Virus record (IMG/VR): IMGVR_UViG_3300036045_000504
Coordinates: 1-37,059 of that record
Source of the DNA: a virus
Reading direction: 5' to 3' (one strand)
DNA length: 37,059 nucleotides
Of the stretch, positions 1 through 37,059 are shown in pieces (within the stretch, counting starts at the first letter, position 1; each line of letters starts with the position of its first letter). The translations under genes and the position numbers were made by a program. The notes beneath the pieces are model-generated. The model had not been told where the DNA came from. It worked only from the letters and a program-made list of their open reading frames with translations, and made no database searches.

Positions 1-318
1 TTACCGGCGCTCACCCGTCCACACGCCGGTAAACACTACCCGGCTGGGGTGGATACGGGTGAAGTGCCGTTCAAACGGCAGCCGCCGGCGGCGCTGCTTC
101 CAGATGGGCGGTCGTTCGATGATGCGATACAGCGCGGCTACGAGACCAGCGGCAGCACTCCGCCCGATGAGTCGAGTCAGCTCGGCTTCGGCGTCGATGA
201 TCGGCGTTATGTTGGTGCTCAGCGCGGGTGTTTGCGTGCCAATGGCCCGCGCGACGGCAAGTGTCGCTTGATAGACCGCAGTATCGAGGTTCGGATCGTA
301 GAGTTCCCGTTCCCGCAT
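1..318 (-). CDS. Hypothetical protein, 105 aa, leftward
   Basis: I do not recognise this protein. It begins MRERELYDPNL, has an Ala-rich helical middle and a basic Arg-rich stretch (KQRRRRLPFERHF, about residues 74-86) that could bind nucleic acid. Its start at 318 is supported by an AGGAG on the minus strand at 325-329, 6 bases upstream. It diverges from the DnaB-like gene with only 11 bases between the two start codons. Its TAA is the first three bases of the window, and the last bases of the window are the start codon of another minus-strand gene, so it may be the upstream member of that leftward operon if the molecule is circular. Function unknown; that it is coding is fairly likely from its start context and composition. 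Confidence 0.6.
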   Translation of the reverse strand: MRERELYDPNLDTAVYQATLAVARAIGTQTPALSTNITPIIDAEAELTRLIGRSAAAGLVAALYRIIERPPIWKQRRRRLPFERHFTRIHPSRVVFTGVWTGERR

Positions 319-329
319 GGAGTGCTCCT
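319..329. promoter_or_regulatory. Back-to-back ribosome binding sites of two divergent genes
   Basis: The 11-base gap reads GAGTGCTCCTA. Together with the last base of the flanking start codon region it holds GGAG (319-322, serving the plus gene at 330) and CTCCT (325-329, AGGAG for the minus gene at 318). The two sites form a near-palindrome. No promoter fits in the gap, so each gene must be transcribed from within or beyond its neighbour. Confidence 0.6.
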
Positions 330-1127
330 ATGGCACTGCGTACCAGCACCGGCTTTCGCGATCTCGACACCATTCTTGGGCGCATCGAGCCGCAGTCGAT
401 TTTTACGGTTGCCGGTCGGTTGCGCGACGACCGCACCAGCTTTCTCCTGACGATGGCCTACCACGTCGCGGTCTGCCAGGGTCAGCCAGTGATCTTCCTC
501 AGCCTTGAGCAGACCAAACACGAGTTGCGTCGGCACGTGGAACGGATGGATGCGTTCTACCGCACCTTGCCGCGCCGAGGCGATCGGTTTGTGCCGCTCT
601 ATCGGCATGGGTATCACGCCGACATTTTCATCAACGACTCGATCCGCACCGTCGAGTGGATCGAGCGCGCCATCCGCAACGAGATGGCCGCACTCGGCGA
701 GCCGCCCGGCCTCATCGTGATTGATAACTATCTGGCGATTGGCACCACGCTGACACTGCCGATCGACCAGGAAGCACGCCTGATCTGCCAGCGCCTCCGG
801 CAGATCGCTAATACGCTGAAGGTCTCGATTGTCACCTCGCTCCTGCTGCCGCTGGCACCGAGCTACCGACCATTGACCCTCAACGACATGGGCCACGCCG
901 AGCTGCTTGACGCCGTCTCGGACGTGGTGGCGTTTTTACACCAGCCCGATCTGTTCGACGGGAAGCAGCTTCCCGATCTTGCCGCGCCGCGCGTGGTCGA
1001 AGTGCATATCGCGAAACATCGCCACGGGCCGGTCGGGGTCGTACCGCTGCTCTACGACCCGGCGGCCCGGTTCTACTGGGATCTCCATGTCGCTGGGCCG
1101 ACGCACGCGGATGGGCCGCAGTCGTGA
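330..1127 (+). CDS. DnaB-like helicase C-terminal (RecA-fold) protein with a degenerate P-loop
   Basis: The 265-aa protein follows the DnaB C-terminal domain from end to end without the N-terminal DnaB domain. It opens with TGFRDLDTILG (DnaB: TGxxxLDxxxGG), keeps the helicase motif FLSLE (Glu60), a Walker-B-like LIVIDNY (Asp132), the motif-4-like stretch RPLTLNDMGHAELLDAVSDVV (about residues 180-200) and the arginine-finger motif KHRHGPVG (229-236; DnaB KxRxGPTG). The Walker A loop is AGRLRDDRTS (28-37), lacking the GK(T/S) lysine, so ATP hydrolysis is probably lost or unusual. Start 330 is chosen for GGAG seven bases upstream; a longer ORF from 228 would cover the divergent gene. Likely role: replication helicase paralogue, loader partner or ssDNA-binding RecA-fold protein. 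The family call is solid, the activity is inferred. Confidence 0.8.
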   Translation: MALRTSTGFRDLDTILGRIEPQSIFTVAGRLRDDRTSFLLTMAYHVAVCQGQPVIFLSLEQTKHELRRHVERMDAFYRTLPRRGDRFVPLYRHGYHADIFINDSIRTVEWIERAIRNEMAALGEPPGLIVIDNYLAIGTTLTLPIDQEARLICQRLRQIANTLKVSIVTSLLLPLAPSYRPLTLNDMGHAELLDAVSDVVAFLHQPDLFDGKQLPDLAAPRVVEVHIAKHRHGPVGVVPLLYDPAARFYWDLHVAGPTHADGPQS

Positions 1128-1371
1128 ACACGGAAACGCGCATCGCACGCGCATGCCGTGGTTCGTCCCCGGCAATCCTGGCCGGAGGTCAACGTCCTCG
1201 ATTGTCAACGTGCATCCCCGCGCCACGGCGAGAGCCGTGCAACGCTGAACCACAGCGCGGGTTTTCCGGCAATACGAAACCCACCCCGCGCGCCGGCGGG
1301 GTCCACAGCGTCAAACCGATGATGCTGGGGAAGGGTCGACCTTAGGTTATCCCCCATCCCGTGAGGTGATG
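1128..1371. other. Non-coding gap with short repeats, possible origin or leader
   Basis: I see no convincing gene in these 244 bases; a 73-codon frame from 1124 has no RBS and low-complexity content. It holds a direct repeat GTCAACGT at 1188-1195 and 1204-1211, and a GC-rich hairpin with CCCCGC at 1284-1289 and GCGGGG at 1296-1301. Lying just after the DnaB-like gene it could be part of a replication origin, but two copies of an 8-mer are weak evidence. Confidence 0.3.
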
Positions 1372-1734
1372 ATGCGCGTTGACATCACGCGAGTTCCGCT
1401 TCCGTCCGAGATGGACACAGCCGTGTTCTCGGTGCGGGTGCAGTGGTACCTCCAAACGCCTGACGAGCAGTGGTGTTGGAAGTTCTACGGTGCCCCGCCG
1501 CTGTTTGCGCCGCCGTTCGACGCACCGGATGTCCCGCCGCTCTTCACCGATGCCGACCGCCAGACTCACGCCGTGAGCGGTCTGGTCATTGACACCAACC
1601 GCACCGCCGGCGACGTGCGCCTGAGCGAGCGGTTTATTGACCAGGTGCGCCAGGCGCATCGGGATCTGCTGGCGTACTGGGCACAGGCGCAAACGTTTCA
1701 CGCACCCGCGCGCGCTGCTGAGACGTTGCCGTGA
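1372..1734 (+). CDS. Hypothetical protein, 120 aa
   Basis: I do not recognise this protein. It begins MRVDITRVPLPSEMDTAVF and alternates beta-like segments (FSVRVQWYL) with proline-rich loops (GAPPLFAPPFDAPDVPPLF), then ends in a helical tail (SERFIDQVRQAHRDLLAYW). The start region reads GTG ATG ATG; the third codon (1372) is chosen because GAGG at 1363-1366 is then 5 bases away. The last 101 bases overlap the convergent minus-strand gene at 1634-1960. Both frames look protein-like, which is unusual for so long an overlap. Confidence 0.6.
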   Translation: MRVDITRVPLPSEMDTAVFSVRVQWYLQTPDEQWCWKFYGAPPLFAPPFDAPDVPPLFTDADRQTHAVSGLVIDTNRTAGDVRLSERFIDQVRQAHRDLLAYWAQAQTFHAPARAAETLP

Positions 1735-1960
1735 GCGATGCCGCCAGCACCCGATCCACGAGCGCGCTGACCGTCGCGCCCTGCTCGGCGAGGATCTGCG
1801 GCAGCTCCTGCACGATGATCTCGCGGATGAGCGGCCGCAGCTCGGCGGCGAGTGTCTGCTGGATGGCCGGCGTGTCGCGCACGGCCTCAGCGATGAGTTG
1901 CTGGACGGCGTTCGCGGTGTTGAACATCAGCGTCCCGCGTGGTTGATCTGTCTCGCTCGT
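1634..1960 (-). CDS. Hypothetical helical protein, probable ACG start
   Basis: A 108-aa helical acidic protein (NAVQQLIAEAVRDTPAIQQ and RPLIREIIVQELPQIL are typical amphipathic helices) with a disordered Pro/Ala C-terminus. The only strong Shine-Dalgarno is AGGAG on the minus strand at 1968-1972, and seven bases on there is ACG (1958-1960) followed by AGC GAG, reading (M)SETDQPRG. No ATG, GTG or TTG lies near it. The first ATG in frame is at 1925-1927 (MFNTANAV), 33 bases further, with only a weak GGGA ahead. The gene at 2133-2495 shows the same AGGAG-7-ACG-AGC-GA arrangement, which makes an ACG start the better reading. Function unknown. Confidence 0.6.
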   Translation of the reverse strand, partial: TSETDQPRGTLMFNTANAVQQLIAEAVRDTPAIQQTLAAELRPLIREIIVQELPQILAEQGATVSALVDRVLAASLTATSQQRARVRETFAPVPSTPADPDAPGAPGQ

Positions 1961-2009
1961 GGCGGGTCTCCTTTCGATTGGTTCCGTCCCGTGCAAAGGG
2001 GTTGGAAAC

Positions 2010-2282
2010 ATGCTCACACGCGACGAGTGGCGGGCGTTCGACCGGATCTTCCACCGGCGCACCACCCAGCTCGACGGTGGCTGGTGCCCGAGCTGCCAGC
2101 AGACTGCTGGCTATACCGGCCACCGCCTGGTGTCACTCCCAGCCGTCGCCCGCGATGGCACGGCAACGCTCGTACGCCTCGCGCTGGTTCGGTGCGCGCA
2201 CTGTGCCGCGGTCACGATGGTCGATCTCGATGCCTACGACCTCGCCGGGGGCGGCTTTGATGTAGATCCGCTCCGCGACTGA
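2010..2282 (+). CDS. Small zinc-ribbon protein, 90 aa
   Basis: The protein has two CxxC knuckles, CPSC at residues 26-29 and CAHC at 62-65, with a beta-rich middle (HRLVSLPAVARDGTATLVRL) between them, so one zinc ribbon is expected. The start ATG at 2010 has AAGGGG at 1996-2001 upstream. It diverges from the minus gene starting at 1960, and its last 150 bases overlap the convergent minus gene ending at 2133. A second small protein with the same knuckle spacing is at 2584-2829. Zinc ribbons of this size are often nucleic-acid or protein adaptors; no specific role can be assigned. Confidence 0.65.
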   Translation: MLTRDEWRAFDRIFHRRTTQLDGGWCPSCQQTAGYTGHRLVSLPAVARDGTATLVRLALVRCAHCAAVTMVDLDAYDLAGGGFDVDPLRD

Positions 2283-2495
2283 GGCGTCCGACGCGACCGT
2301 GACCGCGAGTTCGCCATCGAGCGTGAGCGCCAGGCGCAGCCCGCGCAAGCCGGTGTAGCCGTAGGTCTTCACCTGGTCATCCCAGGCGAACGCCGGCGCG
2401 GGAAGCGATTGGGCGGCTTGGACAACCTCGGCGAGCAGCGCCGCCAGTTCCTCGCGCACGATGCGGCGCACGTCGGTCTCGGTCAGTTCGCTCGT
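2133..2495 (-). CDS. Hypothetical protein, 120 aa, probable ACG start
   Basis: Unrecognised. The N-terminus (M)SELTETDVRRIVREELAAL is a phage-like helix start, followed by a beta-rich part (RGLRLALTLDGELAVTV) and an acidic C-terminus. AGGAG on the minus strand at 2503-2507 is followed after seven bases by ACG at 2493-2495, then AGC GAA. The nearest conventional codon in frame is a GTG eight codons in, without its own RBS. The frame continues upstream to ATG at 2594, but that start would overlap the start of the plus gene at 2584 and lacks an RBS. The 3' end overlaps the zinc-ribbon gene 2010-2282 by 150 bases. Confidence 0.6.
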   Translation of the reverse strand, partial: TSELTETDVRRIVREELAALLAEVVQAAQSLPAPAFAWDDQVKTYGYTGLRGLRLALTLDGELAVTVASDASVAERIYIKAAPGEVVGIEIDHRDRGTVRAPNQREAYERCRAIAGDGWE

Positions 2496-2583
2496 CGGTT
2501 CGCTCCTTTCGTGGTTGTTTCCGGTCTCATCTTCTGACCTGTTCGCAGCAGGAAGGTGAGGCGCTTGGTCGGAGATTCGATAC

Positions 2584-2829
2584 ATGGCGCTCAACCCTGA
2601 TCAGCTTGCCCGGTTCCGATCCTACATGGCCGAGAAACTACCCGACTTCCGCTGCTTCGCCTGCGGTCACGACCACTTCGAGACAGGTGAAATCGTTGCG
2701 CCGCTGACGATCCTCCCGGATGGAACGGTGCCGGTTCGTGGCGACACCAACCCGGAGCTGCAAGTGCGGTGTCTGCACTGCGGTCTCATGCTCCACTTCG
2801 ACGCGCACCTGATCGGCCTGCGTTCCTAG
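2584..2829 (+). CDS. Small zinc-ribbon protein, 81 aa
   Basis: CFAC-type knuckle at residues 24-27 and CLHC at 63-66 frame a beta-rich segment (LTILPDGTVPVRGD), the same plan as the 2010-2282 protein but with different sequence. GGAG at 2571-2574 precedes the ATG by nine bases. It reads away from the minus gene starting at 2495, giving a divergent pair with an 88-base gap that could hold two promoters, though none is clear. Function unknown; probably an adaptor or nucleic-acid binding protein. Confidence 0.7.
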   Translation: MALNPDQLARFRSYMAEKLPDFRCFACGHDHFETGEIVAPLTILPDGTVPVRGDTNPELQVRCLHCGLMLHFDAHLIGLRS

Positions 2830-3018
2830 CGTGAAGCGGGCGCTGGCGGTGCCAGCGGTGAAGGTGGCGATAGACGGACCTCCTTTCGATTGTTTCCTGT
2901 CGTTCCTGAGTCGCAGCAGGGAAGCCTGTTGAGGACAAGGGGAACGGCTCTATCGGGTCTTCGGTGGTAGTTCTTGGCGGGACCACACCGAAGGCCACAA
3001 AACGCCCCTGGGGGTGCT
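2830..3018. other. Gap with an orphan minus-strand leader and RBS
   Basis: No clear gene. The minus strand at 2878-2900 has a leader (GACAGGAAACAATCGAAAGG, then AGG) nearly identical to the leaders of the ACG-start genes (1968-1988 and 2503 onward), but what follows is ATC or TAT rather than a usual start, and no frame there looks protein-like. An inverted repeat CTTCGGTG (2959-2966) / CACCGAAG (2986-2993) lies between this leader and the repressor gene. It may be a degraded third member of the minus-gene family. Confidence 0.4.
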
Positions 3019-3055
3019 TCAGCCGGTAGGCTGGGCTGCCACTCCCCAGGGGCGT
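3002..3055 (-). terminator. Probable intrinsic terminator of the repressor gene
   Basis: A perfect 12-base inverted repeat (ACGCCCCTGGGG at 3002-3013, CCCCAGGGGCGT at 3044-3055) encloses the stop codon of the repressor gene. On the minus strand the stem is followed by TTTTG, so it fits a factor-independent terminator with a short T tract. The inner loop can form a further 4-base stem (AGCC/GGCT). Confidence 0.6.
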
Positions 3056-3300
3056 GCTGTTGCCGTCGGCTCTTCACCGCGCGGCAGCGGCTCATCTACC
3101 GTGACTTCCACGAGATCGCACCAATTCACGCCAAGAACGCCTGCGATCCGCACGATAGTGCCAATCCGCACGTTCTCAGTTCGGATATTGCGCCACAGCT
3201 CATAGACAGTGTTCGTCCCCAAATCAGACCGCCGCGCGAGCTGGGCCTGATTGATGCCGCGCGCCTCCGAAAACTCCCTGACTCGCAGTCGAATGCTCAT
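3019..3300 (-). CDS. XRE/Cro-CI family helix-turn-helix repressor
   Basis: The 93-aa protein is a single small HTH domain: MSIRLRVREFSEARGINQAQLARRSDLG... with the recognition stretch GTNTVYELWRN (about residues 28-38) and the usual C-terminal helices (VRIGTIVRIAGVLGV). There is no peptidase or oligomerisation domain, so it resembles small Cro-like or short CI regulators. AGGAGG on the minus strand at 3310-3315 sets the start at 3300. It is transcribed divergently from the early operon, with a perfect palindrome over the early -35 element. The natural inference is that it controls early transcription and lysogeny, possibly also its own promoter. Confidence 0.88.
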   Translation of the reverse strand: MSIRLRVREFSEARGINQAQLARRSDLGTNTVYELWRNIRTENVRIGTIVRIAGVLGVNWCDLVEVTVDEPLPRGEEPTATARPWGVAAQPTG

Positions 3301-3330
3301 CGGTTTTAACCTCCTCTGCTGACGCTACTG

Positions 3331-3360
3331 ACTCTATCACGCTACCCTCTTTGTTGTCAA
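3331..3360 (-). promoter_or_regulatory. Probable repressor-gene promoter
   Basis: On the minus strand TTGACA (3355-3360) is followed after 18 bases by TAGAGT (3331-3336), a consensus -35 with a moderate -10. It points into the XRE gene starting at 3300. Confidence 0.5.
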
Positions 3361-3386
3361 CCCCTTTCAGTCCATCAAAAATGAAC

Positions 3387-3402
3387 GATCTGTTATCAGA
3401 TC
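3387..3402. promoter_or_regulatory. Palindrome in the switch region, possible operator
   Basis: GATCTG-TTAT-CAGATC is a perfect 6-base inverted repeat between the two divergent promoters. Its half-site differs from that of the palindrome at 3410-3435, so it may bind another regulator or be a second, weaker operator. Confidence 0.35.
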
Positions 3403-3409
3403 CGCTCTC

Positions 3410-3435
3410 AAAGTCAACCAAAAACGGTTGACTTT
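3410..3435. promoter_or_regulatory. Operator palindrome over the early promoter -35 box
   Basis: AAAGTCAACC (3410-3419) and GGTTGACTTT (3426-3435) form a perfect 10-base inverted repeat with a 6-base spacer, AAAAAC. The right arm contains the early -35 box TTGACT. A dimeric HTH protein bound here would exclude RNA polymerase, which fits the adjacent XRE gene. Confidence 0.65.
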
Positions 3436-3456
3436 TGTTTGCGTTGGCTGTATACT
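3428..3456 (+). promoter_or_regulatory. Early rightward promoter
   Basis: TTGACT (3428-3433), a 17-base spacer and TATACT (3451-3456) make a near-consensus vegetative promoter. Expected start of transcription is near 3463, about 38 bases before the first early gene at 3501. It probably drives the operon through 6690. Confidence 0.8.
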
Positions 3457-3500
3457 GTTCTCAGTCAATCGGAAACAGTAGCACACCAGGAGCACATCCA

Positions 3501-3746
3501 ATGACCGCCACCGCCCTCACCGCCCAGATGCTCACCGACACCCGCCGCACGCTCGCCAGCGCCCGCATCGACCTCGATGCGTTCCTGGCCTGCGACGGGG
3601 CGGAGCGGGCGCGGCGCTGGCGGGCGTGGTACACGGCGGCGGATCGGGCCGACCTGGTGCGCCAGATGCTGACCCGGCGCGACGGCACCTGGACGGACGG
3701 CGAGATCGTCCGGTGGGTGGCGCACTACGACGCGAAGTATCAGTAA
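3501..3746 (+). CDS. Hypothetical early protein, 81 aa
   Basis: First gene of the early operon. The predicted protein is helical and basic in the middle (DGAERARRWRAWYTAADRADLVRQML), ending in an aromatic tail (IVRWVAHYDAKYQ). I do not recognise a family. AGGAG at 3488-3492 and the ATG at 3501 fit well; upstream codons in frame lie in the promoter. As the promoter-proximal gene it would be the first expressed after derepression, a slot often used for host-takeover or regulatory proteins (inference). Confidence 0.7.
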   Translation: MTATALTAQMLTDTRRTLASARIDLDAFLACDGAERARRWRAWYTAADRADLVRQMLTRRDGTWTDGEIVRWVAHYDAKYQ

Positions 3747-3770
3747 GACATCGCAGCAAGGAGCACCGCA

Positions 3771-4262
3771 ATGGACCGCATCACCGCCGCACTCGAAGAG
3801 ATCATCACCGACATTCAGATCACCATTGACCGTCTCAGCCGGGCGCAGGGCGAGCCGGATGCCAAGGCGGAGAAGAAGTACTTCACGGCGCAGCGCAACG
3901 CCTATGTCCGGGCGCTCCGCATGCACCAGGACGGCGTGCGGGTGGTGTGGAACGGGCGGAGTGCGACGGTGGCGAGCGCGACGCGCGCTGCGGTGGTGCA
4001 TCGGCTCTGGAAGGAGGGTGGGATCTGGCGCTGCTCGTGCGAGGCCGGCACGGAAGGAATCTTCTGTCGGCATCACGCGCTGGTGGAAGGACACGAGCGC
4101 GCGGGCGAGATTGCGGATCGCGACGATGACGGCCTCGACGCTGCCGCCGCAGGCGGCGGGTCGTTCGACGATGGCGCGGTGGGCCGGCTCGACGAAGCGG
4201 ACTGGGCGAGTCTGTTTACGCGCGTCATCACGTTTGCCGAGTCGGATCATCTGGTGTGGTAG
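3771..4262 (+). CDS. SWIM-type zinc finger protein
   Basis: The 163-aa protein contains a SWIM motif CxCx(n)CxH: Cys88, Cys90, Cys99 and His101 in WRCSCEAGTEGIFCRHH. An N-terminal helical part (DRITAALEEIITDIQITIDRL) precedes it, and the C-terminus is very acidic with a Gly/Ala linker. SWIM domains bind DNA or protein and occur in helicases and transposases, and alone in small proteins. RBS AAGGAG at 3759-3764. Together with the Rad52-like gene downstream, a role in DNA transactions is plausible but not shown. Confidence 0.75.
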   Translation: MDRITAALEEIITDIQITIDRLSRAQGEPDAKAEKKYFTAQRNAYVRALRMHQDGVRVVWNGRSATVASATRAAVVHRLWKEGGIWRCSCEAGTEGIFCRHHALVEGHERAGEIADRDDDGLDAAAAGGGSFDDGAVGRLDEADWASLFTRVITFAESDHLVW

Positions 4263-4272
4263 GCAGGAAGTC

Positions 4273-4299
4273 GGGCGGCGTTCGCTGTGGACGCCGCCC
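4273..4299 (+). other. Intercistronic hairpin before an early gene
   Basis: GGGCGGCGT (4273-4281) and ACGCCGCCC (4291-4299) form a perfect 9-base stem with a 9-base loop, 11 bases before the AAGGAG of the next gene. There is no T tract, so it is not an intrinsic terminator. Similar stems precede the next three genes. Confidence 0.65.
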
Positions 4300-4319
4300 A
4301 AGCGACAAGGAGACACCCC

Positions 4320-4712
4320 ATGCGACGCATCTTCACCGAGACTCACGCATGCACCATGCCGCACGTCACGGTGCGCCAGCGGTACACGCCCATCGTGTTT
4401 CGCCACCAGCTCACCGTCCGCATCACCACCGAGGCGTACTACGAGGCCAAGCACCGCGTCCTGGTGGTGGACAGCCGCGCCGTCGCCGTGCGCTACGGAG
4501 CCGAGATCGACGATGCGCTCCCCGAGGGGATCCGCGCGGATCGGCTGCTCATCACGCACGAGACCGAGGCCGCCGCCATTCGCACCGCCGTGTGTCGCGC
4601 GGATGCCTGGCTGGAATACGTCCAGGCGCAGCTCCCGGCAGAGGATCGGCGCGACGATGCGGCCATTATCGCCGAGGCTGTGGCAACAGGGACGGTGTTT
4701 TTCGACGGGTAA
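4320..4712 (+). CDS. Hypothetical early protein, 130 aa
   Basis: Unrecognised. The N-terminal half is beta-like (MPHVTVRQRYTPIVFRHQLTVRITT), the C-terminal half helical and acidic (ADAWLEYVQAQLPAED). Start ATG at 4320 follows AAGGAGACACCCC. An in-frame ATG at 4287 is rejected because it lies inside the hairpin and has no RBS. Part of the early operon. Confidence 0.7.
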   Translation: MRRIFTETHACTMPHVTVRQRYTPIVFRHQLTVRITTEAYYEAKHRVLVVDSRAVAVRYGAEIDDALPEGIRADRLLITHETEAAAIRTAVCRADAWLEYVQAQLPAEDRRDDAAIIAEAVATGTVFFDG

Positions 4713-4722
4713 GCGGTAGACC

Positions 4723-4749
4723 GGGCGGCGGTCAGTGGGATCGCCGCCC
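4723..4749 (+). other. Intercistronic hairpin before the DUF6573 gene
   Basis: GGGCGGCG (4723-4730) and CGCCGCCC (4742-4749) pair over eight bases with an 11-base loop; CCAACACGAAAGGAG follows. The arms match those of the hairpins at 4273-4299 and 5158-5181. Confidence 0.65.
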
Positions 4750-4773
4750 CCAACACGAAAGGAGCCACCCCCA

Positions 4774-5148
4774 ATGGACGAGACCCCGATCTTCGCCTAC
4801 ACCCGCGCCGACGCCCTGCGCGACGGCACCCTGATCGACGTGACGACGACGGCGCGCGAGGCGGGCTTTGCCTGGCCCGTCGCGCTCACGGCGGCGCTGT
4901 GGAAGGACATCCAGGACATCCCGCAGCGGCTGGCGGGGATCGCCAGTGTCGAGGGCCGGCTGTGGGATGTGCTGTGGATGGGCCGGCTGGCCGCCCGGCG
5001 TCTTGGGCCGGATCAGCCGACGTGCCGGTACGAGCTGCTGATGCAGGTGGGCAGCTCGCGCAAGCACAGCTACTGGGTCAAGGCCGTTGTCGGCCCTGGC
5101 GACGATGGTGCGCCGGTCGTGACCCTGATGCAACCGAACGAGTCGTAA
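4774..5148 (+). CDS. DUF6573-like protein, 124 aa
   Basis: The N-terminus, FAYTRADALRDGTLIDV followed by AREAGFAWPVALTAALW, matches my memory of the DUF6573 family, found in phages, plasmids and bacterial genomes next to conjugation or antirestriction genes. The C-terminal half is beta-rich (CRYELLMQVGSSRKHSYWV; VVGPGDDGAPVVTLM). AAAGGAG at 4758-4764 and ATG at 4774. Molecular function of the family is unknown to me. Position in the early operon fits a modulator of host processes. Confidence 0.75.
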   Translation: MDETPIFAYTRADALRDGTLIDVTTTAREAGFAWPVALTAALWKDIQDIPQRLAGIASVEGRLWDVLWMGRLAARRLGPDQPTCRYELLMQVGSSRKHSYWVKAVVGPGDDGAPVVTLMQPNES

Positions 5149-5157
5149 ACGCAGATC

Positions 5158-5181
5158 GGGCGGCGCTTCGAAGCGCCGCCC
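5158..5181 (+). other. 24-base perfect palindrome before an early gene
   Basis: GGGCGGCGCTTC and its exact complement GAAGCGCCGCCC are contiguous at 5158-5181, followed by CCAACACGAAAGGAG. In RNA it folds into a 10-base stem with a UCGA loop. It is the most regular of the early-operon hairpins. Confidence 0.7.
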
Positions 5182-5204
5182 CCAACACGAAAGGAGACAC
5201 CCCC

Positions 5205-5444
5205 ATGCACCCTGACGATGACGACGACCTGCTCGCGCTCGCCCACGAGATCGCCGAGGCCGAAGCCCTCCCGGTCGTCGTTGCCACCGACGAGGCCGCG
5301 CTGCGGCTGCGCGCGCTGCGCGACGTGGCTGCGGCCTACGAGACGGCGCGGGTGGACGCCTGGCTGGACGCGCTGGAGCTGGCGCTCTATGCCCGGCAGT
5401 GGGACAACCGGGCGCTGTATGCGCGGCTGGCGGTGGAACGGTAG
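5205..5444 (+). CDS. Hypothetical acidic early protein, 79 aa
   Basis: Unrecognised. It begins with an aspartate run (MHPDDDDDLLALAHEIAEAEAL) and is almost entirely helical and Ala/Leu-rich. The RBS region AACACGAAAGGAGACACCCCC is nearly identical to that of the preceding gene. Highly acidic small phage proteins are sometimes DNA mimics or inhibitors; nothing here proves that. Confidence 0.65.
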   Translation: MHPDDDDDLLALAHEIAEAEALPVVVATDEAALRLRALRDVAAAYETARVDAWLDALELALYARQWDNRALYARLAVER

Positions 5445-5460
5445 GCAGCGGCGGTTGCCG

Positions 5461-5485
5461 GCGGGGGAGTTCGTACCTCCCCCGC
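5461..5485 (+). other. Intercistronic hairpin before a membrane-anchored zinc protein
   Basis: GCGGGGGAG (5461-5469) pairs perfectly with CTCCCCCGC (5477-5485) around a 7-base loop. It lies 31 bases before the AAGGAG of the next gene and has no T tract. Confidence 0.6.
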
Positions 5486-5526
5486 TGGCGGTGTGTCCCC
5501 CGGAAGAAGACAAGGAGCATTCTACC

Positions 5527-5745
5527 ATGACGTATCAGACCATCGCCCGCTGCGGCCACTGCCGGCGGCGGGCGGCGATCCTCGCGACCGACCATCGCAA
5601 CCGGAAGATGTGCCAGACCTGCGCGCTGGCCTACGCGGCCACACTGCCGGCGGAGCTGGAGCCGGCGGGGGATGGGCGGTGGGTGTACGCGACGTGTATC
5701 ATCATACTGGTTGGATTGATACTGGCCGGCGTGCTGCTGGTCTAA
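5527..5745 (+). CDS. Zinc-ribbon protein with a C-terminal membrane helix, 72 aa
   Basis: Cys9-x2-Cys12 and Cys29-x2-Cys32 make a ribbon or knuckle pair near the N-terminus. The last ~20 residues (VYATCIIILVGLILAGVLLV) form one clear transmembrane helix, giving a tail-anchored protein with the zinc site probably in the cytoplasm. RBS AAGGAG at 5511-5516. Third CxxC-type small protein of this phage. No function assigned. Confidence 0.75.
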   Translation: MTYQTIARCGHCRRRAAILATDHRNRKMCQTCALAYAATLPAELEPAGDGRWVYATCIIILVGLILAGVLLV

Positions 5746-5805
5746 GTCAACTGCGCCGCGATCTGGCGCGGTTGGTTGTAATCAACGAGAGGAAGCAACG
5801 TCATC

Positions 5806-6456
5806 ATGAGCACTCCCCCCAGCCGCGCAACCGCCAGCCCCAGCCGCGCGCCGCGCGTGCCCGAAGATGCCCGGCGCGCTCCCGCCCCGCGTGCGGCGGC
5901 TGACGCGGCGCTCTTTGCCGAGTCGCCCGCGAGCGCACCGGCACCAGCGGCCCCGCCCGCTGCTCCGCCCGCCGAGAAGACTCCGCCCGCGCCGGCCACC
6001 ACGCTCGACGCGGCCTTCCCGCGCCTGGTCAAGCCGTTTGCGCCGCGCCTGGTTGAGCTGAAGCCAGGCGCGGTCACAAAAGACCGCGCCCGCGCGCTCG
6101 CCATGCCGTTTGTAGACATGCGGGCCTATCAAGATCGGCTCGATCGCGTGGTGGGGCCGGCGGGCTGGAACTTCCGCTATCTCGTTGCCGAGCGCGGGAT
6201 CGCCTGCGAGCTGACAATCCTCGGGGTCACGAAGAGCGCCGTGGGCGACTACCCGATTGCTGCCGGCGACGAGAACCCGGCCACAAGCGCCGAGGCACAG
6301 GCGTTCAAGCGGGCGTGTGCCGCGTTTGGGCTGGGGCGCTACCTCTACCGGCTCAGCCAGGTGTGGGGCGACTACGACGACGCGAAGCGTCAGTTCCGCG
6401 ATCCGGGCGGGATCGTGCGCCGGATGTATGATGCGCTGGCGACGGAGGAGGAGTAG
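5806..6456 (+). CDS. Rad52/Rad22-like single-strand annealing protein
   Basis: 216 aa. The first 65 residues are a disordered Ala/Pro-rich tail. The rest follows the Rad52/22 annealase plan: LAMPFVDMRAYQDRLDRVVGPAGWNF (about 103-128), a beta core ending in YLVAERGIACELTILG, and the signature SAEAQAFKRACAAFGLGRYLYRL (about 163-185). Such phage proteins anneal single strands in replication-linked recombination. No partner exonuclease or SSB is recognisable in the window. AGAGGAAG at 5787-5794 precedes the ATG. It ends directly against the next start codon, so the two are coupled. Confidence 0.82.
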   Translation: MSTPPSRATASPSRAPRVPEDARRAPAPRAAADAALFAESPASAPAPAAPPAAPPAEKTPPAPATTLDAAFPRLVKPFAPRLVELKPGAVTKDRARALAMPFVDMRAYQDRLDRVVGPAGWNFRYLVAERGIACELTILGVTKSAVGDYPIAAGDENPATSAEAQAFKRACAAFGLGRYLYRLSQVWGDYDDAKRQFRDPGGIVRRMYDALATEEE

Positions 6457-6690
6457 ATGTTGACCGACTTCGCGCACTACCGCCTGCCGGACGGCACCGT
6501 GGTCGAGGCGCGCCAGGCCAGCAGCATCCCGCGCACCTGGCGGCTCGACACCCTCGACGGCCAGCCGGTCTACCTCCAGGAGGAGGCGCGGCCCCATCGC
6601 TGGCTGCGCCTGGTCTACAACGCGGCAACGGATGCCTACGAGGCGTCGCCGAGTGATCTGGCGCTGGCGGATCTGACGCCGGCGGAGTAG
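6457..6690 (+). CDS. Hypothetical protein coupled to the annealase, 77 aa
   Basis: The ATG follows the annealase TAG without a gap, and its RBS (GGAGGAGGAG) is in the last codons of that gene. The protein is beta-rich (YRLPDGTVVEARQ; QPVYLQEEARPHRWLRLVYN) with an acidic tail. Unrecognised; a small accessory of the annealase is an inference from coupling alone. It is the last gene of the early operon, before a long hairpin. Confidence 0.7.
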   Translation: MLTDFAHYRLPDGTVVEARQASSIPRTWRLDTLDGQPVYLQEEARPHRWLRLVYNAATDAYEASPSDLALADLTPAE

Positions 6691-6701
6691 GGGCGCAGAT
6701 G

Positions 6702-6755
6702 CGAACAAACCAGCGGATTGTGACATCTTCGTGTCACAATCCGCTGGTTTGTTCG
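6702..6755 (+). terminator. 24-base perfect stem-loop ending the early operon
   Basis: Positions 6702-6725 and 6732-6755 are exact reverse complements over 24 bases with the 6-base loop TCTTCG. The right arm ends GGTTTGTTCG and is followed by TTCTC, a weak T-rich tail. It lies 11 bases after the early operon stop. Termination is the simplest role, but the stem is longer than most terminators and it also marks the left edge of the methylase cargo. Confidence 0.65.
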
Positions 6756-6930
6756 TTCTCGCTCGCATTATGGGCGTATCTAGCAGAAACCACCAGTTTA
6801 TTGAAGAAATTGCAATGATGGTCACGAAAACCACTTCTTGTATATCGGTACAAGCCTGCTAGTATAAAAAGATACGGCCACGTTCGATACCACGTCGAAC
6901 GTTCGTTTTACACGTCAAAGTTGCACATCT
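6756..6930 (+). promoter_or_regulatory. AT-rich promoter region of the methylase cargo
   Basis: Clearly more AT-rich than its surroundings. A candidate promoter is TTGTAT (6838-6843), 16 bases, TAGTAT (6860-6865). Overlapping it is CTTGTA-TATCGG-TACAAG (6837-6854), and downstream CGTTCGA (6881-6887) and TCGAACG (6895-6901) form another inverted repeat; both are possible operators. No good Shine-Dalgarno precedes the methylase start at 6931. Confidence 0.5.
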
Positions 6931-8586
6931 ATGCCCACACCCATCACTGACAACACGCTCTTCTTTGGCGATAACCTCCCCGTGCTGCGCGAGCACCTCG
7001 CCGATGCGTCGGTCGATCTGATCTACCTCGATCCCCCCTTCAATAGCTCCCGAAACTACAACCTGCTCTACAAGGACGCCGACGGCCGGGCGAGCGACGC
7101 CCAGGTGCAGGCGTTCGAGGATACCTGGGCCTGGGGGCCAGCGACCGCACGGCTCTTCGATGATCTCGTGACCTTCGGCGATGCCGACGTGGCCGCGCTG
7201 CTGGGGGCGCTGCGCCAACTGCTTGGAACCGGGCACCTCATGGCGTACCTCGTGATGATGACGGCACGCCTGGTCGAACTTAAGCGCGTGCTCAAGCCGA
7301 CGGGCAGCCTCTACCTGCACTGCGACCCAACGGCCTCGCACTACCTGAAGATTGTGCTGGATGGGATTTTCGGGCCGGAGTGCTTTCGGAATGAGATTGT
7401 CTGGAAGCGCACGAGTGGCCATGCCAATACACGTCAGGGTGCTCAACACTACGGCCGGAACAGCGACACGATCCTCTTCTACACGTGCTCCGATGGCTAT
7501 ACCTGGCAGCAGCCCTACCTTCCCTATGATGAGGACTACATCGAGGACAAGTATTCCCATATCGAGCCAGAAACAAACCGTCGCTATCAGCTTGACAACA
7601 TCACGGGACCCGGCGGCGCAGCAAAGGGCAATGCGTCATTCGAGTTTCTCGGCGTAACCCGCTACTGGCGATATTCTCGCGAGAACATGGAGCGTTTGTA
7701 TCGTGAGGGGCGCATCGTGCAACCCCGCCCTGGCGCAGTGCCACGGTATAAGCGTTACTTGGATGAAATGAAAGGCCAGCCACTGCAATGCGTCTGGACC
7801 GACATCCCACCCCTCAACTCGCAGGCCGCTGAGCGCCTCGGCTACCCAACCCAGAAGCCCCTCGCCCTCCTGGAACGCATCATCGCGGCCAGCTCCAACC
7901 CTGGCGATGTCGTGCTCGACCCCTTCTGTGGCTGCGGCACAGCGATCGATGCCGCCCAGCGCCTTGGCCGCCGGTGGATTGGCATCGACGTGACCCACCT
8001 GGCGATCGCCATCATCAAGAGCCGCCTGGCCACCACCTACCCCGGCCTGACCTACGCCGTGCGCGGCGAGCCGACCGACCACGCCGGTGCGGTTGCGCTC
8101 GCGCAGCAAGACCGCTACCAGTTCCAGTGGTGGGCGCTCTCGCTTGTGCGTGCCCGTCCGCTCGGCCAGGAGGCCGGGAGCAAGCAGGGCAAGAAGGGTG
8201 CGGATCGGGGGATCGACGGGTTGATCCCGTTCGTGGACGAGGCGAACGGCGCGGTGAAGCGGGCAATGGTCCAGGTCAAGAGCGGTGGAGTGTCGTCTGC
8301 GGTCGTCCGCGATCTGCGTGGCGTCGTCGAACGGGAGACCGCTCCCCTGGGGGTGCTCGTCACGCTGGAGCCGCCGACGCGCGACATGCTCGCCGAGGCG
8401 GCCGCCGCGGGCGTCTACCGCTCACCGGGCTGGCAGCGCACCTACCCCAAGCTCCAGATTCTGACGGTGGCGCAGCTCCTGGCTGGCGCGACGGTCCAGA
8501 TGCCCCCGCCGGCGCTCATCCACAAGGCCGCGCCGCGGGCTGGCGTCCGGGCGGACCAACACACCCTTGACGAACTGACCGGGTAG
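6931..8586 (+). CDS. N6-adenine DNA methyltransferase fused to an Mrr-like nuclease domain
   Basis: 551 aa. Residues 1-370 are a beta-class methyltransferase: catalytic DPPF at 34-37 (IYLDPPFNSSRNYN), SAM-binding FxGxG-type motif LDPFCGCGT at about 330-338, and WIGIDVT. DPPF suggests N6-adenine. Residues 390-530 resemble an Mrr-type PD-(D/E)xK nuclease: GADRGIDGLIPF (Asp425, Asp429) then QVKSG (Gln448, Lys450), followed by a helix/strand unit (DLRGVVERETAPLGVLVTLEP). One chain could therefore modify and cut DNA, as type IIG/IIL enzymes do, though no specificity domain of usual size is visible. The target-recognition part may lie between the methylase motifs (residues 125-300). Set between long inverted repeats with its own promoter, it looks like acquired cargo. 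Confidence 0.85.
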   Translation: MPTPITDNTLFFGDNLPVLREHLADASVDLIYLDPPFNSSRNYNLLYKDADGRASDAQVQAFEDTWAWGPATARLFDDLVTFGDADVAALLGALRQLLGTGHLMAYLVMMTARLVELKRVLKPTGSLYLHCDPTASHYLKIVLDGIFGPECFRNEIVWKRTSGHANTRQGAQHYGRNSDTILFYTCSDGYTWQQPYLPYDEDYIEDKYSHIEPETNRRYQLDNITGPGGAAKGNASFEFLGVTRYWRYSRENMERLYREGRIVQPRPGAVPRYKRYLDEMKGQPLQCVWTDIPPLNSQAAERLGYPTQKPLALLERIIAASSNPGDVVLDPFCGCGTAIDAAQRLGRRWIGIDVTHLAIAIIKSRLATTYPGLTYAVRGEPTDHAGAVALAQQDRYQFQWWALSLVRARPLGQEAGSKQGKKGADRGIDGLIPFVDEANGAVKRAMVQVKSGGVSSAVVRDLRGVVERETAPLGVLVTLEPPTRDMLAEAAAAGVYRSPGWQRTYPKLQILTVAQLLAGATVQMPPPALIHKAAPRAGVRADQHTLDELTG

Positions 8587-8595
8587 GAGCGGGTC

Positions 8596-9009
8596 GTGGT
8601 GAACGGTGGCACGAGCGACCAAGAAAGCTATGTCGTTGGCGTGCAGCACGCGCGCATCTTCGCGGTTTGGGCGGCTATGCGTAGCGCCGACACCTTCCCC
8701 TTCCCCTGGCCGAGCGGCCACGAGCCGGTACGCGACCAGCGGTTCATGGATATTGTGCTTGCCGCACGGTATCTCATCCAGATCCGTACCCACTGGCTGA
8801 CTGCACCGGGATCGCCCGATGTCGATCTGACGCAGCGCACGCTCGCAAACCTCTCCAGCCAGCGCCCCGCCTGGCTAGAGACGGTGCAGACGCTGCTCGA
8901 TCAGACGATGTTCGCCGCCTACGGCTGGCCGCAGGATCTGACCGACGAACAGATTTTGGAGCGACTGCTGACACTGAATCTGGTGCGCGCAGCAGCGCGC
9001 ACGGAATAG
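8596..9009 (+). CDS. Detached C-terminal module of a class I DNA methyltransferase
   Basis: 137 aa. The sequence matches the C-terminal end that I recall from large class I DNA methyltransferases: VVGVQHARIFAVW (usually GVLHSRIHEVW), TFPFPWPSG, QRTLANLSSQRPAWLE and the end FAAYGWPQDLTDEQILERLLTLNL. The catalytic part is absent. It begins at GTG GTG nine bases after the methylase-nuclease stop, with AGGAG at 8585-8589, so it is translated with that gene. It may be a relic of a larger enzyme or a stand-alone recognition/structural subunit. The region between ARIFAVW and TFPFP is shorter than in full-length enzymes. Confidence 0.7.
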   Translation: MVNGGTSDQESYVVGVQHARIFAVWAAMRSADTFPFPWPSGHEPVRDQRFMDIVLAARYLIQIRTHWLTAPGSPDVDLTQRTLANLSSQRPAWLETVQTLLDQTMFAAYGWPQDLTDEQILERLLTLNLVRAAARTE

Positions 9010-9023
9010 GTTTGCGCGCGAAC

Positions 9024-9059
9024 GCACCGCCCCTGACTCGGCCGAGTCAGGGGCGGTGC
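9024..9059 (+). terminator. 36-base perfect palindrome after the methylase cassette
   Basis: Eighteen bases at 9024-9041 are followed directly by their exact reverse complement (9042-9059; core CTCGGCCGAG). It lies 14 bases after the stop of the gene ending 9009. The following bases are TCTCC rather than a T run, so termination is plausible but not textbook. Confidence 0.55.
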
Positions 9060-9090
9060 TCTCCGGAGCGGCCGTCGATGGCGTAACGAA

Positions 9091-9136
9091 ACCATCAACT
9101 GCCCGCACGGCAGCCGACGTGCGGGCAGTTGATGGT
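9091..9136. repeat. 19-base perfect inverted repeat, loop 8
   Basis: ACCATCAACTGCCCGCACG at 9091-9109 is exactly complementary to 9118-9136, with an 8-base loop. It is 32 bases beyond the previous palindrome and shares no sequence with it. It could be a second terminator, a protein-binding site or a structural RNA. Confidence 0.55.
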
Positions 9137-9298
9137 GGTGCCCGAAAGGGCGTGCTATACTCCCGACACAGAACACCCGCCCTACGCCTGGCAGCATGGG
9201 GGCGGGCGTCTGCGTGTATTCGTCTGTGCGCAGGTGCGCGGCTGCATTGTAGCAGCGCACGCCGCGCCGATCAAGCCGTGCTGGCAATCGAGGCGGTT

Positions 9299-9808
9299 AT
9301 GACGGTGATACTGACTGAGCAGCAAAAGGCGGCTCTCAGGTCGATTGTCGAGGCAGTTCGGGCCGACCAGCTTGGTGAAACGTTCACCATCTACGGGGGA
9401 GCGAATGGAACGACACTCCTCGCGAGCGATAGAGGGTTTGTAGGTGAGGATATGCTACAGGTGAGTCGCAGCATGTTCGATACAGAGTCGCGGGCCTCCC
9501 CCGGAAGCACCTACACGCTACTGGGAAACGCCTACGCCTTTGTTGATGCCGATGCGCGCCCTAAGCCGCACATTGCGCCGCGCGTGCAATTGCGCCGCGT
9601 GCTCACAACACGGGTCAATGCCGGCGAACTGCGGGCGATCTGCTTCGATCTCAACATGTCCTACGACAACCTCGGAGGTGAGACACCGGCGGATAGGGTG
9701 ATCGCGCTCATCGAGCAGATTCAGCACACGCAGCGTTGGGATGCGCTCATCGAGACGATTCTGGCCAATCGTCCCGATCTGGCAGGTGAGTTGCCCGAAC
9801 AGCCGTGA
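9299..9808 (+). CDS. Protein with a C-terminal effector-associated domain (EAD-like)
   Basis: 169 aa. Residues about 98-161 (LRRVLTTRVNAGELRAICFDL, NLGGETPADRVIALIEQI, then IETILANRPDL) resemble the effector-associated domains of bacterial conflict and signalling proteins, death-fold-like adaptors that join by homotypic contact to proteases, TIR or NACHT partners. The first 90 residues (TEQQKAALRSIVEAVRADQLGETFTIYGG) form an unrecognised domain. ATG at 9299 with GAGG at 9290-9293; the longer upstream frame runs through the palindromes and is rejected. First gene of a compact three-gene unit with 9819-10001 and 9998-10144. I am unsure of the EAD subfamily. Confidence 0.65.
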   Translation: MTVILTEQQKAALRSIVEAVRADQLGETFTIYGGANGTTLLASDRGFVGEDMLQVSRSMFDTESRASPGSTYTLLGNAYAFVDADARPKPHIAPRVQLRRVLTTRVNAGELRAICFDLNMSYDNLGGETPADRVIALIEQIQHTQRWDALIETILANRPDLAGELPEQP

Positions 9809-9818
9809 GGAGAATCCG

Positions 9819-10001
9819 ATGACCGACCCTCTTCTCCGCTCGCCCGCGCCAGACGCCGATCGCTCGCCGCGCCTCCGCCTCTGGATGCGCTTGGAGGTGC
9901 TGCACGCCCAGCTCGACCTGGAGCCGCCGACAGCGACGCTCACGATCGCGCAGCTCGGAGCCGAGGTCGCGCGACTGGAGCAGGAAGCAGGGAGCGCATG
10001 A
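9819..10001 (+). CDS. Hypothetical protein, 60 aa
   Basis: Unrecognised. N-terminal Pro/Asp-rich segment, then a helix (LWMRLEVLHAQLDLE) and a second helix with coiled-coil-like spacing (TIAQLGAEVARLEQEAG). Starts 10 bases after the EAD gene with GTGAGGAG as RBS, and its TGA overlaps the ATG of the next gene, so it belongs to the same translational unit. Confidence 0.6.
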   Translation: MTDPLLRSPAPDADRSPRLRLWMRLEVLHAQLDLEPPTATLTIAQLGAEVARLEQEAGSA

Positions 10002-10144
10002 CCTCGCAACAGGTGCTCGCCATTGGCGCGGTCGTTGCGCTCGCGCTCGCGTGGTATGCGATGACGGTGGGCGCACCATCGATCGTCTTCCTGGTTGTGG
10101 TGCTCATCGGTGCCGCGCTTCTCGGCGTGCGGATCTGGCGGTAG
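9998..10144 (+). CDS. Small two-helix membrane protein, 48 aa
   Basis: ATGA overlap with the previous gene (start 9998, stop 10144). The protein begins MTSQQVLAIGAVVALALAW and continues to SIVFLVVVLIGAALLGVRIWR: two hydrophobic helices of about 15-18 residues with a short GAP turn and a positive end (RIWR). RBS GGGAG at 9990-9994. It resembles holin-like or small membrane effector proteins. Its translation together with an EAD protein is the interesting feature. Coding nature rests on the overlap and the clean hydrophobic pattern. Confidence 0.6.
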   Translation: MTSQQVLAIGAVVALALAWYAMTVGAPSIVFLVVVLIGAALLGVRIWR

Positions 10145-10246
10145 GCGCGGCGCAACACGAATCCTAGTCGTCTCGTCCCCCGCCGCCCGCCCAACCATGT
10201 CCAGCGTGAATCGGGCGCAGCGGGGGATAGATCGTCAGAGGCCGGC

Positions 10247-11287
10247 ATGGCAGACTCATGGATAACTGACGAAAACGCTACTTTAAACAGGTTATCCATG
10301 CCGCCGCTTACCCTTCCCCCACCAGCAGACCTGGCCCGTGCCCCCACCGATCTGGCCGCGTCCGCCGCCCTCCCCACACTCGCCGCCAACCCCGCTGCCG
10401 TCTACCTCGCCGGCCTCACCACCCGCGCCCGGCGCACCCAGCGCTCGGCGCTCGACCAGATCGCCAAACAGCTCGGGGCGACCGACGCGCTCGCCTGTCC
10501 CTGGCCGCAGCTCCGCTACGCCCACACCACGGTGCTGCGGGCCTGGCTGCAAGACACCTACGCGCCGGCAACCGCTAACCGCATGCTGGCAGCACTCCGC
10601 CGCGTGCTGGAGGAGAGTTGGCGGCTTGGCCTGCTTGACCGCGAGACCTACGAGCGTGCTGCCGACCTGAAGCCGATCAACGGCGAGACGGTGCTGGCTG
10701 GGCGGGCGCTGGAGGAGGACGAGCTGCGCGCGCTCCTCACTGCCTGCGCCACCGACAGCACGCCGGCGGGGGTCCGCGACGCGGCCCTGATCGCGCTGCT
10801 CTACGCGGCAGGCCTGCGGCGCAGCGAGGCGTCCGGGATCGACGTGGCCGACTACACGCCGGCCACCGGGGCGTTGACGATCCGGGGCAAGGGCAAGAAG
10901 ACGCGGATCGTCTATGTGGGTGACGCGGCCGAGCTGCTCGGCGAGTACCTGGTGCTGCGCGGGCGCGAGGGCGGCCCGCTGTTCGTCCGCGCCCGCAAGG
11001 GCGGGCGACTCGCGCCGACACGCCTCTCCGACCAGGGCGTGCGGGACATTCTCGCCCGCCGAGCAAAGGAAGCCGGCGTTACCGATGTCCGGCCTCACGA
11101 TCTGCGGCGCACGTTTATCTCCGATCTGCTTGACGCCGGCGCAGACATCGCATCGGCCCAGCGCCTCGCCGGCCACGCCGATCCGAAGACCACCAGCCGC
11201 TACGACCGCCGTGGCGAGCGCGCCAAGCAGCGGGCCGCCAGACTCCTGAAGCTCCCCCGGCGCACGCTGCCGCTCGATGGGGATTAA
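10247..11287 (+). CDS. Tyrosine recombinase (phage integrase)
   Basis: 346 aa with an N-terminal SAM-like core-binding domain (about 50-135) and the catalytic domain. Catalytic residues are readable: Arg191 in GLRRSEASGI, the lysine in GKGKKTR (about 215), His284-x2-Arg287 in HDLRRTF, His310 in AGHADPKTTSRY and the nucleophile Tyr319. Spacing is normal, so it should be active for integration and excision. ATG 10247 is preferred for AGAGG at 10238-10242; a second ATG at 10299 starts closer to the conserved part but has a poor RBS. No excisionase is recognised. Its stop overlaps the stop of the convergent gene 11284-11499. Confidence 0.92.
   Translation: MADSWITDENATLNRLSMPPLTLPPPADLARAPTDLAASAALPTLAANPAAVYLAGLTTRARRTQRSALDQIAKQLGATDALACPWPQLRYAHTTVLRAWLQDTYAPATANRMLAALRRVLEESWRLGLLDRETYERAADLKPINGETVLAGRALEEDELRALLTACATDSTPAGVRDAALIALLYAAGLRRSEASGIDVADYTPATGALTIRGKGKKTRIVYVGDAAELLGEYLVLRGREGGPLFVRARKGGRLAPTRLSDQGVRDILARRAKEAGVTDVRPHDLRRTFISDLLDAGADIASAQRLAGHADPKTTSRYDRRGERAKQRAARLLKLPRRTLPLDGD
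10258..10301. repeat. Inverted repeat in the 5' end of the integrase gene
   Basis: CATGGATAAC (10258-10267) and GTTATCCATG (10292-10301) are perfect 10-base inverted repeats around an AT-rich 24-base centre, inside the first codons of the integrase. The right arm includes the alternative ATG at 10299. Candidate regulatory site or recombinase arm/core site; not a standard core, whose spacer would be 6-8 bases. Confidence 0.45.
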
Positions 11288-11499
11288 TCAGCGTCCGACG
11301 CGGCCAGATACCGCCGCAGCGCCGTGCAGAGCGATTCGCAGTCAGCCGCTAACGCCGCAATGTCGGCCTCAATCCGGGCGGCGTCACCCGTCTCGCGGTG
11401 GATCAGCACGGCCACCGCAATCGTCTGGGCCTGCTGGCGCACGGCGGTGCTGTGCTGGCCGAGCTGGGCGAGCGTGAGTAATGGGTCGGGTGCGTGCAT
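11284..11499 (-). CDS. Hypothetical helical protein, 71 aa
   Basis: Unrecognised. An all-helical protein (LLTLAQLGQHSTAVRQQAQTI; RIEADIAALAADCESL; ALRRYLAASDAD) convergent with the integrase; the stops overlap within TTAA at 11284-11287. The ATG at 11499 is chosen for GAGG on the minus strand at 11506-11509, six bases away; another ATG four codons upstream lacks spacing. Small helical genes beside integrases can be directionality factors, but no HTH or excisionase motif is evident. Confidence 0.55.
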   Translation of the reverse strand: MHAPDPLLTLAQLGQHSTAVRQQAQTIAVAVLIHRETGDAARIEADIAALAADCESLCTALRRYLAASDAD

Positions 11500-11511
11500 G
11501 GGTTTCCTCAC

Positions 11512-11776
11512 GTGGGTGTGGAGAGCGATACGGATAGCGCTAGTGTACCACCGCGACCGATGAGCGTTCTGTCAAGAAGATGACGTACCTGCGCCGCTCG
11601 CACAGGTGTTCATGCATGTAGGACCGGGCGGTACTATCCCCATGATCCGCCTGGCGGCCTATTCACGCCCGTCCATCCTCTGTGCTATGCTGCCGTCAGG
11701 TTTCGTAGCGGCACCCCCGCGCGGCACAGCACACGCTGTGACCGCGCTTTTTGATGCCGCTCCCCCACGAGGCCCT
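11512..11776 (+). promoter_or_regulatory. Late control region: candidate promoter and leader
   Basis: No gene. A candidate promoter is TTCACG (11662-11667), 18 bases, TATGCT (11686-11691) with an extended -10 TGC. About 25 bases beyond the expected transcription start there is an intrinsic terminator (11719-11752). Promoter, immediate terminator, then late genes is the plan of Q-type antitermination in lambdoid phages; no Q-like protein is identified here. Confidence 0.45.
11719..11752 (+). terminator. Intrinsic terminator in the late leader
   Basis: GCGCGG (11719-11724) plus CACAGC (11725-11730) pair with GCTGTG (11735-11740) and CCGCGC (11742-11747), a 12-base stem with one bulged A and an ACAC loop, followed by five T (11748-11752). 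It has all the marks of a factor-independent terminator. Confidence 0.75.
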
Positions 11777-12040
11777 ATGGACGCCATTCTCGTACTCCAC
11801 CGCCGCATCCAGGCCTCCGGCTTTGGGCGGCTGCTGCTGCCGCCCGCCACGCCGCTGAGTGGCCCGATGGCGACGATTCACATCCAGCCGCATGGCGATT
11901 CGCGCACCAATATCGAGCAACTCCTGTTTGAACTCGTGCGCGACTACGACTTCCGCTACCGCCGCGACCAGCTCGAACTCACCTACGAGCACAAGCAGAT
12001 CGTACTCGCGCGCGTGACCTTCCTGGCTGACGCGCTCTAA
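11777..12040 (+). CDS. Hypothetical protein, 87 aa, between two terminators
   Basis: Unrecognised. Begins MDAILVLHRRIQASGFGRLL and ends with alternating helix/strand (NIEQLLFELVRDYDFRYRRDQLELTYEHKQIVLARVTFL). ATG at 11777 with GAGG at 11768-11771; upstream ATGs in frame pass through the terminator and are rejected. With a terminator before and after, it would be transcribed alone, like a moron, or only under antitermination. Confidence 0.6.
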   Translation: MDAILVLHRRIQASGFGRLLLPPATPLSGPMATIHIQPHGDSRTNIEQLLFELVRDYDFRYRRDQLELTYEHKQIVLARVTFLADAL

Positions 12041-12062
12041 ATCCGATCCGTAGCGAACCCCT

Positions 12063-12112
12063 CGCGCGGAACGCATGCACACCCGTGTATGCCGTTCCGC
12101 GCGTTCGTTTTT
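12063..12112 (+). terminator. Intrinsic terminator after the 87-aa gene
   Basis: CGCGCGGAACG (12063-12073) pairs perfectly with CGTTCCGCGCG (12093-12103); the inner part also pairs (GCAT/ATGC and ACAC/GTGT with a small bulge). TTCG and five T (12108-12112) follow. Confidence 0.75.
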
Positions 12113-12132
12113 GCCGAAGCGTCCCTGACGAA

Positions 12133-12156
12133 CCTCCGGCCCTCCGGCCCTCCGGC
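12133..12156. repeat. Three tandem copies of CCTCCGGC
   Basis: Three exact head-to-tail 8-base units at 12133-12140, 12141-12148 and 12149-12156, in the untranslated region before the lysis genes. Could be a regulator-binding array or simple slippage. The rest of 12113-12247 shows no gene. Confidence 0.55.
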
Positions 12157-12247
12157 TCGCCGGAACCCGGATCGCGCCAACGAAACGCCACTCACGCCGC
12201 ATACGGGCAGGCATGGCCGACAGGGACGTGTTCCATCTGAGTCGCTG

Positions 12248-12454
12248 ATGAGTGCCATTGACGTTCTCGATCGCATCGGGAAGCTCGAAGCCAAAGACCG
12301 CGAATACTGGATGCGGCTGAGCAACGCCGAAGATCTGTTGCGCCACCACACGCGCGTGCTATGGATTGCGGTGCTCGGCGTGGCGCTCAGCGCCGTCAAT
12401 TTGCTGCTCATCCTCGTGATCTTCATCGTGATTGCCCTTGCTGCCCGCAGTTAA
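12248..12454 (+). CDS. XhlA-like small membrane protein (lysis cassette)
   Basis: 68 aa. An N-terminal charged helix (DVLDRIGKLEAKDREYWMRLSNAEDLLRHH) with coiled-coil character precedes one transmembrane helix (VLWIAVLGVALSAVNLLLILVIFIVIAL) and a short tail. This is the topology of XhlA-type proteins that assist holins. It lies directly upstream of the holin and endolysin. No strong RBS is seen; the ATG is chosen because the protein-like part begins there. Confidence 0.65.
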   Translation: MSAIDVLDRIGKLEAKDREYWMRLSNAEDLLRHHTRVLWIAVLGVALSAVNLLLILVIFIVIALAARS

Positions 12455-12470
12455 TCAACGGAGGAGTGCT

Positions 12471-12785
12471 TTGGACGCCATTATCGACATCGCCGCCGTC
12501 ACGACCGCCGCCGCCGCGCTCGTCAACCTGCTCAAGTTCGCCTACCCCGCCGCGCCGAGTTGGGCGCTCGCGATCGTCGCGATTGCCGCCGGGATCGGCC
12601 TGTCGCTGCTGGCGATTGTCGCGCGCGGCGATGCACTCGCCAGCCAGGCCATCGCGCAGGCGATCTTTGCCGGGATTGTCGCCGCCGTGACCGCTGCGGG
12701 TCTGGATCGCCAGGCCATCACCGCTGCGGCCAAGCGCCAGGCGGCGCGGCTGGAGGCTGGCGCAGTGGAGCGCCCCCGCCCGTGA
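12471..12785 (+). CDS. Holin
   Basis: 104 aa with two to three hydrophobic helices (VTTAAAALVNLLKFAY; WALAIVAIAAGIGLSLLAIVA; QAIFAGIVAAVTAAG) and a basic hydrophilic C-terminus (AAKRQAARLEAGAVERPRP). Starts at TTG 12471, four bases after GGAGGAG (12460-12466). Its TGA overlaps the GTG of the endolysin. Holin is assigned from topology and position; sequence families are too diverse to be more exact. Confidence 0.75.
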   Translation: MDAIIDIAAVTTAAAALVNLLKFAYPAAPSWALAIVAIAAGIGLSLLAIVARGDALASQAIAQAIFAGIVAAVTAAGLDRQAITAAAKRQAARLEAGAVERPRP

Positions 12786-13849
12786 TCGCGCAGATCGCCA
12801 GTCCGAACTACGCTGCGCGCCGCGCGCCGATCCAACTGCTGGTGCTCCACGCCACGGTCGGGAGCTTTGCGAGCGCGGTCGCCTGGTTTACCAACCCCGC
12901 CAGCCGCGTCAGCGCGCACTACCTGATCGGCAAGGACGGCCAGATCGCGTACTTCGTGGACGAGGCGAACGCTGCCTGGCATGCGGGCAAGAGCCGCTGG
13001 CAGGGCGTTACCGTCATCGACGGCAGTCTCAACGATGCCTCGATCGGGATCGAGCTGGAGAACCGCAACAACGGCTCAGACCCCTACCCCGAGGCGCAGT
13101 ACCAGGCCGCGCTCGCGCTCAGCCAGCAGATCGTCGCCCGTCACGGCATCGCGCGCGCCAACGTGGTACGCCATCTCGACATCAGTCCCGGTCGCAAGAC
13201 CGACCCGCGCGGTTTCCCGTGGGATCGCTTTGTGACCGACCTCTTCGCGCCAAACCCGGATGCGCCGATCTGCGGCCCGGCGAGCGGCACTTGCGATCAG
13301 GCGATCCGCTATCTGACTCGGCACGCCGACCCGTCGTACACCGACCAGGCCATCGCCGCCATCGTCCGCGCCTATGCCGATCTCGGAACCCTGGTCGGCC
13401 TCGACTGGTTTTGTACGCTTGCACAACTCGCCCACGAGACCGGGAACCTGACCAGCTTCTGGAGCCTGCGCCCGCAGCGCAATCCCGCCGGGATCGGCGT
13501 GACCGGGCAGACCCGCGCCGGCCAGCCCCACGATGCCCCGCCCGGCACGGATTGGGCCTACAACCCGCAACGCAACCAGTGGGAGGCCGGCATCAGCTTT
13601 GCCACCTGGGCCGAACACGCCGTGCCCGCACACCTCGGTCGTCTACTGGCCTATGCCCGCCGGGATGCCGATCTGACCGGCGCGCAGCGGGCGCTGGTGG
13701 ATCGGGCGCTGGCGGTGCGCCCGCTGCCTGCCCGACTCCGCGGCGTTGCCCCGCGCTGGATTGACCTGAATGGGCTGTGGGCCGTGCCGGGCACGACCTA
13801 CGGCGAGACCATCCAGCGCATGGCCGTCCAGATGCGGGAGGGGGCATAG
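12782..13849 (+). CDS. Two-domain endolysin: amidase_2 plus glucosaminidase-like domain
   Basis: 355 aa. Residues 1-150 are a zinc N-acetylmuramoyl-L-alanine amidase: His23 in VLHATVG, AHYLIGKDG, Glu91 in SIGIELENR, and His131 with DISPGRKTDPRGFPW, the usual C-terminal ligand motif. Residues 165-350 carry TLAQLAHETGNLTSFWS (candidate catalytic Glu219) and RNPAGIGVTGQ, typical of glucosaminidase/lysozyme-like domains found at endolysin C-termini. Thus two bonds of peptidoglycan may be cut. GTG start at 12782 overlaps the holin stop. No signal peptide, so export would rely on the holin. Confidence 0.88.
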   Translation: MIAQIASPNYAARRAPIQLLVLHATVGSFASAVAWFTNPASRVSAHYLIGKDGQIAYFVDEANAAWHAGKSRWQGVTVIDGSLNDASIGIELENRNNGSDPYPEAQYQAALALSQQIVARHGIARANVVRHLDISPGRKTDPRGFPWDRFVTDLFAPNPDAPICGPASGTCDQAIRYLTRHADPSYTDQAIAAIVRAYADLGTLVGLDWFCTLAQLAHETGNLTSFWSLRPQRNPAGIGVTGQTRAGQPHDAPPGTDWAYNPQRNQWEAGISFATWAEHAVPAHLGRLLAYARRDADLTGAQRALVDRALAVRPLPARLRGVAPRWIDLNGLWAVPGTTYGETIQRMAVQMREGA

Positions 13850-14050
13850 GTGAACGCCGTAACCGTCGCTCGCCTCCATGCACTCGAAGCCCGCTGCGCG
13901 GCAGCCGAACTCCGTCTGGCGGCGCTCGAAGGCGCGCAGCGGGAGCTGGCACTTCAGCGGCGCGAGCTTGTGGATGCGCTCGGTGTGGTTATGGCCCGTC
14001 AGGCCGATCAGGACACCCAGATTGCCGCGCTCCAGCAGGAGCAGGCGTGA
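13850..14050 (+). CDS. Small coiled-coil protein, 66 aa
   Basis: An almost pure helix with heptad-like Leu/Ala spacing (ARLHALEARCAAAELRLAALEGAQRELALQRREL). GTG at 13850 follows the endolysin stop, and GGAGGGGG in the last endolysin codons is the RBS. Overlaps the next gene by GTGA. Function unknown; its place between lysis and packaging genes gives no firm hint. Confidence 0.6.
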   Translation: MNAVTVARLHALEARCAAAELRLAALEGAQRELALQRRELVDALGVVMARQADQDTQIAALQQEQA

Positions 14051-14208
14051 AGTCGCGGCGGGTGTGGCGGTGCTACCGCGCGGTGGACTGCCCGGAGTGC
14101 GGGATCGTCTGGCCGGTCGCGCCAGCGCGCTGCCTGGATGACCGCTGGTGGATCGTCTGCCCGTTGTGTGGAGAAGTCCCGTGGCGTGCGGTGCTGCGCC
14201 GAAAGTGA
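14047..14208 (+). CDS. Zinc-ribbon protein, 53 aa
   Basis: GTG at 14047 overlaps the preceding stop. The protein is rich in Trp and Arg and holds two knuckles, CPECG (residues 15-19) and CPLCG (about 40-44), so a single zinc ribbon is expected. It is just upstream of the packaging genes and so could be a HNH-less packaging accessory, but no nuclease residues are seen. Confidence 0.6.
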   Translation: MKSRRVWRCYRAVDCPECGIVWPVAPARCLDDRWWIVCPLCGEVPWRAVLRRK

Positions 14209-14215
14209 GTCAGCC

Positions 14216-15058
14216 GTGATCGATCTGGCGCGTGAACTCATCTACCACACGGCGACCGACGAACGCTGCGAGCAATCGGCGAACGAGCGTGCGCTTGTTG
14301 CGCGCATCCAGGCGCTCGGCGTGCCAGCGGTGCCGCAGGTCAAGTTTGGCGACAACTGGGTCGCCGACGCCCTGATCAACGGCACGACGCTCATCCTCGA
14401 GTACCACGGCGCGTACTGGCACACGCGGCCCGAGGTGCGCGACCGCGACGAGCGCAAGCTCGCCTGGGCGCGGGCCAACGGCTACCGCGTCGTGACGGTC
14501 TGGGAGGATGCCTACCTGCGCGACCCGGAGGCCGAGGTGCTGCGCGTGCTCGGCGAGTACGAGACCTACCAGGCCGTCGCTGCGGCGGTCACGGCCACCT
14601 ACGTGCGGCTGGCGGCGGCACAGGAGGCGGCTGATAAACATGGAAAACATGCAGGGGATCGGCCGCGCCGCAGTGACTATGGCGACTGGCGCGACGCCTT
14701 CCTGGACGCACTGAGCGGGGATGGCATCCTGCTCGACGGCTGCGAGGCCGCCGGCGTCACGTACGAAACCGTCCGGCGGCACCGGCGCGAGGACCCGGCC
14801 TTCAACGTGGCGGTCAAAGACGCCCGCAAGGCCGCCGCCGATCGCCTCCGGCGCACCTACCAGGGCCGGGCCAAACTCCAGAGCGACCGGGCGATGGAGT
14901 TTCTGCTCAAGGCGCTTGACCCCGAGGAGTACTCGGACGCGATGGCGACGGTGCTCCAGGCGCTGCTGCAGTACGTGGACATGGCGAAGCTGAGCAATGA
15001 GCAGATCGACCGGCTCGCCGCCGGCGACGACCCGATCCGCGTCCTCCTCAACGGCTAG
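14216..15058 (+). CDS. Small terminase fused to a Vsr/DUF559-like nuclease domain
   Basis: 280 aa. Residues 1-120 read like a Vsr/DUF559-type PD-(D/E)xK endonuclease: Asp51 in VADALINGTTLILEYHG, Glu62, His64, YWH, then RDERKLAWARANGYRVVTVWED. Residues about 150-230 are a terminase small subunit: WRDAFLDALSGDGILLDG, the HTH turn AAGVTYETVRRHRREDP and AFNVAVKDA. The linker is Ala/Lys-rich and the tail is helical. It sits directly before the large terminase and overlaps it by 62 bases. GTG 14216 is the best start but has a weak RBS (GTGAG). Small terminases are normally without nuclease; an attached nuclease could help cut at pac/cos or mark a captured homing-type domain. Confidence 0.75.
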   Translation: MIDLARELIYHTATDERCEQSANERALVARIQALGVPAVPQVKFGDNWVADALINGTTLILEYHGAYWHTRPEVRDRDERKLAWARANGYRVVTVWEDAYLRDPEAEVLRVLGEYETYQAVAAAVTATYVRLAAAQEAADKHGKHAGDRPRRSDYGDWRDAFLDALSGDGILLDGCEAAGVTYETVRRHRREDPAFNVAVKDARKAAADRLRRTYQGRAKLQSDRAMEFLLKALDPEEYSDAMATVLQALLQYVDMAKLSNEQIDRLAAGDDPIRVLLNG

Positions 15059-16541
15059 TCTGCCGCTGCGGATTGCCGCCGAGCAGGAGCGCCGGCGGCG
15101 CGCACATGAACAATCCGACGCGGCCCCGCCGCCGCTCGCGTTCCGCGACTGGATAGCAACGGTCAATCCGCGCTATGTGTTCTATCGCCACTGCGAGGAA
15201 CTGATCGCCGTTCTGCAGAAGGTCGCCGATGGCGAGCTGCGGCGGGTGATGGTGTTCTGGCCACCGCGCCACTCGAAGAGCGAGACGGTCAGCCGGCTGT
15301 TTCCGGCCTACTACCTGTACCGGCACCCGGATCGCTTCGTCGGTGTTGCCAGCTACGGCGCAGACCTGGCCTACACGCTGAGCCGGTCGAGTCGGGACAA
15401 CTTTGTGCGCGGCGGCGGCGTGCTGAGTCGCGCGGCCAAGGCCGTCAAATACTGGCTGACCCGCGCGCTCGGCGGCCTGTGGGCGACTGGCGTCGGCGGC
15501 CCGGCGACCGGCAAAGGCTACCACCTCGGCATCGTGGATGATCCGCTCAAGGACTGGAAAGAGGCCAGTAGTGAAACCATCCGCAACCGCCTCAAGGACT
15601 GGTGGAGCACCGCCTGGGCGACGCGCGAGGAGCCGGGTGGCGCGCAGGTCATCGTCCAGACCCGCTGGCACGAGGACGATCTCTCCGGCTGGCTGCTCGA
15701 GCTGGAGCGCGAGGCCGTCGCCGATGACGATGAACCAGAGCACTGGTACATCGTCAACCTGCCGGCCATCGCCGACCCTGACGACCAGCCGACCTATCCC
15801 GCGAGCTGCACGGTGCACCCGGACTGGCGACAGCCAGGCGAGGCACTCTGCCCGGAGCGGTACCCGCTCAGTCGCCTGGAGCGGATGCACAAGCGCATTG
15901 GCGACTACTTCTTCGGCGCGCTGTTCCAGCAGCGCCCGCGGCCACGCGACGGCGGCATGTTCAGCGGCAGCCCGCAGATCGCGGCGGCTGTGCCCGCCGG
16001 CTGCATCCGGGTGCGCTACTGGGATAAGGCCGGGGCCAAGCCGGGGAAGGGGGACTGGACTGCGGGCGTGCTCCTCGCCTATCACCGCGCGACGGGCACC
16101 TGGTACGTCGAGGACGTGGTGCGCGGCCAGTGGGCGGCGGACGAACGGAATCGGCACATTCGTGAGACCGCCGCGCTCGACCAGCAGCAGTACGGGCATG
16201 TCCGCCAGTACATCGAGCAGCCGCCGGGCCTGGGCAAGGAGTCGACCGACGCGGTGATCAAGGTACTCGCGGGTTATCCGGCGTATGCGGTGCCCGTCCA
16301 GGGCGACAAAGTGGAGCGCGCCGAACCGTTCGCCGCCCAGTGGCAGGCCGGCAACGTCAAACTCGTGGCGGGTGCCTGGAACCGGGCGCTGCTGGACGAG
16401 TACCGCGCCTTCCCGGCGGGCAAGTACGACGATCAGGTGGACGGCGGATCAGGCGCGTTTCGGGTGCTCAGTCGTCCGATCCGGGCCGATCACGCCGACG
16501 ACGGCGGGGAGGCCACCACGCACGGCTATAGTAGCCTGTAG
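14997..16541 (+). CDS. Terminase large subunit
   Basis: 514 aa. The N-terminal ATPase has FWPPRHSKSE (P-loop Lys94), a Walker-B-like GIVDDP (Asp181/182) and QTRWHEDDLSGWLL. The C-terminal RNase H-like nuclease has RYWDKAGA (Asp343), a middle acidic residue region near QPPGLGKESTDAV, and KYDDQVD (Asp478, Asp479, Asp482). It packages DNA into the prohead and cuts concatemers. The start is uncertain: ATG 14997 lies inside the preceding gene and adds a low-complexity Ser/Thr/Arg segment; homology-like sequence begins only about residue 40, where only CTG codons occur. Confidence 0.93.
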   Translation: MSRSTGSPPATTRSASSSTASLPLRIAAEQERRRRAHEQSDAAPPPLAFRDWIATVNPRYVFYRHCEELIAVLQKVADGELRRVMVFWPPRHSKSETVSRLFPAYYLYRHPDRFVGVASYGADLAYTLSRSSRDNFVRGGGVLSRAAKAVKYWLTRALGGLWATGVGGPATGKGYHLGIVDDPLKDWKEASSETIRNRLKDWWSTAWATREEPGGAQVIVQTRWHEDDLSGWLLELEREAVADDDEPEHWYIVNLPAIADPDDQPTYPASCTVHPDWRQPGEALCPERYPLSRLERMHKRIGDYFFGALFQQRPRPRDGGMFSGSPQIAAAVPAGCIRVRYWDKAGAKPGKGDWTAGVLLAYHRATGTWYVEDVVRGQWAADERNRHIRETAALDQQQYGHVRQYIEQPPGLGKESTDAVIKVLAGYPAYAVPVQGDKVERAEPFAAQWQAGNVKLVAGAWNRALLDEYRAFPAGKYDDQVDGGSGAFRVLSRPIRADHADDGGEATTHGYSSL

Positions 16542-16578
16542 GTTGAGTCCGAACCGCAACTATTCCGATTGGAGCCGT

Positions 16579-18111
16579 ATGCCCAGTCCGTTCGACAGTA
16601 TCACGCTTGAGGCTGTCCGCCGTGCGGTGGAGGAGGCCCGACCAGCCTGGCTCGCAGCCAACGTCGCCTTCTACGACGGCGACCACTGGCAGGCGGCGGC
16701 GGGCTGGGCCGGCCCGCAGCCCGCCAGCACCGACCCGGAAGCGGCGGCGGTGCTGGCGGAGATTCAGCGCGCGTTTGTCAGCAAGAACGCGGTGCGCGAG
16801 GTCGTGCGGCGGCACGCCGACGGCGTGATCGGGCGCGAGCCGGCCTGGGCGCTCACCATGCGTCGCCCACTCGCCGATGGCGACGAGCCAACGCCGGACG
16901 AGCGCGCCCGGATTGCCGAAGCCGAAGCCATCCTGACCGCCTGGTGGGATGCGCGCGCAGCTCTCGGCCTGTTGCGCAAGACGGCGGCCACGCTGCTGCT
17001 CGGTGCCAGCGCCGGCCTGCGCCTGTATGTGCCGCCGGGGCGGCTCATCGATGGCCGCGTGCCCGTGACATCCCTGGACACCGCGCTCGACCACCTCTTC
17101 CTCGACCACCCCGCCGCCGGGCAGGTGGTGCTCCTGACCGACCGCGCCACGCAACTGACCGCCGTGGCGTATGTCGCCACCGACGACCGGCAGCAGACCA
17201 CGGCCGAGCTGAGCTACGTCGATCCCGACGACGGCACCACCGTCATCCGCGTCCTGCGCGGCGATCCGACCACCGACCCGCCGCCGGCCCGGTTGCCGCT
17301 GCATGGCGAACCGTGGCTGCGGGTGCTCCGCCGCGATGCGCTCGTCTCGGCGCAGGTGCGCCAGCTCCAGCAGCAGCTCAACCTCGCCAAAACGATGGAG
17401 GGGCGCAACGTCGTGCAGGGTGGGTTCCTTGAGCGCATTGTGCTCAACGGTCAGCTTCCCGGCAGCTACGTGGACGACCCAAGCGCGCCGCCCGACGACC
17501 AGGGCCGCAGAAAGCGCTTTGTGCCGCGCCCAATGCGTATTGGAGCTGGCCAGACCAACTGGATTGCGGGGGCTGCCATCCGCAACGACGCCGGCGACGT
17601 GACCGGGTATGCCACCCCGAGCGTCGTCTACCGCGATCCGGTCCGCCCCGACACTTTCCAGGCAACGGCGAGCGGCGCATACCGCGCGATCCTGGAAGAA
17701 ACGCAGCAACTCCACGCCCTGCTCGCCGGCGACGCGAGCGCGAGCGGCGAAAGCCGCGCCCAGGCCCGCGCCGACTTCGAGCTGAGCCTGGCGGACACCC
17801 GCGCCCAGATTGAGGCCGCTGGGCGCTGGCTGCTGGAGGCCGCCCTGGCAAGCGCCGCGCTGTTTGCCGGCCAGCCGGGCCGCTTTACCGACCTGCGGGC
17901 CGAGTTCACGTGTCGGATCACCACCGGGCCGCTCACGCTGGCTGAGCGCCAGAGCATCCTCAACGAATACAACCGTGGCCTGCTGAGCGCCGAGACGGCC
18001 ATGAGCCGTCTCGGCACCGACGACATCGCTGCCGAGCGCGCCCGGATCGCTGCCGAACGCGCCGCCGCCCCGCCGCAACCGCCGATCGCCGCACCCGCTG
18101 CGGCTGCGTAA
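16579..18111 (+). CDS. Portal protein
   Basis: 510 aa, the expected size and position for a siphophage portal. N-terminal helices with an aromatic patch (WLAANVAFYDGDHWQAA), a KNAVREVVRRHADGVIGREP stretch, the central NLAKTMEGRNVVQGGF segment typical of the stem/wing region, and a long helical C-terminus (ALLAGDASASGESRAQARADF... then ILNEYNRGLLSAETAMSRLG). It forms the dodecameric ring through which the terminase moves DNA. ATG 16579 with GGAG at 16571-16574. Confidence 0.88.
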   Translation: MPSPFDSITLEAVRRAVEEARPAWLAANVAFYDGDHWQAAAGWAGPQPASTDPEAAAVLAEIQRAFVSKNAVREVVRRHADGVIGREPAWALTMRRPLADGDEPTPDERARIAEAEAILTAWWDARAALGLLRKTAATLLLGASAGLRLYVPPGRLIDGRVPVTSLDTALDHLFLDHPAAGQVVLLTDRATQLTAVAYVATDDRQQTTAELSYVDPDDGTTVIRVLRGDPTTDPPPARLPLHGEPWLRVLRRDALVSAQVRQLQQQLNLAKTMEGRNVVQGGFLERIVLNGQLPGSYVDDPSAPPDDQGRRKRFVPRPMRIGAGQTNWIAGAAIRNDAGDVTGYATPSVVYRDPVRPDTFQATASGAYRAILEETQQLHALLAGDASASGESRAQARADFELSLADTRAQIEAAGRWLLEAALASAALFAGQPGRFTDLRAEFTCRITTGPLTLAERQSILNEYNRGLLSAETAMSRLGTDDIAAERARIAAERAAAPPQPPIAAPAAAA

Positions 18112-18122
18112 AGGAGATCGTT

Positions 18123-18830
18123 GTGCGCTACCGCTACTCGAGTCGCTCGTTCGCCCCCCGCTTCAGTGCCGATCCTGGCGCACCCGGCGGCGGCGGTCCT
18201 GCCCCCGCCCCGCCCGCCGACTTCGCCAACCTGCTCAACCGCAGTGCCGACGCCACGGCGCTCGCGCGCCAGCTCTACGAGGACAACGCCACCGCCCGCA
18301 GCCGTATTCGCGAGCTCGAGGGGCGCGTGCCCGGCGAAGGTGCGCTCGTGCTCTCCGCTGAGCAGGCGCAGCAATGGAGCGCCTACCAGCAGCTCGGCAC
18401 CGACCCCGCCGCGCTTGGCCAGCAGCTCCAGCAGGCGCAGCAGGCCGCTGCTGACCTCAGCCGCCTCCAGCGCGAGTCGCTGGTGCGGGATGTCGCCGCC
18501 GTGGCCGGTTTCAAGCCTGCGGTGCTGGCCGACCGCGCGGGGGATCTGGAGATCGCCGTGCGGGAGACCACGGTCAACGGTCAGGCCGTCAAGCAGGCGG
18601 TGGCCGTCGTGAACGGCGCGGACGTGCCGCTCGCCGACTACGCGCGTCAGCACTGGGCCGACTACCTCCCGGCGCTCCAGGTTACTCCTGCCGCGCCCAC
18701 CGGCACCCTGCTGCCGCCGCAAGCCCCGGCGGGAAGTCCGCCCGCGGGCGGCGTGCTGGAGCGGTTTCTCCAGACCATGCAGCAGCAGGCCGCGGCTGCG
18801 CCCAATCCGCTCGCACCGAAAGCGTCCTAG
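18123..18830 (+). CDS. Probable capsid scaffold protein
   Basis: 235 aa, low complexity Pro/Gly/Ala at both ends with a long coiled-coil middle (EDNATARSRIRELEGRV; QQAQQAAADLSRLQRE) and an Ala/Gln-rich C-terminus. Position between portal and decoration/capsid genes and this helical make-up are typical of scaffolds. GTG 18123 with AAAGGAG 9 bases upstream. No protease motif is visible in it or nearby, so capsid maturation without a recognisable prohead protease is implied. Confidence 0.75.
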   Translation: MRYRYSSRSFAPRFSADPGAPGGGGPAPAPPADFANLLNRSADATALARQLYEDNATARSRIRELEGRVPGEGALVLSAEQAQQWSAYQQLGTDPAALGQQLQQAQQAAADLSRLQRESLVRDVAAVAGFKPAVLADRAGDLEIAVRETTVNGQAVKQAVAVVNGADVPLADYARQHWADYLPALQVTPAAPTGTLLPPQAPAGSPPAGGVLERFLQTMQQQAAAAPNPLAPKAS

Positions 18831-18875
18831 CCCGGCGCAGCGCCGGACGTTCGCACGCAAACACAGGAGGACCCG

Positions 18876-19517
18876 ATGCCCCGATCCACCTTTCAGATCA
18901 GCCGCCCCGGCTTTGTGATCGACCCGGCAAGCATTGCGCGCTTTCAGGGTCGGCAGGTCGATTGGGCCAAGATTCCATCCAGCCTGACTCGCTTTCTGCC
19001 AACCGGCCAGACCAAGAAGCGCATCGCCGCCGGCACCGTGTGCGGTGTGACCGCCGATGGACTGCTCGTACCGCGTGTGGTGGCGATCGCGCTCACCAGC
19101 GTCGTGGTCGCCTCCAACGTTGCCACGGCCACGCTCAACGGCCACACGATCAAAGTTGGCGACCGCCTCATCCTCGCCGGCGCAAACCTGAGCTACGTCA
19201 ACGGCGAGAAGGTCATCGCCAGCGTGCCCAACGCCAATACCTTCACGTTCCCGGCGACCGGCGCGGACGCCACCGCGACCGGGACGATCACGGCGAGCTA
19301 CGCCGCCGCCTGCCTGATCGAGACTGCCGCCGACGAGGGCGACGCGGCGGCCAGCCGCAGCGGCTACGGCTGCATCATCGGCGGCGCGATCTTCGAGAAT
19401 CTGCTGCCCGACGCCAGCGGCACGCCGGCAGTCCTCCCGGCTGCCTACAAGACCGAACTGGCTGTCGATGGGATCGCGACCGGCTTTGCTTGGCGGTCGT
19501 ACGCCGATAGCCGCTAG
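18876..19517 (+). CDS. Head decoration protein with an inserted beta domain
   Basis: 213 aa. The outer parts (KKRIAAGTVCGVTADGLLVPR; AACLIETAADEGDAAASRSG; GGAIFENLLPDASGTPAVLP) resemble lambda-gpD-like decoration proteins that cement capsid trimers. Between them is an extra beta-sandwich-like stretch (about 65-142: TIKVGDRLILAGANLSY, EKVIASVPNANTFTFPATG) commonly seen in virion proteins. Placed before the capsid gene as expected. RBS CAGGAGG at 18864-18870. Confidence 0.78.
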   Translation: MPRSTFQISRPGFVIDPASIARFQGRQVDWAKIPSSLTRFLPTGQTKKRIAAGTVCGVTADGLLVPRVVAIALTSVVVASNVATATLNGHTIKVGDRLILAGANLSYVNGEKVIASVPNANTFTFPATGADATATGTITASYAAACLIETAADEGDAAASRSGYGCIIGGAIFENLLPDASGTPAVLPAAYKTELAVDGIATGFAWRSYADSR

Positions 19518-19563
19518 GCCGCCCCATCCGTGCGGTATGCCACCCTGATCCGAGGAGTCTACA

Positions 19564-20664
19564 ATGAACTTCAACCTGGCTGATGCGATCCGCGCGCTGG
19601 GCGCGATGGCCGCCTTTCTGGTCGCCAACAACGCCCGCCCGCCCGCGAGCTACCTGTTTGCCACGCTGCTGCCGGAGGTGCCCCGCCCCGACTACCAGGC
19701 CAAGAGCGGTACCATGACGGTGCGGGCGCTGATGGCCGGACTGGTCGGGCAAGACAGTCCATACCCGGAGACCGGGTTTATCGAGGTCTCGACGTTCGAC
19801 GAGGCCACCGCCAAGATCGCCAATCGCTCGCGCATTCCCGAGGCGGCCCTGCGCCAGCTCCAGCAACTGCTGATGCAGATGTCGTTTGCCGGCCAGCCCA
19901 CCAACGAGTTCGTCCAGCAAGAGGCGCTCAACTTCCTCGCCAAAGTCATCATCCAGCCACACCTGGACACGATGGAGTGGCTGCGCGGCCAAGCGCTCGC
20001 CACGAGCGCGATCGACTGGACGTTTAACGGCAAACGCCTGCTGGTCGATTACGGCGTCCCCACCGCCAACAAGCTGACCAGCCGCACCGGCAACGACGCC
20101 TACGGTGGCAGTGCTTCGAAGTTCTGGGTGGACGTGCGCGCGATTCGTCGCCTGCTGCGCGGCAATGTCCGGGCGCTGCTCGTCCACCCCGACACGCTCG
20201 ACGTGATCCGCTACAACGCGGCCAACAGCTTGACGGCGGTGGCGGAGGGCACCGGGTCGGTCACGTTCCGGCGGGTGAACGCCCAGGGCCAGTTCACCCA
20301 GGACACCGGCGACACCATCACGCTGATTAGCTACGGGCTAGAGGGCGAGATCTACGACCTCGCCAACCCCGGCCAGACCAAGAAGATCCCGTTTCTGCCG
20401 ACGGGCAAGCTGCTCGGCGTGGGCAACAACGCCGGCACGTCCTACATCGTTGGCGCAGGATCGACCGCGCCGCCCGAGCTGGCGCTCGGCTACACCCACA
20501 TCGGCCCGAGTGTCGAGGGTGGCGGGCGACCGGGGCGCTGGGCCGAGCTGTACACGCCCCAGAACGAGCCGTGGACATTCGAAGGCCGCGGCGTGACCAA
20601 CGGCCTGCCGGTGCTCGAAGCCCCGGACAAGGTGGTCATTGCCACGACCGAGATGCCGTCCTAG
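19564..20664 (+). CDS. Major capsid protein, lambda gpE-like
   Basis: 366 aa. Begins NFNLADAIRALGAMAAFLV and contains the features of the gpE branch of HK97-fold capsids: ASYLFATLLPEVP, FDEATAKIANRSRIPEAALRQLQQ (E-loop/spine region), VIIQPHLDTMEWLRGQALATSAIDWTFNG and the C-terminal QNEPWTFEGRGVTNGLPVLEAPDKVV. No N-terminal delta domain is seen, which agrees with a separate scaffold. RBS CGAGGAG precedes ATG 19564. A stem-loop follows the stop. Confidence 0.88.
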   Translation: MNFNLADAIRALGAMAAFLVANNARPPASYLFATLLPEVPRPDYQAKSGTMTVRALMAGLVGQDSPYPETGFIEVSTFDEATAKIANRSRIPEAALRQLQQLLMQMSFAGQPTNEFVQQEALNFLAKVIIQPHLDTMEWLRGQALATSAIDWTFNGKRLLVDYGVPTANKLTSRTGNDAYGGSASKFWVDVRAIRRLLRGNVRALLVHPDTLDVIRYNAANSLTAVAEGTGSVTFRRVNAQGQFTQDTGDTITLISYGLEGEIYDLANPGQTKKIPFLPTGKLLGVGNNAGTSYIVGAGSTAPPELALGYTHIGPSVEGGGRPGRWAELYTPQNEPWTFEGRGVTNGLPVLEAPDKVVIATTEMPS

Positions 20665-20668
20665 CATC

Positions 20669-20709
20669 GGTGGTGCGCCGATTCGCGCTTCACGAATCGG
20701 CGCACCACC
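20669..20709 (+). other. Stem-loop behind the capsid gene
   Basis: GGTGGTGCGCCGATTCG (20669-20685) pairs perfectly with 20693-20709; loop of seven bases. It starts directly after the capsid stop and ends just before GGAGG of the next gene. Without a T tract it may stabilise the abundant capsid message or weaken readthrough into the next genes. Confidence 0.65.
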
Positions 20710-20721
20710 TCTGGAGGCCCC

Positions 20722-21279
20722 ATGCCCGCACCGGTAGAGCTGCGCGACCCGCTCGGCGAGTTGGTCGGCACGCGCGCCAACATGCTCGCCGTCGGCAGCC
20801 GCCTGATCACCGCCGAGGCCGAGTTCAGCCGGCCCGCCGATACCAACGCGTATGCGGCGCGCGATGTTGTTTCGAACAACGCGACGGCGAGTACGCTTAT
20901 GGCCTTGCCCGTCGCACGGATCGCAGGCGGCGACGGGTATCTGGTGCGGGCGCGGTTGGTGACGAACCGCGCGACCGACACGGCGCGCTTTCGGTTGTGG
21001 CTGTATCGCATTGCCAACCCGACCGTGCCGGCCGACAATGCCGCCATGACGCTGCTGTGGGCCAATCGCACCAGCCGGATCGGCTGGCTGGATTTTGCTG
21101 CGCTTGCGAGCGAGCAGACGGGGAGTGACAGTGCAGCGGCCTTGATTGCCGATGCACGCCTGGCCTTTGCGTGCGCCGAGGGCGAGACCCGGCTGTGGGG
21201 CCTCTTGCAGGCCCTCGACGCCTTCACCCCCGCCTCCGGGCAGCAGTTCTTCGTGCAGCTTGTGGCTGAGGTCAACTAG
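20722..21279 (+). CDS. Virion structural protein, 185 aa
   Basis: Resembles phage structural proteins I recall as being placed after capsid genes: an FSRPADTNAYAARDVVSNN stretch, GGDGYLVRARLVTNRATDTARFRLWLY, LLWANRTSRIGWLDFAALA and GQQFFVQLVAEVN. Beta-rich, no catalytic motif. Likely a capsid-surface or head-fibre base component. CTGGAGG at 20711-20717 precedes ATG 20722. Directly abuts the LamG-like gene. Confidence 0.65.
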   Translation: MPAPVELRDPLGELVGTRANMLAVGSRLITAEAEFSRPADTNAYAARDVVSNNATASTLMALPVARIAGGDGYLVRARLVTNRATDTARFRLWLYRIANPTVPADNAAMTLLWANRTSRIGWLDFAALASEQTGSDSAAALIADARLAFACAEGETRLWGLLQALDAFTPASGQQFFVQLVAEVN

Positions 21280-22749
21280 ATGCCGTCGCCCGCCCGCCGC
21301 CGCCTCATCCTCGCGCCGCGCCGCAGCGGCCCAGCCCTTCCCGACTACCGCCTGTCGGGGGTCGCTGAGCCGTTTGCGTGGCTCCCGCGCACCGGCACCC
21401 GCTGGCAGGACGCCGCCGGTACGGGGGCGCTGGCGGGCGCGTCGGGCGAGCGGTGTGGGCGCTGGCGCGACAGTTACCGCAGCGCGCCGGTTGCCGCCAC
21501 CTCCGAAAGTGGCCCGGATCGGCGCGGGACGCTTGCGCCGTTTGGCAGCGTGCTGGGCGTGCAGTTCGACGGGGTGAATCAATGCCTGGTCGAGCTTGGC
21601 GGCGCGGCGGGGGCGGCGTTCAGTGGCAACGACACGCCGGTGACGGTCGTGATGGCGCTCAAGCTGGCTAGCACCGGCCACAACGGGCTGCTGTGGTGTG
21701 CGGCCAACGCGAGCGGCAATCAGATCTTCGCGCTGCGCGAGTCGGGCGGGAACTGGGCGGCCAATCGACGCGGCGACTCGGGGTTTGATCCGACCGTCAG
21801 CAACGGCGTGACCGATGCGGTGGGGCCGCGGATCGTCACGGTGATCTTCGGCGGAACCCAAGCCACGATCCGGGTGGACGGCACCACGATAGTGGCCGCA
21901 GCAAGCCTCGACACCGTGGCGGCCACCCTGAACAACTTCGCGCTCGGCGGCGGCTACCTGGCATCAAACGGCACGCCAAGCGGCCCGTCCCCGATCACGG
22001 TCGGTGCCTGCCTTGTCTATCCCGGCGTCGCGCTGACGGCGACGCAGGCGGCGACGGTCGAGGCGAGCTTGCGGAGCGAGTGCGGGATATCGCTCGCGAG
22101 CGATGCGGCGTTGCTGGCGGCGCTGGGCAATGCGACGTATGCGTGGTATGGCGGCAGCCTCTCGGCAAACGGCGGGGCGATCGCGAGTTGGACGGCGACG
22201 GTGGGCGGCGTTGCGCTGGCGCAGTCAAGTGCGCCGAATCGACCGAGCGTCGGCGTTTTGAATGGACGGCGCGCCGTCCAGAACACGCGCGCGAATGAGC
22301 AACATGTCAGCGCATCGCTGACCATTGCCGCCCCATTTGAGATCGTCGTTGCGGGCTGTTATACAGCCGCTCCAAATTCCAACCGGCCAGCGCTCGTCGG
22401 CGCTACAAATCCGCTCATGTATCTCCGCGTCAGTGGCGGAAATACAGCACTGGAGGCATATCTCGCGCCGACGTATTTATCCGCCAGTACCGGTATTCCC
22501 ACCACGCCCGCCGTCACGCGGCTGCGTGTGACGGGTACGACGGCCAGCCAAATCATCCTCAACGGGACGACTGTCGGCACGGGCACGCTGGCCGGGACGC
22601 TCAACGATCTCTCAATCGGTGCCCGCACCAACGGCGGCGATGCGTCTGACAGCAGCATCGCCGCCGTTGCAGTTACGACCGGCGCGAGTTACCAGAGCCA
22701 GGCCGCTGCCATTGCGGCAGCGATGCAAAGCTACTACCAAACGCCATGA
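21280..22749 (+). CDS. Tandem LamG/concanavalin-like virion protein
   Basis: 489 aa. Two repeats of a jelly-roll lectin fold: first about 90-270 (VLGVQFDGVNQCLVELGG, TPVTVVMALKLAS, IRVDGTTIVAAASLD, VGACLVYPGVALTATQAATVEA), second about 275-489 (NRPSVGVLNGRRAVQNTRANE, FEIVVAGCYTAA, QIILNGTTVGTGTLAG, SIAAVAVTTGASYQSQAAAI). Each has the strand order of LamG-like domains. The N-terminus is basic (SPARRRLILAPRRSG). Starts right after the preceding TAG and overlaps the metzincin gene. Such domains decorate capsids or bind glycans. The stretch around 22320-22560 is visibly more AT-rich than its surroundings. Confidence 0.72.
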   Translation: MPSPARRRLILAPRRSGPALPDYRLSGVAEPFAWLPRTGTRWQDAAGTGALAGASGERCGRWRDSYRSAPVAATSESGPDRRGTLAPFGSVLGVQFDGVNQCLVELGGAAGAAFSGNDTPVTVVMALKLASTGHNGLLWCAANASGNQIFALRESGGNWAANRRGDSGFDPTVSNGVTDAVGPRIVTVIFGGTQATIRVDGTTIVAAASLDTVAATLNNFALGGGYLASNGTPSGPSPITVGACLVYPGVALTATQAATVEASLRSECGISLASDAALLAALGNATYAWYGGSLSANGGAIASWTATVGGVALAQSSAPNRPSVGVLNGRRAVQNTRANEQHVSASLTIAAPFEIVVAGCYTAAPNSNRPALVGATNPLMYLRVSGGNTALEAYLAPTYLSASTGIPTTPAVTRLRVTGTTASQIILNGTTVGTGTLAGTLNDLSIGARTNGGDASDSSIAAVAVTTGASYQSQAAAIAAAMQSYYQTP

Positions 22750-23390
22750 CCAACCGCCTCTTCCTCGCCTGGCCGCTCCTGGCGGGCGCGACGATGCGCC
22801 ACGAGGCCGCGCTGCCGCTCGTGCTCGGCGAGCGCCGCACCAACGTCCGGCTCGTGTGGGTCGTGCCGGACGGGGAAGCGCCGACGCCGGAGCGGTACGA
22901 GACGCTGCGGCACGAAGTCTCTAGCGCGCTGCGCTACTGGAACCAGCACGCTACCTGCTCGCCCAACCTGCGGCTTGTGCGTGAGGAAACGGTGCGGACG
23001 ACGCTCCCGGTGCGCTACCCGATCATCGTCGCGCAGAGCCAACCCGGCTACCTGACCATCGTGCTCGTCGTCAACGACCGCTCCGGGCAGGATGTCGATT
23101 TGGACGATCCGGCAGGGTGGCATGCCGGCTGGAACTGGCCGCACGCGCCAGTCGATGCGCGCGTCGTCTACACCACCAGCCGCGCGCACCTGCTCGCGCC
23201 GTGCCACAGCGGGCTGCGGTGTGGAGCGTCGCCGGATGCAATCCTGGCGCACGAGTTAGGGCATGCGTTTGGCCTGGAAGACGACCTGCTGCGGCGGGGT
23301 GGCATCATGGACTATCCGCGTCCGGCCTGGGAGTCGTGGCAGATGCTTCCCGATGAGGCGGCGGCACCATGCCGCTGGGAGGGGCGATGA
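22746..23390 (+). CDS. Metzincin-like zinc metalloprotease in the virion module
   Basis: 214 aa. The zinc motif is HELGHAFGLED (His169, His173, Asp179; HExxHxxGxxD) with catalytic Glu170 and a Met-turn M188 in GGIMDYP, the full metzincin signature (matrixin-like branch). Upstream are VRYPIIVAQSQPGYLTIVLVVND and CHSGLRCGASPDAI. The N-terminus (NRLFLAWPLLAGATM) is mildly hydrophobic but no clear signal peptide. ATGA overlap with the LamG-like gene and with the connector gene places it inside the head operon. It could process a virion protein or act on the cell surface at entry. The protease family is well supported, its substrate unknown. Confidence 0.8.
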   Translation: MTNRLFLAWPLLAGATMRHEAALPLVLGERRTNVRLVWVVPDGEAPTPERYETLRHEVSSALRYWNQHATCSPNLRLVREETVRTTLPVRYPIIVAQSQPGYLTIVLVVNDRSGQDVDLDDPAGWHAGWNWPHAPVDARVVYTTSRAHLLAPCHSGLRCGASPDAILAHELGHAFGLEDDLLRRGGIMDYPRPAWESWQMLPDEAAAPCRWEGR

Positions 23391-23752
23391 GCCAGACCTA
23401 CAACGAGCTGCTGCCCACCGCGCGCGATCGGGCGCGCCACGCGCTCGGCCTGACCAACGTCACGTCAGCGGCGGCGGCCATCTACTCCGACGAGCACATC
23501 GATGCGGTGCTTGCGCGGGCGGGCAGCGAGGCGGCGGGGATTGCGGTGCTGGCCGACGCGCTCGTGCAGAAATACGCGCAGAAGCCCGATAGCGTGCGCC
23601 TCACCAGCGGCCTGACGGTGAGCTGGAAGGAGCGGATCGACGCCTGGCGCGAGCTGGCGCAGCGGATGCGGGCGCGGACTGCTGCGGAAGCGGCGGCGGC
23701 CCAGAGCGCCGGGCCGGGGAGTATGAGCGTGCGGAATGAGGTGGTCTGGTGA
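23387..23752 (+). CDS. Head-tail adaptor (connector) protein
   Basis: 121 aa, nearly all helical (NELLPTARDRARHALGL, YSDEHIDAVLARAGSEAAGIAVLADALVQKYAQ, SWKERIDAWRELAQRMRART), matching the helical adaptor rings (gp6/gp15-like) under portals. ATGA overlap with the metzincin, GTGA with the next gene. Assigned from fold-like pattern and gene order. Confidence 0.7.
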   Translation: MSQTYNELLPTARDRARHALGLTNVTSAAAAIYSDEHIDAVLARAGSEAAGIAVLADALVQKYAQKPDSVRLTSGLTVSWKERIDAWRELAQRMRARTAAEAAAAQSAGPGSMSVRNEVVW

Positions 23753-24081
23753 GCGAGCCGCTGCTGGACGACGAGACCCTCGCCGAGTTGCGGGCGCTGG
23801 AGGCTGCTGGAATGACCCTCCGCGCCAGCATCACCCGCGACGGCGTGAGCGTGGTGACCAATGTCCCGCTCTCGCTGATCGTCGCCGGCTCGCCCGCGAT
23901 CCAGCCCGCCACCGATGCGCTCGGCGGCGCGCGCGGCGCGTGGACGGGGTTTGTGCCGTGGGGAACGAACCTGCGCGATGGCGATGGACTCACCGTCAGC
24001 GGGAAGAGCTATGCCGTGCAGGGCGCCGCGACGCTCGATACGTGCGTGGTCTGCGCGCTCTCAGAGGTTGGACGCGGATGA
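23749..24081 (+). CDS. Head closure (stopper) protein
   Basis: 110 aa with a helical start (DDETLAELRALEAAGM) and then beta strands (LRASITRDGVSVVTNVPLSLIVAG; GDGLTVSGKSYAVQGAATLD), a pattern of stopper proteins of the gp16/FII type. GTG start overlapping the adaptor stop, ATGA overlap with the next gene. Confidence 0.65.
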   Translation: MSEPLLDDETLAELRALEAAGMTLRASITRDGVSVVTNVPLSLIVAGSPAIQPATDALGGARGAWTGFVPWGTNLRDGDGLTVSGKSYAVQGAATLDTCVVCALSEVGRG

Positions 24082-24452
24082 GCGCCGACACGAGCGAGCT
24101 CGAGCAGCTCCTACGTACGTTGGCGACGGCAGACGACCAGGTGCGTGTGCGGTCAGCGGCGCTGCTCCAGCAGGCCGCCCAGCGCCTCGCCCAGCACGCG
24201 CAGACTATCGCGCATCGCAACACCGGACAGATGGCCGACTCGATCTACGCGCTCGGCCCCTTCCCGACCGGCGGCAATCTCCTGGAGTCGCTGATCGACT
24301 CGGCGGCACCCTACACCGTCTATGAACTCGCGCGCGGCGGCGATCACGACTGGGCGGCGCGCACCCTCGACGACGAGCGCAGCACGCTTGACCAACTGGA
24401 GGCCGACGCCGTGGCACTCGTGATCGGCGCATTGCAGGGACGGCGCTCATGA
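24078..24452 (+). CDS. Tail completion protein, HK97 gp10-like
   Basis: 124 aa. Helical N-terminus (LEQLLRTLATADDQVRVRSAALLQQAAQRLAQHA) then NTGQMADSIYALGPFPTGG and APYTVYELARGGDHDWAARTLDDE: the NTG-SI...APYA..hE arrangement is typical of HK97 gp10-type neck proteins. Overlaps both neighbours by four bases. Confidence 0.75.
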   Translation: MSADTSELEQLLRTLATADDQVRVRSAALLQQAAQRLAQHAQTIAHRNTGQMADSIYALGPFPTGGNLLESLIDSAAPYTVYELARGGDHDWAARTLDDERSTLDQLEADAVALVIGALQGRRS

Positions 24453-24883
24453 AGCGCAGCGATGCACGTACCCTCGCCGTGACCACGTTGACGGCCTTGA
24501 CGGCAGGCACGCCGCCGACGCCGCGCTTTGTGGCGGTGCTCGACCACGAGCCAGACATCTTTCCCGCCGGCGGCGCGATTGCCACCGTGATGAGCGCCTC
24601 CACCAGCCTCATCGCGGATGCGCGGGGCGCACTCAGCGCCCCGAGCGAGATCACCGTCGCCATCTACGTGCCACGCCCCAAGGGGGCCAACGCCGCAGGT
24701 GCCGAACACAGCCTTGACGATCTGGTGCGCGCGGCGCTGCTGGCGCTCGGCGAGGCATTCCACCCGCACGTCAGCCGGATGCAGATCGGCCCGAGCGAGT
24801 CGGGCTACCGAACCATCGATGGACGTTCGTATCGAGCCGAGCGCATGCGCGTGCGGGTCGATGACAGCTACGAGGAGGACTGA
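24449..24883 (+). CDS. Tail terminator protein
   Basis: 144 aa with a helix (SDARTLAVTTLTALT), strands around RFVAVLDHEP and EITVAIYVPRP, and SYRAERMRVRVDDSYEED at the end. Size, mixed alpha/beta pattern and position directly before the tail tube agree with gpU-like terminators that cap the tail. Function by gene order. Confidence 0.65.
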   Translation: MKRSDARTLAVTTLTALTAGTPPTPRFVAVLDHEPDIFPAGGAIATVMSASTSLIADARGALSAPSEITVAIYVPRPKGANAAGAEHSLDDLVRAALLALGEAFHPHVSRMQIGPSESGYRTIDGRSYRAERMRVRVDDSYEED

Positions 24884-24884
24884 C

Positions 24885-25304
24885 ATGGCGAAGCTCCTGG
24901 GCAAGTTCCTGGTGGTCGAGTGGGACAAGACCGGCCCGACCGCACTGGTCGAGATTCAGACCTACAGCCGCAATTTCTCGGTCAAGCAGAGCGGCAACAA
25001 GATCGATGTGAGCACGCGCAGCGACATCGCCGCCAATGCCAAGGACAGCCTCGCCGATGCGCCCGACCGCACCGCCGAACTCTCGGGCCTGGACGACGAC
25101 GCCACGGCACCCGAGTGGGAGAAGCTCACGATCGGCGACACCGGGACGCTCAACTGGTACCGCAAGGGCAAAGGCACCGGGAAGCCGATGTGTTCGGCGA
25201 GCGCGACCGTCACAGGCGTCGAGTTCGGCAGCCCGCACGACAACGCCAACGACTGGAAGATCACCTGGGAGCTGACCAGCGCGATCACGATCAGCACGCA
25301 GTAA
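24885..25304 (+). CDS. Major tail tube protein
   Basis: 139 aa, a short single-domain tube protein: FLVVEWDKTGPTALVEIQTYSRNFSV, KIDVSTRSDIAANAKDSL, TIGDTGTLNWYRKGKGTGK and the closing strand WKITWELTSAITIS. GAGGAGG at 24871-24877 gives a strong RBS. Directly followed by the frameshifting chaperone gene, the standard order. Confidence 0.8.
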   Translation: MAKLLGKFLVVEWDKTGPTALVEIQTYSRNFSVKQSGNKIDVSTRSDIAANAKDSLADAPDRTAELSGLDDDATAPEWEKLTIGDTGTLNWYRKGKGTGKPMCSASATVTGVEFGSPHDNANDWKITWELTSAITISTQ

Positions 25305-25350
25305 CCCGCCGGTGCCGGCGATTGTGCCCTGCTCCCCATACGGAGGTGTT

Positions 25351-25776
25351 ATGTTCAAGGCCATCTACAAAGCCGAGGCGTGCCCGCTGGAGGGCTACGA
25401 GGACGTGACGATCGAGGTCCTGCAGAACGCCTCGAACGCCGATATGAATCGCTGGCTCGAAGGGAACCTCGGCACGCCAGGGTGCGACGCCTGCCAGGCG
25501 CTCCGCGCGGATGCGGGCGCAGACCCGAAGGCGCGCTGTGCAACGTGTGCTGCAGCGCGGGCGACCTTTGGCGCGGCACTGGTGCGGTTCTTCCGCACCC
25601 CGGTGGGCGTACCGCTCGCTGTCTCGACGCCGGCGGCCGCGCTCGCGACGCTCGACGATGAGGATCTGCCGACCGACCTGCTGACCTGGCTGCTGCTGCT
25701 GCCGAACGCCGTCCGCACCCGCCGGCTGGACGAACTCCAAAAAAACTTACGCAGCTCCTCGATGAGCCAGGACTGA
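25351..25776 (+). CDS. Tail assembly chaperone, gpG-like product
   Basis: 141 aa. A beta-like N-terminus (MFKAIYKAEACPLEGYEDVTIEVLQ), a Cys-rich middle (CDACQALRADAG, CATCAAARATFGAALVRFF) with four to five cysteines that might bind a metal, and helices to the end. The stretch near the end, DELQKNLRSSS, encodes the slippery A AAA AAC (25740-25746) in the reading frame. Most ribosomes terminate at TGA 25774-25776; a fraction shift to make the longer form. ATG 25351 with CGGAGG at 25341-25346. Confidence 0.85.
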   Translation: MFKAIYKAEACPLEGYEDVTIEVLQNASNADMNRWLEGNLGTPGCDACQALRADAGADPKARCATCAAARATFGAALVRFFRTPVGVPLAVSTPAAALATLDDEDLPTDLLTWLLLLPNAVRTRRLDELQKNLRSSSMSQD

Positions 25777-25973
25777 TCGAGGAGCTCGCCGCCGCCGACC
25801 CCGAGCGCGACGCCTATCTCGCGGCCAACACGGCGCTCCGCGATGTCACACTCGCGTCGGCGATCTCGGACTGGCTCAAAATCCCGACTCGCCCGTGGGA
25901 GCTGGCCATCTGGCCGCTCGACCACCTGCTCGCCGCCCGCGCCCTCATTACGCATCTGCAGCAGAAACGGTAA
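25351..25973 (+). CDS. Tail assembly chaperone, gpGT-like frameshift product
   Basis: A -1 shift at 25740-25746 joins 132 codons of the G frame to 75 codons read from CTT at 25746 to TAA at 25971-25973, giving about 207 aa. The added part reads (after the shift) LTQLLDEPGLIEELAAADPE and ends WPLDHLLAARALITHLQQKR, a helical domain as in lambda gpT, which recruits the tail tube to the tape measure. The region has no start codon of its own and otherwise would be an unexplained gap before the tape measure. Confidence 0.85.
25740..25786 (+). promoter_or_regulatory. Programmed -1 frameshift signal
   Basis: Slippery heptamer A AAA AAC (25740-25746) in frame, a 6-base spacer (25747-25752), then a perfect 11-base stem AGCTCCTCGAT (25753-25763) / ATCGAGGAGCT (25776-25786) with a 12-base loop. 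All three parts of a canonical -1 signal are present. Confidence 0.88.
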
Positions 25974-25976
25974 CTT

Positions 25977-28652
25977 GTGTCTGACCGCTCCGCCGCCATT
26001 GTGCTCCAGCTCCGCGACCAGGCATCGCCCGAGGTCCAGCGGATGGCCCAGCGCTTCCGCGAGTTGATCGCCGAGGCCAAGGCCACCGGGGCGAGCCAGC
26101 AGGAGGCCGAGCGCCGGGCGCTGAGCCACGCCCAGGCACTGGCCCGCCTCGCCCAGGCCGCTGGGCAAACCGAGCAGGCGCAGCGGGTGTTGGTGGCGGC
26201 GCTCACCGCCGTCAACCGCGAGACGGTGGCGGCCACCCAAGCCGAGACGGCCTACCTCGCCGTCCAGGGGCGCGCGGCGCGCGAAGCCCAGCAGCTCGCC
26301 GACTCGGAGATCCGCGCCGCTCGTGCGACCGGCGATCACCAGGGTGCGCTCCAACGCATCCAGGCGCAGCTCGCCCAGACCGCCGCCGGAACCGCGCGCT
26401 ACAACCAATTGCTCGCCCAGAAGGCAGCAGCGGATCGGGCGGCGGCACCGCCCCAAGCAGCGCTCACGCAGTACGTGACGCAGTTCAAGAGCGGGCTGGC
26501 CGGCGTGGTCGGTCCAGCCGCAGCGGCCACCGCCGCGATCGCCGCTGTCACCCAGGTGGCGCAGTCGTTCGGCGAGGCGCTGGCGTTCACAGCCCAGCTC
26601 GACGTGACCAACGCCGGGGTGGCGATCCAGGTGCAACAGTTCCGCGACTATGGGCAGGTGCAGGCTGAGGCCCAGCAGTTCGCCCGGCAGTACAAGCTCA
26701 CCCAGGAGCAGCTTGCCGCCAGCCTCCAGGCGGGCATCCCGGTTCTGCGGCAGTCGAACGCCTCGACCTTCGAAACCCTCCAGACCTTCCAGCTCCTCCA
26801 GGCCACCGCCCCCGAAAAGCCGATCTCCGAAGCGGCCCGCGCGATCCGCGAGCTGGCGACGGGCGACGTCACCTCGATCAAGGAGCTGTTCAACGTCCCG
26901 GCCCGCGAGGCCCACGCCATGAAGGTGGCAATCGAGCAGGGCCAGGACCCGGTCAAGGTCGTTGCCGACTACCTCAAGCGGGCCGGGGCCGATGCCGCGC
27001 TGCTCGCCGTGGGCACGCAGGGTACTGCCGGCGCGCTCAAAGACGCAGCGGTCGCCGCCGAAGAACTGAAGATCGCCCAGGGCGAGCTGGCCGCCGCCGG
27101 CGTGCCGCTCATCGAGGCGCAGTCCTCGGCGACCCGAGGGCTGGCGCGCGTGCTGCGGGGCGATCTCATCCCGTCATTCGACGAGCTGAACGCAAAATCC
27201 GCGATCTTCCGCCGTGGGTTCCAGGAAGGCAACTTTGGCGGCAGCAGCCCATTCGGCGGTATCCTCCAGGGAATCTTCGCAGTGGGGACGCAGACCGCCG
27301 TCGTCACCCGCACCAGCCAGGAGGCGGTACCTGCCGTCGCGGCGGTGTCGGGGGCGTTTGTCGCGGCCCAGAGCGCCGTGCAGGCGGCTGCGGACCGCCA
27401 GGCGGCCTATAACGCGGTTGCACGCGACACCATCACACTGGCGGCCGCCGACATTGTCCAGAAGCAGCAGCAGCAGCTCGCCACCGACCGGCTCAGCGCC
27501 TTCAACCGCGACCTGGAGGCCGCCGCGTTGCGGGTGGCCACCGGCCAGGCCACGCAGGGCCAGGAGGCCGCCGCGCTGGCAGCCCGCTATCCTGAGCTGG
27601 GCGGACAGATCGGACAGATCATTAGCCGCCAGGTGCAGCTTGCATCGACCACCGAGGCGGCAAGCCAGAAGCTGCGCGAGCAGCAGCTCCTCGCCCAGCA
27701 GGCACAGACCCGCGACCTCACTGACGGGCGCGGCACGATCATCGGCGCGCCGGGCCGGCAGGGAAGCACGCTCGACGACTTTGATCGCATCCAGGAGGAG
27801 ATCCGGCGCGCCGACGAGGCCCGCCGGCAACAGCAACTCGCGCTCGCGGACACCGCCGGCCGCGTCCGTCTCTACCGCGAAGAGCTGGCCGCGCTGCGCG
27901 CGAAGGGCGCCGCCGAAGATGTCCTGATCGCCAAGAGCACCGAGCTGCAGCTCGCCGAACGCCAGCTTGCCGCCGAACAGGAGCGCGCCACGGCGAAGGC
28001 CGAACGGTCCGGTGCTGCACGCGTCCGGGCGGGGCAGAGCACGGCGCTCCAGCTCCAAAACGTCGCGCGTACGAGTGCTGAGGAGTTGGTGCGGATCGAG
28101 CGGGACGCGCAGCAGCGAATCGCCGATCTCCAGGAAGACTTCGACGTCCGCAAGGTGCGCGCGACCGAAGACTTCGAGCGGCGACGGCGGCGCCTGCTGG
28201 CGGAGGGGAAGCGATTCGAGGCCGACCAGCTCGCCGAGGAGTTTGCGCGCGAACAGCGCCGAGCGCAAGAAGATCTCGACCGGGCGCGGGCGCGTCAGGC
28301 GCGGGAGGTGGACGACCGACTCGGCGATCAGGGGGTGCGCGTGAACCGCCAGCAAGACACGATCGCGGCGCGGGCCGCCATCCGGGGTGTGCCCGCCGGT
28401 GGTTTCGGCGCAGCGCTGCCTGACCGCTCCTTGGTGCCGGCGCCCGCAGATGCCGCTGGACCGCTGGCGGTTGCGCCGCCGCGCCCCATGCAGCTCATCA
28501 TCGAGTTCGGCGTGCAGCAGTGGATCGCCGACGGGCGCGTGCTTGCCGAGGTCAGTTATCCGCGCATCGAGCAGCTGCTGAACCAGGACCTGACGCGCGT
28601 GGCCGTCACGCAGCCGCCGAGCGCACCCGGCGCGGCCGGGCCGCGCCCGTAG
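25977..28652 (+). CDS. Tail tape measure protein
   Basis: 891 aa, the second-largest gene. Long Ala/Gln-rich helices with many coiled-coil stretches (SPEVQRMAQRFRELIAEAKA; LYREELAALRAKGAAEDVLIAKSTELQLAERQL; DFERRRRRLLAEGKRFE), a hydrophobic segment (VVGPAAAATAAIAAV, about 175-190) and a C-terminal small beta domain (QLIIEFGVQQWIADGR). Starts at GTG 25977, three bases past the GT stop, with no good RBS, so translation is probably coupled. By the usual ~0.15 nm per residue rule, tail length near 130 nm is implied. Confidence 0.9.
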   Translation: MSDRSAAIVLQLRDQASPEVQRMAQRFRELIAEAKATGASQQEAERRALSHAQALARLAQAAGQTEQAQRVLVAALTAVNRETVAATQAETAYLAVQGRAAREAQQLADSEIRAARATGDHQGALQRIQAQLAQTAAGTARYNQLLAQKAAADRAAAPPQAALTQYVTQFKSGLAGVVGPAAAATAAIAAVTQVAQSFGEALAFTAQLDVTNAGVAIQVQQFRDYGQVQAEAQQFARQYKLTQEQLAASLQAGIPVLRQSNASTFETLQTFQLLQATAPEKPISEAARAIRELATGDVTSIKELFNVPAREAHAMKVAIEQGQDPVKVVADYLKRAGADAALLAVGTQGTAGALKDAAVAAEELKIAQGELAAAGVPLIEAQSSATRGLARVLRGDLIPSFDELNAKSAIFRRGFQEGNFGGSSPFGGILQGIFAVGTQTAVVTRTSQEAVPAVAAVSGAFVAAQSAVQAAADRQAAYNAVARDTITLAAADIVQKQQQQLATDRLSAFNRDLEAAALRVATGQATQGQEAAALAARYPELGGQIGQIISRQVQLASTTEAASQKLREQQLLAQQAQTRDLTDGRGTIIGAPGRQGSTLDDFDRIQEEIRRADEARRQQQLALADTAGRVRLYREELAALRAKGAAEDVLIAKSTELQLAERQLAAEQERATAKAERSGAARVRAGQSTALQLQNVARTSAEELVRIERDAQQRIADLQEDFDVRKVRATEDFERRRRRLLAEGKRFEADQLAEEFAREQRRAQEDLDRARARQAREVDDRLGDQGVRVNRQQDTIAARAAIRGVPAGGFGAALPDRSLVPAPADAAGPLAVAPPRPMQLIIEFGVQQWIADGRVLAEVSYPRIEQLLNQDLTRVAVTQPPSAPGAAGPRP

Positions 28653-28661
28653 GAGGCAGCG

Positions 28662-29012
28662 ATGTGGAGTTTTGCGGGCATTAGCTTCGATATCTTCGAC
28701 GGCGGGCCGATCTACGATGAGTGGTTCGGTTTCGACCTCGTTCACACGGCCGAGGTGGGTCTTGGCGGACAGCAGGCCGGGCCGGTCGGCGTCGGCGGCG
28801 TGACCGCCCAACTCCTGAGCGTGACGGCCCAGACGAGTGTGCGTGCGACCCGCGATAGCCTCGTGGCGCTCTTCGGGCGGGCCGGCGCGTTGCTGAGCGA
28901 CGATGGGCGCAGTTGCACGGCGCTCCTGGTGGGGGCTACGCCGGTGCGCGTGGTGTCCACCACGAGCGGCGTCTATCGGGCGAAGCTCACCTTTCGCTAC
29001 ATCAGCGGGTAA
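28662..29012 (+). CDS. Small tail protein, 116 aa
   Basis: Beta-rich (MWSFAGISFDIFDGG, SVTAQTSVRATRDSLVALFG, CTALLVGATPVRVVSTTSGVYRAKLTFRYISG). It sits where distal tail or minor tail proteins are found, between tape measure and hub. Compared with known Dit proteins (over 200 aa) it is short, so the exact role is open. GTAGGAGGC at 28651-28659 is the RBS. Confidence 0.65.
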   Translation: MWSFAGISFDIFDGGPIYDEWFGFDLVHTAEVGLGGQQAGPVGVGGVTAQLLSVTAQTSVRATRDSLVALFGRAGALLSDDGRSCTALLVGATPVRVVSTTSGVYRAKLTFRYISG

Positions 29013-29015
29013 GCC

Positions 29016-32000
29016 ATGCCGACGATGGATCAACTGCTGGCCGCCCCGCTCGTCGAGCCAGTGATCACCATGACGCTCGGCGGCCGGCGCGTGGACAGCC
29101 GGCGTATCATGACCGCAACGGTCAACGCGGCCTACGGGCAGGGTGTCAGCTCGGCGACGGTCGAGATCGCCGGCGACCTGCCGGTCGAGCCACGGCCCGA
29201 GACACCGATTAGCTGGAGCTGGGGGTATGAAGCTCCCGGCCTCGGCCGGCTCGAGCTCCCCGGCTTTACCGGCTACGTGGTGACGCCCGAGGACTCATCC
29301 TACCCGGACACCTGGCAGCTTCAGTGCGCCGACGTGCTGTGGAAGAGCACGCGCGAACAGCAGGATATTGCCACCAGCCCGCTCAACGACGTCACCGCAC
29401 AAGCGGCTATCCAGCAGATCCTGGCGACCTTCGGCGGCAATCCCCGTGCCCAGATCCCGGTGATTGGACGCCCGTCGAATCCCAGCACCGCGTGGCGCCT
29501 GGGGCTGCTCACGTCGGTCGCGTGGACCAACACCACGGCGTATGCCGCCATCCAAGACATCGCCGGCACGGCCGGGCTGTGGGCCTACGCGGACGCCGGC
29601 GGCACGGCGCGCCTCACCCCCATTGAGCGGCGTCCCAGCGGGGCGCCCGCGCGCGTGCTCACGCGCGGCGATGCCGCGGTGGGCGGGGCGCTCCTGGTGG
29701 ATGGCGCACCCGTCCGGCGTCAGGACGGCAACCAGGTGCGCAACGAGATCCGCGTCGAGGGTGCCGCCACCGGCGTCGAGGGCGCGCTGCTGTTCGATGT
29801 CTTCCGCGCGCCCCACGCGCTCTATGCCGGCGTCGTGGCCCGGCAATCGTTCGCGCTTAAACTCTTGGAGTATATCGCCGACGTGACGGCGGTTGCACAG
29901 CGCCTCGCCGGCGTCTACAACCGGGTTCCCAACACGGTCGAAGGGCGGCTGCGCGCCGACCCGCGCCTGCGAATCGGGCAGACCATCGGCATTCGCGATC
30001 CGGGCATCCGTTACACCGGCACCACGCTCTTCTTCCTCTACAGCCTGGTCACGACGCTCGACCGGCGCGCCGGGAAATTCGACCAGCGCATCGTGCTCGA
30101 CGGTGGCGTGGGATCATCGGGCTACTCGCTCCTCCCGCCGCCGGTGGCTGCCATCCGGGTCGAGATCGACCTCGAAACCCTCGACGGCGTGCCCGTCGCC
30201 GTCGTTTCCTGCGACGGCAGCGGCTCCTACGCGCCCGATGGGACGATTGAAAGCTCCGCCTGGTCCACCTCGACCAGCGTCGTGAGCGGGACGGCGACGA
30301 CGGCGACGGGACCGCGCGCGGTGTTTGTCTTCCCGCAGGCCAACTCGCCCGCCACCATCAGCCTCACCGTGACGAGCACGAACAGCAAGACCGACACGGC
30401 GACGATCACCCTGCCGCTGACCGGCGACCCCACTACCGTGCCGCAGCGCGAGGCCCTGATCGTCGCTGGCGGCAGCATCGTGAGCGCCACCGGCGACGGC
30501 GGGCAGACCTGGCGCGACGAGGTGCAGACCACGACGCTGGCCGCCCAGGGGGCCGGCGTCTGGCCGGGCGCTCCTGCGACCGATGCCGCCACCTACGGCG
30601 CAACTTTCGCCAGCACCACCCAGGTGCGGCGCACCCGTGATCTGCTCGCCAGCGCCTCCGAGGCGCGCGGTGCGGCCACAACGGGTATCACGGCACTCTT
30701 CACCAACCCGCTCAATGCTATACGCCAGTGGCGCGCGCGCGGAACGGCGCTGGAACGCTCCCTCGACGGCGGTGCGACGTGGGGGAGCTGGGGCATGCTG
30801 CCGGCGTCCATCACCTGCATCGTCGAAGACCCCGCGCTCGCTAACAGCCTGATTGTCGCCGCCGGTGGCACCCTGTACAACACGTTCCGCCCGGATGGCA
30901 CCTCGCCCGGCACAAGCTGGGCGACGCTCTGGACCGCTCCCAGCGGCGCGACGATTCGGTGGGTCGCTCGGAGTGACGACGGGCAGGTGACGTGGGTCGC
31001 GCTGACCGGAAGTTTCAGCGGCTCGCCGCTGCGACGGATCGATGCGGCAGCGCCGGTAAGCGTGACCTTCCCGAGTGTGTCGCCAACCGTGAGCGAGATT
31101 CGGGGGGTGGCGCTCACCGACGCCTACGAGCCAGCCAGCCCGCGCGTCGTGGCCATCGACCAGGCGGGCCGCGTGTGGGTGGCCGATGCGCTCACCGGCG
31201 TGACACCGACCCAGGCAGGAACCCTGCCCGCCGGCACCGCACAGCACATCGAAGCCAGTCGCCTCGCCCCCGTTGCCTATGTCTCGGCCTTCGACAGCGA
31301 GGGCAGCGGGACGGGCGGGGTCTACAAAGCGATCCTCGGCGCGGGCACCAGTGGCGCAGCGGGGTGGCTTGGGCGGATGCGGGCACTGCCGAGCGGGGCG
31401 CAGGCGCACATGACGCGCCTGGCGACGGCTGGGGTGCCGGTGCCGGCGCGCTTCGTCCTCTTGCCGCGCGGGGCGAGCGGCGGTGCCGACCGCCTCTGGC
31501 GCTACGACCCCACCACCAACGCCTGGACGGCCATTGTGCCGCCGCAGTCAGGCTGGTACTGGGACAGTCTGGTTGTCAACCCATTTAATGTCCGCGAGTG
31601 GTTGCTAATTGGCAACAGCGACGCGAACGCATGGATCTACGGCACGACGGGACAGGATATCCGCCCGTCGAGTGGCACCGCGCCCGTCCTGTACGCTACC
31701 ACCGATGCCGGTCAAACATGGACCGGCATCGCCCTCTCCGGCGGTGATCTTGCCGCCGGCATTGGCGGCCGCATCACGATTGCTCGCGGTGCGTGCTGGC
31801 TTGTGACCGGCGGGTGGATCATCGCCGGCGGCTACTTCGATGCCCCCAACATCAACCGAGGCCGGATCTGGCGCGGCGCCGGCGCCACCGTGACCAGTGC
31901 GACGACGCACAGCACAGCTCTTCCGCTCGCCCCCATTGCCACCACGAACGGGCGCGCTATTGTGCTGCGCCTCACGAGTGGCTCAACCGCTGGCATGTTG

Positions 32001-32483
32001 GCGATCATCGAGACCGACAATAGCCTGACCGTACCAGCGGGGTCAAGCATTGGATCATCCATCGTGCACGACACCCTGCCGCCTACGCCCGGCGTTGTGA
32101 GCGCCGACAACGCGGGCAATCTGCGCGCCCGCACCGATGTGGCAAGTGGACAGCCACCCGTGGTGGCAACGGGCGCAGGCGGAGGAGGGATCGCCGGGGC
32201 AACCCACGGAGCCTACGCGCTCCAAACCGGCGGCGGGATCGCGCGCACCGCGGATGTGCTTGGCACGCCGGTTGTCACCACGGTTGCGAACCCCGGCTCG
32301 ACCTATAGCGCGATCCGCGCTGGGCAACGTGACCGGCAGATCGTCGCCGCACTCGACCGTGCCGCAACTGCGGTTGCCATTGGCTGGACGACGGACGGCG
32401 TGACCTGGCAGACGATCCTTGGGCCTGCGGGAATGACGGATGGCAACACCGCTCCCTGGATCGAGGTCATCGAGGAGGCATGA
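29016..32483 (+). CDS. Tail tip/hub protein with PKD-like and sialidase-like propeller domains
   Basis: 1155 aa. Residues 1-370 resemble a tail hub (late-control-D/gp27-like): MTLGGRRVDSRRIM, SSATVEIAGD, DVTAQAAIQQILATFGG, ADPRLRIGQTIGIRDPG. Residues about 375-470 look like a PKD/Ig-like domain (AVVSCDGSGSYAPDGTIESSAWS). Residues 480-1150 have Asp-box motifs of sialidase/BNR propellers: SLDGGATWGSW (about 582), TTDAGQTWTGI (about 896), TTDGVTWQTI (about 1125). Asp boxes are structural, and no catalytic Arg triad was identified, so receptor binding is as likely as hydrolysis. It should be the main host-recognition protein together with the next gene. Confidence 0.8.
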   Translation: MPTMDQLLAAPLVEPVITMTLGGRRVDSRRIMTATVNAAYGQGVSSATVEIAGDLPVEPRPETPISWSWGYEAPGLGRLELPGFTGYVVTPEDSSYPDTWQLQCADVLWKSTREQQDIATSPLNDVTAQAAIQQILATFGGNPRAQIPVIGRPSNPSTAWRLGLLTSVAWTNTTAYAAIQDIAGTAGLWAYADAGGTARLTPIERRPSGAPARVLTRGDAAVGGALLVDGAPVRRQDGNQVRNEIRVEGAATGVEGALLFDVFRAPHALYAGVVARQSFALKLLEYIADVTAVAQRLAGVYNRVPNTVEGRLRADPRLRIGQTIGIRDPGIRYTGTTLFFLYSLVTTLDRRAGKFDQRIVLDGGVGSSGYSLLPPPVAAIRVEIDLETLDGVPVAVVSCDGSGSYAPDGTIESSAWSTSTSVVSGTATTATGPRAVFVFPQANSPATISLTVTSTNSKTDTATITLPLTGDPTTVPQREALIVAGGSIVSATGDGGQTWRDEVQTTTLAAQGAGVWPGAPATDAATYGATFASTTQVRRTRDLLASASEARGAATTGITALFTNPLNAIRQWRARGTALERSLDGGATWGSWGMLPASITCIVEDPALANSLIVAAGGTLYNTFRPDGTSPGTSWATLWTAPSGATIRWVARSDDGQVTWVALTGSFSGSPLRRIDAAAPVSVTFPSVSPTVSEIRGVALTDAYEPASPRVVAIDQAGRVWVADALTGVTPTQAGTLPAGTAQHIEASRLAPVAYVSAFDSEGSGTGGVYKAILGAGTSGAAGWLGRMRALPSGAQAHMTRLATAGVPVPARFVLLPRGASGGADRLWRYDPTTNAWTAIVPPQSGWYWDSLVVNPFNVREWLLIGNSDANAWIYGTTGQDIRPSSGTAPVLYATTDAGQTWTGIALSGGDLAAGIGGRITIARGACWLVTGGWIIAGGYFDAPNINRGRIWRGAGATVTSATTHSTALPLAPIATTNGRAIVLRLTSGSTAGMLAIIETDNSLTVPAGSSIGSSIVHDTLPPTPGVVSADNAGNLRARTDVASGQPPVVATGAGGGGIAGATHGAYALQTGGGIARTADVLGTPVVTTVANPGSTYSAIRAGQRDRQIVAALDRAATAVAIGWTTDGVTWQTILGPAGMTDGNTAPWIEVIEEA

Positions 32484-33379
32484 TGACAGGTGTCAGCACG
32501 ACCCTCGCACGAATCATTGAGGACGCGCTCGCCAAACTCAACCTGCCCGCCCAGCAGGTGGTCGGACAACTCGCCGGTCGGCAACTCCCCCCGGCCGGTG
32601 CGGGCGTGCCCTACGCAGGAGCCGCCCACACGCACCCGCTGGGCGACCTGACCCAGAGCGGAGCTGCCTCCGGTCAGGTGCCGCAATGGAATGGCACGGC
32701 CTGGGTGCCAGCCACGGTGAGCGGCGGCGGGGGCGGCCCCCCGAGCGGGGCGGCCGGCGGCGATCTCGGCGGGACCTACCCGAATCCCAGCGTCGTCGCC
32801 ATCCAGAGCCGCGCGGTGCAGAACGTTGCGCCGAGTGCCGGGCAGGTGCTCGTGTGGAGCAGCGCCAACAGTCGCTGGGAGCCGGGCGCGCGCGGGGTGG
32901 TGCGGGCCACGCGCGGCACGTCGAGCGTGGGCGGCTCGACGGAGGCGATGAGCGCATGGGCGGTCTACCTCACCCGCCTCCAGGCGGGCGCATCCGACGG
33001 CCTGATCGCGTCAGTCTCGGCCGCCCTGGCCGGCAACAGCAGTAACGTGTTTGGGTTTGGCGCGGCCTGCTATAGCGATGTGAGTGGCGCACCCGGCGAC
33101 CTCCTGAGCTTGTTGCCGGTCACGCAGGCGTTCGATGCCTATCTCACCACGACGCGCCGCTGGCTCACGCTGCCGCTCGGAGTCCCAACGACTGCCGGAG
33201 CGTACTACTGGGTCGGGGTCTTCCGGCGCGACGGCAACGCCGGATCGCCGACCATCGCCTATACCGCCACTGGGAGCGACGAGCGCGCGACGTCATCGAG
33301 CGCATGGCTCACCGACAGCCCCACGCTCGCAGCACCGAACCGCACCTACTCCATCACAGCGACGTTTCTGGAGGGGTAG
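32480..33379 (+). CDS. Tail fibre protein
   Basis: 299 aa. Contains hallmark fibre repeats: GAAHTHPLGDLTQSGA, GQVPQWNGTAWVPATV, GGDLGGTYPNPSVVAIQ and a second GQVLVWSSANSRWEP. A Gly-rich linker separates these from a C-terminal beta domain (TRLQAGASDGLIASVSAALAG; GAYYWVGVFRRDGN). The amino end is helical (TTLARIIEDALAKLNL) and probably attaches to the tip. ATG 32480 overlaps the stop of the previous gene (ATGATGA). Confidence 0.82.
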   Translation: MMTGVSTTLARIIEDALAKLNLPAQQVVGQLAGRQLPPAGAGVPYAGAAHTHPLGDLTQSGAASGQVPQWNGTAWVPATVSGGGGGPPSGAAGGDLGGTYPNPSVVAIQSRAVQNVAPSAGQVLVWSSANSRWEPGARGVVRATRGTSSVGGSTEAMSAWAVYLTRLQAGASDGLIASVSAALAGNSSNVFGFGAACYSDVSGAPGDLLSLLPVTQAFDAYLTTTRRWLTLPLGVPTTAGAYYWVGVFRRDGNAGSPTIAYTATGSDERATSSSAWLTDSPTLAAPNRTYSITATFLEG

Positions 33380-33382
33380 CAC

Positions 33383-33418
33383 ATGCCCACCGCCATGCCG
33401 CTGGAGGTACTTCCATGA
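33383..33418 (+). CDS. Possible 11-codon coupled leader peptide
   Basis: ATG at 33383 encodes MPTAMPLEVLP and its TGA (33416-33418) overlaps the ATG of the next gene at 33415. GGAGGGG at 33370-33376 precedes it, while the next gene has its own GGAGG at 33402-33406 inside this frame. It may be a coupling leader or chance. Confidence 0.3.
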   Translation: MPTAMPLEVLP

Positions 33419-33822
33419 TCCGCGCCGTGTTGCTGGCTCTGCTTGCGCTCCTCCTCACGCTCGCCCTGACCTGCTGGACGCTGTGGACGCTCCTCCCCGC
33501 CCACGCCGTAACCGGCGATCCGCCCCGGCCCACCACCCACCTCAGCGTGCACTGGGACGGCCCGCGCCTCGCCGTCGCCTGGTTCGGCCCACCCGACGCC
33601 CGCCTCATCTGGCAGCACGACGGATTGACCATGGTCTACCCGATGCCCGGCACACTGACCATCCCCGCCGGCCCGCCGCCGTGGGACGATGCGGCGCTGG
33701 CCGATCCGGGCGATACGCTGACGGTCGTTGACGGAGACGGGCGCGCGCTGGCGCGGGTGGTGGTGGGGGTGCGTCCGGTGGTGCGGGCGTGGTTGCCGCT
33801 GATTGCAGGAAGTTCCCCATAA
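33415..33822 (+). CDS. Membrane-anchored or exported protein, 135 aa
   Basis: The N-terminus (MIRAVLLALLALLLTLALTCWTLWTLL) is a hydrophobic anchor or signal peptide without a clear cleavage site; a Cys19 lacks a full lipobox. The outer part is beta-rich with PPRPTTHLSVHWDGPRLAVAWFG and ends with a hydrophobic stretch (VVVGVRPVVRAWLPLIAG). Last gene of the late operon, just before the terminator. Could be a lysogenic-conversion or exclusion protein, or a virion/lysis accessory; not recognised. Confidence 0.7.
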   Translation: MIRAVLLALLALLLTLALTCWTLWTLLPAHAVTGDPPRPTTHLSVHWDGPRLAVAWFGPPDARLIWQHDGLTMVYPMPGTLTIPAGPPPWDDAALADPGDTLTVVDGDGRALARVVVGVRPVVRAWLPLIAGSSP

Positions 33823-33859
33823 AAACACCCGCGTTCTCGCTCGGAGAACGCGGGTGTTT
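33823..33859. terminator. Strong bidirectional terminator
   Basis: A 16-base perfect stem (AAACACCCGCGTTCTC at 33823-33838 with 33844-33859) and 5-base loop lie between the convergent late operon and leftward operon. On the minus strand it is followed by further T (complement of 33821-33822), and on the plus strand the arm itself ends in TTT. Confidence 0.88.
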
Positions 33860-33874
33860 GCGCGCAGAGGGGAC

Positions 33875-34222
33875 TCACCCCTCCAGTGTGTCAATTGGCC
33901 CGCCCTCGCCCGAGGGCGGGCCTGATTCGGTCGCTGCCGGCAGCACGAGCGCCAGGCCGTAGGCAATGCCGAGCAGGGCGTCGCGCAGCACGCCGTCCGG
34001 GAGCGCGTCCGCTTGCGCGCGGAGCCACGGCACGACGAGCGCCAACTCGTCCTCCTCCAGGCTGACGAGCTGCACCTCACCGACGATGATGGCGAGCTGG
34101 AGCGCGAGTGCGCTCCCCTGCCCGGCGTACGGCCCACTGACGGCTATGTGGCCGTGGTAGGCGGCGATCTCGCGCAGGAGTGCCGCCTCTGCCGGCGTCA
34201 GGTTCTGATTTTTGCGTGGCAC
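33875..34222 (-). CDS. Hypothetical protein, 115 aa
   Basis: Unrecognised. NLTPAEAALLREIAAYHGHIAV looks like a small helix-turn unit, followed by hydrophobic helices (GSALALQLAIIVGEVQLVSL; LRDALLGIAYGLALVLPAA) and an acidic tail. GTG at 34222 overlaps the upstream stop (TAGTG). The long frame reaching to 34567 covers the neighbouring gene and promoter and is rejected. Last gene before the terminator. Confidence 0.65.
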   Translation of the reverse strand: MPRKNQNLTPAEAALLREIAAYHGHIAVSGPYAGQGSALALQLAIIVGEVQLVSLEEDELALVVPWLRAQADALPDGVLRDALLGIAYGLALVLPAATESGPPSGEGGPIDTLEG

Positions 34223-34518
34223 TACGACCGCACCCGAATGTCGGCGCGGTCGCGTCCGTCGCGGAGTGTGCGTGTCCGCACGCTCACCACCTCGAATGCG
34301 CCGAGCGCATGCGCCGCGACATCGTTGGTTGTACCGAGCCAGCCCTCGGTGCGCTCCTCGCCGCTCAGGTTCGTTCGCCCTGGCCGCGTATCGACCGAGA
34401 TCGACTCGTGGCCGGTGCGAATGTTTGTGTGCTGGACTGGGTAGATGACCTGACCCGGTCGCAGTTCCGCGATCCGCTCCATCGCCTGCCAGTCGCCGTA
34501 GATCGTGAGGGTTTTCAT
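34222..34518 (-). CDS. Hypothetical protein, 98 aa, under a palindromic promoter
   Basis: Unrecognised; begins MKTLTIYGDWQAMERIAEL and continues with RPGQVIYPVQHTNI and beta-like VVSVRTRTLRDGRDRADIRV. AAGGAG on the minus strand (complement of 34526-34531) is the RBS for ATG 34518 and itself lies within a 22-base inverted repeat. First gene from the promoter at 34558-34585. Confidence 0.7.
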   Translation of the reverse strand: MKTLTIYGDWQAMERIAELRPGQVIYPVQHTNIRTGHESISVDTRPGRTNLSGEERTEGWLGTTNDVAAHALGAFEVVSVRTRTLRDGRDRADIRVRS

Positions 34519-34524
34519 GGGTTC

Positions 34525-34590
34525 GCTCCTTGACAACTATATAGTTCCGATATGTTGAGTATACCACAAACTATATAGTTGTCAAGGAGC
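34525..34590 (-). promoter_or_regulatory. Promoter embedded in a 22-base perfect inverted repeat
   Basis: Positions 34525-34546 and 34569-34590 are exact reverse complements (22 bases each). On the minus strand TTGACA (34580-34585), 16 bases, TATACT (34558-34563) is a near-consensus promoter. Each arm contains the self-complementary AACTATATAGTT (34535-34546 and 34569-34580), so there are two identical operator-like sites, one over the spacer next to the -35 and one over the transcription start and leader. The left arm ends in the RBS of the gene at 34518. Confidence 0.8.
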
Positions 34591-34607
34591 AATCTGCATT
34601 ATGTGGC

Positions 34608-35129
34608 CTAGTACAGCTTCGCGACAATCCCGCCCAGCCGGACAACCGCCGGCCAGCGCACCTCGGCGGGGAGCGACGAACTGGCGTCGCGTGCGCCGTT
34701 GACGTTGAGGCGCACGCCGCCGACGTTGACCATGACCAGATACCCATCGAGCGTCTCGGCCAGACGCAACTCATTGCCGACGACCTGCGGCGCGAGACGC
34801 AGCGGGGCGCTCGGATCGGGGCGCGTGGCCTGGTAGGCGTCGTAGATGCCGCGCCCGATCCGGATCGTATAGGTTGGCTCATGCCGTCCGGCTTCGGCCC
34901 GGATCTGGAGGTAGACCGTGGTGGCGGCAGGACGACCACCGCGCGCCGTGGACGATCTCAAGCGTCTGGTGGCTGGCCTTCTCTGCTCGCGCTCCGCCGC
35001 ATCCGCATAGCTGCGGACGAGCAGCGCGATTCGCTCCAGCTCGGCAGCCAGCGCGCGGTACTGCGCGGGCGTCCGGGCGGCGACGATGAGCGCCTTGAGC
35101 GCGGCGGAGGCGGCGGAGTCGTCGGTCAT
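34608..35129 (-). CDS. Hypothetical protein, 173 aa
   Basis: Unrecognised. Helical N-terminus (AALKALIVAARTPAQYRALAAELERIALLVRSYADAAERE), a basic patch with a GGRP motif (SSTARGGRPAATT), and a beta-rich C-terminus (TYTIRIGRGIYDAYQ; ETLDGYLVMVNVGGVRLNV). Its ATG overlaps the stop of the preceding gene (ATGA at 35126-35129), so the two are coupled. Confidence 0.7.
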   Translation of the reverse strand: MTDDSAASAALKALIVAARTPAQYRALAAELERIALLVRSYADAAEREQRRPATRRLRSSTARGGRPAATTVYLQIRAEAGRHEPTYTIRIGRGIYDAYQATRPDPSAPLRLAPQVVGNELRLAETLDGYLVMVNVGGVRLNVNGARDASSSLPAEVRWPAVVRLGGIVAKLY

Positions 35130-35335
35130 GGCTCAAGGTCGCGCAACGCTGCTTGGAGGCAGCGGATGGCAATGTCGCGTTCGCTTTCGGTGAGCCGCGC
35201 GCGATTGGAAGTGCGCGCGGTGAGCTGCTGCATCTTATAGGCGGCCTGGACGATGTTGCCAGGCCTGCCGCCGAGCTTGCCGGCCTCCGCGCCGCCAGAG
35301 ACGCCAGCGCCGGGCTTAGGGCCGCGTGGTGACAT
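35126..35335 (-). CDS. Small basic protein with GGRP motif, 69 aa
   Basis: N-terminal basic Gly/Pro-rich tail (MSPRGPKPGAGVSGGAEAG then KLGGRP) and a helical end (LTESERDIAIRCLQAALRDL). The GRP core with basic surroundings recalls AT-hooks, so minor-groove DNA binding is possible. AAAAGGAG precedes the ATG on the minus strand, right after a strong hairpin (35348-35387). Confidence 0.6.
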   Translation of the reverse strand: MSPRGPKPGAGVSGGAEAGKLGGRPGNIVQAAYKMQQLTARTSNRARLTESERDIAIRCLQAALRDLEP

Positions 35336-35347
35336 GGCTCTCCTTTT

Positions 35348-35387
35348 CCTGGCGTGGCGGCGGAAGTGTTCCCGCCGCCACGCCAGG
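35348..35387 (-). other. Intercistronic 16-base stem-loop
   Basis: CCTGGCGTGGCGGCGG (35348-35363) pairs perfectly with 35372-35387; loop of eight bases. It sits between two leftward genes and, on their strand, is followed by AAAAGGAG rather than T residues. Same plan as the early-operon hairpins. Confidence 0.7.
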
Positions 35388-35391
35388 TTGT

Positions 35392-35649
35392 CTAATCCTC
35401 GTCCGCGAGTCTCAGCGGGGCGATCTGATAATACGCAACGATTGCCGCGTCCGTATCAAACAGCCGCTCCAGCGCGTCCGGCGCGATCACGCCGTCAATC
35501 GTCCACTCTTCCGTGCCGTCCTGGTTGTACCCGACGAACTCCGCGCCATGCTCCGGATGGAGCGGCGTATACACCGCTCCATGGGCGAGATCTGTCTCCG
35601 GCTTTTTCGTGAATGCGTACATTGCGGTCTGGACAATTGTGCGGGTCAT
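35392..35649 (-). CDS. Hypothetical acidic protein, 85 aa
   Basis: Unrecognised. Begins MTRTIVQTAMYAFTKKPET and contains AEFVGYNQDGTEEWTIDGVIAPDALERLF, ending acidic (LRLADED). AAGGAG on the minus strand precedes ATG 35649. First gene downstream of the promoter at 35689-35716. Confidence 0.7.
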   Translation of the reverse strand: MTRTIVQTAMYAFTKKPETDLAHGAVYTPLHPEHGAEFVGYNQDGTEEWTIDGVIAPDALERLFDTDAAIVAYYQIAPLRLADED

Positions 35650-35688
35650 TGCCGTGCTCCTTGCTAAGTAACTGCTTTACCTAAAACC

Positions 35689-35731
35689 AGTATACCACCA
35701 AAACAGCTTGTGTCAATAGCTGTTTTGGTGG
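35689..35731 (-). promoter_or_regulatory. Second leftward promoter within a palindrome
   Basis: On the minus strand TTGACA (35711-35716), 16 bases, TATACT (35689-35694). CCACCAAAACAGCT (35695-35708) and AGCTGTTTTGGTGG (35718-35731) form a perfect 14-base inverted repeat whose 9-base centre holds the -35 box. The half-site differs from the other palindromes in the window. Confidence 0.8.
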
Positions 35732-35744
35732 GATGAACGGATTG

Positions 35745-36023
35745 TCAGAGGACTTCGCCGTTCCACTCCGACGCCGGCGGCGCGTCCGCTCCAATCCCAC
35801 GCTCGCGTTCATACGCGAGCCACTCGGCAGCAATCCGCTCGCCGAGCCAGCGCACCGCGAGCGCCTCGACCGAGCAACCTTCGGCAGCGGCGAGCGCGCC
35901 GAGCTGCGTCATCGCGTCCGCGCCGACATCGGCGCGGACGCCCGTGGCGGGGCGTCCGCCCGCCTTGCCGTTGGTGGCGGACGCAGCGTTGTTCCAGCCG
36001 CTGCGCCGCTTGGTCACTTCCAT
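35745..36023 (-). CDS. Small protein with GGRP motif, 92 aa
   Basis: Basic N-terminus (MEVTKRRSGWNNAASATNG, KAGGRP) followed by a helical core (MTQLGALAAAEGCSVEALAVRWLGERIAAEWLAYERERG). The core could be a small DNA-binding helical unit; the GGRP motif is shared with the two preceding leftward genes. Starts 10 bases inside the end of the gene at 36014-36340, with GAGG as RBS. Confidence 0.65.
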   Translation of the reverse strand: MEVTKRRSGWNNAASATNGKAGGRPATGVRADVGADAMTQLGALAAAEGCSVEALAVRWLGERIAAEWLAYERERGIGADAPPASEWNGEVL

Positions 36024-36340
36024 ACCTCATCAAGCAGGCCGGTTTCAGGATACCGCTCGGCCAATCCTGCTTTGAACCCGTCGATCTGCTCCTGAATAGC
36101 CGTTGGTAGCTGTCGGCCAGCGTGGAACGACCATCCAAACTCCTCCGAAAGCACCGTCTTCGTGCGACCGTCTTGCGAAAACGTAATGGTGATGTGTCCG
36201 GCGGCGTTGTGCCGCCGGAAATCCTCAACCACGATACGCAAGACCGGCATCTGGCGCAGCGCCGCAGCAATCCCCGCCTGGTCAACCCCAAGCTGCTCGC
36301 TCATCGTACGATATCCCGCCACAGTTGAGATTGCCATCAT
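36014..36340 (-). CDS. Hypothetical protein, 108 aa
   Basis: Unrecognised; alpha/beta with VLRIVVEDFRRHNAAGHITITFSQDGR as a likely strand-rich centre and EEFGWSFHAGRQLPTAIQEQIDGFKAGLAERYPE as the end. ATGATG at the start (36340 or 36337). Its start overlaps the HAD gene stop (ATGA), so it is coupled to it. Confidence 0.7.
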   Translation of the reverse strand: MMAISTVAGYRTMSEQLGVDQAGIAAALRQMPVLRIVVEDFRRHNAAGHITITFSQDGRTKTVLSEEFGWSFHAGRQLPTAIQEQIDGFKAGLAERYPETGLLDEVWK

Positions 36341-37059
36341 CGCATCCTTTCAAAAAAGTCGGCTGCCCACATAAAATCCACGCCCGCATCTGCCGCTGCC
36401 TGCTCGTCCTCCGGTCGATCCCCGATATAGAGCGTCTGCGTTGGCCCAGCGCCCTGTGCGACCATCGCTTCGCGGATCATCGCGCCGCTCGGCTTCCGGC
36501 GCGCCACCTGCGCCGGGTCGCTGTATCGCCGGTCACGGCTGCGCGCATCGGCGTAGCAGACATGCGCGATGAGCAGCCCCGGCGTTCGGGATGCGCCATA
36601 CAGCTCGCGCACAACGCCGCTGCCGTCATGCAGCTCCAGATGACCGAACCGCAAGGCCGCTGCAACCTGGCAGAACTTCTGCTCAACCTCGCCCGCATCA
36701 ATGTGTCCGAAGGCCACGCCTGCCTGGTTGGAGACGAGCGACATAGAGCGACCATTCGCGCGCTGGTTGAGGAGTGCGGCGACCCGGCCGGGAAGAACCT
36801 CCCAGCGGTCATAGCGCCGCTGCGGATCGTCCATGTAACTGCTGATCAACGTCCCGTCGAGGTCGAAGATCAACAACTCGTATTGCGTCAGCTCCAGTCG
36901 CGTCATCGTCGCCGCGTGCTCTGGCGTTGCCTCAATGGCCGCTTCGAGCCGCGCGGCTTCGGCCTTGTTCGCTGCCGGAATGGGCAGTCCCGCGTCGATT
37001 GCGGCCTGCGCCTCAGCTTCTAGTTCCCCCAACCGCGCCATCATTGCGTCGTACGTCAT
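36337..37059 (-). CDS. HAD-family phosphatase, polynucleotide 3'-phosphatase/PNKP-like
   Basis: 240 aa. HAD motifs are complete: ELLIFDLDGT (Asp66, Asp68), LVSNQAGVAFG (Ser110), RRKPSGAMIREAM (Lys189) and LYIGDRPEDEQAAADAG (Gly213, Asp214, Asp218). The SNQ-GV and K(P)-G pattern is that of the histidinol/heptose-bisphosphate and PNKP-type phosphatases that act on small phosphoesters or DNA/RNA 3' ends. Residues 1-50 are an extra helical segment; Met52 would be a usual HAD start. ATG is the last three bases of the window, so the start could lie further out if the molecule continues. No kinase P-loop is present. Repair of broken nucleic-acid ends is an inference. Confidence 0.82.
   Translation of the reverse strand: MTYDAMMARLGELEAEAQAAIDAGLPIPAANKAEAARLEAAIEATPEHAATMTRLELTQYELLIFDLDGTLISSYMDDPQRRYDRWEVLPGRVAALLNQRANGRSMSLVSNQAGVAFGHIDAGEVEQKFCQVAAALRFGHLELHDGSGVVRELYGASRTPGLLIAHVCYADARSRDRRYSDPAQVARRKPSGAMIREAMVAQGAGPTQTLYIGDRPEDEQAAADAGVDFMWAADFFERMR

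Follow-up and report, generated by a model that had tools for sequence, protein, structure and literature searches.

A three-gene cassette encoding a jelly-roll protein, a lectin-like protein and a predicted metzincin in the head operon of a siphophage

Known carbohydrate-binding decoration proteins of phages include T4 Hoc, T5 pb10, SPP1 gp12 and phi29 gp8.5 (PMC7602432). These proteins are accessory, dispensable and head-linked and serve adhesion by binding glycans, a character that we predict for the three-gene cassette described here; their folds, however, are Ig-like, collagen-like or coiled coil, whereas the cassette combines a jelly roll (gene 1), a lectin-like protein (gene 2) and a metzincin (gene 3). 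To our knowledge, none of these four decoration proteins comes with a protease. A jelly-roll-like beta fold in a capsid context, as proposed for gene 1, is found in the cement protein of the Helicobacter phage KHP40 (7dou) and in the cyanophage Pam1 (7eel). Gene 1 has no sequence similarity to either protein and matches them structurally at a Z of about 7 only. We know of no lectin or protease linked to these cement proteins.

A metzincin of phage origin has been described in Listeria, where Mtz and the TIMP-like Tim form a secreted pair (PMC8235301). Mtz acts at the cell surface, as is predicted for gene 3, but the Mtz/Tim genes lie next to CI/Cro-like regulators, outside any virion operon, and the metzincin is paired with an inhibitor-like lipoprotein. 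Finally, in the ExsF/F-Anchor complex of Bacillus spores, a beta-sandwich protein takes up an N-terminal peptide that belongs to a surface anchor (PDB 9h3d, PMC11952670), and this complex served us as a working model of, and a precedent for, docking between gene 1 and N-terminal tags, although ExsF is a spore protein and its likeness to gene 1 is one of structure. Capsid decoration with adhesins is already known, and the metzincin is the new element; our search of the open-access literature turned up no metzincin described from the head operon of a phage.

The cassette and its borders

The analysed stretch (the window) is a whole IMG/VR record of 37,059 bases, and its gene content points to a temperate siphophage. 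Genes for a DnaB-like helicase, Erf, a DNA methyltransferase, an integrase and an amidase endolysin are followed, in this order, by those for terminase, portal (assigned by position and by homology to relatives, as it has no PHROG match), scaffold, capsid, connectors and tail. At 14138-15058, the terminase small subunit is fused behind an MTES_1575/DUF559-like nuclease domain. A search of genome contigs with TerL gave no match; at locus L004, a large terminase 66% identical to that of the window is directly followed by a different capsid module, which marks a sharp mosaic border behind TerL.

The cassette occupies the space between the capsid and connector genes (Table 1), and the coordinates and reading frames of all three genes check out. 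A gap of 57 bases separates the capsid gene from gene 1, genes 1 and 2 abut (21279/21280), and genes 2 and 3 overlap by a four-base ATGA (22746-22749). The open frame of the connector begins at 23369, and a Met codon at 23387 would overlap the metzincin stop by four bases. The original prediction, made from the sequence of the window, had described just such a run of three abutting or four-base overlapping genes between capsid and connector and had seen no ordinary prohead protease; both observations hold, as no prohead protease family was matched in the window. The G+C content of the cassette equals that of the neighbouring genes, and all three cassette genes look coding, judged by the third-position G+C of gene 2 (0.79) and gene 3 (0.85) and by the hundreds of homologs of gene 1.

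Table 1 Coordinates of the cassette, its sequence features and its bordering genes in the window
Feature	Position	Strand	Basis
Major capsid protein, upstream insertion border	19564..20664	+	phrog_29, E 7.7e-16; 12 loci with relatives at 44-66%
Gene 1, jelly roll, probable capsid-associated hub (decoration-like)	20722..21279	+	381-stretch family; head-gene neighbours; fold model
Gene 2, probably two ConA/LamG-like repeats, basic N-terminal tag MPSPARRRLILAPRR	21280..22749	+	Position equals that of the true LamG protein of L105
Basic/hydrophobic N-terminal tag of gene 2, proposed docking peptide	21280..21324	+	Tag enrichment
Gene 3, predicted metzincin-type zinc protease, catalytic residues intact	22746..23390	+	Motif and distant homology
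Hydrophobic N-terminus of gene 3 TNRLFLAWPLLAGAT, short signal peptide or docking tag	22749..22793	+	Hydropathy 1.87 versus 2.88 in the L105 homolog
Zinc motif HELGHAFGLED and Met-turn GGIMD	23250..23312	+	Sequence motif
Head-tail connector/adaptor gene, downstream border	23369..23752	+	phrog_1732; start possibly 23387

Searching with an alignment of the window capsid protein and one relative, we found 12 loci encoding homologous capsid proteins, about seven of which were independent and long enough to judge. The cassette was absent from all of these approximately seven loci. In four of the relatives (L073, L076, L080 and L081) a connector-type gene follows 12-86 bases after the capsid gene, and in L081 this gene is a detectable homolog of the window gene at 23369; in three others (L079, L082 and L084) one small gene lies between the capsid gene and the connector-type gene. 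Nor did we find a metzincin elsewhere in the whole L073, L076 and L082 records (52, 57 and 60 kb). Because the same capsid family occurs repeatedly without it, the three-gene cassette is, on comparison of gene orders, an insertion between the capsid and connector genes of this phage.

The metzincin and lectin-like genes and their recurrence

The gene 3 protein carries the residues of the metzincin zinc motif, H169-E170-x-x-H173-x-x-G176-x-x-D179 (HELGHAFGLED, residues 169-179), and the Met-turn, with Met188 in GGIMDY nine residues past Asp179. The motif together with the Met appeared in 12 of 200,000 shuffles of the gene 3 protein and in none of the other window frames of at least 60 aa, and on these grounds we rejected a chance occurrence. 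Gene 3 came closest to domains within large proteins of Poribacteria, with which its residues 47-190 align at 26-29% (best E 4e-7). A profile that included these proteins matched PDB entries for ADAM17, MMPs, fragilysin, snapalysin and archaemetzincin, with the zinc motifs in register. All Pfam metallopeptidase matches of gene 3 were sub-threshold, and no PHROG or Pfam head protease family was matched. An AlphaFold2 model built from 8 sequences was of low confidence (pLDDT 45.6), with a plausible order of strands and helices and no PDB match at E<=0.001; the model was too poor to use, and its Foldseek matches were discarded as meaningless. Its motif and its distant relatives mark gene 3 as a metzincin, and the full HExxHxxGxxD motif with Met-turn that had been read from the sequence is now joined by distant cellular metzincin relatives.

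The rarity of metzincins in phage head modules, likewise anticipated, was supported by the absence of gene 3 homologs from 50,697 phage records; 72,556 plasmids yielded none either. Close relatives were lacking in GenBank phages, plasmids and IMG/VR, except for one unrelated motif match, and a two-sequence metzincin profile scan, for which poor patterns had been chosen, returned no match. A motif scan retrieved eight contigs, four with the motif only in frames devoid of other metzincin features, one being L105 (see below) and three holding other, secreted or membrane-anchored metzincins. The latter are small proteins of phage contigs (L183:1952-3097, L184:1324-1797 and L185:1333-2031) and contain segments that look like signal peptides or membrane spans.

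Gene 2 had no Pfam match at E<=10 and no match in the PDB, and a profile comparison with LamG was negative. A weak internal repeat (35% over approximately 80 aa, E 0.002) was detected, and the first half of the protein weakly matched phrog_4390, a family of unknown function (E 0.0019). The double LamG architecture that had been proposed for this protein is thus plausible, given the repeat and the LamG protein found at the same position in L105, but a profile match is absent. Gene 2 probably encodes a sugar-binding protein with two ConA/LamG-like repeats.

The original prediction had suggested looking for the lectin-metzincin pair in other phages, and the whole trio recurs in the same order in L105, a 27.9-kb IMG/VR contig from a distantly related phage whose scaffold and adaptor are 37% and 32% identical to those of the window (the adaptor being compared with the connector gene at 23369) and whose capsid gene has no detectable similarity to the window capsid. 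There, a gene 1 homolog (45%) is followed by a LamG protein (PF13385, E 8e-21) and a metzincin-like protein, with the same four-base overlap, and the trio stands behind the adaptor gene rather than the capsid gene. The metzincin-like protein (L105:6205-6855), a phage pseudo-metzincin, reads AHTLGHFYGASD...GDIMDY; its catalytic Glu is replaced by Thr (HTLGH for HELGH), and both His, the Asp and the Met of the Met-turn are kept. As the Glu to Thr change takes at least two base changes, it is not a simple read error. Similarity between gene 3 and this counterpart was detectable around the motif only (E 5e-4). Judged from the L105 locus, the three genes seem to travel together, and their protease can lose catalysis, which accordingly is not conserved. 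A metzincin absent from virions and without its zinc motif in relatives had been named in advance as the outcome that would refute the original proposal; the sole relative with the same cassette goes part of the way, lacking the catalytic Glu and retaining the zinc ligands.

The jelly-roll family and the N-terminal tags downstream of it

Homologs of gene 1 are present in Rhizobium, Caulobacter and Aphanizomenon phages, and an alignment of these matched 381 viral stretches, making gene 1 a member of a large unnamed phage family. Upstream of the homologs, at 61 non-redundant loci, we found matches to ten different major head protein families, in a count in which a single gene can match several families, as well as to portal, scaffold, decoration and head closure families; a P22-type coat and portal also occur near gene 1 homologs. 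Genes downstream encode Laminin_G_3, GDSL lipases, an arabinofuranosidase-type domain (arabinofuranosidase B), PKD and polysaccharide deacetylase. In the Caulobacter phage Lullwater the order is gene 1 homolog, small gene, GDSL lipase; in the Rhizobium phage PPF1 a GDSL lipase follows the gene 1 homolog, and in the Aphanizomenon phage CL131, for which virion proteomics has been published (PMC6293099), an arabinofuranosidase-type domain does. These loci resemble the window in that a gene 1 homolog precedes a surface-acting enzyme or ConA-like domain, and differ from it in having a GDSL esterase or arabinofuranosidase-type domain where the window has a metzincin. Not all gene 1 homologs adjoin head genes, and those that stand elsewhere count against display on the virion. 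In L093 (RHph_I1_6) and L097 (RHph_Y65), cadherin/Ig-like, beta-helix and GDSL genes come after the gene 1 homolog, at a site apart from recognised capsid genes.

An AlphaFold2 model of gene 1 (55 sequences, pLDDT 91.1) is a ten-stranded jelly roll, and its best structure matches are jelly rolls. With VIA-align, the KHP40 cement protein (7dou) and the Pam1 capsid chain (7eel) were matched at Z 7.0, tied with unrelated jelly rolls; other matches included plant and animal virus capsid proteins and TNF/C1q-like trimers, all at Z 6-8. On this model no single family is singled out by matches in that range, and matches so unspecific also weigh against virion display. The ExsF spore protein, whose structure was solved with an N-terminal anchor peptide, was among the matches.

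Proteins encoded after gene 1 homologs often have similar starts, such as MPSPARRRLILAP in the window, MPTLQQKRLILNG in L105, MPYPQRRRLLLSG in L108 and MSLLQPPRRPLLMP in L121, and the tagged proteins (loci L098-L177) are largely unrelated beyond the N-terminus. A [KR]R-x(0-2)-hydrophobic pattern within the first 20 residues was present in 22 of 49 downstream genes and in 64 of 746 other genes (p 2e-10), and after homology clustering in 15 of 33 versus 50 of 502 clusters (p 7e-7); the pattern was picked after inspection of the data, a point against the virion-display reading, and some positives are doubtful. A shared tag on otherwise unrelated proteins suggests that the proteins downstream of gene 1 dock on a common partner. 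This general gene 1 system, rather than the metzincin itself, may be worth more attention.

A virion-displayed hub and competing explanations

The reading that we favour, at somewhat short of an even chance, is that a jelly-roll hub on the virion displays a swappable lectin together with a metzincin. The three genes would be a mobile accessory unit that has entered the late head operon. Its gene 1 jelly roll would serve as the hub, seated on the capsid or on another part of the virion; the lectin-like gene 2 protein would dock on it through its basic N-terminal tag, and the metzincin would be carried along with both. Before or during adsorption, the trio on the particle could attach to glycans of the host surface and cut, or bind, proteins or glycoproteins there. 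The head-gene neighbours of the gene 1 family, its fold, which resembles cement proteins among other jelly rolls, the lectins and surface-modifying enzymes downstream and the L105 trio support an adhesion or penetration cassette linked to the head module. The insertion itself, the enriched N-terminal tags and the existence of carbohydrate-binding decoration proteins likewise speak for virion display. The idea that a glycan-binding arm with a protease helps the virion to cross the host surface survives in this form; we rejected its filamentous or sheathed host, in whose support we found nothing. The loss of the catalytic Glu in L105 counts against virion display of an enzyme, and the more specific proposal, that an active metzincin is held together with a lectin on a tailed-phage capsid by the jelly-roll hub of a widespread tag-mounting system for interchangeable adhesins and enzymes, is doubtful. 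Were it true, phage heads, and not tails alone, would bear enzymes acting on the host surface; a general jelly-roll and tag mounting would be recognisable from gene order in hundreds of uncultured phages; and an unannotated protein family would gain a testable function and offer a new place to seek phage-borne proteases and lectins.

The strongest rival is that gene 3 encodes an exported late protease, made together with the head proteins, which would cross the inner membrane by means of a short signal peptide and attack the cell envelope to aid lysis, release or superinfection exclusion, like the secreted Listeria metzincin of phage origin (PMC8235301). It owes this rank to the hydrophobic start of gene 3 in both phages (TNRLFLAWPLLAGA, with an A-G-A site, and a still more hydrophobic N-terminus in L105) and to the phage-contig metzincins with evident signal or membrane segments (L183, L184 and L185). 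The four Cys of gene 3 would also suit an exported enzyme, and the N-terminus could be a signal peptide, which would speak against virion display. We regard export as a serious but nevertheless unlikely alternative, as the hydrophobic stretch at the N-terminus has little length and little charge, gene 3 is the third member of a fixed trio in both phages and shares four bases with the lectin-like gene, and in L105 the protein is devoid of the Glu that such an enzyme needs.

Less likely again is a fibre module attached to the tail or neck, for which the head operon would be an insertion point only. Several Rhizobium and Caulobacter phage homologs of gene 1 do have genes for tail fibres, beta-helix proteins or hydrolases in their vicinity, and the L105 trio follows an adaptor gene; many homologs, however, closely follow major head protein genes, and the gene 1 fold resembles cement proteins, though not specifically. 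Ranked below this, and improbable, is a gene 3 product that serves as a binding domain only, its metzincin fold binding substrate or metal with catalysis incidental or decaying. The L105 copy, with HTLGH and otherwise preserved His, His, Asp and Met, would fit such a role, but the window copy keeps every catalytic residue.

Well-known phages such as P22, in which the capsid protein has a scaffold separate from it, manage without a protease. That gene 3 replaces the usual prohead maturation protease, the other role originally considered for it and one that its place near the capsid gene and the lack of a standard head protease in the window would allow, is very improbable, because relatives sharing the capsid and scaffold families of the window do without a metzincin anywhere in their 52-, 57- and 60-kb records, a separate scaffold would make a protease unnecessary as in P22, and the L105 sequence predicts a catalytically dead protein. 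The window has no gene between portal and scaffold, unlike several relatives, in which MuF-like or other genes occupy that place (L073:5431-6462, L079:1092-2267, L076:4745-5383 and L081:3700-4233).
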